Source: Gigaspora rosea (Eukaryota > Glomeromycota > Glomeromycetes > Diversisporales > Gigasporaceae). Taken from it: DNA of 64,000 bases. Positions 1 to 64,000 of the stretch are shown piece after piece; the first letter of the stretch is position 1; every line of letters starts with the position of its first letter. Where the stretch lies: contig QKWP01000008.1 in the NCBI GenBank assembly GCA_003550325.1, forward strand, positions 623,376 to 687,375. The letters are read 5' to 3'. The notes beneath the pieces were generated by a model that worked only from the letters and a program-made list of their open reading frames with translations, had not been told where the DNA came from and did no database searches. A program made the translations under genes and the position numbers.

Positions 1-758
1 TTCTCTGACCCTTACAAGATCCCTGTCGCTGTGTGCTATATTGCAAGTACTATATTGAAGGCTATAGTTGCTTGTAACAATTCAAAAATATTTTAATAAA
101 CTATTTCATCATTTGTTAGTAATAAATAACAAATTATTTGTTAGGTATCATTATTTAAGACTCTAGTATTCTAAAAGTATAAATGTGATTTTTTTGGCTT
201 AAACAATATATAACAGCATCTTGAATAATAATTCCTGCCATGTGCAAGTATTGTCCTAAGGGCAGAAATTCTAGCATAGCAGAGCTACTAAAAACATCTA
301 ATATTTTTAGTTGCTAGCAAACTAGTAACATTAAAAAAATATATATATTTTTTTGTAATATTGTTGAATAGACTTATCTGAGCCAAGAAACTTCAAAAAC
401 TAGTAGTAATAAATCTTTAATAAAAAGCAAAAAAAAAAATTAAATACTTGAATCATTCAAAAAGTGTCAATTATCTTGATCATTTTAAAAGATCTTATTT
501 TAAAACTTAAATATACAAAACTATTAGTTATAGTCAATATAAAAAAAAATTAACCAAGTTTAATTATATAGTTTTTAAAAAATATATTTTTAATTTGAAC
601 AATTTTAAATATTAAATTAGATAATTAATTTAAATATTTAAAAAAAAATTAAAAAATAGTTGGATTTTATAAAAAAATTAAATATTATTTAATATAAATA
701 TGCTTTTTTTAATTTATAATTTATTTTTAAATTGAAATATTAAAATTTAAAAAATTTT
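1..758. other. AT-rich stretch without recognisable gene
   Basis: No convincing reading frame on either strand. From about 320 the sequence is almost pure A/T with homopolymer runs. Nothing recognised in the first 300 bases. Confidence 0.6.
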
Positions 759-916
759 AAAGGGAGTGACAAAAATTAGGTGATTTTTTAGGGAGAAGAA
801 GGTAAAAAAAGTTGAAATTATATATAAGAATCTGACTATATATGTATTAAGAAAGAGGAAGGATATAGGCCTCTGATAAAAAATAATCAGGTAATTAATG
901 ATATGAACCTAATATT
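759..916. repeat. MITE-like dispersed repeat, copy 1
   Basis: This 158-bp block matches 4137-4295 almost base for base, including the internal words aggcctctgataaaaaataa and gttgaaattatatataagaa. In the second copy the ends are weakly inverted (aggggagtaaca against agggcagtgtca), which suggests a small non-autonomous TIR element. No target duplication could be fixed. Confidence 0.6.
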
Positions 917-1944
917 AAATCTTGTTTTTATTTAAAAATATTTTGCAAAGCTACTTTATTTTTAAATTTTTAAATTTTTAAAATTTTTTATAAAATCTGG
1001 TATAAATTTTATAATAATTATTTTCAATAACTTGTTACTTTTAAATAAAATTTTTATATTTAATTTAATTAGAAAACTTAATAACTTATAATATGAAAGC
1101 TTTGTATAAACTATATATAGTAATAAAATTGCTATATATAATAGGTAATTATAAAATTAGCATATATAAATATTAGGTTAAATAATTATAAATAAAATTT
1201 ATTTATACAAAATTTAATTATATAAATATTGTTTATTGTTTTAAATTTATAAAATTTTTATTATATAAAATTTTTAATATATATATTTTAATTTAAATTT
1301 AAATAAATAAAAATTTAATAATAAAAATATATAATTTTTGCAATTTAATTTTTATAAAACTGTCTAATTAAAATTAGCTAAATTTTTTTTATAAATTAAT
1401 TATAACCACTAATTTTAAATCCTTAAGTTTTAAAATTATATCTTTTAAAATAACTAAAATAATTTACTAGTATCAAAACTTTTTGAACAATCCAACATGA
1501 TCTCTATTATACTAAATAAATTGAATAAATTCTAAATTAATCAAAATTAATTTTCCTATTTTTAAAGAAAAAATAAAATAAAAATAAAATAAATTGTTAA
1601 ATATAAAATATACTAATATATAAACAATAACTTACCTCTAAACTAAAAATTTTAATTATATTCATACTTTAGATTGAAATTTATCAAAGTATTTTTTTTC
1701 ATTTGTTTTTTTAATTATAAATTATTTTAAAATGTTAATAACCTTAATTAATTTTACTATTTATATTTTTGTACTCTCTATGAGATTTATTGAGCTCTAA
1801 ATTAGAACTTGTTTTGTAAATTATTACTTTTACTATGAAACAAAAAATTCTATATTTATTACTCATATTTGCCAAAAAAAATTAGTCAAATATTGTAATT
1901 TTTTTAATTAAATAAAATAATATACTCCAGGAATAGCATGTTAT
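917..1944. other. AT-rich stretch without gene
   Basis: Low-complexity A/T sequence with frequent stops in all frames. I see no gene, RNA or repeat of note here. Confidence 0.6.
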
Positions 1945-3035
1945 AATATTGGACATTTGGACAATGTCCAATTGTTCAAATAATTTTGATTGGATATAAT
2001 AACTTTTTTTTATTGGACATTAAAAAAATTAGTTTAATCTTGGCCTAAATTAAACTTAATTCTGGCCAATATTTACTAATACAAAATATCTTTAATTTAT
2101 AGTATATTTAAAAAGTATATTGATAATAATAATAGATATTATTATTACAAAATATGCATATGTACAAATATAATCATGTACTAAATCAACTCATATTTTA
2201 TTTTTTTTACAATATATATATTTGATATTGGCTAATGAAATATGATTAATCAAAAGAGTTTTAGAAACTGTAAAATAATTAATTGTATTTCAAAAAGAAT
2301 AATAACAATAGTTGATTTTATTTTTAATTTTAAAATAAAGGTATTATAAAGAAAACAAAGTAGCTTCTTTCAGATATAATCGATTTTTGGTTAATTGCAG
2401 ATAGTTGCTACATAGTAAAGTCTAAATATTACTATGTGAATCGATTAAGGTCGCTTAAGTAAACTTATTCAGGAGATCAAAATACACTTAATCTAAAATT
2501 TTTACTAGAATTAGAGAAGTTTTTATTATTTGACTTTTGATTTTTATGTTCGTCAAATATATTTTTTTAAAAAATTTTAATTTTTGCATAGAAGGTAAAA
2601 ATCAAAAGTCAAATAATAAAAAGTTCTCCATTATTAAAAAATTTTCAGAGTAAAGTGTATTTTGATTACCTGAAGAAGTTCACTTAAGTGACTTTAATCG
2701 ATTTGCATAGTAAAGTTTGGACTTTACTATGTAGCAACTATTGTTAATCGTAAAGTAGCTTATTTTTAGATCAAAGACATTTTTGAGTTTTTTGACCAAA
2801 AGAGATGAGTAACCTATTTTCAGCTTTTGTCATCATATTATTAAAATTGTCCAATAATTATTGGACAATTGACATATGTCCAATTGACAATTTGGACATA
2901 TATCCAATAATTTTACAATTTATTTGGATATTGTCCAATGACTAAAGGTCCAAAAAATTATTTGGACATTTGGACTATGTCCAAATGTCCAAATGTCCAA
3001 TTAAATTTATTTGAACATTATCCAATGCCAACCCT
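1945..3035. repeat. Clusters of TTGGACA/TGTCCAA words flanking a foldback
   Basis: Inverted and direct copies of ttggacat, atgtccaa and relatives occur densely at 1945-2050 and again at 2838-3035. They lie on both sides of the foldback at 2385-2746. The arrangement suggests one composite element, with the word clusters as subterminal repeats and the hairpin as its core or as a later insertion. Confidence 0.5.
2385..2746. repeat. Foldback element, about 360 bp
   Basis: The two halves are reverse complements: left atagttgctacatagtaaag (from 2401) pairs with right ctttactatgtagcaactat (from 2722). The arms of about 150 bp enclose an AT-rich centre. The word aaagtagctt occurs in direct orientation just outside both arms (2357-2366 and 2752-2761), perhaps a 10-bp target duplication. 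Confidence 0.75.
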
Positions 3036-4136
3036 GATATACTCTGTTCTAATAACCTCATAATCATCAACCCTAAAATATAATTTTGAATATAATTTCA
3101 AGCCAATTAAATCAAAGTAAATTAATAATAAAAAAAAAACAGAAACAACTAATCATAATGTCTAATCAACAAAGTGAAAATAAGTAAGCAAAAATTTATA
3201 CCCTTACCAAGCACAATTAAACTCTAAAAAAAAGAAGAGATGGAAAGAAAAAAATAAAATAAAGATTCCTACAAAAACTTGAAAGTACAACTAAACTAAT
3301 ATAAAATAATAAGCTATATAAGCTTTTGTTGAATCAATTAAATTTAAATTACTAAATCTCATTAGATTATAAATTAGTGATTGTACTACTATCTTATATC
3401 CTGTACATAAACTTTTTTAAATATTGCTAATATGAAGTCTTATAATATAATTAATAACTTAAGCACTTACCATTTAATATTTTAATTTTATATTATGTAT
3501 ATAACAAATATTAATTAGTATAGTTTTATTAAAGTTCTAGTTTACAATTTAAATATTTTAATATTTTTACTAGAATTTATTGTAGATAATTAAATAAAGT
3601 TAAGTCAATTTGAAAAAGTTAGCTATATTCATCCTATTGATTGTTACAAAATTTATAAGGTATCATTTTTTGTAATGCATAATAATGTGGCTAAGTTGGT
3701 TTGTATTGAAAATTATAATAGTTTTTATAATAATTTGTTGCTAAAATTCTTTCATAATACTTACTAATTATTTGATAATATATAGTTTATAATAAAATTG
3801 GGCTAGTTTGCATTAGTTATCAAATTTCCATTAATTTACTACAAAAAATTCATATGTAGTTAAAGTTAAGTTATTTGTATTGGGGTTATTATGATTTTTA
3901 TCTATTGTAGAACTTATTAGCTATAGTTATATAGACAAGTTAGTTTGGAATTTTGATAAATTTATTTACTGTAATAAATCCAACTTACTGAATATTATGG
4001 TAATACAAAGTTATATTTGAATTATCAAATTTATATTGTAATTTGCTATGTAAAATTTAAATATAGAACTTTTAAATGATTGTAATAACACATAATTTGT
4101 GGTCAAATTTGAGCTTGTTTATACTTGAATTATCAT
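3036..4136. other. AT-rich stretch; weak satellite-like repeats at its end
   Basis: No gene seen. Between about 3690 and 4135 phrases such as aattatcat, ttactgtaa and gagttagtt recur at loose spacing and resemble the diverged satellite at 43990-45040. Confidence 0.4.
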
Positions 4137-4295
4137 AAGGGGAGTAACAAAAATCAGGTGATTTTTTAGGGGGGGAGGAGGTAAAAAAAGTTGAAATTAT
4201 ATATAAGAACCTGACTATTTATATATTGAGGAAGAGGGAGGGGGGAGGCCTCTGATAAAAAATAATCAGGTGATTAATGACACTGCCCTAATTTC
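4137..4295. repeat. MITE-like dispersed repeat, copy 2
   Basis: Second copy of the repeat at 759-916, more GC-rich in places (ggggggaggagg, gggaggggggaggcctc). The word aatcaggtgatt occurs near both ends in direct orientation. Confidence 0.6.
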
Positions 4296-4504
4296 TATTA
4301 TTGTTTACTATAAAAATTTTTGTTAAAAAATTATTAGTTATAATAATACACAGTAATTGATTAAGGTTGAGTAGTTTTATTTCTAAAGCAGAGCAAAGAA
4401 TCTTAAGGTCAAGCAATAGTGAGGTTCATGTGGATTATAGAATCAAAATAAAATAAAAGATACTCAAAAGTTCAAATCAGTATTGTATTAGAATTTAATG
4501 CATT

Positions 4505-5028
4505 TTAAGTTAAATGATGATTTGCCACTCAATAGAAGAATGATTTTAGTGTAATATGATACAGATCACTATATAAATCCTATATATATGGAATACAGTA
4601 ATTATTCAAGAAAACGGTTTATTTACTAAGGTAATAAGCAAAGATATTTAATTGAAAGCTGTAGAACACAATGAGACAAATTTAATAGTAGTTAGATCAT
4701 CCAAATCAGCCTAGTGGATGCTGAGATATCTTGAAAAAAATGATTGGCTAACTATATAAACAAACATCTGTTTACATATAGTTAGCCAATCATTTTTCAA
4801 AGATATCTTGGCTCCACTAGGCCAATTTGAATGATCTAACTACTCTTAGATTCGTTTCATTGAGCTCTACAACTTTTAATTAATCATTTTTGCTTGCTAG
4901 CTTAGTAAAATAAAATGTTTTCCTTGAATGATTACTGCATTTCGTATATATAAGATTTATATAGTGATCTGCATCATGTTATACTAAGATAATTCTTCTG
5001 TTAAGTAGAGAATCATCAATTAAATTTA
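4505..5028. repeat. Large foldback element, about 524 bp
   Basis: Two arms of about 255 bp are inverted copies with only a few bases of loop near 4763-4768. The centre reads gattggctaactatataaac against gtttacatatagttagccaatc. Outer parts match too: gatacagatcactatataaatc on the left against gatttatatagtgatctgcatc on the right. No coding capacity. It abuts the mariner-like element that starts at 5032. Confidence 0.85.
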
Positions 5029-5031
5029 GTA

Positions 5032-5798
5032 CAGTACTGGACAGCAAAAACCATCTATTTTTTTGGCATTGTTTAATGTTTAATAACTTTTTAACAAATA
5101 ATTATTTTAAAATCATCTTTTACAAATTTATTATTTGTAATCTAAACCACAAAACAGATTTTTGATATCTTGCTTTTTAAAAAAGTTATAAGTGTTTAAA
5201 TTTCAGCAACTTATATAGTAAAAAAAAATTTGGCAAAGGACAATTGACCAATCAGATTGATGCTTAATCATGTGCAAGCAATTTGATTAGTTAAAATTTA
5301 TTGTTAAAATTTACTAAATACAGTGCAATATATACATGCAAATTATAATTAGCCAATTAGAACTTGTGTTATGTACAAAATTAACCAATCAGAGTTTATA
5401 TTACATACAGTGTTCAAAACTTCAGATTCAAACTCTGTTCTCATAAAAACAGCATAATAGCTATAAGTGTTTTTAACCTATTGTTTATATTCTCATTTAT
5501 GCTTACTAAAAAAAACAAAAAAAAAACTATATCATATACTATAAATATATTTGTAATAAGTTCAACTAAATAATTTTGATCATAAATTTTTATAATTAAT
5601 CATATTCATTTATTTTAATTTGATATAATCATATTATGAAGTTACTAATTACTATGAGAACACTTTTTTTATTTTACTGTTCTCAAAAAAATTTTAATAG
5701 AGAACAGAGAACTGAGAACACTAATTTTGAACACTAGTTACATACCTTAAATTTGGCATGCTCTAAAAAAAATAGATAGTTTTTGCTATTTAGTATTG
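5032..5798. mobile_element. Tc1/mariner-type non-autonomous element with TA target duplication
   Basis: Flanked by TA (5030-5031 and 5799-5800). The ends are inverted over about 35 bp: left cagtactggacagcaaaaac, right (reverse complement) caatactaaatagcaaaaac, both followed by a catctattttttt-like stretch. No transposase frame is visible. A hAT-type MITE is nested at 5408-5736; without it the element is about 440 bp. Assignment to Tc1/mariner rests only on the TA duplication and TIR style. Confidence 0.7.
5408..5736. mobile_element. hAT-type MITE, CAGTGTT family (nested)
   Basis: TIRs cagtgttcaaaa and ttttgaacacta, flanked by attacata (5400-5407) and gttacata (5737-5744), a 7-of-8 target duplication. 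Internal words tctgttctcat and gagaacactaatttt match the element at 39460-39854. No coding capacity. It lies inside the mariner-like element at 5032-5798 and so is younger than it. Confidence 0.8.
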
Positions 5799-5800
5799 TA

Positions 5801-6160
5801 GCATATAATAAATTTTATATTTAATTTTAAACATAAAAATTGTTTTTATTATATAGTTATATACAATATAAATTACTATTACTATTGTTTATAACTTATT
5901 AATATTATGAGTATTGCTAACTTGCCCCTGTAATGTAACCACCTATAATTTACCAATCAGATCACAGAATCTTGTATAACAAAAAAAAAATTTAAGAAAA
6001 TTTAGAAAAAAATCAAAAAATTATCAATATCGCAAAATTTTATTACAAGAACTAGCTTTGGGCTATTAAATAAAAGCTTTTGGCATCTAATTTTGTATAT
6101 AAATAATCAATCCATCCTCTACCTTAATATACTATTACAGTACCAGAAGCCTTCTTTAAT
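5801..6160. other. AT-rich stretch before the retroelement
   Basis: No gene seen. Poly-A-rich with no recognisable RNA. The boundary with the retroelement end is uncertain. Confidence 0.4.
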
Positions 6161-6743
6161 TCCAATAGAGTAACAATCACACGGCTCTTGAGATCCCTTA
6201 CTTTGGGCGTGAAACGGTGTGCAAGAGGGAAGTATAGCTTCTTTATGTCTGTAAGAAACTACACACTTCTCTAAGGCAGTTCGGTATAAAACAACAAGAG
6301 ATAATAAACAGTTTATTAATTTAACAAGAGGGCTATTCCAAGGTGTCTGTTCCTTAGAAATCCCAAGAGTTTATTTAATAAATATAGAGGAGGGTAATTA
6401 ATATAAAGGTAAAGATAAAATACAATGTCTGGATCTGTCTAAAACCAAGGAAAATGAGATGGGTTTATATATCTATTGAGCTAAGCGTCGCTAAGCGTTG
6501 TTAAGCATCGCTAAGCGTCATTAAGCGTCGCTAAGCATCATTAAGCGTCACTAAGCGTCGTTAAGCATCACTAAGTGTCGTTAAGCATCACTAAGCGTCG
6601 TTAAGCGTCGCTAAGCCTCATTGAGTGTCATTGCACATCAATTTCGCATATCACTATTACTAAATACAGTTATTACAAAATTTCCTTATTAAGTTCTAAT
6701 TTTCTAACTAATTTCTACCAAAATTAAAACCTATTCTATAACA
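6160..6743 (-). repeat. LTR-like end of the retroelement with polypurine tract beside it
   Basis: On the minus strand a purine-rich run (reverse complement of ctctcccctttaag, 6748-6760) precedes TGTTATAG, a plausible LTR start at 6743. The outer limit near 6160 is a guess. The LTR contains the 10-bp tandem array at 6479-6640. Confidence 0.5.
6479..6640. repeat. 10-bp tandem array (TAAGCGTCGC-like)
   Basis: About 16 imperfect copies of ctaagcgtcg, ttaagcatca and close variants follow head to tail. The GC content is clearly above the surroundings. The array sits within the LTR-like sequence, where it may act as a regulatory minisatellite; that role is inference. Confidence 0.85.
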
Positions 6744-6871
6744 TTTCTCTCCCCTTTAAGAATGAACTCCGTGAGTTCTAATTTGGGGAAGGACTTGAGA
6801 AAGTTTGGCATAGTTAACCTTGTAATCATTGTATAAGTAATATAGGTTGTTCGAGAGATATTTTCTAAAGG

Positions 6872-7850
6872 TCAATTAGAGAAAAGCAATTTCATCCATA
6901 TGGCACACTTCCATGTGTCTCGGGCTCTTCTTTCTCCTTGAGTCTTTTCAATTATAGATTGAATATCCTCATGAGCATTAGGGTACTTGTCTATAAGGTT
7001 ACCAAGATAATAATAAGCTTCAAGCAGTTTATTTTGGTCTTGCCTGTTTCGAGTTCGAGTTTTAATTTGTTTGAGAATTTTCTGCAACTTCTCTTGATAC
7101 GTTATTCCAGTATATGGAGGGGTAGAGGTCTGAGTTAGAGGTCCACAAGGTTGGATAATATCTTGTATAATCTTGGTTAACTTTTCAGGTAATGGGGCAG
7201 GAGTAACTTCTTCTTGATTAGTAATTGGAACTGTTAATGTTTCTTCTTGTATGTCTTCTAATTCTAAGTTTTGGTTTATTTCGTCTGTGTCATTTACTTC
7301 TGGTAAATTAATTTCTAATTGTTCTGTGTCTTCTAAAGTGTTCAGAAAATTATTTGAGTCTGGCTCAAGAAAATAAGTAATTACATTAGTAAGGTCGATA
7401 GTCTGAGAGGTATCATTATTGTCACATAATCATACACATTGTGATGTAATCCACAGTGCATAATTTTGGGCGACATTATCTTGTTCCATGTCTGAAAAAG
7501 GTATTGGAGGGCTAACAAGGTTTGAGGTTGCAGTGTAGGGGTAGTCATTTTTGGGAAAATTCTTAAAGAGGTAGTTGTATAAATACATTCTGAGGTTTTA
7601 CGAATTAAATTGTGTGTTTCATTCCCTTGTAGATCAAATTTCTTCTAGAAATTTCCAAGAGAATCAATAACAGTGGCTCATGATACTTAGCAAGGCGATC
7701 ACTATTATAGTGCTTTTGTAAAATTTTTTCTTTTGTTGTCCGTAATTTATAAGCACTATTGTCTAATTTCTCATGGATAAGGAAAGGTCCAAATCTTTTG
7801 TCTTCAAATTTTGCTGAGCGAGAGGCTTCTAGTTCCTTTCTTTGTATCAC
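6872..7850 (-). mobile_element. Retroelement: C-terminal integrase module and tail (fossil part)
   Basis: At 7605-7850 the minus strand encodes a GPF/Y-type module (FGPFLIHEKL followed by SAYKL), the usual C-terminal part of Ty3/gypsy integrases. Beyond it, 6872-7600 is low-complexity acidic and Q/N-rich coding-like sequence with a basic helical stretch; I assign no function to that tail. Confidence 0.65.
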
Positions 7851-7879
7851 ACTTTATCACCAATTTCAAATGTCTCTGT

Positions 7880-9016
7880 TCAAATATTGGCATCAAAACG
7901 GACTTTTTGTTTCTGCTGTGATCGTTCAGTATTCTGTCTGGCCTGAGTCTGATAATTGGGTAATTTCTCTATTAAATCATAAGCACGTTGGAGGATACTT
8001 CCTTGTAAGTCTATTTCATTGTCAATTTCTATAGGCTCTACTAGGAAAAGTGCTTCGATTGGTAAGGTAGCATATCTCCTATATATAAGTTGAAAGGGGG
8101 TATATCCTGTGGTAGCATGTCTTTTTGTTCTATATGCTAAGAGAACAGCAGGTATATACAAATTCCAATCATCATCTCCTTTCACTCTTGCAAGTGATTC
8201 ACACAATGTTTTATTAAATCTTTCTACCATACCATTTGTCTGAGGGTGGTAAGGAGAAGAGAATTTATGCTTAATAAGAAATTTCTCACAGAGAATTCTA
8301 ATTGTTTCACTAATAAAATTGCGACCTTGGTCTGATAAGATAATTTTTGGAGTTCCATATCTACAGATTATCTCTTCAAAGATAAACTGAGCGAGTGTAC
8401 TAGTACTAGCATCTGAAACAGCACAAGCTTCTGGCCATCGTGTTAGGTATTCGGTAGCAACAATAATATATCAATTGTTTTGCTTGGTTATAGGCAAAGG
8501 GCCTACAAGGTCAATTCCAACACGTTCGAAAGCTTTTCCAATTTGTATAGAGTGTAGAGGTTCTTTTCTATGACCTTTTTGTCTTCTTTGGCATTCTTCA
8601 CAAGTCTTCACATATTCTTGTATATCTCGATATATCTAATCCCAATAATAGCAGTCGGATATTTTATAATACATAGCGTCAGTTCCCAAATGTCCAGCAG
8701 TGGGGTGTTTATGCATCATATATAATACTGGTTCAACTTCTGTCCTTTTTATAACTCTAAGGGGTCTGTCTGGGTTTCTTTTATTCTTCTTATAGAGAAA
8801 GTGATATCTAATTTCAAAATATTTAGCCTGGGTCATCAGTCGTTTCTGTTCTTGGTCAGTAAGTCCATCTGGGAATTGGTCTGTGTCCAAATAGTGATAG
8901 AGGTTATAATATTGGTCAAGATTCGTGAGATTTAGTAGGTATAATTGTCTGAGTTGGTAACCGTGAGAGGGCATCAACATTTGAGTGAATTCGGCCTGGT
9001 TTATGAATAATTCCAA
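7880..9016 (-). mobile_element. Retroelement: integrase region (fossil part)
   Basis: The upstream part carries the zinc-binding N-terminal pattern (HKHPTAGHLG). The downstream part holds the end of the core domain (MVERFNKTL, then LLAYRTKRHATTGYTPF), both hallmarks of Ty3/gypsy integrase. The region directly follows the RNase H region in transcription order. It is a broken fossil, part of the element at 6160-13450. Confidence 0.85.
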
Positions 9017-9209
9017 AATTGTATGGTTGGAGCTTCAAAATCCATCTTCCAATTCTTCCTTTGGGTTCAGCAGTACGTAACCATTTAAATGCTGAGTAGT
9101 CTGTAACTAAGATGAATTTTGTAGTGCCTAAATATTTATAAAAATGTTCTATGTTCCATACAACTGCAGCACATTCAAGTTTAGTTGCTGCATAATTTAT
9201 TTCTTCTTT

Positions 9210-10349
9210 TCACAAACTTTTACTAGCATAGGCAATAGGGTGCTCTTTCCCATATCTATCTAGTTGGCTTAATGTGGCTCCAAAGCTATTGTAAGAAGCA
9301 TCAGTAGCAAGAATAAATGTACCTTTAAAGTTGGGGTAGACTAATATAGGGGCAGTAATGAGTCTAGATTTTAATTCTTCAAAAGCTTTTTGTTGTTTGT
9401 CTTGCCAGTGATAGGGTTCATCTTTTTGCAGAAGAAAATTCAAAGGGCGAGCAATTGATGAAAAATTTTGAATAAATTGGCGATAGTATCCTGCAAGTCC
9501 AAGAAAAGATCGAAGAGCTGTGAGGTTTTTAGAAGGTTGAATCCATTGGACAGCTTCTACTTTTTGAGGGTCAGGGGCGATACCCTTAGCAGAGATTAGG
9601 TGTCCAAGGAAAGGTAGTTGGTACATCCAAAAGGTACACTTTTCTATATTGAGTCTGAGTCCTGCTTGTTTAATTCTATTGAATACTCTTTTTAAATGGG
9701 TTAAATGTCCATCAAATGTTTTAGAATAAACAATTGTATCATCTAAGTATACAACTACAAATTTCCATGCAATTCCTTTATATATACGATCTATTAGCCT
9801 TTGGAAGGTTGCAGGAGCATTGCAAAGACCAAAAGGCATTATATTAAATTCATAAATTCCGTATCGTGTAGTAAAAGCAGTTTTCTTTTTGTCACGGGGG
9901 TCCATAGCAACTTGCCAATATCCACTAGCAAGATCGAGAGTAGAGAACCAAGAGCATCCTGTAAGAGCATTAAGCATTTCATCAATGCGAGGTAGAGGGT
10001 AAGCATCCTTTTTAGTGACGGCATTTACTTTTCTGTAGTTTACACAGAATTGTAATTTGCAATTTTTCTTTCGTACTAGAACAACAGGTGAGGTCCATAG
10101 GCTATCAGAAGGTTGAATAAGCTTGTGTTCTAACATTCTTTGTATTTTTTCTTGTATAAATTCTTGTTCATTTGGAGGTACAGAATAAGGGCGAGAATGA
10201 ATGGGGTGTATATCCTCAGTATAGATCCGGTGAGTAACCAAATTGGTTCGTCCTAGCTCAGTTATATCATTTGCAAAGAGGTCTGCAAACTCTTCCAATA
10301 ATTTTCGGAAAGCTAGGCCTTGTTCTTTATTAATTTTTTTCATGTTCAA
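9210..10349 (-). mobile_element. Retroelement: reverse transcriptase and start of RNase H (fossil part)
   Basis: About 380 residues read on the minus strand contain the canonical RT blocks: LDLASGYWQV, MPFGLCNAPATFQ and the catalytic YLDD box, followed by FLGHLIS and the LAGYYRQFI connection. The RNase H start is marked by ILATDASYNSFGA. These motifs are Ty3/gypsy. This is the best preserved part of the element. Confidence 0.95.
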
Positions 10350-10429
10350 GAGTAATTATATTTACAGGTCTAGGTATAAGGGTCTGGTCTGGGTCGACAG
10401 GTAGTTTATGATCCTGCCTAGGATTCTCT

Positions 10430-11240
10430 AAAAATTTTGACAGAGTGCATCCAAGGCATTTGCCCGTTGGTGAGCATTTTGGGATTCTTCTTGGAAAAAG
10501 CATAGTAAAACAGCATTGGTAGTTTTCAAGGTTTTAATTTTTGCTTGTAATTGTTTTATCAATTGGTCTTGTTGTTTTACTTGTTGTTGAAGATGATAAA
10601 GCTGTGAATCATCACCTATTTCCTTAATAGTTTCTTCAGTAGGTGGAGAATAAATTTCTGGGTCTGAAAGTTTTCAATCATCGCAATATCCTTGATTTGC
10701 ATTCAATTCCTCTTGGTGTTTAACATGCAAACATTCCTGGCAGAGGTCAACAGGAACTGTAAAGTTTCTTCTAAGTACAGCGAGGGCATATTTCTGGTCA
10801 TAGTCTGGGTGGCTAGTGTCGAAAGATTCATCTAAAATTGCTTGTAGAGGGTCAATATCATTTTCTGATAATAAGTCTGATTCAGCTTGCAATATAAGTT
10901 GCATTTTCTTATAGCTCCAAGGTTGAGTTATGTGATCAGAGGTTAAAGGTTCTAAGGCCTGGACGATAGTCTGGTCATTTTCATCCAAGAGAATCTTTGC
11001 AAGTCGGTAAATTCTGGTCTGGTTCATTTTATATTGGTGTCCTGCATTCTTTGTTGATTCAGTATATCGTTTAATTCTGGTCCAGAGGTTATAATTAGGG
11101 TTATATTGAACATCTTGGCTAGCTTTGTATGTGTAGAGGTGTTCCAATTCACAAAACCATAATTCTTCCCGAAGACTGTCAATTGACACATTCTAGTCCT
11201 TGTATCTGCTTTATTACATACTTTGCAATTAACAAGCATC
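10430..11240 (-). mobile_element. Retroelement: long linker between protease and RT (fossil part)
   Basis: A predicted acidic, helical region with scattered cysteine pairs (CKVCNK near its start, CQECLHVKH near its end) separates the knuckle region from RT. I do not recognise a family. It makes this element's pol longer than a minimal Ty3/gypsy pol. Confidence 0.5.
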
Positions 11241-11439
11241 CCACGTCCTTCACCCTGGGTGAAGAAATGGATACTTCTAGGGTTTTCTCAGTCTAGAGCA
11301 TACGAGTTTCTTTTTAAGAAGTCTAAGGGCTTCAGGTCTGTTAGGAACTCTACATTGACAACAATGGTGGGTATGGCGGGTGCTATGGTTAGGTAGACGA
11401 TTACTATCAACTTGATCAAGAGTACATCCACACTAATAA

Positions 11440-12234
11440 ACCAAATTTTGTCTTTTCCAAGTGGCAAGAGGACAATAAGCTTCAATATGTCCTAATGTAC
11501 TGCATCCTTTGCAGACATTATTGGGGCAGTCCCTGTATAGATGTTGGAGTCATGGCAAGTAGGGCAGGAGGTACGTCTTGGGGCTTGTTTGGGGCATTTA
11601 ATAGCATATGGCCAAATTCCTGGCATCGATTACATTGGTTGGTAGGACAATTGGCAAAGAGGTGGTCAGGAGAACCACAATTCCCACAAACATGCTGTTT
11701 AGGAGCTTTTCTGCTTTTACGGCGAGAATGATACGTGGTCCATTCATTTTCTTTTGGTGAGAGAGATTGGTCTGAGTCTTCTCGATCAAAAGTATAGGCT
11801 TCTCTGGGGTACAAGTATTCTGGTTCATAAAGGTCTAATTCATCTGGCACGGTAACAGTAGGTTGACTGGGTAGAGGTTTGTTACTTTCATAAGTAGTAG
11901 GGATAGTATGTTTCTTGTTTCCCCATTTAAAGGTATAACAGCCATTTTTCCAATTATAGTTTGCTTCAACCTTTTGGTTCCAGTCATTGCCTAAGAGAAG
12001 AGAGTAAGAAGGAGTGTCTACTACTTCTACAGCAAGAGGGAAGGTAATATGATCAATTTTGACTGGTAGGTCTTTTATAATTCCTAAAGGTCGAGTGGAG
12101 GTTCCAACTGCAGGGACAATAAGGCTATTAGAGACCTTTTCAATAGTCAATCCAAGTTCCTTAACTGCCTTGTGAGCAATCATGCTAATTGAAGCACTAC
12201 TATCAATAATAGCTTGATAGGGTTTATTCTGCAA
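11440..12234 (-). mobile_element. Retroelement: aspartic protease followed by two zinc knuckles (fossil part)
   Basis: The first about 115 residues resemble a retropepsin: active-site region IIDSSAS, hydrophobic LIVPAVG, and the C-terminal LLLGNDW. After an acidic linker come CX2CX4HX4C knuckles CGNCGSPDHLFANC (near 11670) and, towards 11465, CKGCSTLGHIEAYC. Knuckles downstream of the protease are unusual, since they normally end gag. Confidence 0.7.
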
Positions 12235-12247
12235 AGAGACATTACAT

Positions 12248-13276
12248 TTAACAGGTGTAGATATGCAGGGGTTTGAACAAGATTAGCATTTTTGGCTTCT
12301 TCATAAAGGTGAGTAGCCAAGGCACCTCGGATAGATGGATTATTGAGTAGTGTTTTCCACTTGCTAGCAGTAAGAGAGGGTGTCTGAGTCTGATTTTGTA
12401 TAAGATAATTAACACTTCGATGATAAGGAGAAGGAGACTGATTAGAGGAGTTTTGGTAAGAGCAATAGTTATCATCATTTCGACTTCTGTAATTATTATC
12501 CCTAGATTGGCTTCTAGGTCGAGAATTATTGCGACTGCGAGAACGGTCTCTGTTATTGGAATATCGGTCAGAAGAGCGACTATTTCGGTCCCTATTTTGG
12601 TTGTTATTCCTGTTCCAGTTATTGTTATTATTATGATTACGACGAGAATTGGATCCTTGTCGTTGGTCGTGTTTTCTACTATTACAATCACGAATAAAAT
12701 GTCCAGTGCATCCACAATAATAACAGATAGGAGGCTCTTTTATTCGAGGGTTTGAGCACGGTTGTCAGCATAATTTACAGAAGAGGTAGGTGTGGTCTGT
12801 GTCTGGGCTAAGTTAATACTAAGCTTGGCAATTTGGTCCGTAAGTTGTTGAATAACTTGGTCAGTATTGGTAGTAGGATTAGTTATTAGTTTTCCAGTTT
12901 CCCAGCAGAGAGCTACTTCGATAGCATTGTCCAAGGTATTAGGTATAGCAGCTTGAACATTAACTGCATACTCAGGATGTAAGCCTTGAATAAAAAGTTG
13001 TTTAACAAAATCAGCTGGAAAAACCTCAGTCGGGTCCACTTTCTTTTGTAAAGTACGAAATCGGTTGACATATCCATCCACAGTCTCTGTGGGTCCTTGC
13101 TTAATATCAAAAAGCTGTTTTTGCCAAAGAGCCTTTTGCTTAGTAGTATAGAAACGTGCCTTAAAAAGATGCTGAAAACTTCGGTTCTGGGCACCATCAT
13201 CATTGAAAGCATTGGGTACTGGGTTTAAAGCAGTGTACCAGTCCAGAGCAACTCCTTTAAGATACACAGGGGCCAA
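12248..13276 (-). mobile_element. Retroelement: gag-like region with zinc knuckle (fossil part)
   Basis: At 12740-13276 the minus strand encodes a retrotransposon gag core (ALDWYTAL, then FKARFYTT, QLFDIKQGPTETVDGYVNRF and KQLFIQGLHP). Near 12700 lies a CCHC knuckle (CYYCGCTGHFIRDC), followed by an R/N-rich stretch to about 12400. The antisense frame with many I and V residues over 12396-12755 is a shadow. Confidence 0.85.
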
Positions 13277-13450
13277 CTGGAGTTTTCTCTCAGCACTCCA
13301 TCAATTAGCAGTAGCAGCTCTCCTAAATTTCTTTAGCCAGTCAGCAGGGTATTGGGTTCCGTCACCATAAAAATCTGCAACAGTTATAAGAGTTTTCTCA
13401 GAGCCTTGTCCAAGAGCAGTAGCAAGATATGGCAGAGATTATTTTAAAGG

Positions 13451-13868
13451 CAAAGGTACTGTTTCTATGAATTTTTAATGCCTGTTTGCATAAGGATAAA
13501 TGTAAACTTATAAAAATATTTATATATTTAAATTAATACATTTTATACATTCTCCTGTATTATTCATATATTATTAATAATTAAGTTTTATCACGATAAT
13601 AATATAAATTACAACATAAATTATTATTTCTTTTTAAATTCCGAGTTTAAGACATAATGCTTCAATTATAAACGCTATCATTTTTATTACTAGTATTAAA
13701 TCCTTATACAGTACAGTATAACAAACGATTCCACAAGACAGATCCACTAGTCTCTCAGAATATTTTATTTGGTAGATATAATATAACTCATATATCCACT
13801 TTATAACTTTTAAAACGAAAAAAAATCAAAAAAACTTTATATAATTGAAAAACTTCAGCTTAGTGATG
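13451..13868. other. AT-rich stretch without gene
   Basis: Between the retroelement and the duplicated LRR flank. No gene, RNA or clear repeat seen. Confidence 0.5.
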
Positions 13869-15190
13869 GGAAGATGTTTAAAATAAGTATAATAGATACT
13901 TTTATACTGTGATTGTTATAGTGCACTATTTATTGTAGTATTTATGAAGAATTCGAAGAGTTGTTAAAAAGAGAGTTCTCAAATGTTTAATCGTTATTAA
14001 TATTAAAAATAAATTATTAAAAAAATTACAATTACGTATAATAATTGTTGATAACTACATTATTAGCCTGATTTACCAACTTGGGGAGAAATTAGTATAC
14101 CCCGTACGGACGTAGATACCTTATTCCACAAAAATTATAAAATTAAACTATAAGAAAATTTTATAGTAGAATCTAGTAAATTAAAATAACTTATTTATGC
14201 TCGCATCTATTTTCATAAAAAGTAGGTACCGTAAAAAGATGTATTTGCTAGTTGAAGTAATAAATAAGCAGCTATTGTGTACGGTACGTTATAAACATCC
14301 GATTTTTATCGAAAATGCTTATAATAATAATGATTCATGATTTAGCTAATATGTATCGAGGCAAAATATCATTTATATATTTATTAACCATGACAAGTTA
14401 GCAAGTATAAAGTTTAGTTTATTTATGAATGAATATATCTAAATAAGGCATTTGAGTTTTCAAATATGCTAATTTTACATTAATATAATTGAGTATTATT
14501 ATTGAGTTAATAATTGTGATTTAAGATGGATAAAGATTGTTTATTTAAAATGATCCAATTCGAGAATCTTTTCATTAGGGAATTTCAAAATAACATATTA
14601 TGGAGATGAGTGTAAGTTTAAAAATTGAATTTTGTTGTGTTTGGTAATTCACGTTTATGTAATGAAGCCTTAATAAAACATAATATTAAAAAATCGTAAA
14701 AGCATATATATCAATATTTTAACTGAATAGATTTAATTCTAAAATTCTAAATATTTTCGGATCAAATTTTTGTAGTAATTTTTTTTTAATCTCCATTTAT
14801 ATAGTCCAGGCCGATTTCAAATTATTATATAGTAGTAGGAGTAGTGTAAATAAATTTCTAAAATTTGTTGATATTTATACTATTATGTTTACTGTTAATT
14901 ATACATTTATATAAATTATATAAATTATATAAATTATCAGGTTTAAAAACATTCTATTTAAACATAGCAGATAGCATAATCTCTCTCTCTATGATAAATA
15001 TCTTAAATTTAAATTTTTTAAATTAACAAAAAAATTACAAAAAAAAACTTAATACATCAATTTACAATTTTTGCATTTTTACTTGTAATTTACAAATGTT
15101 TACATAATTGTAGACAATTCTAATTTATAACTAATATATTTTAAGATTTGGATTATCAGATATTAATTTAAAACTAATATTATTCCCCGA
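13869..15190 (-). repeat. Segmental-duplication flank, copy A (3' side of LRR tract)
   Basis: This stretch shares long diverged collinear similarity with 32630-33720, 37085-38945 and 58790-59990. Shared words include gttaaaaagagag, tatgacaagttagcaa, ggagatgagtgtaag and ggtaattcacgtttatgtaa. In copies A, B and C it lies just downstream (minus strand) of an LRR tract, so it is the 3' flank of a duplicated LRR gene. Confidence 0.75.
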
Positions 15191-15194
15191 TAAA

Positions 15195-15452
15195 GAATCA
15201 AAGAAGTCAGTGTGGAGTTCTTGCAAAGTGCATCAGTTAATACTTTCCCTCCTTCTGGTCCAAGATTATTCGAATTGAGATTCAAAGAAGTCAGTGTGGA
15301 GTTCTTGCAAAGTGCATCTGCTAATGCTTTCCCTCCTTATGGTTCAAGTTTATTCTGATAAATACACAAAGAAGTCATCGTGGAGTTCTTGCAAAATGCA
15401 CCTGCTAATACTCTCCCTCCTTCTGATCCAAGATCATTATCTCCAAGATTTA
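15195..15452 (-). pseudogene. LRR remnant, copy A (about 3 repeats)
   Basis: On the minus strand three units of the 84-bp (28-residue) LRR repeat are visible, with the signature ALCKNSTLTSLNL and an EGGKAL-like stretch. Family: ribonuclease-inhibitor type LRR (LRR_RI). The repeat matches the tract at 59995-61290. It is followed by the duplicated 3' flank, so it is the 3' stump of a gene like the one at 59995-62746. No start or kinase part of that type is attached; the kinase remnant upstream (15600-17290) belongs to a different, Sel1-linked type. Confidence 0.75.
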
Positions 15453-15599
15453 ATATTTTTCAACAACATAATCATCACACGACGCAAAATTATACTGTAT
15501 TGTCCAATGCTAAATTCAATTTCTGCAGTATCTAAAAATAATTTAAAATGCAAGAGGTTTATCAATATCCAACAGAATATAATAATCCAAGAGAAATTT

Positions 15600-17290
15600 T
15601 TCCAATAATATAATTATTGATATTAAAATTATCTAATAAAGATAATTATCTAAATTATTTTTGAAAATATTTTTAACGTCAATTTCAAAAGATAATTTAT
15701 ACATCCAAAAAGTTTTATGATAGTCAACATCAGTTCTAACTCCGTGTTCATGAAAATAACCAATCATGCTAAAGTTATAATCTTAAGCAAGTTGGTCAAA
15801 TATTAAAGAAGGATCTATTTGATGAACTCCAAAATAATTAAATAAATTATTAATTATTTGCATTGAATTAGTATTGTATTAACAGAGTTATAAATAATTG
15901 AAGTAAATTTTGTAATAATGATTGTTAGTCATCAATTTTATAAGTTGTAATCCGTTCATCAAGTTGAATTTCATCTTCTTCCATAGCATATTCTTCAAAT
16001 TCTTCAATTATAACAATATACTGAATACTTGGACGTTTATTTGCATCATGACTCAAATAATCTAATAAATCAATTTAAAAAATAAAATTATTAAAAGTAT
16101 AGATTACTGTAAAACTTAAAATCTCATGATTTTAAAATGTCATAAATAAAATACCTTCATAAATTAAAGAATATTCTCAGGTGTTCCTTTTCATGTATTA
16201 TAACGATCAAACAATCGTAGTCAAATGGTGATACTGATTCAAATGGTATAGTACCACTAGAAATTTCCCAGAAAATTACTCCAACACTATATATATCAGA
16301 ACTTTGTCTAATTTATATGTTTGTAAGTTCTGTAAATATTGTGGATTAAAATACTGAACAAATGAAAGTAAATGCTGATATTGATTTTGTCAATGAAACT
16401 TTGTGATGAAAGACTACTCATTTTGATGCTTCCTTTGTGATAAAGATATTTTCAGAATTTTTAACATTCATAAAATCATAAAATATTATAATTATAAATA
16501 ACAAATAGACAATTAAAATAATGATTAATATTACAATTACCAAATTTCATGCACTATGTTATTGTCATGTAAATGCTTTATTGCATTTGCAATCTGTTTA
16601 GAATATATAATTTATCGTTCCATTTCATCCTATTAAAATTTTGTTCTAAATATTGACAAGTGTTCCACCGTCAACATATGCAATATATGTATTTGGATCT
16701 TGGGTATAAAATTAAATTTAGCTACGAGTTAATTATAACTTAATAATTGTTACGCCGACACAAATACAGTATTTTCAAGTAATATAGTTGTATGCCAACA
16801 TCCATATACAAGTCACTCATCAATAGTGAATTGATCGAGCTGTGAGGAGTGAGATATCCTTCACTATAACGAAAGGTTCACTATATCGAGAATTCACTAT
16901 AAAGAGGGTGACTAGTGCATATTTACATACGTACACTGCTTAGTTAACCCAAAAGTCGTCAAAACATTATCATGAAGCTTAATATTTTGATGTCGGGTAA
17001 TCTATAATATTTAAACACCAATTATTTTAACGAAAATACTCAAGCGATTTTCAAAGAAAAAAAAGAAGTTTTTATAATTCTTGTAGAGTGAATATTTTAC
17101 TTCTCTAATGAATTCTTTTAAAGAAAATTGCTTAGGTATAGTAATAGATTTTAAAATTGTAGGTATATTATATTCTTTAAACGTTGCTTTGTAAAATAAT
17201 TCAGATTCTCCAATACATGCGATTAACATTTATAAAATCATTATCGAATTCATAAATAGTATTCGTATCTTGGAAATTCAATGTATTTAG
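15600..17290 (-). pseudogene. Decayed TKL-type kinase with Sel1-like tail
   Basis: Minus-strand pieces occur in the order of a kinase. An N-lobe piece at 17060-17229 reads YKATFKEYNIP, then LKSI and FIREVKY. A RHQNIKLH piece lies near 16970. IKHLHDNNIVHE (catalytic-loop region, HRD not intact) is near 16570. SDIYSVGVIFWEISSG is near 16280, and NKRPSIQ near 16030. After a short linker, a Sel1-like stretch (MIGYFHEHGVRTDVDYHKTF) lies near 15730. The pieces are in different frames and some junctions may be introns, but the lost catalytic residues and scattered stops make a working gene unlikely. The stretch 16740-16960 between lobes looks like foreign insertion. Confidence 0.75.
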
Positions 17291-17755
17291 TATTTAGGTA
17301 ACATTTTATAAATTATACAAATTAAGTTCAAATTCAAATAGCATAAATGTACGGATAGAAAATTAACGCTTTAAAAGATTTTTAGTTCCACAAGTTTACG
17401 AAATACAATACTGTGTACAACATTTCTGACATATGATAACTGACCAACCAAATCGTAAAGCAGTTTGGTTTTGCGTTACATTTAAACATTTTAACATTTG
17501 AAAATTTGGACAATATCAAATTCTTAAATATCAACCGTGCCTTTAATTGAATTATTTTAATGAGAGTAGCTAATGGTATAGGTCACTTTAAAATTTGGCA
17601 ATTATTAATTGTCACAAATTATTTTTAAATTTTCCATGAATTGAAAAATAAGTCAGGTGATTGATACCGGTGTGTCCGACATATCTCAATAACCTACTAA
17701 GTAATTAAAATTGAAGATACAAAGTAAATGTACAGAACTAGCGTCTCAATCAATG
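17291..17755. other. Intergenic, no gene recognised
   Basis: AT-rich; no supported frame or RNA. Confidence 0.4.
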
Positions 17756-17763
17756 GTCGAAAT

Positions 17764-17926
17764 CAGTGTTTAATATTTTGAACAAAAGTTACTTGCACAA
17801 AATACAGCTTTTTACAAAATGTATAATATAAATTTTGTGAACTTGCATAAATTTTTTTATAAAATACTTGCACATTAAAAAAGCTTTTTTACATGTGTAT
17901 CTTGTGCAGACCAATTTTAAACACTG
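17764..17926. mobile_element. hAT-type MITE, CAGTGTT family, 163 bp
   Basis: TIRs cagtgtttaatatttt and (right end) caattttaaacactg. Flanked by gtcgaaat (17756-17763) and gtcaaaat (17927-17934), a 7-of-8 target duplication. Internal direct words acttgcac and tacttgcac repeat three times. No coding capacity. Confidence 0.75.
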
Positions 17927-18424
17927 GTCAAAATAGATATTACTTAAATTTTAATTAGCAAAAAATCTTTTTAACGTGTTTATTGCATCAAAGGAATAAA
18001 TTTAAATAGTGCATGCTTATCATTTCAGTCTACAAGCATTTTGTTCCAAACTCTATTTTTTTTGCGTTGGTTATCAACTTTATAATAGTTAGAGTAAACA
18101 TAGTAAAGTTCAAGATGTTTTATACTTTTGCTATCGGTATTCGTTATCGCATAACGCACAGTGTTACTATGTTGGTTTTTTTTATATTAATTTTTCATCA
18201 GATAAAGCTCAACAATTTATCACCGTTGACAAATTGTAAAATAATTTCTAATATGCTTTTTTTGAAAGTATAATTAACCATTATGTCACTATGTCGTTAA
18301 TATTACAATACGCACGTACGTAGTAATTGCCGCTAAAAATATATAAATTGTACGTACGTACAAGTACATTGCGCAATGTAATACATAACTTCCATTTTCA
18401 AACTCTACTCTTTCTTGCGTTAAA

Positions 18425-20170
18425 ATGTCAAATTACTATAATATATTTAAAAAAAATCGACAGTTCATCAGATATTTCTCAAATAACCAACAATATTAAC
18501 CAGTTGTATTTAGAAGATAACAATTTAAAAGATCTTACACAATGTTTTTTAAATGAAATTGTTAAAGAAATGTGTAATCTCTATAATGAAGAAAGATTTA
18601 AAGGCAAAAATTCTGATTCTATTCTTGAAACGTTAGAACAATTTCTAATAAAACAAAAGCAATAATCCAATAAATATTATCGATTTTTGCTTAGATGATC
18701 AAACCAATCCTAGATTCAAATCGTTCTTGCGAGTTGCTATCGTTATGGTAAATTGGTCGAAAAAGATGAATACAAAGCATTCAATTATTACCAAAAATCT
18801 GTAGAAATGAATGATTCTTGTGGAGTATATTACGTTGGTGTCTGTTATCGTCATGGAATTGGAGTTGAAAAGGATGAACATAAGGCATTCATTTATTATC
18901 AAAAATCTGCAGAACATAATATTATCAAAAATCTGCAGAGATGGGTGACACTGGTGGAACATATAACGTTGGATATTGTTATGAAAAAGGAATTGGAATT
19001 GAAAAGGATGAACATAAGGCATTCATTTATTTTAAAAAATCTGCCGAGATGGGTAATGCTATTGGAATGTCAAATGTTATCGAAAATGGAATTGGAATAA
19101 CTAGGGATTCACATAAGGCAAAATACTGGTATCAAAGGTAAAATTTATTTAAACTTAAATTTAGCATGTGTATTATGACACAAATTATATAATATGATCA
19201 AGTGTAATTGAAATCGAATTAAAAAATTATAAAATGATGAAATTATAAGTAATTACACCTGATCCTGGAATTCGATTGATATTTTTATTAATTTTGTTAT
19301 GTAACCAGGAAATAAATAATTATCTGTTATATATAAGTTTAAATATTTAAATCTACGATTAAGGAAAAAGATTTAACATCAGGTATTATCATTATTATAA
19401 ACTTTATAATTATTAAAATCTGTAATTGTTAAATTTTATAATGTGAATGGCACCATAATCTTGAAATTGAAGATAATTTGAAAAAATATTGACAGAAAAC
19501 AAATATCAGTTATCGTGGATTCCTTATGATGATTTTAAAAATATTAAAGAGACAGGTAAAGGTGGATTTGCAACTGTATATTGCGCTAGATGGGATGATA
19601 AAAGTGATGAAGTCAAGAATTTAGCAAGTCTGTTGCACCTAAATTGCTTCATGAATCAAATAATAATTAAAAGCATACTGTGATATCGGACTTAAAGATC
19701 CAACATTTTTAAAATGTTTCGGTATATCAAAAGATAAAACTTTTGGAAATTATATTCTTGTCATGGGTTATGCAAAAAAAGGCAGTTTGCGCCAAAATTT
19801 ATATATTATATCGAAGTAAAGATAAATTAAATTTATTGCAATGTATTGCATCAGATCTTCAGATAATTCATTCTCAAGATCTTATTCATCTGAATTACAT
19901 AATGGAAATATACTACTATATATTTTTAATAGTGCTTATATTGCTGATCTAGGACTTTCAATATCAGCTAATATTACGTTAAAATCAAAATTTGATGGAA
20001 TTTTTGGAATATTACCATACGTTGCACATGAAGTTTTGATCAGCAAACCATACACTAAAAAAGCATCGGATATTTATTCATTTGGTATAATTATGTGTGA
20101 AATTTTATATGGAAAAACTATATCGTACAATCAAAAACTTGATATGTCGAAACTTAATGTGTTATCGTGA
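18425..20170 (+). pseudogene. Sel1-repeat/TKL-kinase gene, broken
   Basis: The likely start is ATG 18425 (MSNYYNIFKK), then DISQITNNINQLYLEDNN in the next frame, which suggests one extra A in the 8-A run 18449-18456. Sel1 repeats follow at 18720-19139 (VGVCYRHGIGVEKDEHKAF, VGYCYEKGIGIEKDEHKAF), interrupted by a frame break and a short duplication of about 20 bp near 18900-18940. WYQR ends at an AG|GT site (19139), as in the minus-strand paralogue at 39839-43184. The kinase part runs 19489-20170: glycine loop GKGGFATVY, FLKCFGISKD, then IHSELHNGN where HRD is expected (HSE, so the catalytic Asp is lost), IADLGLS, and SDIYSFGIIMCEI. The C-lobe is cut off just before the element at 20182. Probably a pseudogene or pseudokinase. 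Confidence 0.85.
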
Positions 20171-20181
20171 TTTAAGACATA

Positions 20182-21399
20182 CAGTCAACCCTCCCTAAAT
20201 GCAAGTCGTCGGGACAGGCTCTGAGGCGTGCATTTAGGGAGGGTTGCAATTAGAGAGTAGCCAATCATATTGAATCTCTATGTAAAATCACGTGACCATT
20301 GTAACCAATAATACTGTATTGTATAATTTTATTGCATAAAATAAAGTTTTTTCGCTACACTAACGCTACTGTATTACAAAAATTTTTTTTAATTTAGTCA
20401 TATATAAATAATATATAAGTCCTTTGCTTTGCTCCGGACAAACCTAATTTATAAAACCTTAAAATTTTTTAAGACAAAACTAATTTAGGCGCCTTACTTA
20501 AAGATATTACAACGTTCTACAAAAAGATAAGTAAAGGCATTACGTTGATTTATTTAAAGTTTTAGAGATTTTACTAACGCCTTTTCTCCAATATCAGGTT
20601 CGAAATTATAAAAAAAACAAATCCTCCAAGATTTAAAAATACAAGCACAATGTTATATTACGTACATAAATACATATGTATATAAAGGTATAGTATGTGT
20701 ATATTTTCGGGCTAATTGTACCGGTATCAGATGATTAAAACGATTACCCCATAAGAAAATTGGACCAGATCACTACGGGTTGGCATCAGATAAGTACGGG
20801 TCTTCGTAGCATGGTTCAAGATCCGGATTTGTACGGGTATAGCTAGTGATGTGCCGTGTATAGTACAGTATGCAAAAAATTTTTAGAATATTCTAGAACA
20901 AAATATAAAACTATTAATAACTTAAATTTTCCCTTATGAAACCGCCGTTTATTTTCTAAGCAAAATTATTCCTTGCAAAATTTTGTATATAGATAGTTTA
21001 TATATTATATGCGTACTATACATATTTCACATACTATATATACTATATGCACTGTACAACTATACGTACTGTACATACTGTACGTATTGTACGCTAAAAA
21101 AATTCAGACAACATATAAATAGCACATTACTAGGTATGGCCCGAATTGGTACATAGTGATCGGGAACGTATATAGTGATCGAATGTTATAAAGAATATCA
21201 AATTTTGATTGGTTGTTTTATGACTGTGATCACGTGGTTGCATTTATGGGGGAGTCTATATGCACGGGCCAAGAGAATAGCATGCAATTGCAGAATAAAG
21301 AACGTGCACTTAGCTATAAGGCCCTTCATGGGGCCAGACAATTGCCATGTATTTAAGGGGGGTTGCATTTAGGGGGTTGCACTTAGAGAGGGTTGACTG
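20182..21399. mobile_element. TA-flanked TIR element, 1.2 kb, inserted in the kinase C-lobe region
   Basis: Ends cagtcaaccctccctaaatg and (reverse complement of right end) cagtcaaccctctctaagtg form a TIR of about 23 bp. TA lies on both sides (20180-20181 and 21400-21401). Subterminal GC-richer words such as gcatttagggagggttgca and gtatttaaggggggttgca repeat the TIR motif internally. No transposase frame is visible, so it is non-autonomous. It sits right after the last kinase codons of 18425-20170, so its insertion plausibly truncated that gene. Confidence 0.8.
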
Positions 21400-21431
<32 letters not shown>

Positions 21432-21545
21432 GAATATTCAATGAAAATATTCATTAAAATTTTAAATATTCGAATATTTATTTAGTGAAAAATTATATAT
21501 TTGAATATTCAAATATTCAGTAAATATTCAGTGAATATCATTCAT
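21400..21545. repeat. (TA)n tract and GAATATTC-rich palindromic stretch
   Basis: A (TA) microsatellite of about 13 units begins at the right TA of the element at 20182-21399. It is followed by repeated ttcaatgaatattc and aatattcgaatatt words, a strongly palindromic AT segment. Confidence 0.8.
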
Positions 21546-21559
21546 TGAGTCAGACCTCC

Positions 21560-23760
21560 ATATACAGTACTACCATTTTTTTTCTTTAGAATGGAATGTA
21601 GCATGACAACAAAAGTACAATAGTAAAAGCATATTAGTTCAGAACATAGTGAGATAGTTAGTAGCACAGTAGTATTTTTTTATACAGTACTGTCAATCTA
21701 GTTTTCTACATCTTTAGAGAAATGCTAGAGACAGAGCAACTAATACAGGGAGACACTTTATGTAATTCACATTAATTACTGTGATATGCAATGGTTGGAA
21801 GGAATACTGTTATTTGGCAGTATTTTGTAAAAAGGCTTGGGGGATTTGCAATTACAAAAGAGGCCACAATTAATAGTATATGAGGATACTAAGAATTGTA
21901 TCAATTGTATTTCAGTGAAGACATACTACTTCACTTATCCTCTATTTAATAAACCAGAGATCTTCACTCTGCTTTTTAGCAAAAGAAAACCTTGAGTATT
22001 TATACATGTTTGTCCAATATAAATAAATACAATAATAAATAAAGAAATCTATATAATCGATATATTTGATATATGCTAATGCTAAATATAATAGTTATAA
22101 TGAATATAATAAATATAATACATATATCCTAAATATCATCTATATTAGATATGTTAATTATAACTGTCAAAACTTTTATGTCCCAAATGTCTGAAATGTC
22201 CAAACTGTCAGACATGTCTGTGATTAACTGAAATGTCTAGGATTACTCGAAATGTCTGATATTTTGGTGTCACAGGTGGCGCAGTATTGATCGTCCAATA
22301 AGATTTGGGCGCAGTAGAACGTTTGTAAAGACCAATCATTCAATGTTGACTAGCTTGGGCTAGAACAGTCTAATCGAGATGATTCTGGTACCATTCAAAA
22401 GCGCTCATCTAGGCGGTCATAATGTGGTAGTTTTATTAAAATTGGATCACAGTTCAAGAGTTATTGTCATTATACTTTTCATACGTTTTTCTAGGTCTAA
22501 CAGTACTAATGTTTCTTTCTTCTTTTAGAACAGAACATAGTACAATAATAAACATAACATGATAGGAAAAATGATAGTTTAGAACATAGCAAGATAGTTA
22601 GTAGCATAGTAGTTTTTTTATATACAGTACTAACATTTCTTTTTTTTAGAACAAAACATAGCATGATGATAAATATAGCTTTATAGTAGATGCATAATAA
22701 TTTGAGATGTTAGTAGCATAATAATATTTTATATATCTATACAGTACTAATATTTCTTTTTTCTTTAGAATAGAATGTAGTAAGATAATGATAGTTCAGA
22801 ATGTGGCAAGATAGTTAGTAGCACAGTAGTATTTTATAATACAGTACTAACATTTTGCATAATAGTAAAAATATTATGACAGCAGAAACATGATAGTTCA
22901 GGTATAACAAGATATTTAGTAGCACAGTAGTATTTATTTATATAGTACTAATATTTCTTTTTTTTTTTAGAATGGATCCTAGCATGATAATACTTATTAT
23001 CATGAAATAACAGACATGGGTATTATTTTGAGATTCAGTCTAAATTAAGCTTAATTTAGGCTAAAAATTGTAATTTCACTACTGTGTGTTATTTTGTGAC
23101 AATATGGTAGAGATATGATAGTTCAGGATGTTAGTAATATAGTAATATATTATATTTTTTTATATGCAGTATTAGCATTTCTTTTTTTCTTTAGAATGGA
23201 ATATAGAGTGATAACAAATATATGATAGTAGAGGCATAATATAATTTGGAACATAGCAAGATAGTTAGTAGTACAGTAATATTTATATATACAATATATA
23301 TAGTACTAATATTTTTTTTCTTTAGAATGGAACATAGACCTTAATGAACATAGCACTATAGTAGAAGCATGATAGTTGGCACATTTGTAACATGGTATTA
23401 TTTTTTTATATACAGTATTAACATTACTTTTTTTCTTTAGAACAAATGGAATATATTGTAATAACAAATGTACAATAGTAGAAGCATGTTAGTTCCAGAT
23501 GTAGCAAGATAATAGTACAGTAGTATTTTTTTAATACAATACTAACATTTTGCATGATAACTAACATAGCATGATAGTTTAGGCCATAGCAAGACAGTTA
23601 GTAGTACAGTAGTTAGTGTGAGGCATGCATAATAGTTTGAGATATTAGTAACATGATAGTATGTTTTTCTTTTTTTTTGATGCAGTACTAACATTTCACA
23701 TGATAACGAATATAGCATAATAATAAATGTATGATAGTTCAGGATGTAGTAACAGGGTGT
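21560..23760. repeat. Diverged satellite, period about 100-150 bp
   Basis: Units share the order agatagttagtagcacagtag, tattttttatatacagtacta, acatttctttttttctttag, aatggaatgtagcatgataa and a tagttcaga stretch. The word cagtactaacatttc or a variant recurs near 22500, 22620, 22740, 22845, 22938, 23165, 23293, 23403, 23532 and 23680. An isolated piece lies at 21560-21720, and single echoes occur at 24455-24510 and 24748-24810. About 11 units in all, heavily diverged. No coding frame. 21790-22490 inside it is unrelated sequence. Confidence 0.85.
22180..22490. other. Insert of unrelated sequence within the satellite
   Basis: The part 22180-22260 carries repeated aatgtctg and tgtccaa-like words. 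From 22265 to 22490 the sequence is GC-richer (ggtggcgcagtattgatcgtcc) and bears no similarity to the satellite. Probably an old inserted element; I could not find its ends. Confidence 0.35.
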
Positions 23761-24190
23761 TCAGCGTACTATATAAATCAAAACTATTTATGGTATCATA
23801 GAAAGGCTAATTATAAGTAATAATCAATTGATTATATGTCTTTATACATAAATGGATCGCACTTTTTTAGATGCACAGGTTGCATCTTTTTTCTTTTATC
23901 AGTAATACAGATTGCTTTTTAATTACCATGACAATAAAAGTATAGAGGCTTCTTTTAAATTACCTGTACAAAGTTTTTTCCTTCAACTATTTTAATTGCA
24001 TTTTATTTGGTTGGTGAAGTGAACATTTGGATTTATTTTAAAGTTTTTTGTTAGATGGGATATAAATTTTGCTCTATAGTTAGTTCCTTGGATGGAACTT
24101 CATATTATATTCTCAAATTTTACTTTGGAATTGTGCGCCATTAAGATTGTGCATCTCATTAAATCCAAGAAAATGTGTATATAAATGCTG
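23761..24190. other. AT-rich stretch without gene
   Basis: No supported coding frame. Nothing recognised. Confidence 0.4.
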
Positions 24191-24366
24191 ATTTCATTTA
24201 AAAAAAGCACGCCTTAAAAAAACAAACCAACTTAATGAAAGTGTACCTACTAATGAAGAAGCATCTATCAATGAAGAAGCATTGATTAATGAAGAAGAAT
24301 TGATTAATGCAGAAGCATCAATTAATGAAGAAGCATCGAACAATGAAGAGACATCATTATCGTAAT
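24190..24366 (+). repeat. 18-bp minisatellite coding NEEASI-like repeats
   Basis: From 24252 to 24345 the unit aatgaagaagcatcaatt is repeated five to six times. On the plus strand it reads as an acidic tract (NEEASINEEALINEEEL...) that ends at a TAA at 24364-24366. No ATG opens this frame: a stop lies just upstream, near 24190. It could be the acidic tail of a lost gene. Period and frame are kept, which fits past coding use. Confidence 0.55.
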
Positions 24367-24514
24367 AAATAATCAATATTGTCATACAGAGATCAAAAAT
24401 TTGATAATAGATGATACCATCATTATTTTGATTTACATAGTACATCGAACACCCCAACATAGCAAGATAGTCAGTAGCACTGTAGTTAGTATGGCGCATG
24501 CATAATAGTATGGG

Positions 24515-24747
24515 CAGTGTCTGAAATTCAATTTTTAAATTAGTTGCGGGCTGCAACTAAATAAAAAAATAGTTGCGGATTATAAGAATTTATAAAAATT
24601 TAGTTGCGCATATAAGCATTTAATCAAAATTTATTAGTAAAATTTGCAAATTTATGTGCGGAATTTGCATATGCACTTCAGATTTTGGTTGCGGAAATTT
24701 AAAATTTGTTGTGGTTCGCAGACTCCGCAACCCAATTTCAGACACTG
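24515..24747. mobile_element. hAT-type MITE, CAGTGT family, 233 bp
   Basis: TIRs cagtgtctgaaatt at both ends, flanked by a perfect 8-bp target duplication agtatggg (24507-24514 and 24748-24755). Internal words agttgcgg, tgtgcgga and gttgcgg repeat. The target is an echo of the local satellite, so the empty site can be read directly. Confidence 0.9.
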
Positions 24748-24839
24748 AGTATGGGACATAGCATAATAGTAAGTATGAGATTTAGCATGATAGTTGGGAT
24801 ATAGCGGAATTTTAAAAAATCAAATTTCATTCATTTTGT

Positions 24840-25660
24840 ATCTTTGAAAAGGGGCCAGCGGCGCCCCAAAACACTTGTAATATTATATTATTGTTTATAA
24901 TAGCTACTATATAAATTTTCGAGAAACAAAATGTAATTGCCCACCAACCTGACATTTCATGTTGATGCCGTAAACAAAGTCACGGGACATTTATTTGTCA
25001 CAAGACCATGACCTGGGCCCATAATCGTTGGGTAAGTATTAAGTACAGGGTGATGCATTTAAGAGTTGGATAAGTATGATGTATTGAGTAAGGGATAATG
25101 GATAGTTGAATAAGTATGCGGTCATAAGGAGTGGTTATTTAAGAGAGGTAAAAATGGGAATTGTTCTACCTCTTTCAACAAAATTCACTATACCTGATGT
25201 AATTGTTGGGGTCGGTTTCCTTTACTTGTACTCGCTCAGGCGAAGAAGTTGACGCAGAAGTTGATTTTACATCATACTCACCTATCTCCAACCCTTATTT
25301 AGCATCTCATGATAATCTTTACATGTTTTTTCTCATCCACTTTGTTCAGCTCGTGATCCCACCCTTTACCCGGGCCATGTGAGGCACTCTGTTCTGCTTA
25401 GCCACCTTTTCGATCTGTTGAATTATGTACGTCATGCATATGTCAACTCGATTTTAGGAATCATCAACGTTATCACCGCAGCATATCACTAATGTGATTA
25501 TCAACATCAACTCATGAGGTTGCCCTAGTAAGGATTTGCCCAAAGGCTCAATCAAACATAATCAAGCAGTATCAGACTAGTTATAGTAACTGCATTAACT
25601 CATCGAAACACAGATTGTTTATTCAAAAAAAAAATAAATAAACAAATAAATTAAAATTAG
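24840..25660 (+). other. GC-richer block ending in an A-rich tail, possible retroposon
   Basis: The base composition is clearly higher in G+C than the neighbours over about 24960-25600. The block ends with an A-run followed by aaataaataaacaaataaat near 25627-25655, as a LINE or retroposed transcript would. I found no reverse transcriptase motif, no Pol III boxes and no target duplication. Identity unknown. Confidence 0.35.
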
Positions 25661-26030
25661 GTAAGTAAAAGTAAGTTACTTAATGAGTAAATTTACCACG
25701 AAGTTTGGCTTCTTTGTTTTATTTTTTATGGTCAAAATAATAATAATAATTAATATAAATAAATAATAAATAAAATAAATTTAGAATTAACACTTAAAAT
25801 TACGTACTATTTACTTGACAAATTATTATTGCATGAAACCTTTATCACATATATAATCTCACGTGGTAACCAAAAATTTATGAATACGATAAAGGGCTAT
25901 ATCAGATATATCAGATATATCAGATAGATAGATATATCAGATATATCAGATAAAGATAATATAAAATTATTTGACAAAAATCCTTTCCGTTTTAGCTTAA
26001 AAGAAAATGTGGCAGTTCACGAACCTTAAT
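25661..26030. repeat. Low-complexity AT stretch with a 10-bp microsatellite
   Basis: A (TAA)-rich stretch lies at 25735-25795. At 25896-25952 the unit atatatcag is repeated about five times, with gatagata in the middle. No gene. Confidence 0.7.
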
Positions 26031-26365
26031 ATTATTGGGGGATCGCTAAAGCCTTGTACCCACATAACTTTTGAAATTTTAGTTATAATTAGTGTTAGGA
26101 TTAGTTTACCGTTAGAAGAGGGTATAAATATAGGTAAAATTGCCTTCTCTACATTAGGATAGCTGCGCGACACAGTCGCGCTAAAACCAGGAATGTATTA
26201 AGTATGACACTACAGATCGTTTTTGAAAATTAACATATTTTTATTTTAATTATTGCGGTTGATGCTGACTTGAGGCCATTATAAAATAAGTATTATCATA
26301 TGAAATTCTAGTTTGGTAATAATTATGAATTTTTTTATTAATTCATTTTAAGAAAGTCTCAAAAT

Positions 26366-26715
26366 TAGGGATGCATCGGTCCTGAAAAAGACCGGTCCAG
26401 GACCGGTCCCGGACCGGGACCGATAAGGACCGTGGGACCATTAAAGGACCGGTCCTGGGACCGGTCCTTGTAAACATAACTGTGATATTCGTATCACCCA
26501 ATCAAATTTCTTGATCAGGTGTAACATAGATCATATGATGTTTGTTTACATCTGACAGTAAAAATTACGTCATTTTTGGCCAATAAAATCTTATGCATTA
26601 AGATTAACGTAATTATTAAAGGACCGTTATGGGACCGAAGGACCGGACTGGACCAGGACCGTAAACACTATGATAACGGTCCTCTTAGGGACCGGACCGG
26701 ACTGATGCAACCCTA
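26366..26715. mobile_element. hAT-type MITE rich in GGACCGGTCC words, 350 bp
   Basis: TIRs tagggatgcatcggtcc and (reverse complement of right end) tagggttgcatcagtcc. Flanked by a perfect 8-bp target duplication ctcaaaat (26358-26365 and 26716-26723). Both subterminal regions are packed with palindromic ggaccggtcc and relatives, about a dozen copies. These are likely transposase-binding repeats by analogy with Ac-like elements (inference). No coding capacity. Confidence 0.9.
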
Positions 26716-26724
26716 CTCAAAATT

Positions 26725-27715
26725 ATATGGATGAACTCTCATTCAGAAGGGTATTTTTTCTCATGATTATTATTTGCACACAGTCGTATGCAGTACGCAT
26801 CATAATAATGTAATGGCATAGTTATGCAAAAGTATCATCATAATTAGGGTAGCTGCGCAGCATGTGATGCGGCGCAGGATCAGCATGATCACGCGCGTTA
26901 AGTTCAAAATGTATGTTAATATTTGTCAATAATTTGTTAAATTTACTAGAACTTTTTATTAGTTTCACATTTTAAAAAAACACTGGCTCATTTAGCGCAA
27001 ATAAAAATAAATTAATTAAAGGCAGACCATTAGTTTGAGTTCTTCAATTATAACATGTTTTATTTATTCTTGCTCAATCAGATGACTATTAACACCGAGA
27101 AAACAGATTCATTCTCCATTAATCACAGATTCAATATCAAAATATGTTACAGATTTCTAGAATATCGTAGTAACTACTATTATAAATTTTGAATGATCTA
27201 AAATGACGTAATGCGCAGTAACCAATTAAAACATTTAAACGGACGAACTATAAATTTAGATGGAAATTTTATAATCAATAATGCATCACATTGCATAATC
27301 GACTTATGACGTTCAGTATATGTAAAATATGTTGACTCCTTCCAAAAATGAATAAATGAAAACTATTACTTCTACTAAAAAAAGGATTCTGCAAAATCAG
27401 CATAGGCCATGCCCAAAAAATGATCCCTCACACATTTCATGTGATCGTACTAGTATATTGTAATTGTGAATAAATGAAAATCATTATTCCAACCCAAAAG
27501 GATTTTTCAAAAATCAACGTAGATCGGGTTAGAGTGAAATAAAGCGGATTTCATCCTCACGTGATGATCATAGCAGGTTTCACTATTTCACAACTCATGT
27601 TTCACCCTGTCGTTTAATAAAAGTTGGCTAAAATTTAAAACTGATTTTACTTTAAATGGCAAACCATTGATCATAATTATAAAGTATTACAAATGATATC
27701 AGATTATCAGTTCAT
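26725..27715. other. Intergenic with short hairpin words, no gene
   Basis: No supported frame. A gctgcgcagcatgtgatgcg hairpin-like word occurs near 26850. The segment 27515-27620 (tttcatcctcacgtgatgatc, catgtttcaccctg) is a diverged relative of the foldback at 49144-49302. Confidence 0.4.
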
Positions 27716-27719
27716 CAAA

Positions 27720-27754
27720 GGCTTACATGTGCCGCTGCGCGGCACATGTAAGCC
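27720..27754. repeat. Perfect GC-rich hairpin, 16-bp arms
   Basis: ggcttacatgtgccgc is followed by a 3-nt loop and its exact reverse complement. The 35-nt palindrome stands out in the AT-rich context. A relative lies at 58365-58395; both are followed by gccaatcattt. Most likely the tip of a foldback element. Confidence 0.85.
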
Positions 27755-27901
27755 AATCATTTACTAAGGTAGAACGAATTTTGTGACCAATTTATTATAA
27801 GTTAATACATGATCTACATGCTGCATTCTTGATATAAATATGTAAACCTCCTAACTAAATTTCACATCGCTTTAATCTCCCTCTAAAATTAGAAATTTAT
27901 G

Positions 27902-28130
27902 TTACATAAAACAGGGAATGACCATGAGAAAAAATGTATACCAATCAGCTTTAAGATTTTGCTTCTGTTTCAGATGCCAGTAAAACCATACACTTACGTT
28001 CCTGGTACACTTACATTCCTGGTATTTTTTATTAATGCACCAAAATGGGTTTAGACTATCGTTTTTATATTTTTGCAGTTTTTTTAATCTGATTAGCTGA
28101 TCTACATATAAAAAGTCACGTGTGTACAAG
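27902..28130. other. Short open frame of doubtful meaning
   Basis: A 75-codon minus-strand frame is open here, but the composition and lack of similarity to known families give no support for a gene. Confidence 0.2.
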
Positions 28131-28139
28131 GCATTAGCG

Positions 28140-28819
28140 GCAAATCTTACGTTTTTGATACTCCTGCACTTACTTTTTTGATACCCCCAAAATTATGCTT
28201 ACTTTTTTGATGCAGATCTGCATATATACACGTGACTTGTGTTACACAAAGGCCAAGTTCATTGTTTTGCAAAAATAATTTTTGGTTACACACTGCTAAT
28301 GTCGTGTAACGTTACACAAGTCTAATTTTGCCCGGCATTAAGCTTAATGCTAGTGGGCACTAGCATGATAATGTCCCCGACGGGGTTAGACATAATTCCA
28401 GCCCACCCTAACCCTAAATCTAGGAACCCTAAAAACTAATTGTTCGAAGCAACATCCAATCACAGTACATATACTAGATGCATATGTCGTGTAACAGTAT
28501 ATGTACTGTGATTGGATGTTGCTTTGAACAATTAGTTTTTAGGGTTCCTAGATTTAGGGTTAGGGTGGGCCGGAATTATGTCTAACCCCGCCGGGGCATT
28601 ATCATGATAGTGCCCACCAGCATTAAGCTTAATGCCGGGCAAAATTAAACTTGTGTAATGTTACACGACATTAGTGGCGTGTAACCAAAAATTATTTTTG
28701 CAAAAACAATGTACTAGGTCTTTGTGTAACACAAGTCACGTGTATATATGCAGATCTGCATCAAAAAAGTAAGCGTAATTTTGGGTTATATACAGGAGTA
28801 TCAAAAACATAAGATTTGC
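28140..28819. mobile_element. MULE-like foldback element, 680 bp, with 9-bp target duplication
   Basis: Two arms of about 325 bp are inverted copies around a short centre near 28470-28500. The ends are gcaaatcttac and (right, reverse complement) gcaaatcttatg. The 9-bp word gcattagcg flanks both sides exactly (28131-28139 and 28820-28828). Long TIRs with a 9-bp duplication are typical of Mutator-like elements. The arms carry telomere-like ccctaaccctaaa, gatgcagatctgcat and aagcttaatgc palindromes. No coding capacity. Confidence 0.88.
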
Positions 28820-28841
28820 GCATTAGCGGACCCCCATTATT

Positions 28842-29126
28842 GGGGGATGGCTAAAGCCAGGTACACCACGAGATTACCCGATTTTTCCGATTGTTAATTA
28901 GGGTTAGCTGTTAGGGTTAGGGCTGGGTTAGGGTTAGGTTAGGGGGTGGTTTTTATATAGTAAAATCGCATTTCCGACACTTTTACTTAGTCAAACAAGA
29001 CGGTTTGGATAGCCGTTTTCTATAAATTTCGTGTTTTTGTCTTTGCCATCTCGCTTTGTTTTGTTCGGACTGATCCGGGTTATATATCGGGTAATTTCGT
29101 GATGTACCTGGCTTTAGCCTACCCCC
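28842..29126. mobile_element. Short TIR element containing telomere-like TTAGGG repeats
   Basis: Ends gggggatggctaaagccagg and (right, reverse complement) gggggtaggctaaagccagg, inverted over about 40 bp. Flanked by attatt (28836-28841 and 29127-29132). At 28905-28947 the word ttaggg recurs five to six times. A related left end, gggggatcgctaaagcc, also preceded by attatt, lies at 26036. Confidence 0.75.
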
Positions 29127-29132
29127 ATTATT

Positions 29133-29420
29133 GGAAACGATTTACAGCATGCCGATAAAAAAAGATAAAAAAGATAGTACTGTAGTAGGGGATTAATTCT
29201 TTACGGTCATATTGCTACATTACACTGATCACATTTTGGATATAACCATGATTTTATTGGTTGGTTGATCAACATAAAACTATGAACTATTGTACAAGAA
29301 TCGTTGAGAAATTAGTAATTATCAGATAATCTGGACGGCAAAAATTCAGACCAAAAATTTCGAAAAATAGAAAAGTCTAAAAATCAATCATCTAAATCTT
29401 TAGCGGAATGTAATTTTTTC
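29133..29420. other. Intergenic, no gene recognised
   Basis: AT-rich; nothing recognised. Confidence 0.4.
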
Positions 29421-29618
29421 TTAGTATTTGCTAATACATATATTCACTACTTTTTTTATTAATGCCATGTTTTTTTTTTTATCTAATGCAAGCAATTGTT
29501 CTTGCACTTGCACTTGCACTTGCGCTTGCACTTGCGCTTGCACTAGTTCTTGCAGTTGCACTTGTTCTCGAATTTGAGACATTTTACAAAATGCTTTCAA
29601 ATTCTTGAAGTCACTCAA
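29421..29618 (-). other. Small open frame over a (CTTGCA)n microsatellite
   Basis: A 65-codon minus-strand frame contains a Q/V repeat (VQAQVQAQVQVQVQEQ) coded by hexamers cttgca/cttgcg at 29497-29560. The predicted peptide would be a short coiled-coil-like helix. No family is recognised; it may be only the translation of a microsatellite. Confidence 0.3.
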
Positions 29619-29736
29619 AATAGATTGTATTTATTAGGTAATCAAATAACAAGCAAATTTGGAAAATTCATATTTCACGATTTTAAGAGCGTTGTTTAAG
29701 GGCGTTAAAAAAAGCCTTATCTTGGTGAGACACGTT

Positions 29737-29868
29737 AGAATATTTGATTGGCCAGTGAAACAGACAGACATTTTGATTGGCCAGTGAAACAGACGTTTTA
29801 ATATTAAGATATATAAGAGAATTGGCCAGTGAAACAGACGTTTAATATTAAGACATATAAGAGAGTTT
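29737..29868. repeat. Three direct repeats of TTGGCCAGTGAAACAGAC
   Basis: attggccagtgaaacagac occurs three times. The last two copies also share the following gttttaatattaagatatataagaga stretch, giving a 40 to 50-bp tandem repeat. Non-coding. Confidence 0.85.
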
Positions 29869-29964
29869 TTAATCAACGAACTAATTCAATCTACCAACAA
29901 AAACATGAGACATATTCTACTTCAATAAAACTATAAAATTTTTTTACAAATAAAACAAATATCA

Positions 29965-30209
29965 TATGGGGTCTTTGCCTTGAAAATGGCCTTAACGGGG
30001 CTATGTAGATCTTATGAATAAAAATTAAAATTTCTAGCTATCCAGTAATGCAATTCAAACAAATTTTTTTTATTTTGTAGAGCTTAGTGAGTTCTACAAA
30101 ATAAAATAAAAAAATATTTGAATTGGATTATTGGATGGCTAGAAATTTTAAATTTTATTCATAAGATCTACATAGCCCCATAAGGTCATTTTCAAGGCAA
30201 AGACCCCAC
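29965..30209. repeat. Foldback element, 245 bp
   Basis: Arms of about 118 bp are near-perfect inverted copies: left tggggtctttgccttgaaaa, right ttttcaaggcaaagacccca. The loop of about 10 nt is at 30085-30095. No target duplication could be fixed. Confidence 0.88.
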
Positions 30210-30214
30210 ATAAT

Positions 30215-31395
30215 GACCTAACGGTAATATTCGTAAACGTATATATAAGAATTGCTACTTGCATTTTTGAAAATAAGTGCAAATCAGAACAGTCCCGAAA
30301 ACAACCGATAAAATAAAAAAAGAAAAATATACGATCACGCTGACCAACCAAAACAAGATTTTGGCGATCGAACATAGCCGTAAACCTACAGGTAGGACCG
30401 TCCATGTTACACAGACGATCCAATTGATAAAAAAATTTTTTTATATGTTTTACAATACTTTTTTCGGAAGCTCGGGTAACCTAACTCCATATTAATGGGA
30501 AAGGTTCACTAAACAAACTTGAAGATTGCGCTCTGCCCTACAACATATTCGCTTAATCCAACTTAATCCACCAACTTTCATAGTACGACTTTACAACCGA
30601 AGTTTTAAAAAATGTAAGAAACTTTCAAGTCACTACCTTACCAAAATTTCGTTCGTTGTGCAAAGGAAGAGGTTAAAAACATTTAGCACGACAATTTAGC
30701 AAAGGTAACGTGAGTAAAGAACATTAATATGTATAATTTTTGTTGTATACATTATACAAAAGTATTCAAAAAATGATATAAAATTATACATAGATGATAG
30801 TACGTATAATTAATTTCAAATTTTTGTTATTTTAGGTTATAAAACTTAGATTCGAAGAGAAACTTAAAATGTATTTGTGTGTATACCAACATCAAAAGAT
30901 TTTTTTAATGGAATAATGGTGTGTAATAGGAGATTGTACAAGATATTTTGGTTCTAAATTCGATATATAGTTGAATATTTAATATTATTATATAAGAAAA
31001 ACTATGACGATTTCGTCAATGCTGATAGTAGATTAGCTAACAAATTATCTAAATTAATAAAAACGTGTATTATTTATGTTGTAAAAACATTTGGTAGTAT
31101 TTTTCTTCGACTTTAAATATGAGGTTTAATTAATTTTTTTTAGCTTTCGCTTCGATTCATTAAATTTTGATCTTTTAAAATTCACGATTTTGATTGGAAG
31201 ATCAACACATGACATGTTTTCATATTTGGATCTGTAGATTTTGTTTGGTCATGATCTGCGGTCCTGAGTCAACCACGGGTTTCCATATTTGGGACGGTCC
31301 TACCTGTTCCGTAAACCATACCCTTCGTTTCACTTCCGTTAAACTCCGTTTCTGGTATAAATACTTTGTAATATTGATTTTTTCTAAACTGGCAT
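30215..31395. other. Intergenic, no gene recognised
   Basis: Open frames here are short and unsupported. The word caggtaggaccgtcc occurs near 30389 and again inverted near 31300, which may be the ends of a degraded element. I could not confirm this. Confidence 0.4.
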
Positions 31396-31399
31396 ATAA

Positions 31400-33720
31400 A
31401 TAATAGCTAAAATTATAGAATAATTGTGCATTATTTTGATTACTAGAGAATTATAGTTAAGATCATATTTAATAATGCTCTTATTTAGTAAATATTGAGA
31501 TCTTTTTGTAAACTGAGCATATAAAATAGGCTCAATATAATGTGTACTATTAGGGATTTCAGAGTTACCCGATTTTGAAAATAAGCGGGAGTTTGAAAAG
31601 TCCTATTGCTGTTTTGAAATTTCGAAATCAGAAAATGAAATAGTAGTTAGTGGAGATAAAATAAGCAAACTTTTTTTGGTATAATTTCGAAAGAAAATTT
31701 AAGTTGTAAAAGAATTCATTATTACATAAATACGTTTACAAATAAAAATAAATAGGATTTATAGATCAAGATTTTGAAAAAAATAAGTTACTGAATTAAT
31801 TCGAAATCAGAAATTACAGTGTATATTTGATTGTATTTTATTTGGAAGTAAGAAATTAGGTAATTTTTATCTTAATGCGCACGCTAGTACTTAATGTTCG
31901 TTTTTAAATCCTCCATTACTTCATTATCTGGAGGAACCTGATTGGATGTATGAAATACCATCTCAATTGGATAAAATGAATCATGCCACCCTTAACACAG
32001 AACAAGGTCCAAAAAAAAGAAAGAAAAGAAAAAAAAAACCAATTCAACACATTTCAAAACTTATCGTTATAAGTATCTTTTCGTGTTTACAGTTACAAAG
32101 AGAAGTAAAAATTTCATTGAATTAAATGTAATTTTTAAATAAATAATAATATACTTAATTAAATATTTATCGTACTATCTGTTTTAAGTAAACTTTTCTT
32201 TATTAATTAAGTATACTAACATCACAATGTAATTCAAAAAAAAAAAAATAAAATAAAATAAAAATAAAAAAGCTTAAATATTTGTGCTAGTTTCTATATA
32301 AATATTTCAAATAAAATAAATAAAAATTAGCTTGAATAATTATGATTATGTATGTATTGGTTGCTCAAGTAAAAATTTCTTATTTCTTTTTTCAATACTT
32401 CATTGAGCACACAAAATTTCTACTATCGAAATTTCAAAGTGCAATCAAATACACTCAACTTTTCAAATACAATAATAAATATTGCTCGAAAACACAGTAT
32501 TAAATAAGTTTTTAAATATTAAAGTATTTATTAAACTTATTTTTAGATCATTTATATTTTATATTTTCAGCTAGAGCAGGTTAAAAAGTCATAATACCAT
32601 CTGCCTTTTATGTAGAACTGATGTTCGTTGAAGTAAGCATTTAAAAGTTGTTAAAAAGAGAGCACTTAAAATGGTTTATCGTAGGAGTTGCTAAATTCAA
32701 GAGGATTTCCAAACATTAATTTTAAAAAGTGAAAAATAATATTTAAAAAATTTTAATAAAACGTAATTATTAAAAAAAATTCAATTACGTAATTGTTCGA
32801 TGATAACATTACTGCATTAGGGGAAAATTAGTAAATCCTGTACGCACGTAGGTACTTTATTCCGCAAATTACGCCAATATTATAAGCATTTTCGATAGAT
32901 CGGATACTTACAATGTACTGTAGCACACAATAACTGCTTAGTTATTATTTCAACTAGCCAGAACAACTACCAGAACATCTTTTTACAGCGCACACGTTAT
33001 ATAAAAACATAATATTTTTTTTTTTTAGAGGCGAGCAAATAATCATTATGATGAGTTATATTTTTAATTTATTAGATGCAGCTTCAAAATTTTTAAGATT
33101 TATATTGTTTAATTTAATGATTATAATATTTCTATAAAAAAAAATTTATAACGATTTGCTAATTTGTATCAAAGTAATATCATTTATATATTTATTAACT
33201 ATGACAAGTTAGCAAATACAGTATAAATATTAACAAATGTACGTATTTAAAATATGGCATTTGAGTTTGCAAATATACTAAGGTTGCATTAATATAGTTT
33301 AGTATTTATATCATAAATTATTTAAAACGCGCGAATCTTCTCATTAGGGAGTTTCAATTGTGAAGATGAGTATAGTTTTAAAAATTGAATTTTAGTGTGT
33401 TTAGTAATTCGCGTTTATGTAATGAAACTTTATTAAAATATAATCTTAAAAAACTCTTAAGTGTATATATATATTTATATTTTATTCGAATAAATTGCCC
33501 AATGCTTTAATTCTGAAATTCTAAATATTTTCGAATCATAATATTTTTATAGAAATTTTTTTAATTTCCATTTATATAGTACAGGTCGATTCCAAAATTT
33601 ATTATATAGTAAATAAAGTAGCATAATCACTAGTATTAAATGGATTTCTATATTTTGTCAATATTTAAACTGTTATTATTTTTACTGTATTTATATAAAT
33701 TATATAATCATCAGAAGTTA
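31400..33720 (-). repeat. Segmental-duplication flank, copy B (3' side of LRR tract)
   Basis: 31408-32700 is collinear with 35978-37230: shared words aatgcgcacgctagtactta, tagtaaatattgagatcttt, taccatctc and tcaaaacttatcgtt. From 32630 on it is collinear with flanks A, C and D. A stretch at 32450-32600 is inverted relative to 37040-37150. The block lies downstream (minus strand) of the LRR-kinase pseudogene at 33720-35470. Confidence 0.75.
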
Positions 33721-35470
33721 GCGAGTAGTTCTTGCAAATTGCATCAGCTAATGCTTTTCCTCTTTCTGATCCAAGATTATTTTGGTAAAAAGATTCAATT
33801 TTTTCAACGTAAGTTCTTACAAAGTGCATCTACCAATGCTTTTCCTCCTTCTGATAAGATTATTACATTCAAGATACAAAGAAGTCAGCGTGAAATTCTT
33901 GCAAAATGCATCTGCTAATGCTTTTCCTCCTTCTTATCCAAGTTTATTCGAATTGAGATCCAAAGGAGTTAGCGTGGAGCTCTTGTAAAGTGCTTTAGTT
34001 AACTCGTTTAAATTTTCCAATCCACATTTACTAAAAGATAAATTCCAAGTCGAGGCACTTTGCTGATCTTTGGGACTATATTAAGAATTTCTTCAAAGAG
34101 TTCTAAAGCCTTTTAGAAATTTAAATTGCTTGAAAGATTTACATGCTTCTTTTCTCAAATCCTCATTCTTCGTGTAAGTTAAATAAAGTGGAGATGATGT
34201 CATAATTTTTAGTGAATTTACAATTTTGTTTATATTGTTATGATAACTTGAGAAATTTCGCTATTCTCGGGTAAATAAAGTGGAGATGATGTAGAAATTT
34301 CAAGTGAATTTACAGATGCGTTTATATTATTTTTATGGGTTAAGGAAGTTTCATTATCTTGTGATGCTGTTTCAATAAAACGGTGTCGACTCGAAATTTC
34401 ATCAGGGGTAAATTGGTTTAAAGTGTTGAGAATTAATTTTGTTTCTGGACGATTAGAAGGTTCTTTATCTCAACATTGTTCATAAAGTTCAATATACACG
34501 TATTAAAATGGTGTACCATTTGTCGGTATTTCTCTATTTCCATCATAAATATTACTAGCAAGTGAATATTCATTCCGATTCAAAAGTTTGATATGGTGAT
34601 TTCCGCTTGAAATCACCTATAGGATTACACCAAGACTATTTATATCTGATTTCTTATTACGCTTGTATCCTCTCTTAGGTTCTATTATTCCAGTATTCCA
34701 TGAATATTCGAGCTTAAAGTCGTTGACGTCTCTTTTATCTGCTTTGACAATCCAAAATCAGCAATTTGTGGTTGCCCATGATGAATTAAAATATTTTTTG
34801 AATGCTGAGAAATAAAAACAAGTATAAGCAAATGAAAGTTCAAAAACTTATAATACGAAGAATAATATACATGCAAGACCTCTGAATAACATCATCATTA
34901 TTATGCAAAAATAAAAAACCAAGTACTATTCCTTTAACATTTTGTAATTTGTCTACCCTTAGTAATCTTGGGAAATTTGCTTTCAAGTATTCATGTAAAT
35001 TTCCATTATTAGCATATCGTAAAATAGTATAATATCCATTATTATCTATTTAATTTAAATAATTTTACTTAATCGTGGTTATACATCAAAATTTATAAAT
35101 TACGAATCATCTTTTGTAACTCAGTAGAATGTAATAATATTTGGATGATAACAAAACTTTTCGTTAATAATTTAAGCTTTTACATTTAAAATAGTGCAAA
35201 TTTAATATTTATGACAGCATTTTAACTTTTAGTTATATAAAATAAATAATACCTCATTAATAAAGTCATTAATAATTTTTTTATCCAAGTTTGTATTAAA
35301 TTTAAGGCATTTGAAAGCAACTGTTAATTCACATTCTTTCAACTCGCATTTAAAAATGGTTCCAAAACCTCCAATTCTAATTATTGTTGAGGCTGTAAAT
35401 TTATTGTATTCGAGATAATTAATATGTCCATCGGAAATAGCTCTTTCAAGCCATTCTTCTGGTATGTTTC
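33720..35470 (-). pseudogene. TKL kinase with LRR tail, copy B, decayed
   Basis: Close paralogue of 59995-62746 with the same exon order. The N-lobe at 35253-35470 encodes PEEWLERAISDGHINYLEY and GGFGTIFKCE, then VAFKCLK. Its first codons are out of frame with the likely ATG because of an extra A. The HPNI exon (near 35130) is out of frame. The activation segment is intact at 34730-34800 (HSKNILIHHG, IADFGLSKQIKE). Further on are SDINSLGVIL, NREIPTNGTPF and EPSNRPETK, with in-frame stops between. The linker (near 34300-34080) and about four LRR units (33720-34010) follow, reading KCGLENLNELTKAL where copy C has a stop. Clearly a pseudogene, but useful as a reference for copy C. Confidence 0.85.
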
Positions 35471-35960
35471 GTCATAACTTTTTTTTTATATATAATAATC
35501 TTGATCGCAGATACAAGTACCTTCGTATTGTAACATAATACGGCATTTTAATTTCACTAAAATATAAAGGTTCGGCGTAAATCTGTTGTTATTTCTGATA
35601 TAGAATTTCACTTTCTATTTTTGTTTTCGAAACCACTTCGTCTGAACGGCTTTGGAAGTTGAATCAGCTGTTGGTTTTTGAAAATAATACGAAAGCAATT
35701 ATCGACAGAATGAAGGTAACCACCAGTATCTCAATACGTTGTGTAAGTCTTTTAAATTTTTACTAGTATTTTATTTGATCAAAAGTGAAGAGGTAATTAA
35801 GTCATTAAATTAGCTTTTAATTCAAATAAGAGAAGCTATGAGGTTAATATTCCTTATCAATTTTTGTACTTATGAATTTTCTATAATATGAAATTTTATT
35901 TAATCTATTATTAACAAGTACATAGAAGTGTGGTACTTAAACAAATAAATTGATTTTTTA
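35471..35960 (-). repeat. Duplicated promoter-side flank of the LRR-kinase, copy B
   Basis: Collinear with 62750-63260 upstream of copy C: shared words gaagttgaatc, gctgttggtttt, caattatcgacagaa, ggtaaccacc and tctcaatacgttgt. The duplication therefore included upstream sequence where a promoter would lie. No specific promoter element is claimed. Confidence 0.7.
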
Positions 35961-36489
35961 TAATCTGTTATAGAAATAATAGCTAAAATTGTACAATATT
36001 AATTGTGCATTATTTGATCACTAGAGAATTAAACATTTAATGAATGCTCTTATTTAGTAAATATTGAGATCTTTTTTTTAAAATGTACTATTATATTATA
36101 GTGTATATTTGATTGTATTTTATTTTGAAAAAAAAACATTGGTAATTTTTATTTTAATGCGCACGCTAGTACTTAAAATTCCTTCATTATCTGGAGAGCC
36201 CTAATTTCTCCCCCAAATTCTGATTGAATGCATGACATACCATCTCCAATTGGACAAAATGGATCACTCCTCTCTTAGCACCGCATAAGGTCAAAATAAA
36301 TAAAAATAAAAATAAAATAAAATTCAAATCAATACATTTCAAAACTTATCGTTAAAGTATTTTCAGTTTTGCAGTTATAAAGAGAAGCAAAAATTTCATA
36401 GAATCAAATGCAATAAATAAAAAATGTATTTAAATATTTATCATCCTAATTACTTAAGTAAATTTTTTTTTGTTCATTAAGCATACAAA

Positions 36490-36790
36490 TTTGTAATGCA
36501 ATAAAAAAATAAAATAAAAATAAAAATAAATAAATAAAAATAAATAAAAATAAAATAAAAAAATAGAATAAAAAAATAAAAATAAATAAAATAAAATTAA
36601 ATCAAAAAATAAAATACAGTAATAAAAAATATAAAAAAAAATTAAATCAAAAAATAAAATAATAAAAAATATCAAAAAATAAAATAATAAAAAATATAAA
36701 AAAAAATTAAATCAAAAAATAAAATAATAAAAAATATCAAATAAAAAAATATATAACATAAAAAAATAAATTACCGTACATAAAAAATAA
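36490..36790. repeat. (ATAAA)n-type low-complexity expansion
   Basis: About 300 bp built from aataaaa, aaataaaataa and aaaaaattaaatcaaaaaat units, including three repeats of the last. The hydrophobic F/Y-rich open frame on the minus strand is merely its translation. Confidence 0.9.
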
Positions 36791-37789
36791 ATAAAATAAA
36801 TTATAAATCAAATCAAAAAAAATGCATAAATAAATTAAAATAATAAAAATTTTGCATAAATATTTATCGTTATGTGCGTATTGGTTGCTTAAGTAAAATT
36901 TCTTATGTTTTTCAATACTTCACAGAGCACATAAACTTTTTTCTAACGAAATTTCGCGAAATACAGTCAAATATAATCAACTTTAAGGGCTTACTATAAC
37001 TAACATCAATTCTAATAAATAGTTGACCGAATTATGATTTTTTGACCTGCTCTAGCTGAAAATATAAAATGTGAATGGTCTAAAAATAAGTATAATAGAT
37101 ACTTTAATATTCGAAAAAATTAATGCAGAGCAATATTTATTATTGTATTTATTAAGAATTCGAGATTTGTTAAAAAGAGAGCTCTCAAAATGTTTTATCG
37201 TAAGAGTTGCTAAATTCAAGAGGATTTCCAAACGTTAATATTAAATAGTGAAAAGTAATAATTAAAAAATTTTTAATAAAATGTAATAAATAAAAAAATT
37301 GCAATTACCATTGTGGTTTATATTAGTAATGATGAAAAGGTGAATTAGTTTGTATTTAAAGTTATCATAATTTCTATTGTAAATTACTATAAAAAATTCT
37401 GTTACAAACTTACCTAACAGATAAAGTTGAGTTTGTATCGAAATTATTCGACGCAATTGTTCGATGACTATATTATTAGCCATCCAAGATCAGTATTTAC
37501 CAATGAAAAATGAGAAATTGCATTCTACCGATGTTAAATTAGTAAACCTCTTACGTACGTAGATGATTTATCCCCATTATTATAACCATTTTCGATAGAT
37601 CGGATGTTTACAATGTAATTTAGCACACAATAGCTGCTTATTTTATTATTACTTCAACTAGCCAGTAGATCTTTTACAGTACTCTTGTTTTATTAAAAGA
37701 TAATTTTTTTTAGATGCAGTATAAATAAGTTATATTTAAATTTCTAGATTCTGCCATAAAATTTTTTAAAATTTCTATTGTTAAATTTA

Positions 37790-38556
37790 TTGCGGTTTGC
37801 AAACCTATGTGAAATTTGCTATCAAAAAAAAAAAAAAAAAACGATGATTTCTGATTCTGATTTTCGATTTCTTTACCATTTTTTTAGATCTTTAAATTAC
37901 ATATTCATCATTTTGTAATAATTTGACTGAACATTTTTATAGAAATGCTGTAGATTCATTATTTTGTAACATAACTTTTGTAAGAATATTATTTGCACAT
38001 TCATCATTTTACAAAGAATTTGAGTAATGATTCTTTTTTAGGCCGATAAAATTTACTATGCATGAGTAAGTCTATATATAAATATTAGTGCACCATCAGA
38101 TGTAATGTTAAAGAGNTTGCACATTCATCATTTTACAAAGAATTTGAGTAATGATTCTTTTTTAGGCCGATAAAATTTACTATGCATGAGTGAAAAGAAA
38201 TTTAAGAGTTGTACCAAATTCAATCTTATAAGAATTATTACATGATTCTAGCAAATTAATTTGTTTATTACCATGGAATTTCAATAAGTTTTAGATTTTA
38301 AAGTTGCACAAAAAAGATATTTTGTGCATCCAAAACATGTTCTGAGATATAATTTTTGATCATTAGAAAAGGTTTGTTTTTTTTTTTAAAAAAAAAATTT
38401 GTATACTATATAAATATATATAGATACGTAAGTCTATATATAAATATTAGTGCACCATCAGATGTAATGTTAAAGAGAATCGGAAATCAGAAATCAGAAT
38501 CATTGATTTCTTTTTTTTTTTGATCAGCAAATTTCATATATTTTTACAAACTGCAA
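37790..38556. mobile_element. TA-flanked TIR element inserted in flank copy D
   Basis: TIRs ttgcggtttgcaaacctatg and (right, reverse complement) ttgcagtttgtaaaaatata, both continuing into tgaaatttgct. Flanked by TA (37788-37789 and 38557-38558). The sister flanks read straight through the site (aatttaatgattat at 33113 and 59098), giving an empty site. Contains the N at 38116 and exact duplicated blocks that may be an assembly artefact, so the true length is probably shorter. No coding capacity. Confidence 0.8.
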
Positions 38557-38945
38557 TAATGATTATAATATTTCTATAAAAAAAAATTTGATACCGATTT
38601 TGCTGATACAGTATATATCAATGCAATATCGTAAAAGCACTTGTCTTTTTGTTAGTTCCCGATGACAGTTCTGATTTGCTATGCGGGAATTAAAAAACAA
38701 AAGTTTAACTCGCAAATAGGTCGTAATTCATCTAGACAAAAATGCGACATTTACTTAATTACAAGTATTAAAAAGTTTAGTTTAAAATAAGGCAATAATG
38801 TTGTGGAGATGAGTATAAGCTTTAAAAATCGAATTTTGTATGTTTGGTAATTCACGTTATGCATATATATATATATATTATCTGAATAGATTGCCCAGTG
38901 CTTTAATTCTGAAATTTTAATATTTTCGGATCATATTTATAATAT

Positions 38946-39450
38946 CGTTTACTAAATTTATTATCATACAAACTAAAAAATTAAAATTTTGAACGTAGCA
39001 GGTCTAAAGGGCGAGAATAATAACTTGATAATGCATAAAATTTGGCGCACACTAATAGATATTATACTAGAAAATTTGAATTTTACAAGAATCTTTAAAT
39101 TGTGACTTTTTAAGTTTAAAAGACAATTTCAATTTGAACACTAATGTATAAAACACAGGTATATTGATATCTCAAAATTCTAATAATAAAATAGCTTTTA
39201 GAGGTTCTAACAAAAAATATTCCTCATAAAATTATAACATTAAAGCTCACCTTTAACCTTAAATCTGATTTAATTTATGGTTTATTGTTTATATGTACAA
39301 TAAATTTCTTGTTAAAAAAATGAATTTAAGAAAATTGCTGATACAATAATTTGAAAGCATCAAATTAATTCCATCATCTACACTTGTATTATATTCGCAA
39401 AAGTTTTTATAGGAAAATTTCACAGTTAAAAATTTACCTAAAAAATATTA
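38946..39450. other. Intergenic 3' of the Sel1-kinase gene
   Basis: AT-rich, no gene. Holds the original 3' flank of the Sel1-kinase gene, including its probable native stop just beyond the MITE. Confidence 0.5.
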
Positions 39451-39459
39451 TAATACATC

Positions 39460-39854
39460 CAGTGTTGGAAATTTCAGACTCAAACACTGTTCTCATGAGA
39501 ACAGTAGAATAGTTATAAATGTTGTCAAATAATTGTTTATTGTTCTCGCTTATGAGAACTAAAAAAAAAAAGAAAAAAAACAAATCAATATAATGTTATA
39601 AATATGAATTTTAGTCATCAAATAAATAGTTATATAATAACAAAATCATGGAAATTTGATAAGAATTTTATCAGTTTCTGGTTTGGCAGGAAATTATATA
39701 GCTAATTATTATATACCTTTGAGAACAATATTAGTTTTTACTGTCTCAAAAAATTTAAAAATTTTTTAATAGTGAACAGTAAAATATTTACACTGTTCAC
39801 AAATTTATAACAGTGTTCTCATGAGAACTCTGAGAACGCTAATTTCCAACACTG
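39460..39854. mobile_element. hAT-type MITE, CAGTGTT family, 395 bp, at the 3' end of the Sel1-kinase gene
   Basis: Perfect 14-bp TIRs cagtgttggaaatt, flanked by a perfect 8-bp target duplication aatacatc (39452-39459 and 39855-39862). Internal words actgttctcatgagaac are arranged as subterminal inverted repeats. It inserted in the last codons of the kinase gene and now supplies the stop codon. Perfect TIRs and duplication imply a recent insertion. Confidence 0.95.
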
Positions 39855-42800
39855 AATACATCACACATAATATTAGAGAGATTTAAATATTGCAAATTTG
39901 AATTCATGAACACCTCCGATATTTCTCGTGTGTTGATTGGACTTGAATTGTACATGCAATCCGGGTGTTTTTGCGTAATTATAGGTAATTCACTGATTAT
40001 TTTATCGGCTTCTGAAAATTGCTTCTTAATTTCATTTTCATCCGAATTTTCCAAGCTTTTATTCCATTCATCAAGTTCACTTAAAATATCTATAACAATG
40101 GGTCTCTTTTTTGATCATGATTCATGCATTGCATTGCTAATTCGATATAACATTTGGGAGTTCCAGGTGCGAATTCTGGATGCAATCCATTACATATATC
40201 TAATGCAAGGCTACAGTCAAATGAACGACCGTCAAAAGGCCTTTGTCCATTTGATATTTCAGTCATGATGATTCCAAATGAGTAAATATCTGCAGCCTGT
40301 GTGGGCTCCTTACGTAATAAAACTTCTGGAGCAATGTATGGTAAGACACCAACGAGCCCATTATTTTCTGTAGATGGTGAAAGTCCTAAATCTGCAATAT
40401 ATGCGTTATCTATGTCATCTTGCAAAATGTTGCCGCTATGTAAATCTCGGTGAATGTATCCTTGAGAATGGATTGCTTTAAGATCGGAGGTTATGCAGTG
40501 TAACAACTTTAACTTTTTTCCCAGTCCATTTGTGATACATCGCGAAGATTTTTACTCAATGATGTCTTCCTGGCATATTCTAAAATAAGTATATAATTTC
40601 CATTTTTATCCTTAGAAATTCCAAAACATTTTAAAAAGGATGGATCCACATCACCAATTTCACAATATATCCTTAAATCTTTAATAAGTTCCTTATGATT
40701 ATTTGAATCGAGTTTTTTGAGCGCGACAGTTGTGTTTAAATTTCGACTTTTATCATACCAACGCGCACGGTATACCGTTGCGAATCCGCCTTTACCTATT
40801 TCATAAATATTTTCAAATTCTCTATAAGGAACTATTGGCGTTTGATAATTATTTTTAATAATCATTTTTTTCAAATCATCATCAAGACAAGAATTTTCAA
40901 AACAAAATCTATATTGAACTAAAAGAAAATAGATAATATTAAGAAAATATTCAAACACTAACAATTAACAACATAAATTACCTGTTAAATATGAATCATT
41001 GTTTATTATAGCTTTTTTTATACTAACAATTTGAATTATTTATTAAAATCAATATATCTATTAAATATATAAATACAAAACATCCCATATTTTTACCTTT
41101 GATACCAATGATTCGATTTTGTTAAATCTCTCTTCACTCCGATTCCATTACGATAGCAATGAGCAACAGGCGATATTCCACCAATATGACCCAGATTACA
41201 GGATTTTTGATAATATTCAAATGCTTTTTTTTCGTCCTTTGGAACACCAATTCCATAATGATAGCAAAAACCAATATTAAATATTCCATTAACATGACCC
41301 AGGCTGGAAGATATATAATAATATTCAAAGGCTTTTTTTGCATCATCTTTGACACCGATACCATATTCATAACAGATACCAACACTCTGTATTCCTTCAA
41401 CAATGCCCATTACAGCAGATTTCTGATAGTATTCAAAAGCTTTATACTCGTTTTTCTCGGCTCCAATACCTTTTTCATAACAATAACCAACATTAAATAC
41501 TCCTTGAGCAACATCCAAGTCGGCTGATTTTTTATAAAATTCAAAGGCTCTATGTTGATTTTTCTCGACTCCAAATCCTTTTTCATAGCAATAACCAACA
41601 TTAAATGCACCTTGTGCACTGTCCAGGTCAGCGGATTTTTTATAAAATTCGAAAGCTTTATACTCGTTTTTTTTACTCCAATTCCTTTTTCATAACAATA
41701 ACCAACATTAAATACTCCTTGAGCAACTCCAAGTCGGCTAATTTTTTATAAAACTTAAAGGTTTTATGTTCATTTTTCTTGACTCCAATTCCTTTTTCAT
41801 AGCAATAACCAACATTAAATGCTCCTTGTGCAATGTCCAGGACGGCAGATTTTTTATAAAATTCGAAGGCTTTATACTCGTTTTTTTCGACTCCAATTCC
41901 TTTTTCATAGAAATAACCAAGATTAAATGCTCCTTGTGCAGCACCCAGGTCGGCAGATTTTTTATAATGCTCAAAGGCTTTATACTCGTTTTTTCCGACT
42001 CCAATTCCTTCTTCATAGTAATAACCAACAATAAATGCTCCTTGAACAACATCTAAATCTGCTGATTTTTTATAAAATTCAAAGGCTTTATATTCATTTT
42101 TCTCGACTCCAATTCCTTTGTCATAACAATAACCAACTTTAAATGCTCCTTGAACAGCACCCAGGTCGACTGATTTTTTATAATATTCAAAGGCTTTATG
42201 TTCATTTTTCTCTACTCCAATTCCTTTTTCATAATAATAACCAACATTAAATGCTCCTTGAGCAAAATCCAAGTAAGCCGATTTTTTATAAAATTCGAAG
42301 GCTTTATGCTCGTTTTTCTCAACTCCAATTCCTTTTTCATAAGAATAACCGACATTAAATGCTCCTTTTGCAGCACCTAGGTCGGCCGATTTTTTATAAA
42401 ATTCGAAGGCTTTATATTCGTTTTTCTCGACTCCAATTCCTTTTTCATAGCAATAAGCAACATTAAATGCTCCTTGAGCAACGTCCATGTCGGCTGATAT
42501 TTTATAAAATTCAAAGGCTTTATATTCATTTATCTCGATCCCAATTCCCATTTCATAACAATAACCAACATTAAATGATCCTTGAGCAACATCGAACTCA
42601 ACTGATTTTTTATAAAATTCAAAGGCTTTATGTTCATTTTTCTCGATTCCAATTCCTTTTTCGTAGCAATAACCAACATTAAATGCAGCTTGTGCAATAT
42701 CCAAGTCGGCTGATTTTTTATAAAATTCGAAGGCTTTATACTCGTTTTTCTCGATTCCAATTCCATTTTCATAGCAATAACCAACATTAAATGCTCCTTG

Positions 42801-43184
42801 TGCAGCACCAAGGTAAGCTGATCTTATATAATAATCAAAGGCTTTATACTCGTTTTTTTCGATTCCAATTCCTTTTTCATAATAATAACCAACATTAAAT
42901 GTTCCTTGAGCAAAATCCAAGTAAGCTGATTTTTTATAAAATTCAAAGGCTTTATATTCATTTTTTTCGACTCCAATTCCTTTTTCATAGCAATAACCAA
43001 CATTAAATGCTCCTTGTGCAATATCTAGGTCAGCAGATTTTTTATAAAATTTGAAGGCTTTATACTCGTTTTTCTCAACTCCAATTCCATTTTCATGGCA
43101 ATAACCAACAATAAATGCTTCTTGTGCAGCACCCAGGTCAGCTAATTTTTTATAATATTCAAAGGCTTTATATAAAAAGCTCAT
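39844..43184 (-). CDS. Sel1-repeat protein fused to a TKL-type kinase domain
   Basis: Best gene of the window. Exon 1 (43184-41097) encodes 19 Sel1 repeats of 36 residues, typical unit VGYCYEKGIGVEKNEYKAF. A GT-AG intron (41096-41023), a 41-bp micro-exon (41022-40982) and a 63-bp intron (40981-40919) lead into the kinase exon from 40918. The joins keep one open frame (WYQSIKKAIINN...VQYRFCFEN). Kinase features: GKGGFATVY, TVALKKL, HRDLHSGN, ADLGLS (DLG for DFG), APEVLL, DIYSFGIIM, so catalytic residues are present. Then ILSELDEWNKSL and a short tail. Breaks: single-base losses near 41728 and at the T run 41667-41674, one at the T run 40514-40519, and an extra GA near 40110. Sel1 repeats are protein-binding solenoids, so a cytosolic scaffold kinase is likely. 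The N-terminal leader seen in the 18425 paralogue is absent; ATG 43184 is the first in-frame start. Confidence 0.85.
41093..43184 (-). repeat. 108-bp tandem array coding Sel1 repeats
   Basis: About 19 head-to-tail units of 108 bp. The first 13-15 are highly alike, the last three or four (towards the kinase) are clearly diverged. Such homogeneity points to recent unequal exchange or gene conversion within the array. Confidence 0.9.
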
Positions 43185-43189
43185 CGAGA

Positions 43190-43980
43190 TATGTAGTATA
43201 AAACTCGGTTATAACTAGTTAATTAAAATGCCAGGAATGAGAATGTAGTCATGTTAGCATAACGGGAATTAATTTACAGAGTTAAACAAAATCACATACT
43301 CGATAGAATAGTAATTGTGAACGCACTGTATGAAATTTAGAAATTACAGGTTATGACGTACGTACGTGCGTACATATTCAGTGTTTTCTATGGTATTTTT
43401 GGTATCACGTGGTACTTTTCTTTACCATTAAGAGCTTCTGTGAAACATTCTGATTATGATTTGTTAACTTTTTTAGGAGCATCGCACATAAGTTGTTTTT
43501 AGTGTAGTAACTAGCGATGTACATGTGGCGGGCAACTTCGTCGCCCGCTTGCAATTTTTAAATGGCACTTGACTTAATATGTGACACATTTACAAAATTC
43601 TATTAGTACTATACTGTGATGATTTGTAGGCCAGCAAGAAGGAACTTATAAGCGTATAAATACTATTTAAAAGGAAATAATTTTACCTTTTGTAACTTTG
43701 TTTATATTAATCTGCTCTTATTGCTCAAAATGAGAGTAACGCTTGATTTTTAATAATATGCTAAAAAGAAATGTAAAAATAATTGAATTATTTTTATTTA
43801 TGTTTTTGAATGATCAATTGTAAATGTGGTTGATGGGTACAGGTTTAATAAAATTTGTGGTTTGTTTATTGTTTTTAAAACGGATAATAATAATAGATTA
43901 TAATGCTAATGATAAAATTAATTGAAAAAAGGGATAAGATAAACAAAGAATAAGTAAGGTGAAGAATTCAAATATTACTT
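43190..43980. other. Intergenic upstream of the Sel1-kinase gene
   Basis: No gene. A palindromic acgtacgtacgtgcgtac tract occurs near 43355-43375; similar cgtacgtacg words precede the plus-strand paralogue at 18312-18362. Whether this is a promoter motif is unknown. Confidence 0.4.
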
Positions 43981-43989
43981 TACTAATGC

Positions 43990-45040
43990 AGTATACACTA
44001 TTGGAATTATCATAATTTACCATAAGTTGCTGTAAAAAATTCTGTTGCAGAACTTACTCACTATCAGATGTGATTAAGGTTAAGTTAGTTGCATTAGAAT
44101 TATCGTAATTTCTATTATAGTTTACTGTAATGAGTTCAGTTACAGAATTTATTTGCTAATGCGGAAGTTAAAATCGAATTAGTATTGGCATTTTCATGAT
44201 ATCTATGTAAAAAATTGTTATCAGTGGTCCTGTACTTGCTTAAGTTGAGTTGGTTGCATTGAAATTATAATGATTTACTATCTGCTATAAAGAATTCTGT
44301 TACAAAGCTTATTCACTAATGAGGTACATACAGTAGTTGAGTTAATGTTGCAATATATAATTTTCTACTATATGCTTATGTAAAATTCTGTTGATAAAGC
44401 TTACTCTCTAATTTGATACACACAGCGGTTAAGATTGAGATAGTATTAGAATTATCGTAATTTCTACTGTAAAAAATTCTGTTACAAAATTTACTCGCTC
44501 TTCCGATGACCACAGTATAGTTAAATTGGTTACAGTTAAATTTCATGAATTCTACCAATTTACTGTAAACAAGTTAGTTCCATATTTAAGGAGTTGATAT
44601 AATGATCTCTATATAAAAAATTTATTTACAGAATTTACTGATTAAAGTATGTAGTTAATTTGAGTTAGTTGCTTTCGAATTAATGTAATTTCTGCCAAGA
44701 GTTACTGTAAAAAATTCAATTATAAAACTTATCAATAATGGATACACATAGTTGAGCTAATATAGGAATTGTCATGATTTCAATTATGAGTTACTGTATA
44801 AAACTCTGTTACAAAGTTTACTTTTACTTGTTGTTTCATGATTAAATTATGTAATATTGGAATTATCATGATTTCAATTATGAGTTTTCATAATTTCTAC
44901 TATAAAATTCTGATGTGGAACTTACTCACCAATACAGTCCAAGAGTGGTTGAATTAATAATAGAATTATCATGATTTCTATTGTAAATTACTGCAAAAAT
45001 TCTATTACAGAACTTACTAGTATGTAGTTAAAATTGAGTT
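43990..45040. repeat. Diverged satellite, period about 80-105 bp
   Basis: Repeated phrases in fixed order: attactgtaaaaaattctgtt, acaaaacttactcacta, atacacatagttgagtta and ttggaattatcatgatttct. I count ten to twelve diverged units. Single relatives occur at 37300-37440 and perhaps 3690-4130 and 57970-58050. Non-coding. Confidence 0.8.
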
Positions 45041-45172
45041 ATCTTGCAATTCTTGGGTTGCATTAACAGGGTAAAACACTTTTAAAAAGAGTTCAAGAGT
45101 GCATTTAAGCTTTGGGAGTTCATAAAACCTAAAGTATCAATAGCATGAAAAGCCCGTCAACAAGGTGACAGG

Positions 45173-45433
45173 GTGATCATTATTATGACTTTATCAGATC
45201 ACATGTTTATATTTATTTTGATAGTACTTGTTGTATCTTGTTTGATGCAAGTATTTCTGATCAATTTTTTGATAACATATGATGTGAAAATATTAGTTAC
45301 TATAATAGGTAAGGTTGTTTCAAGGATATTTAAGGGCCATTCATTAGTAGAGAAGGTTATCTTTCTTTTTACTATCGCTTTCCTTGCAGTGAAGGATGGC
45401 TCTATTATCCTGCCCTATCTACCATTTGCTTGA
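45173..45433 (+). other. Open frame for a hydrophobic peptide, unrecognised
   Basis: 86 codons from an ATG, with two or three hydrophobic stretches (for example FIFILIVLVVSCLM near the start) that could be membrane helices. No family is recognised and there is no homologue in the window. In AT-rich DNA such frames arise by chance. Confidence 0.25.
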
Positions 45434-45439
45434 TAGCTC

Positions 45440-46059
45440 ATTAATATTGGCAATTGGGCATCACAGCTATATTACTTGCCTAGAATTTCACATCAACGAC
45501 ATCAAATTAAACAAATATATCAGCAAAATTTTTAAACAGATATATATCAATATATAGCAGTTAATTGATATATATTAATTGAGCATTATTTTTTATTGAT
45601 ATATATCAATAACAATATATAATGATTATTAATATATAATGATTATAATCACTTTTGGTACTAGATTTTTTAAACTTTCACAAATGTTTTCTTGGCAACC
45701 AATAATCTAAATAAGCTCAAATTTTTACTATAAATAATCTATTTATTCAACTATAATATATTACAATTTCAGCCAATTTGGATTGATAGTTCTTGAAAAA
45801 TATCTAGTAAAACGTTAATTTTTTTAAAAAAATTAACTATTGTTTACAAATGATTTCTTGAATACTATAGATCAAATTGGCTGAAATTTTAATATTATAG
45901 TTGAATAAATATATTATTCGCAGTAAAATTTGAGCCAATTTTGATTAGATTTTATTGAAAAAATATCTGTTAAATTTTAAAAATCCAACAAATTTATGTT
46001 ATATATCATTAATAATTAATAACAATAATACTCAGCAGAGGGGTTGCATATCAAGTGCA
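45440..46059. other. AT-rich stretch with inverted words
   Basis: No gene. Two inverted segments (ctataatattacaatttcagccaatttg-like near 45750 and caaattggctgaaattttaatattatag-like near 45875) suggest a small foldback of about 300 bp (45690-45945). Confidence 0.5.
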
Positions 46060-46070
46060 ATTATTCATAT

Positions 46071-47052
46071 ATATTTTTTTCAGTTACAAGGTGAGGTCAT
46101 GCCTTGGTCTTTTTATTAAGTATAGTTATCATTACAACATCCATGACTATTGCATTAAATTACTACAACTACCAAGTACCAAAACTTAGACTATTTTATC
46201 TATGACCTAAACCTACCAGAGCATCCTATATGTCCCACTCATATACTCAACCTGGTTTTTGCACCTTACTTGTCCACTAATAGTACCTGTAGTGCTGCCG
46301 CCGCCAGGTTCGTATCTCAAGCATCATTTTAATGCTGCTGCAACCTGGCCCGTATCTCAAGCCACTCCCTTCCTACTAGTATGTATAGCACGATACATGC
46401 CCTTACAAAGTTCACCAACCCCGGTACTTCTCTCGTTCCTCTTCTGGTTTCTTTCTAGTTACTTTCCTTACCCCTACCTCACTTTCTTTTCCCCGGTTAC
46501 ATTCCTACTCCCAATCTGAGGACCCAGAAGGAGTGGTCTGCTATTGGCGAACCCAATGGTCTCCTCCCCTTGGTATATGCTTCCGTAGCACATGTCCTTT
46601 TCCTCCGGTGCGACTCTGGCAGTCTGATTAGTAGAGCCCCACCATTAGGCCCTTTTGTCGTAAGTTTGCTTCCAGTCAGTCTGCTTCTTGGTTAGTCCAC
46701 TTTCGGTCTGTCCCAATCTGATTTCTGTTTAAGTACCGTCGAAAGTCGGCTACCTCTTTGCTCGGGTCTTGCCAAGTATGGTTTCTTTTTGTCCTATGGT
46801 TCTGTGGTAACACAGCGCCTGCGCTCCCCAGGATCTATGTGCCCCAGTTCTGTGTGTAACACAGCTCTAGAGCTCCCAATGCGAGTTGATGTAACCCAGA
46901 AACAGATCTGTAAATCCGAGCTCAGAGTCCAGGTTACCATAACGCAGATAAATTTTTCGAAATCGTCTCCAGTGGGATTTGAACTCTGTATCTTTTGTTT
47001 ACAACTACTTGGAGGTGACAACAATCCAACTACACTATGTCGCCATACCCTT
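46071..47052 (-). mobile_element. Long SINE-like retroposon with tRNA-like head
   Basis: On the minus strand the element starts with a tRNA-like segment (47047 to about 46965): an A-box-like TAGTGTAGTTGG and a B-box-like GAGTTCAAATCC at tRNA-like spacing. About 850 bp of GC-richer body follow, then an A-rich 3' end. The 11-bp word attattcatat flanks both sides exactly (46060-46070 and 47053-47063), as expected for target-primed insertion. No protein frame is supported. At about 980 bp it is longer than most SINEs. Antisense and sense frames at 46259-47073 are not genes. Confidence 0.75.
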
Positions 47053-47064
47053 ATTATTCATATT

Positions 47065-47960
47065 TTTAATTAATTGTAATAAATATAATTGATATAAAAA
47101 AACTTCTTCCTAACATACTATCTTCATCATATACTAGTTAGATCCGAAAATTGACAATATTGTATAATTCATTGAGTATAAAATTTGACTTTAAAAACTT
47201 TGCTGTACATTTTAGTTAATGCAGTTAATATTATATAATCTGCATATTGTATAACTATATATATCACTTCGATTCGAAAGTTTACAAACAAACAGTGCTA
47301 AGCCACGTGAATAGACTATGGTTTGTTAGTTAGTAGTTATGTCCCTATTGTCTGACTGTGATAGTACTGTGATGTATTGTTGTTACACAATTTGCAGATT
47401 ACATAACCATGGTGATTATTACCATGGGTTATTGTTAGTAAGATTTTTTTTAATATATATTATTATAGAATATTAAGATATGTCAAAAAATTTTTTGATA
47501 TTAGTATCTTAGGCTATACAAACTTATATAGTTGGTTTTCATATCACGGCCGGGTCAGTAGTGAGGGAGTTTAAAATTTTTTTTAGTATATTAGCCAATA
47601 GGAAACTTCCACAGATATCATATGACTAAAGCAAAGATATTATCTGGTTAATAAGTAACTAGCTAATACGTGCAAGATGATCTAATCTCACAGATTAATT
47701 TCAGTCATGTGTAACTTCATGTTTGTGACTTTAAGATCTTTTTACTTACTAGCGAATAAATAATTCCATTGATTAATATGTTATGCCCAACTTCACGGAT
47801 AATAACTAATTTATTCCACAGTTCTTACATATTATACTTCTATACTATTTTTTTCAAATTAAGTTATGTATTTCATAATGTTTAGCTTACAAAACTCTTT
47901 TCGCTATTGCTTATCTGAATTATAGGCTGGCTCTATTGTCTCGTCCTTCTCTCAATGACT
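47065..47960. other. Intergenic, no gene recognised
   Basis: AT-rich with a short palindrome taaccatggtgattattaccatgggtta near 47405. Nothing else recognised. Confidence 0.45.
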
Positions 47961-47966
47961 TATAAA

Positions 47967-48112
47967 TATTGTAAGTAGAAACAGAATTTAAGTGGATTTG
48001 GAATTTTATATAAGACCTCATTTTCAGGGTTGATTTATCATATATACCCATACCCTAATTCTAATTTAACTAGGAAATTCCGAATCTACTTGAATTCTGT
48101 TCCCACTTACAA
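47967..48112. repeat. Small foldback element, about 146 bp
   Basis: Arms of about 40 bp: left atattgtaagtagaaacaga, right (reverse complement) atattgtaagtgggaacaga, both continuing through a ggaattt stretch. The loop of about 65 bp contains ccctaattc. Non-coding. Confidence 0.8.
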
Positions 48113-48119
48113 TATAAAT

Positions 48120-48335
48120 AAAAAGCAATGCAAAGATCTTATGTTTGATAATTAATCATTGCTGCTATTGCTATGATAGCGGTGCAAGATCTCAAATTGA
48201 TTCTTAGGTGATTATATTAGTAGTGCAAGGGACCTCATGTTTGGTGATTGTGCACTATGACCGTGATAGCAATCAAGGACCTCATGTTTGGTGATTAGGT
48301 TCTGTGGTCCGCAAGAACCTAGGTTGTAATTAGGT
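48120..48335. repeat. Diverged tandem repeat, unit about 60-70 bp
   Basis: Three to four loose units share aaggacctcatgtttggtgatt (variants aaagatcttatgtttgataatt and aagatctcaaattgattctta) followed by gctatgatagc-like words. Non-coding. Confidence 0.65.
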
Positions 48336-48359
48336 AAAGAGCTCATGTGGGGCCTATGG

Positions 48360-49140
48360 GCATATCGCATTATTACATAATTTATTTGATCGATTTTGTT
48401 ACAGCTATGTGATTTTTTCTTTACTTTCTTATTTGAAGATGTGACAGGTTGGTTTGATTAGATTATAAGGTAAATGATTAGAAAATTCTTAGAGTTTGGA
48501 TATCCTGATATGTATGATAGATTTGTAACTAATGGCGAACAAAATCCCATATGTCCTTCCTTCTGTATTAATAAAGTTAACTGATCGAATAAATTCATAC
48601 CAACAAACCAGTAGTCATACCCATTTAACTTTTTACCCAAAAGGTTATACCTTTAATAAAATTTAATGACCATCTTATATCCTATCAAAGAGGCAGGATT
48701 GGCAATGGATATACTCCATTGAGAAAATTGCGAATGGAGCCCAATGGAATGGAACCAAAGTTCCAAGAATAGTGTTCTAATTTCTAGACTCATCTCGACC
48801 TGTTGAAAAAAAGGTCAAATGGGTCAATGTCAATGAGGTTGGTTGGCTTCCATTAGCTCTATTCAAAAATATTTCAATAGAGCAATGTCAGCGGAGCTGT
48901 TCTCCATTTGTCCCAATGGATAAATAAGCCAACTCTGCGAAGAGGGTAGTGGATATATTCAGATATTATTTCTAGATATGTAATTTTTTATAATGATCAC
49001 CAGGTAATCCAGGTATGATATCTTAGGGTACAACTATTATAACAACCTTTTTATTAGAAAAAAATTTTAATAAAAAATTAAAATTTGGATTGTGGTTTAC
49101 AGAAAATCAATTAGTAATATAAAAACAAACAATTATTTTA
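48360..49140. other. Intergenic, no gene recognised
   Basis: Open frames on the minus strand near 48458-48640 are short and unsupported. The segment 48690-48960 is rich in caatgga/tccattg words (ccaatggaatgg, cccaatggataa), perhaps a degraded element. Confidence 0.4.
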
Positions 49141-49143
49141 TTT

Positions 49144-49302
49144 CAGGGTGAAACCCCACTGAATTTTAGTAAAACCCATTTTGATCATAGGGTTTGGGTG
49201 AAATCTGCGTTAGCATAGTGTATTTTATATGTTAACGCAGATTTCACCCTCATGTGATCTGCATAGTGGATTTAACCAAAATTCAGCGTGGGTTTCACCC
49301 TG
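49144..49302. repeat. Foldback/MITE with CAGGGTGAAACCC ends, 159 bp
   Basis: Ends cagggtgaaaccc and (right, reverse complement) cagggtgaaaccc are perfectly inverted. Inner parts ggtgaaatctgcgttagcat and gttaacgcagatttcaccct are also inverted. A diverged relative lies at 27515-27620. No target duplication visible. Confidence 0.85.
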
Positions 49303-49309
49303 TTGTATA

Positions 49310-50570
49310 ATTTTTAGTAAGTTTTTTTTTTAAAAAATTTTTACTATAAAAAAAAAAAGCCGTGCGGCTGTGTCACTGATCACCATCTCATGTTATGAAA
49401 ACCAAGTCTATAATTTTGTGCGGCCTTATATATAATGTGTTATAAAATTTTGCAAACATTTGGAAATATCACATAAATATTAGCTTGTTATATATATTAT
49501 ATATAGCTGTAAGAAACTAATCAATATGAGCCAAGCCGATAGGCTGCAGATACACACTAAATATTGGCTAACTATCATATCCACATATCAAAAAGTTTCT
49601 GTAACATGTCTGTTCAATTTATGTGACCTATCTATCATCTTACCAATAGGGCACAAAAATATTATTGTTGAATCTGTAAATATTGTAGTTGTAGTATAAA
49701 TTGAAAATAGTTAAAAAGAATAGCTAAATTAAATAGATTGTAACTTGAAAATAAATTAGTTCTAAGTTTACTAAATAATGTTCAAGTTTGTATTTGAATT
49801 TATAATATATAATAAATTATATAAATTATATTGCAATTTTATAAAAAAAGAGTTTATTCTCAAAAAAAAACTGGATAGATAAAGTAAAAGCCTACAAAAC
49901 TCTTATTTATTTTATAAAAAAATCAAGTTTATCTAATTTTTAAATGATAAATTTTTAATTTAAATCTAATTTTTGATGTTTATTTATATTTTTATAAATC
50001 ATATTAATAATTATAATTGAGTCTTTTAAAAAAAGTTTTTTAAATTTAAAAAAATCAAATTTTATATGCCCTATTTATATTCTTATAAATTATATTAATA
50101 ATTATAATTGAAATCTATAAAAAGAGTTTTTAAAATAAAATTATATTTTGAGTAATAATATACAAAGTTGTTATTTTGTAATTCTACTTGTTTAAAAATT
50201 GCATATTTGACTCAAATTATACCCATATAGTCTTACAAAAATATATTCTATATATAACTTACAAGTGCTAAAAATTATGTATAAATTGTGTTTTATTATA
50301 AATAATTACAAACTCAAAAAGAAATTTTTGTTTAAAAATATTAGATTAATATATAAACTAGAATCATAGTTATTTAAAATACTTTGTTAGTAGAACTCTA
50401 AACAATCTATATGAGGTTATATTTGAAAATTGCTAATATAGGCCTTTTTTAAAAAAGGTTACATTTGAAAAGTAGGTATGATATTGGGTAAAAAGTCTAT
50501 TTGAAAACAGCTAATCACTAAATAGATATATTTGAAATTTTACTAATAAAATATCAATTCTTATAAAATG
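49310..50570. other. AT-rich stretch without gene
   Basis: Nothing recognised except homopolymer runs. Confidence 0.5.
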
Positions 50571-50575
50571 CACTT

Positions 50576-50930
50576 ATGGTGTTTTACCACCACCATAGGT
50601 AAATTAGATCTGCAAATCTGTGTAACAAAACAAATAAATAAATTTTTACAAACCAAAAAATAAATTTTAATTACTTTAGGGTTAGGGTAAGGCCTGGGAT
50701 TTTATTGGTGCTTTAGTATATACAAAATTTAGCAATGAATTTTTGTTATTAGAGCCCCAAAGGTGGTTTCATAAGCAAAATTTTGAGATATGAATGTTTT
50801 TTTAAAAAAATAAACAAAAAAATGAAATTTTTTGTTACACCTGATCTTAAATTTTGATTGACTATTCTAATAGTTTTGTGTAACATGGTGCAAAACACCA
50901 TAGGTGCGTTTTAGTAAACTCTAAATAATT
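50576..50930. mobile_element. TIR element with GCACTTATGGTGTTTT ends, about 350 bp
   Basis: Left aaaatgcacttatggtgttt and right (reverse complement) aaaacgcacctatggtgttt are inverted over about 20 bp. It contains the gttacacctgatc module (50834-50846) and agggttagggt. No coding capacity; exact ends and duplication uncertain. Confidence 0.6.
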
Positions 50931-51875
50931 ATTATAAATCTTATATTTGAAATATGCTAATAATAAATATAAAATAAGTTTTAATTAGCAATCTCATAAG
51001 AATGTTAGTATTATTTTATAGTTATTATAGCACAAATTACTATGTATTTTATATAGTTATGAAATCTTTTTTTACTCTAAACATATAAAAATTTTATATA
51101 GCTACAAATGTTAAAATTAAATATCTTATAATCCACCAGATTAATTTTAATAATTTTATTATATTATATGTAAAAAATCTTCATTTAAAAAGTCAAAATA
51201 TGTTAGCATAATAAAAAAAAATTTAGTTATGAAGGAAAAGAAGATTTCATAATATATATAGATTAAATAGTAATTTGCACAGATATAATTCTATCAGTAT
51301 CCTATCCTTCTTAGACAATGGTTTTTTTTTTAGAGAATGTTTTGAAGTATATTTTTTTTTAATAAACATATTATATTCCAAAAAAAGATACAGAAGACTA
51401 AATTCTTATATAATATTTGAAATATAGATTATATATACCAATATAAAAGTGTTAACAAAAAAATTTACTATAATGCCCAAATATAAGCTCATATGAGATC
51501 CTATATATAGGTACTATAATTGAGTATTTTTATTTTTCTATACAACTTTTTAATTTGATTAATATTAAGGTAAGTAACCTTAAATAGTATTTTCTTAGGT
51601 ATTTATTGGCTAAGATTATTGGATTAAATATATTTCTATATCAACCAACTCAGATAAAACTAAAAATTTTGGGGTAATTAAAGTGAATGTTCAAGAAAGA
51701 TTACTATTTGATAATAATTTTTTTGATTTTGTATTTCAATGGCTTTGATTACTAGATATAACTAGGCTAATGCGTAGCATTGTAGGGCCGGAGCCAAAAT
51801 ATTTAAAATTTTAAATACTATATAGTACTGCATAGTATTTATATAATTTTATTTAAAAAATTTATTTTTAAAAAA
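50931..51875. other. AT-rich stretch without gene
   Basis: Nothing recognised. Confidence 0.5.
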
Positions 51876-51879
51876 AGTT

Positions 51880-53290
51880 GCATTGCGCGACTAGTTTACG
51901 TACTTTTATATTATTTGCTTCAAGATTTTCTTTCGGTCCAACACCAGAAAGCATTAATATCTTTAAAAAGTAAATACAAATAAAAAAAAATGCTTACAGC
52001 TTTTTCAGAGTTGAAATCAAGTTCACCATCAAGTGTGAGATTGTAAATCTAAGGATTGAATTTAATTTAATTAATTGTTGTAGTTATTGTAGTTATTGTA
52101 ATAATCCAGAAATTATACAAAAAATAACAGTTTAATAGCATACAAAAACTATCATAACGATTTCAGTATCGACTACAGTACCGTGCTTACAATTCTTGCC
52201 ATTAAGTAGTTTAAATCTAAGTAGAAAAAAAAGTCAAAGGTGTCATTATAAAAAAAGGAAGCCTTGAATGACAATTTCACAAAAAGTAATTTACCTGGCA
52301 TGATGTCGTTTTTGTATAATCATAAATGTTAACTTTGGTAGCGGCAATTTTTCAGATTTGTAATACTTTTCAAGAGCTACAAGTAAGGGTTCCAATTCAT
52401 CTGTTTTAACAGTTTCAAACTGGGTTTCTCCAATGCCATCCCAATAGAAAATAATTTCTGGAAGTAGTCTTCCCTTAACTTTACATTGTTCAAATAATTC
52501 CAAAACCATTTCATTAAGATTCTCTATAATATCAACGTCATGCCTTAACTTTTCATTCATCCAATAGCGACAAGAATATTCTGTTAGGTTGTCATTCATC
52601 AAACCACACAACTGCAGAAACACTAGGTCGTCCTTTTTCTTATCTTCTTTGCTTGGATGATAAACATCAGCGCGAATACCATATGCTAATATAATATAGA
52701 GATAAATTTAATATTTAGTTTAAATAAATTTTGAATAAATAAATTTAAATACAAGTGTATTATTATTATTATTATTATTAAATTCTCTTGTTCTTACCTG
52801 AGGGCTATTAATAGCAAAATTGGCTTCTACTTTATCTTTATAACGAGTGGAGAGTTTTTTTTGCTTGAAGTTGAAAAAGGCAAAGTAAGTACATTTTTGG
52901 GCATCTTTGAGGCAGTCGTCCGGTAGCACCACTACAAATAATGACTTCACCTTTTGGAGTAATAAAGGCCTCACGCACAGTACCATTACAAAAATATCTT
53001 ACACCAATTGCAATATTTTCTTTTTTATTCTCCTCATCCCAAATAATTTCTAATACATGAGCATATGATCTAATATCTACGGCAACAACTTTTCTGAAAC
53101 CATTTGGTTCTGAACCTGGACGGAATTCAACTTTTTTTTAACGCATCTCTTAGATAGCAATCAGCCAAAGTTGCATTGAAGTTCCAGTTAAAGATGGCAT
53201 TCGTGGTTGAGCTAATTTAATAAAGGCTATACTAATTTAGCTTGTAATTAATCGTCGTTTTAAAACACCTGCAATGTCTTATGGCAAGGC
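51880..53290 (-). pseudogene. GMC-type oxidoreductase fragment
   Basis: On the minus strand 53170-52925 encodes LADCYLRDALKK, then VVAVDIRSYAHVLEIIWDEE, AIGVRYFCNGTVREAF and GEVIICSGA. This matches the central part of GMC oxidoreductases (usual form: GVEY...EVILSAGA). After about 100 bp that does not fit, NFAINSPQ ends at a CAG|GTAAGA donor (52798). An AAAG acceptor at 51961 leads to ILMLSGVGPKENLEANNIK, the next GMC motif (SPQ-LLMLSGIGP); the join is in frame. The family is FAD-dependent alcohol or sugar oxidases. The FAD-binding N-terminus and catalytic His region are not in the window's readable frames. 53170-53290 is decayed, with stops and a frame break at an A run. The 837-bp intron contains Argonaute-like sequence. 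Confidence 0.75.
52150..52685 (-). pseudogene. Argonaute PIWI-domain fragment (two exons)
   Basis: Minus-strand exon 52685-52295 follows a TTAG acceptor. It reads GIRADVYHPSK (the first catalytic Asp region, GADVTHP in the family), a helical stretch, PEIIFYWDGIGETQF (family RDGVSEGQF, second Asp), and LTFMIIQKRHHAR (family ITFIVVQKRHHTR). A GT donor at 52294 and an AG acceptor at 52217 join it in frame to FKLLNGKNCKHGTVVDTEI (family PGTVVD). The PIWI end with the last catalytic His is not found, nor are PAZ, MID or N domains. Argonautes bind small RNAs in silencing; this piece alone would not. It lies wholly inside the intron of the GMC fragment, on the same strand. Confidence 0.85.
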
Positions 53291-53299
53291 CAAACGAGC

Positions 53300-54890
53300 C
53301 TAAAATAGGAATTTAGAACGAAAAGAATTAGTATTTTTTTTTTAAATAATAAAGAATTGGGATTAGAGCGTAGTGTGAGATCCAAGTTTGGATCTTTTTA
53401 AAGTAGTTTGTTACGAGAGATCATTGCATTACGTACCGGGACACAAGCAAAAAACTCAATCTGTACCCGGAGATAGTATTTGAGAGTTAAATCTAAAGGA
53501 AGTACGAAACGAAGTTTAATGGTCAATGTAGTGCACAAACGTAATTAATAATAAAACAGGTTTTTAATAACAAACAGGGTTTTATCGTTCTACTACTTTA
53601 GAGGGTAAAACTACGATACGATAGGTTTATTTTTTTTTTTGCCTTTTTTTTTGACATTTTGATTACGCGACACGCGTGAGGACAGACAAAAAATATCAAA
53701 GTTGCACTTTTGATAAAATTTCTATAAGATGTACAAAGATGCATCAGAAAAGATACGTTTTTTGGGCAAAAAGCATCAAAAACGTAACTTTTGTATCACT
53801 TGCATAGACACTAACTGACCGTCGCTACGCTCCGGCCAATAATAAAATGTGGTCAGATGTAATAAACGAATATGTTAGAGTTTTAAAGCCAGCCAGCTTT
53901 TTAGAAGTATGCTTATTTGAAAAATAATATCACTTTAGTTTATCATTTAAATAAGCATTTTTATAATAATTTGTTTTCTAAAAAAGTTATATTAAATTTC
54001 TATGCCATTTGATGAAGGGCCGTCAACTCAATATACATATAAAATAATGTTAATGTGTATCTTAATGTTATCTAATAGCTTCATACTTTATTTACATAAT
54101 ATCTATTCAACATTATGTTATTTAATAGTTTTATTCTTTTATTTATATAATGTATATTTCAACTATTATGAAAAAAATGAAATATTAACAAAGCAATGCA
54201 GTGATACGGTTGTATATCATAAAATAGAGCAATGTTTACAAAATCATGGTTTTTGACACTTTGCCTAGTTTTATACAGTATTATAATTTATAAATGATTT
54301 TATAGATAAAAATATTTTAATACTTGACGCGGATCATAATGAAACCAGATTAAAATGAACTGTGGAATTCTATTTAACTCTCTAAAACCCACTTATACTT
54401 GTTTAACATAAGCTTTACTCTAAACTAACCTCTAGTTTTAACCTTAATCTTAAAAAAATGCACCAAAAAAAAAAAAATGGTTGTCAATTATTTTATATTG
54501 TACATATTTCATTTTAATCCGTCACAATACTTATGCATTATTTAAATTAGGCCAACTAGAAATATTAAAAAACGAGAAAAAAGTCTGCTATGGTATAAAG
54601 CACACCCATATTGAACTTATTAAAGCAGTATGTATCGCACAAATTAAATTATTTTTAAAAAATTAGTATTTTAAAGCTTTTAATCTTGCATAAAATTACA
54701 GATTTTGAATAATACAGTCAATGCAACAAATTCTCTTAAACCTATTCTAACAAAAATTTTGAAATTTCAGATAAAAAATTTGATGAGTTGGTTAAAACAA
54801 TAGAAAAAGAACTATTTGAGGGTGATGGTTATCATTTTTTGCATTCGTGCTTATGAAAAAATGGTAATGATAATTAATCACAATTCAAAG
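53300..54890. other. Intergenic, no gene recognised
   Basis: Open frames at 54002-54256 and 54481-54666 (plus) lack any recognisable motif. The segment 53340-53830 is GC-richer in places (gattacgcgacacgcgtgagg) without a clear identity. Confidence 0.4.
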
Positions 54891-54904
54891 TAATCTATAC
54901 AGTC

Positions 54905-55090
54905 ATACCTGGGTTATATCCCATGGGTTATATCCCAGCTTGTGTTATATCCCCAGATATAAACAAGATAAATTTCTTTTTTTTTATATGTTTTTAAATG
55001 TTTTATGTGTTGAGTTATATCCGCCTTAGTTATATCTCCAAAAAAGCTCTGGAAAAAAGGGGTGATATAACTCATATGGCTGAATAAAAT
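54905..55090. repeat. TTATATCCC-rich element fragment
   Basis: The word ggttatatccc and variants recur four to five times between cagtcatacctgggttatat (54900) and gatataactcatatgg (55078). The start resembles a cagtc-type TIR; a matching right end is not evident. Confidence 0.5.
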
Positions 55091-55343
55091 ATTTAATTTA
55101 TTCATATTTATTACAATCTGAACATTTTAGATAACTAATTTGAATTTATTTATACCATAATATTCATTTAATGATTCACTACCTAAACATCATTGCTACT
55201 TTATCATAACCTTTTCTAAAATTATGAAACTTTCGGTATTACAATTTTAATTATAAAATTATTAGCGTATACATATTGATATGATTAAAACGAGCAAATT
55301 AATAAGTAAGAAATTAAATATTATTTTAAGATAACCTCAATAT

Positions 55344-57080
55344 TTAATTTCCCATCAGAATTTTCACTGCTTGTAAAAGACTACCTAGATGAATTGTAAC
55401 TAAATATATTAAGTTTTCTGGCGAGATTTTCATTTTCATTAAACTAAAATACAACTCGTATTCTTTTATTTTCATCTTTAGAGGTTCCCATGCCATTATA
55501 ATGAATATCAAATAATTATCTGATCTATCATTTTCAACAGACTTCATATACCATTCAAATGCTTTCTTTTCAATTTTAGAGACCCATATGAAATCTAAAA
55601 TAATTTCCAATATAAAGCTGTGCAAGAATCTTTATTTTAAGCGAATTTCAAATGCCATTCAAATACTACCTATCTTTTAACTTCTAGCAATGCTAAAACC
55701 ACTTTGTAGAAGAATCCAACATTTATTGCCTTTGAGATTTCTACCTTCAGCAGATTTTTTGAACATTCAAATGACTTCTTTTCGTCTTTAAATTCCTATA
55801 TCAATTCTAAGCAATCTCCAACATATGTCAGTCCATTGGAATTTCCGTTTTCAGCTGATTTCAAATACAATTCAATTGTTTTCTTTTCATCTTTAGAGAT
55901 GGTTAACCCATTTTTGTAACAAACTCCGACAATAAACTGCCCAATATTATTTCCATTTTCAGCTGATTTCAGACTACTCATATGCCTTTTTTTGTTCTTA
56001 GAAGTGCCTAAGCCAAATCGGTAAAATCCAAAAATTGAATCCGAACAGATTTTAAATACCATTCAAATGCTTTCTTTAATCTTTGGATATTCCTATTCCG
56101 AATTCAAAACACTTTCTAATATTGTATTGTTCGCGGTAATTTCCTTATACAAATCAATTTCCAACATTTAGTTGTCCCTCAGAATTTCCATATACAACTG
56201 ACTTCAAATACCATTTTCTCATCTTTAAAAATACCAAATACAGATGCAAAACAATCTCAAACAATTAGTTGTTAGCTGACTTAAGATATCATACGAACGA
56301 ATTTTTTTCATCTTTAGCAATTTCTATACCATATTAATAACAAAATTCGACACATGTTTGTTAGTTTTACATTTTTTGCAGGTTTAGAAGACCATTTGAA
56401 TGGTTTTTTTTCATTTTTAATCTTATACCATTTTCATAACAAATTCCAATTTTACTTGTCCATTAAAATCTTTATTTTCATCCGATTTAAAATGCCATTC
56501 AAATGCTTTTTTTTTTGATTCATAGAAATGCCTTTACCACCCTAGTAACAGGCTTCAACCATTAGCTGTCCACCAGAATTTTCATTTTCAACGGATTTCA
56601 AGTACTTCCAAATTCGTTTCTCATCGTTACAAATGCACTTTTCAAAGTGAAAAAACTTTCCCAACATTTAATTTCCAATCAGAACTTCCATTTCAGCTGA
56701 CTTCAAATATCACTCAAATGCTCTCTTTCCATCTTTAGCAATTTCTATACCATATCTGTAACCACATCCAACAATAGTTGTTCATTAGTTTCAGCACAGT
56801 TTAAATTCCACTCAAATACTTTTTCTTCATCTTTAGGAATACCTATTCCAGATGTAAAGTACATTCCAACACTTAGTCATCCATCAGAATTTGCATTTTA
56901 AGATGATTTTAATACCATTAAGATACTTATTCTCATCATTAAGAATACTATTCCAGATGCAAAACAATTCCCAACGCTTAATTATCCATTAAATTTTTAT
57001 TTTCAGATGCCTTCAATACCACTCAAATGCAATTTTTTCATTTTAGTAGCTCTTACATTATATTCATAATAAGATCCAAT
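55344..57080 (-). pseudogene. Decayed Sel1-repeat array
   Basis: Many short minus-strand pieces match the Sel1 consensus, for example FIVGVCYKNGL...SKDEKKTIELYLKSAENGN (55840-55960) and KKAFEWYMKSVEND (about 55530-55570). Units recur every 108-120 bp out to about 57060, so ten or more repeats once existed. Frames change from unit to unit and stops are common. The unit differs from the 41093-43184 array (KSAENGN type instead of KKSADL), so it is a separate, older family member. No kinase part is seen next to it. Confidence 0.8.
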
Positions 57081-57249
57081 ATTAAATTGGTTAGATGAAT
57101 TTTAACCCGTAAAATTGAGTCATTTGCGAAGTTTTGATTTATTTGAAGATATTCAAATTAAAATCCATTATATATCATAATTGATGAAATTATATTTAAT
57201 GCATATTTCTACAAAAAGGTGTGTATCGCGTCAGCATCTCTATCGAACA

Positions 57250-57617
57250 CAGTGTTCTGAATCTGTTTTGAAATTTATATTCCATGAAAACAAATTTATT
57301 TAACATAATCGCAAAAAATTAATTTATTTTATTAACAGAAAAAATTATTTATATTCTATTTTCAAATTTCCTAATTCGGACAATAGCTGAAATTTATTCA
57401 AATTTTCTTTCTCGTCTTTTATGTTCATTCATTTTCTTTTCGACCAGAAGAACTCTGCTCAATTTATAATTTATTCCATCTGACATTATGAAATTAAATT
57501 TATTTTGAGAACATATATTTGTCTCAAAATTTTTTTTCATAGTGAACATTTAAAGACATCAAATATTATCAAATCATAAAAGTACATTCTCATGAGAATA
57601 CAAGATTTCAAACACTG
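57250..57617. mobile_element. hAT-type MITE, CAGTGTT family, 368 bp
   Basis: Ends cagtgttctgaatc and (right, reverse complement) cagtgtttgaaatc, flanked by atcgaaca (57242-57249) and atcaagca (57618-57625), 6 of 8 matching. Internal cattctcatgagaat matches the copies at 5408 and 39460. An older copy. Confidence 0.7.
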
Positions 57618-57619
57618 AT

Positions 57620-58789
57620 CAAGCATTAAACATTCCAATTAAATATATTAATTATATCACACATTTATAAACCCTTAGATTTGGAAAGTTGTATAGTTCT
57701 ACTATATTATTTTTTTCAATATTGTCACTTCAATCGTTGCATTGCGAATGTTGTTTTAAGCCAATTGAGTTATCTTTCAACCTATTTTTTTTTGTTAATG
57801 CGCTATGCTAAGTACATGAAATTTGTTTATAAATCCTTCATAATTGAAATTTTAAATATTACCAAAATTTTATATTATTTTTATCCTTGATCGATAATAA
57901 ATCGATTAACGTTAACGGATTGAATCATAAATATAACCGAAAGTGAAAGTTTGATTAATACTATCAAGTTTTAATTTGCATTAATAACTGAGTTAGTTCA
58001 CGTTGGAATTATTATTGTTTCTATCTTACTGTAATAAATCTTAATATTATGACGATACATAGTAGTTACATAGTATGTGGCTCACTAATTTTATTAATCT
58101 AATTTCAAAAATACAAAGTGCGAATAACGAACGAAAGATGATTTTTAAAAAAAACAAACGAATGACAACTGAAGATGTGAATAATAATAATTTGTTGTTT
58201 CTGCATCCTTGATTCTCTTTGATTCAATTTTCACGCATTGATTATTAATTCATAGTAATAGTTGATTACGATGCACGTTCTGATTACGGTTTTTGGATAT
58301 ATAAAATAGCAACGAATGTTTTTAACAAATTTAAAAGGCTTCTGGATTTGTGGCAATAATATTACACGTGCTGCTTTGCGGCACGTGTGCCAATCATTTG
58401 TCAAATTACCGTATTCGATAATTTGCCCAATAATGGTGTTATCAGGCAATTTATGATCATGATTGGTAGGGAGTCACTCACTGAGTTTTAAGTTGAATAA
58501 ACATGATTACGTTGTAACACATGAAAAAAATAACAAAATAACGGTAAGAAATTTTTTCATGATCATATGAGTTTGCCGGATAATTTATAATATATCAACA
58601 AAAAAAAATAAAATTTAAAAATTTTTATTTGATGTAACAGTAATAAAATTTGTATTAAATAGAATTTATTTATATGTAAGAAAATTTAAGGATATATGAA
58701 AATTTGGTCCATCCATAGTCGTTAGGGTCAGGTTCATAATCAAAGGTTAGTTCTGTTTTTAAAAAAGATTGTCGGTGAAATAAACTTGC
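57620..58789. other. Intergenic, with one hairpin, no gene
   Basis: No supported frame. 57970-58050 is a single diverged unit of the satellite seen at 43990-45040. A hairpin (cacgtgctgc...gcggcacgtg) lies at 58365-58395. Confidence 0.45.
58365..58395. repeat. GC-rich hairpin related to 27720-27754
   Basis: acacgtgctgctttgcggcacgtgt is an imperfect palindrome followed by gccaatcattt, the same context as the perfect hairpin at 27720-27754. Confidence 0.7.
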
Positions 58790-59994
58790 CAAAAAGCTGA
58801 AATAAGGTGTCAGTGAAATGATTTATTAATTGTGATACTGTATTTTCTTTTTTCCGCAAATTACGTCATTATTATAATATTTAACGAAGCATTTTCAATA
58901 GTTCAGATGCTTACAATATACCGTAGCACATAATAGCTTCTTATTTTATTATTTCAACTAGCCAGTAAATCTTTTTTAAGTACTCACGTTTTATGAAAAT
59001 ATAATTTTTTTTTTTTTAGATGCGAGCATAAATAAGTTATGTATATTCTAATTTACTAGATTCTGCTATAAAATTTTAAGATTTCTAATATTGTTTAATT
59101 TAATGATTTTAATATTTCTAAAAAAAAAAAAAATTGATAACGATTCGATTTTGCTAATATGAATCAAGGTAATAATATTTATATATTTATTGACTACAGT
59201 ATGACAAGTTAGCAAGTATAAAGTTTAGTTTAAAATAAGACATTATTGTTTGCAAATATGCTAATTTTACATTAATGTAGTTGATTATGTATTCAACTAT
59301 TATTTATTAATGTGTTAATTACTGTGATTTAAGATGGATACAAGGCATGCATAAAGATTGTTTACTAGTTAATAATTTAAAATGATTTTCAATTTGCGAA
59401 TCTTTTCATCAGGGAGCTTCAAAATAACACATTATGGAGATGTGTGTAAGCTCTAAATTGAATTTTGTTGTGTTCGGTAATTCACGTTTATGTAATTAAA
59501 CTTTATTAAAATGTAATCTTAAAAAATCTTAATAAATATACATATATCAATATTTATCTGAATAGGTTACCAATGCTTTAATTCTGAAATTCTAAATATT
59601 TTTCGGATAATATTTTTATAGGAATTTTTTTAATCTCGATCTATATCGTTAAATAAATTTCTATAATTTGCCGATCTTTATATTATTTTTACTGTTAATT
59701 ATATATAAATTATACAAATTATCAGATTTAAATACATTGTATTTAAACATAGCATAATCTCTCTCTCTATCATTAATATCTTACATCTTAAATTTAAATT
59801 AACACAAAAAATTACAAAAAAAATTAATGCATCATTTTAAAAATTTTGCATTTTTTTACTTGTAATTTACAAATGTTAATTATGACTATATACATTTATA
59901 ATTCATAACTAAAAATATATTTTAAGATTTGGATTATTCGATATTAATTTAAAACCAATATTTTTAATATCATTCCCTTGAAGCTTCAATGAAG
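58790..59994 (-). repeat. Segmental-duplication flank, copy C (3' side of LRR tract)
   Basis: Collinear with flanks A, B and D over most of its length (words tatgacaagttagcaag, gatttaagatggataca, ggtaattcacgtttatgtaa and gctttaattctgaaattcta). It is the 3' flank of the LRR-kinase at 59995-62746. Confidence 0.75.
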
Positions 59995-61290
59995 TCAGCA
60001 CGGAGTTCTTGAAAAGTACATCCGCTAATGCTTTTACTCCTTCTGATCCAAGATTATTTCATCCAAGATTCAAAGAAGTCAGCGTGGAGTTCTTGCAAAG
60101 TGCATCTGCTAATACTTTTCCTCCTTCTGATCCAAGATTATTATCTTTAAGATTCAAAGAAGTAAGCGTGGAGTTCTTGCAAAGTGCATCTGCTAATGCT
60201 TTTCCTCCCTCGGATCCAAGATTATTAGAAGTAAGATCCAAAGAAGTCAACGTGGAGTTCTTGCAAAGTGCATCTGCTAATGTTTTTCCTCCTTCTGATC
60301 CGAGATTATTCCAACCAAGTTCCAAATAAGTCAGCGTGGAGTTCTTGAAAAGTACATCTGATAATGTTTTTCCTCCTTCTGGTTCAAGTTCATTCGAATT
60401 GAGATCCAAAGTTTTCAGTGTATTGTTCTTGCAAAGAGAATCTGCCAATGCTTTTCCTCCTTCTGATCCAAGACGATTTCTTCCAAGATTCAAATCTTTC
60501 AGCGTGGAATTCTTGCAAAGTGCTTCTGCTAATGCTTTTCCTCCTCCTAATTCAAGATTATTACCTTCAAGATTCAAAGAAGTCAGCGTGGAATTCTTGC
60601 AAAGTGCATCTGCCAATGCTTTTCCTCCTTCTGATCCAAGATTATTATTAAAATTAAAATCCAAAGAAGTCACGTGGAGTTCCTGCAAAGTGCATATGCT
60701 AATGCTTTTCCTCCTTCTGATTTAAGATAATTATCCGAAAGATTCAAAGAAGTCAGCGTGGAGTTCTTACAAAGTGCATCTGCTAATGCTTTTCCTTCTT
60801 CTGGTCCAAGACGATTTCCTCTAAGATTCAAAGAAGTCAATGTGGAGTTCTTGCAAAGTGCATCTGCTAATGCTTTTGCTCCTTCTGATCGTCGAAGATC
60901 ATTGTAACTAAGATTCAATTCTTTCAACGTGGAGTTCTTGCAAAGTGCATTTGCTAATTCTTTTCCTTCAAGTTTATTCGCATTGAGATCCAAAGAAGTC
61001 AACGTGAAGTTCTTGCAAAGTGCATCTGCTAATGCTTTTTCTCCTTCTGTTCCAATATCATTATAACCAAGATTCAATTTTTTCAGCGTGGAGTTCTTGC
61101 AAAATGCATCTGCTAATGCTTTTCCTCCTTCTGATCCATGATTATTATGGTAAAGATTCGAAGAAGTCAGCGTGGAGTTATTGCAAAGTGCATCTGCTAA
61201 TGGTTTTATTTCTTCTGGTCCAAGATTATTATTGAGAAGACTCAAAGAAGTCAGCGTGGAGTTCTTAGAAAGGGCCTTTGTTAATTCGTT
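59995..61290 (-). repeat. 84-bp tandem array coding LRRs
   Basis: About 16 units of 84 bp, each with a cgtggagttcttgcaaagtg core on the plus strand. The same core occurs in the remnants at 15195-15452 and 33720-34010. Plus-strand open frames across the array (rich in SANAFPPSD) are antisense shadows. Confidence 0.9.
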
Positions 61291-62746
61291 TAAATTTTCC
61301 TATCCGCATTTATTATAAGAAAAATCCCAAGTCGAGGCACTTTGCTGATCTTCGGGACTATGATGATTGTTTTTAAGAATTTCTTCAAAAAGTTCTAAAG
61401 CTTTGAGAAATTTGCATTGCGTGAAATATTTGTGTGCTTCTTTTCTCAATTCTTCAAGAGCACTATTATCTTGTACTGAAGTATTTGAATTCACAGTGTC
61501 AGTGTTAAGATGACTTGAGGAAATTGCGGATAAAGAAAATGGAGATGATGTAGAAATTTCTAATGAATTTACAGGTGCGTTTATATTATTTTTATTGGTT
61601 AAGGAAGTTTCACTATCTTGTGATGCTGTTTCAATAGAACGATTTCGACTCAAAATTTCATCAGGGATAAGTTGGTTTAAAGTGTAGAGAATTAATTTTG
61701 TTTCTGGACGATTAGAAGGTTCTTTATCCCAACATTGCTCATAAAGTCCAATATATTGAAATGGGTACCTTCTATCGGTATTTCTCTATTTCCTTCATAA
61801 ATATGAATAGCAAGTGAAAATTCAGATTCAAAAGTTTGATATGGTGGTCTTCCGCTTGAAATTTCCCATAGGATTACTCCAAGACTATATATATCTGATT
61901 TCTTATCACGCTTGTATCCTTTCTTAGGTTCTATATATGCAAACATTCCATGAATATTCGAACTTGAAGTCATTGACGTCTCTTTTATCTGCTTTGACAA
62001 TCCAAAATCAGCAATTTGTGGTTGTCCATGATGAATTAAAATATTCTTTGAATGCTAAAAAATAAAACCGAGTATAAGCAAATAAAAGTTCATAAACATA
62101 TAATAATATAAAGAGTAATATACATACAAGATCTCTATGAATAACATCATTATTATGCAAGAATAAAAGGCCAAGTACTATTTCCTTAGCAATTCGTAAT
62201 TTGTCTACCCATAGTAATTTTGGAAAATTTGCTTTCAGGTATTCACGTAAATTTCCATCATTTGCATATTGTAAAACCATATTATAATGTCCATTATTAT
62301 CTATTTAATTTCAATAATTTTTACTTAACTGTTAATTATTGTTATACACTTAAAAATTTATAAATTAAGAATTTACCTTTTGTAACTCCGTAGAATGTAA
62401 TAATATTTGGATGATAACAAACTTTTCGTAATAACTTTAGCTTTTACATTTAAAATAATGGGAATTTACTATTTATGACAATATTTAAACTTTTAGTTAT
62501 AGATTATATAAAATAAATAATACCTCATTAATAAAGTAATTAATAATTTTTTTTATCCAAGCTTGTATTAACTTTAAGGCATTTGAAAGCGACTGTTAAT
62601 TCACATTCTTTCCACTCGCATTTAAAAACGGTTCCAAAACCTCCAATTCCAATTATTGTTGGGGTTGTAAATTTACTGTATTCGAGATAATTAATATGTC
62701 CATCGGAAATAGCTCTTTCAAGCCATTCTTCTGGTATGTTCGCCAT
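59995..62746 (-). pseudogene. TKL kinase with C-terminal ribonuclease-inhibitor-type LRRs, copy C
   Basis: ATG 62746 starts MANIPEEWLERAISDGHINY. Four kinase exons are split by three short GT-AG introns (62523-62441, 62375-62301, 62127-62055) in compatible phases. Motifs: GIGGFGTVF, TVAFKCLK, HPNIITFYGVTK, VIHRDL|HSKNIL, IADFGLSKQ, IEPKKGY (for APE), SDIYSLGVILWEISSG, EPSNRPETK. A Ser/Asn-rich linker and a short helical segment (KALELFEEILKNN) follow. Then come about 16 LRRs of 28 residues (LTSLNLxxNxLGSEGGKALADALCKNST). LRRs of this type bind proteins; a cytosolic receptor-like kinase is plausible. Breaks: 8 T instead of 7 at 62547-62554, one base lost at 61764, TAG at 61300-61302 (TTG in copy B), one base lost near 60674, TGA near 60057. 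If real, it is a pseudogene; some breaks may be sequencing errors. Confidence 0.88.
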
Positions 62747-62749
62747 AAC

Positions 62750-63280
62750 TTTTTTTTGTATGTGCTAATCTTGGTTGAAATCGATTAGTACGAATTTGTT
62801 GTAGGTACAAGTACTATCGTATGCATATGTACTACATGATACGACATTTTAATTTCACCAAATTTAAATTCAGCGTAAAAATCCGTAGTTATTCCTGATA
62901 TAGGATTTCATTTCCTATTTTGTTTTACGAGATCGTTAAGCCACTTCGATTGAAAGGTTTTTGAAGTTGAATCGACTGTTGGTTTTGAAAATTGTTACCA
63001 CGAACGCAATTATCGACAGAACGAAGGGTAACCACCTGCATCTCAATACGTTGTACAAATTTTTAAGTTATTACAAGTATTTAATTTGATCAAAAGTGAA
63101 AGGATAATTTGTCAATAAAATTGTTTTTTATTTAAATAAGAGAAGCTAATGAGGATAAGTTCCTTAACATTTTTTGTACTTATGAATTTTCGATATTTTT
63201 ATAAATTATATAGAAGTTTTTTATACATTTGACTGAAATTTTTATTTAATCTATTATAGCATTGCGCACTACAATTATAA
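62750..63280 (-). repeat. Duplicated upstream flank of the LRR-kinase, copy C
   Basis: Collinear with 35471-35960. It includes the stretch directly upstream of the kinase ATG, where promoter elements would lie, and ends near 63270. Confidence 0.65.
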
Positions 63281-63299
63281 TATGATGCTTAAACAAATA

Positions 63300-63340
63300 A
63301 GGTAGCTGCGCAACGTTGTTGCGCTAAAACCAAGAACGGA
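63300..63340. repeat. Hairpin word GCGCAACGTTGTTGCGC with AAAACCAAGAA tail
   Basis: ggtagctgcgcaacgttgttgcgctaaaacc is matched by ggatagctgcgcgacacagtcgcgctaaaacc at 26157 and loosely by gggtagctgcgcagcatgtg at 26847. The hairpin sequence differs while both stems pair, so base pairing is kept. Probably the end of a dispersed element. Confidence 0.55.
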
Positions 63341-63704
63341 CGTGCCAAGAAGATATTTTCTCAGCGATTCTTGTAGTTATGTCGATCTACTAACCAATAA
63401 ACCATTGTTATATTCAAAATGAGATCAGTGCGCTAAAACTAATGTTTTAACGCAAATGTTAAGACTAAAATATCGATGAGATTTTCACGCTAGGGTTATT
63501 ACCGCGAGAATCACCCTTTGTGGCTTGTATGAGTAAGGCTTATATGGAAAAAAAACAATGGTTATGCATACGATTGTATGCATCATGAAATTGCATGTGA
63601 TTAAGATTGAGATTTTCATATGATTAAGGTCGTAGACATGCATGCAGGTAAGTAAGACGATACATAACGTCCGTAGCTCTCCCACAAAAAATTGGTCACC
63701 CCCT

Positions 63705-64000
63705 GTAATATTGGCCAATCGAATTTCAGGATCAGGTGTAACGTAAAATTCGAAACGAAACAAAAAAACAAAAATAGCTTTAAATTTTAATTAGGAAACC
63801 ACCTTCTGCGGCCTAATTAAAAGTGTTCCTTGTGAAATTTTACTGATAGAGCATTCTAACCCTGCGTTATACTCACCCTAACCCCAAATATAACGCGTTT
63901 TTTAGGTTTATACGCAACTTTTTACTTAGAAAATAAAAAACGTTTGTTTTGACTATCACGTTACACCTGATCTTAAATTTGATTGGCTGGGTGAACAATT
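63705..64000. mobile_element. TIR element, cut by the window end
   Basis: Left ggccaatcgaatttcaggat continues into caggtgtaacgt. The right side (reverse complement) is cagccaatcaaatttaagat and also continues into caggtgtaacgt: TIRs of about 33 bp, 63712-63743 and 63959-63991. The interior contains ctaaccctgcgttatac and ccctaacccc. No frame. The right boundary lies near or beyond 64000. Confidence 0.65.

Follow-up and report, generated by a model that had tools for sequence, protein, structure and literature searches.

A probable non-coding mosaic of GMC oxidoreductase and Argonaute gene fragments in Gigaspora rosea

We analysed a stretch of 64,000 nucleotides of Gigaspora rosea DNA, called the window below. 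On balance, we read one locus within it as a non-coding mosaic of duplicated GMC oxidoreductase and Argonaute gene fragments, copied at the DNA level and joined in transposon-rich fungal DNA. Pieces of both gene families, each present as an internal fragment only, lie inside 2 kb together with stretches that have no assignment (Table 1). Their introns are retained with good borders, and their reading frames are broken and incompatible. Because the introns were kept, the copying would have proceeded through DNA and not through mRNA; we infer that the product has no function. An initial annotation had described a PIWI fragment inside the intron of a continuous GMC gene on the same strand. The parts and the intron that it named are real, and the continuity is wrong.

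Table 1. Positions of the pieces of the mosaic and of its possible termini within the window
Feature	Position	Strand	Basis
Left terminus GGCCGGAGC of possible TIR element	51786..51794	+	sequence, simulation
GMC exon ILMLSGVGPKENLEANNIK, followed by GTACGT donor	51904..51960	-	sequence, Pfam, PDB match
GMC intron, 837 nt, GTAAGA...AAAG, phase 0	51961..52797	-	predicted from sequence; frame restored
Exon-like stretch IYNLTLDGELDFNSEKA, 51 bp, AG/GTAAGC borders, phase 0-0	51998..52048	-	sequence
PIWI exon 2 (FKLLNGKNCKHGTVVDTEI), end point approximate	52157..52216	-	Pfam, translation
Intron between PIWI exons, 78 nt, GTAAAT...TTAG	52217..52294	-	restores HHA-R-FKLL
PIWI exon 1 (ADVYHP...YWDGIGETQF...QKRHHAR), phase-1 start	52295..52685	-	Pfam, AGO2
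GMC motif INSPQ, exon end	52798..52812	-	sequence, Pfam, PDB match
Frame-shifting insert in GMC exon, 112 bp, TGCT-edged	52813..52924	-	sequence, translations
GMC oxidoreductase fragment, IRSYAHVLEIIWDEEN...GEVIICSGA	52925..53074	-	Pfam GMC_oxred_N once joined to INSPQ and ILML
Stretch of ~60 bp KKVEFRPGSEPNGFRKVVAVD, in frame with next GMC piece, not GMC-alignable	53077..53137	-	
Right terminus GGCCGGAGC, inverted, of possible TIR element	53829..53837	-	sequence, simulation

The GMC piece at 53074-52925 reads IRSYAHVLEIIWDEENKKENIAIGVRYFCNGTVREAFITPKGEVIICSGA on the minus strand; 112 foreign bases come next, then INSPQ, the intron and ILMLSGVGPKENLEANNIK. When the peptide was assembled without the 112-bp insert and without the 837-nt intron, it matched Pfam GMC_oxred_N (PF00732) significantly (E 5.9e-11, profile 156-209 of 218). 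The same joined peptide matched hydroxynitrile lyases in the PDB (E 5e-11), and both matches bear out a family call first made from motifs. The alignment begins only past the ~60-bp KKVEFRPGSEPNGFRKVVAVD stretch, for which a Pfam search gave no match. Further upstream, a tentative GMC stretch, ADCYLRDALKK (53216-53130), lies in a separate frame again and is split at a run of eight A; homology searches gave it no GMC support. A motif scan of the locus found neither of the N-terminal motifs, GGG[ST]AG or NLxDH, and a six-frame motif scan of the 64-kb window found no further GMC or AGO motif. A functional GMC enzyme would need an open frame, an FAD-binding N-terminus and a C-terminal domain. Here the frame is already broken at 52924-52813.

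How does that break arise? GEVIICSGA sits in a minus-strand ORF, 53137-52841, closed by a stop at 52840-52838 that is in the GMC frame. The frame of INSPQ is a different one, that of the minus-strand ORF 52998-52723. The initial annotation had taken GEVIICSGA...INSPQ for one GMC reading frame, a claim refuted by the 112 bp, the frame shift and the stop that intervene. Since 112 is not a multiple of 3, the GMC frame shifts, and because the two halves lie in different frames, any GMC transcript from here would be broken. The insert carries a duplicated TGCT at its edges (52928-52925 and 52816-52813), and a Pfam search with it gave no match. We also considered whether it might be an intron. This was ruled out by reading the sequence, where no GT-AG boundary restores SGA-INSPQ. 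The 112 bp resemble either filler left behind by repair or a small insertion.

Every motif named in the initial annotation was found on the minus strand where it had been placed, and the 837-nt intron that it proposed proved well formed: CAG ends at 52798 with GTAAGA next, AAAG ends at 51961, and the intron therefore runs from 52797 to 51961. INSPQ and ILMLSGVGPKENL are both in phase 0 and join in frame. As INSPQ and ILMLSG follow one another directly in the GMC profile and in relatives of solved structure, and flank the PIWI part with matching phases, the simplest reading is that the PIWI part was inserted relative to the GMC gene model, as had been proposed. The description of PIWI sequence within a GMC intron thus holds for the intron and fails for its host, a GMC fragment already broken. 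Within the same intron, the 51-bp IYNLTLDGELDFNSEKA stretch (52048-51998) would link in frame with INSPQ and ILML. This IYNL exon had no match in a Pfam search, and upstream of INSPQ the GMC frame is broken regardless of whether this stretch is joined.

The PIWI piece matched the Pfam Piwi profile with E 1.7e-15, over positions 105-221 of 302 or ~40% of the domain, and human AGO2 with E 9.5e-12, so that this family call too was upheld. That it contains two spliceable exons was likewise correct: removing the 78-nt intron at 52294-52217 exactly restores HHA-R-FKLL, and the exons are free of stops over ~150 codons. Past exon 2 the PIWI similarity fades, and the frame meets a stop at 52134-52132. 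What matches is the middle of the domain; the C-terminal part, and with it the final portion of the catalytic site, is missing. A functional Argonaute would have N, PAZ and MID domains besides a complete PIWI domain, and only part of the last is present here. Neither the GMC nor the PIWI match is due to chance. Searches of viral contigs found no relatives of the GMC piece, and searches of prokaryote and viral contigs found none of the PIWI piece.

Could the two pieces be read together? The GMC donor is in phase 0, and PIWI exon 1 requires a phase-1 donor. Splicing the donor at 52798 to the acceptor at 52685 reads INSPQ-HMVFALMFIIQAKKIRKRTT-stop, that is, a stop after 20 codons; the same donor joined to PIWI exon 2 gives INSPQ-I-stop. 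Both joins stop early, and at the level of protein this refutes the suggestion of a spliced-in PIWI part. We conclude from these translations that a GMC-PIWI fusion protein cannot be read from the locus. RNA from here, if it is transcribed, would have no usable frame and could at best feed small-RNA production.

All of the gene pieces are bracketed by a GC-rich 9-mer, GGCCGGAGC, of which the 64 kb hold exactly two copies, inverted and facing inward. This pair is new in the present analysis. It was spotted by eye before testing, so the figures that follow are post hoc. Among 3000 first-order Markov simulations of the two 1-kb flanks, not one produced an inverted pair of 9-mers containing eight or more G/C. 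When the same geometry was slid along the real window, 2 of the 243 positions had such a pair, and both fall on this locus. The terminal repeats do not extend past 9 bp: the local alignment of the arms scored 22, where shuffled sequence averaged 21. The flanks, GCATTGTAG and AATAATAAA, show no target-site duplication; one may have decayed. A search of viral and prokaryote contigs with the 21-mer adjoining the right terminus found nothing. Beside that terminus, at 53640-53837, we observed the repeated motifs ACGTTTTTGATGC and ACGTATCTTTTCTGATGC and a CpG content unusual for the window.

The window is AT-rich and holds Sel1-repeat genes, protein kinases, LRR arrays and a gypsy retrotransposon, contents in keeping with Glomeromycotina. 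The last is a Ty3/gypsy-type element at 6122-13300 (minus strand) with zinc knuckle, reverse transcriptase, RNase H and integrase, its frames broken. A MITE-like element of ~350 bp with inverted ends (TAAAAYGCACYTATGGTGTTTT...) lies at 50561-50917, and its internal ~85 bp recur at 20907-20991 and 63762-63841. The gypsy element and this repeat make up the transposon-rich setting that favours a mosaic. Several other features of the window were recorded. At 28328-28642 a short inverted pair (TTGCCCGGCA / ATGCCGGGCAA), ~300 bp apart, is possibly another small TIR element. A kinase gene adjoins a long Sel1-repeat array at 40093-43208 (minus strand), and a further Sel1 array, around 55347-57000, is more degenerate.

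From these features we infer a copying mechanism and a candidate transposon. Parts of a GMC gene and of an Argonaute gene, each with an intron, would have been copied as DNA, gap-filling repair or template switching being the likeliest way in which the copies were joined. The same joining event may have left the 112-bp filler with the duplicated tetramer at its edges. Two donor genes, filler and a duplicated tetramer would together be a possible product of such repair or switching at a transposon, a process by which plant Pack-MULEs and animal Pack-TIRs have been explained (PMC8277862). The stretch 51786-53837, with its inverted GGCCGGAGC ends, is possibly a non-autonomous Pack-TIR-like element, which would have been moved by a transposase encoded elsewhere. 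If the locus is a mosaic, we give this likeliest vehicle about an even chance. Against a TIR vehicle stand the agreement of the termini over 9 bp only and flanks without a target-site duplication.

Perhaps no mobile carrier was involved? A resident GMC gene may have decayed in place, losing its ends, receiving an Argonaute fragment in an intron and the 112-bp insert in an exon; the inverted 9-mers would then belong to separate repeats. On either side of a phase-0 intron with sound borders, INSPQ and ILML are still in place, as this account predicts, and 51786-53837 has no target-site duplication. However, the window has no other GMC motif, and the two inverted 9-mers enclose every piece. We regard decay in place as unlikely.

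The initial annotation had also proposed a source of small RNAs against host Argonautes. Were the locus retained for its RNA, transcripts of the PIWI piece would pass through RdRP and Dicer to small RNAs acting in trans on host Argonaute genes. The stop-free PIWI exons are compatible with this, as are the expanded AGO and RdRP families of arbuscular mycorrhizal fungi (PMC6399891), and Pack-MULE and Pack-TIR transcripts can yield small RNAs in other organisms (PMC8277862). However, the PIWI part, when checked for an inverted repeat, had none, RNA folding showed no excess (z -0.15), and the piece is sense-oriented relative to the GMC piece. Scans against Rfam and for tRNAs gave no match. With no PIWI inverted repeat and no folding excess, the sequence lends the proposal no support, and retention for RNA is very unlikely. 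The more specific idea, that a TIR transposon of an arbuscular mycorrhizal fungus captured gene fragments including an Argonaute piece and yields small RNAs against the host silencing machinery, is more improbable still.

A small gene might make a piwi-only peptide from both PIWI exons, independently of the GMC piece. The frame is intact and the intron precise, and seven piwi-only AGO-like genes, at least four of them expressed, have been reported in R. irregularis (PMC6399891). Yet the similarity starts and stops within the domain, exon 1 opens at a phase-1 splice acceptor for which no upstream coding exon was found, and the fragment ends before the catalytic site is complete; we think such a gene very unlikely too. 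Nothing in the sequence speaks for a small-RNA role or for a peptide of the piwi-only kind. An assembly artefact joining unrelated reads is likewise very improbable: repeat-rich, AT-rich DNA is hard to assemble, but here the pieces alternate at intervals of tens to hundreds of bases and the intron borders are coherent, a pattern not usual for a misjoin, and the sole N in the window is at 38116.

We compare the locus, read as a mosaic, with known systems. GMC oxidoreductases (PF00732), among whose solved structures plant hydroxynitrile lyases such as 3red come closest, share with it the stretch GEVI..SGA and INSPQILMLSGVGP. In contrast to them, the locus keeps ~75 residues, frameshifted by the 112-bp insert, and lacks both the FAD-binding start and the C-terminal domain. 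Pack-TIR, Pack-MULE and Pack-TYPE elements (plants, PMC8903248; animals, PMC8277862) likewise carry fragments of unrelated genes with introns and have no transposase of their own; their short inverted termini have a possible counterpart in the 9-mer pair. They are alike also in a repeated tetramer at one internal junction. Host gene fragments with introns do lie between the possible termini here; the locus differs from Pack-type elements in having a 9-bp inverted terminus only and no visible target-site duplication, and we do not claim Pack-type membership for 51786-53837. In the open-access literature that we searched, we found no description of Pack-type elements in fungi. Should the bracketed element not be confirmed, what remains is a composite pseudogene of an ordinary kind, in a genome rich in repeats.

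The remaining comparison is with the AGO-like genes of arbuscular mycorrhizal fungi, an expanded family (PMC6399891, PMC7082362). In R. irregularis they number 40, among them the seven piwi-only forms (PMC6399891), and in Gigaspora margarita 11, with piwi-only forms absent (PMC7082362). The locus and this family have an Argonaute-type PIWI domain in common, and piwi-only members occur in the family; the locus, in contrast, has mid-PIWI sequence only, in the intron of another gene's fragment and without a start. In Rhizophagus irregularis, AGO genes have Mutator-like elements as neighbours; it has been proposed that these elements dispersed the genes, and Pack-MULEs were cited as a comparable case (PMC8647823). 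Given the AGO expansion in these fungi and such neighbours, an AGO fragment among transposons is therefore to be expected. Until now, the idea that transposons shuffle AGO sequence has been put forward because Mutator-like elements lie close to AGO genes (PMC8647823). Confirmation of the bracketed element would supply an actual example of such shuffling, in fungi with strangely large AGO families.
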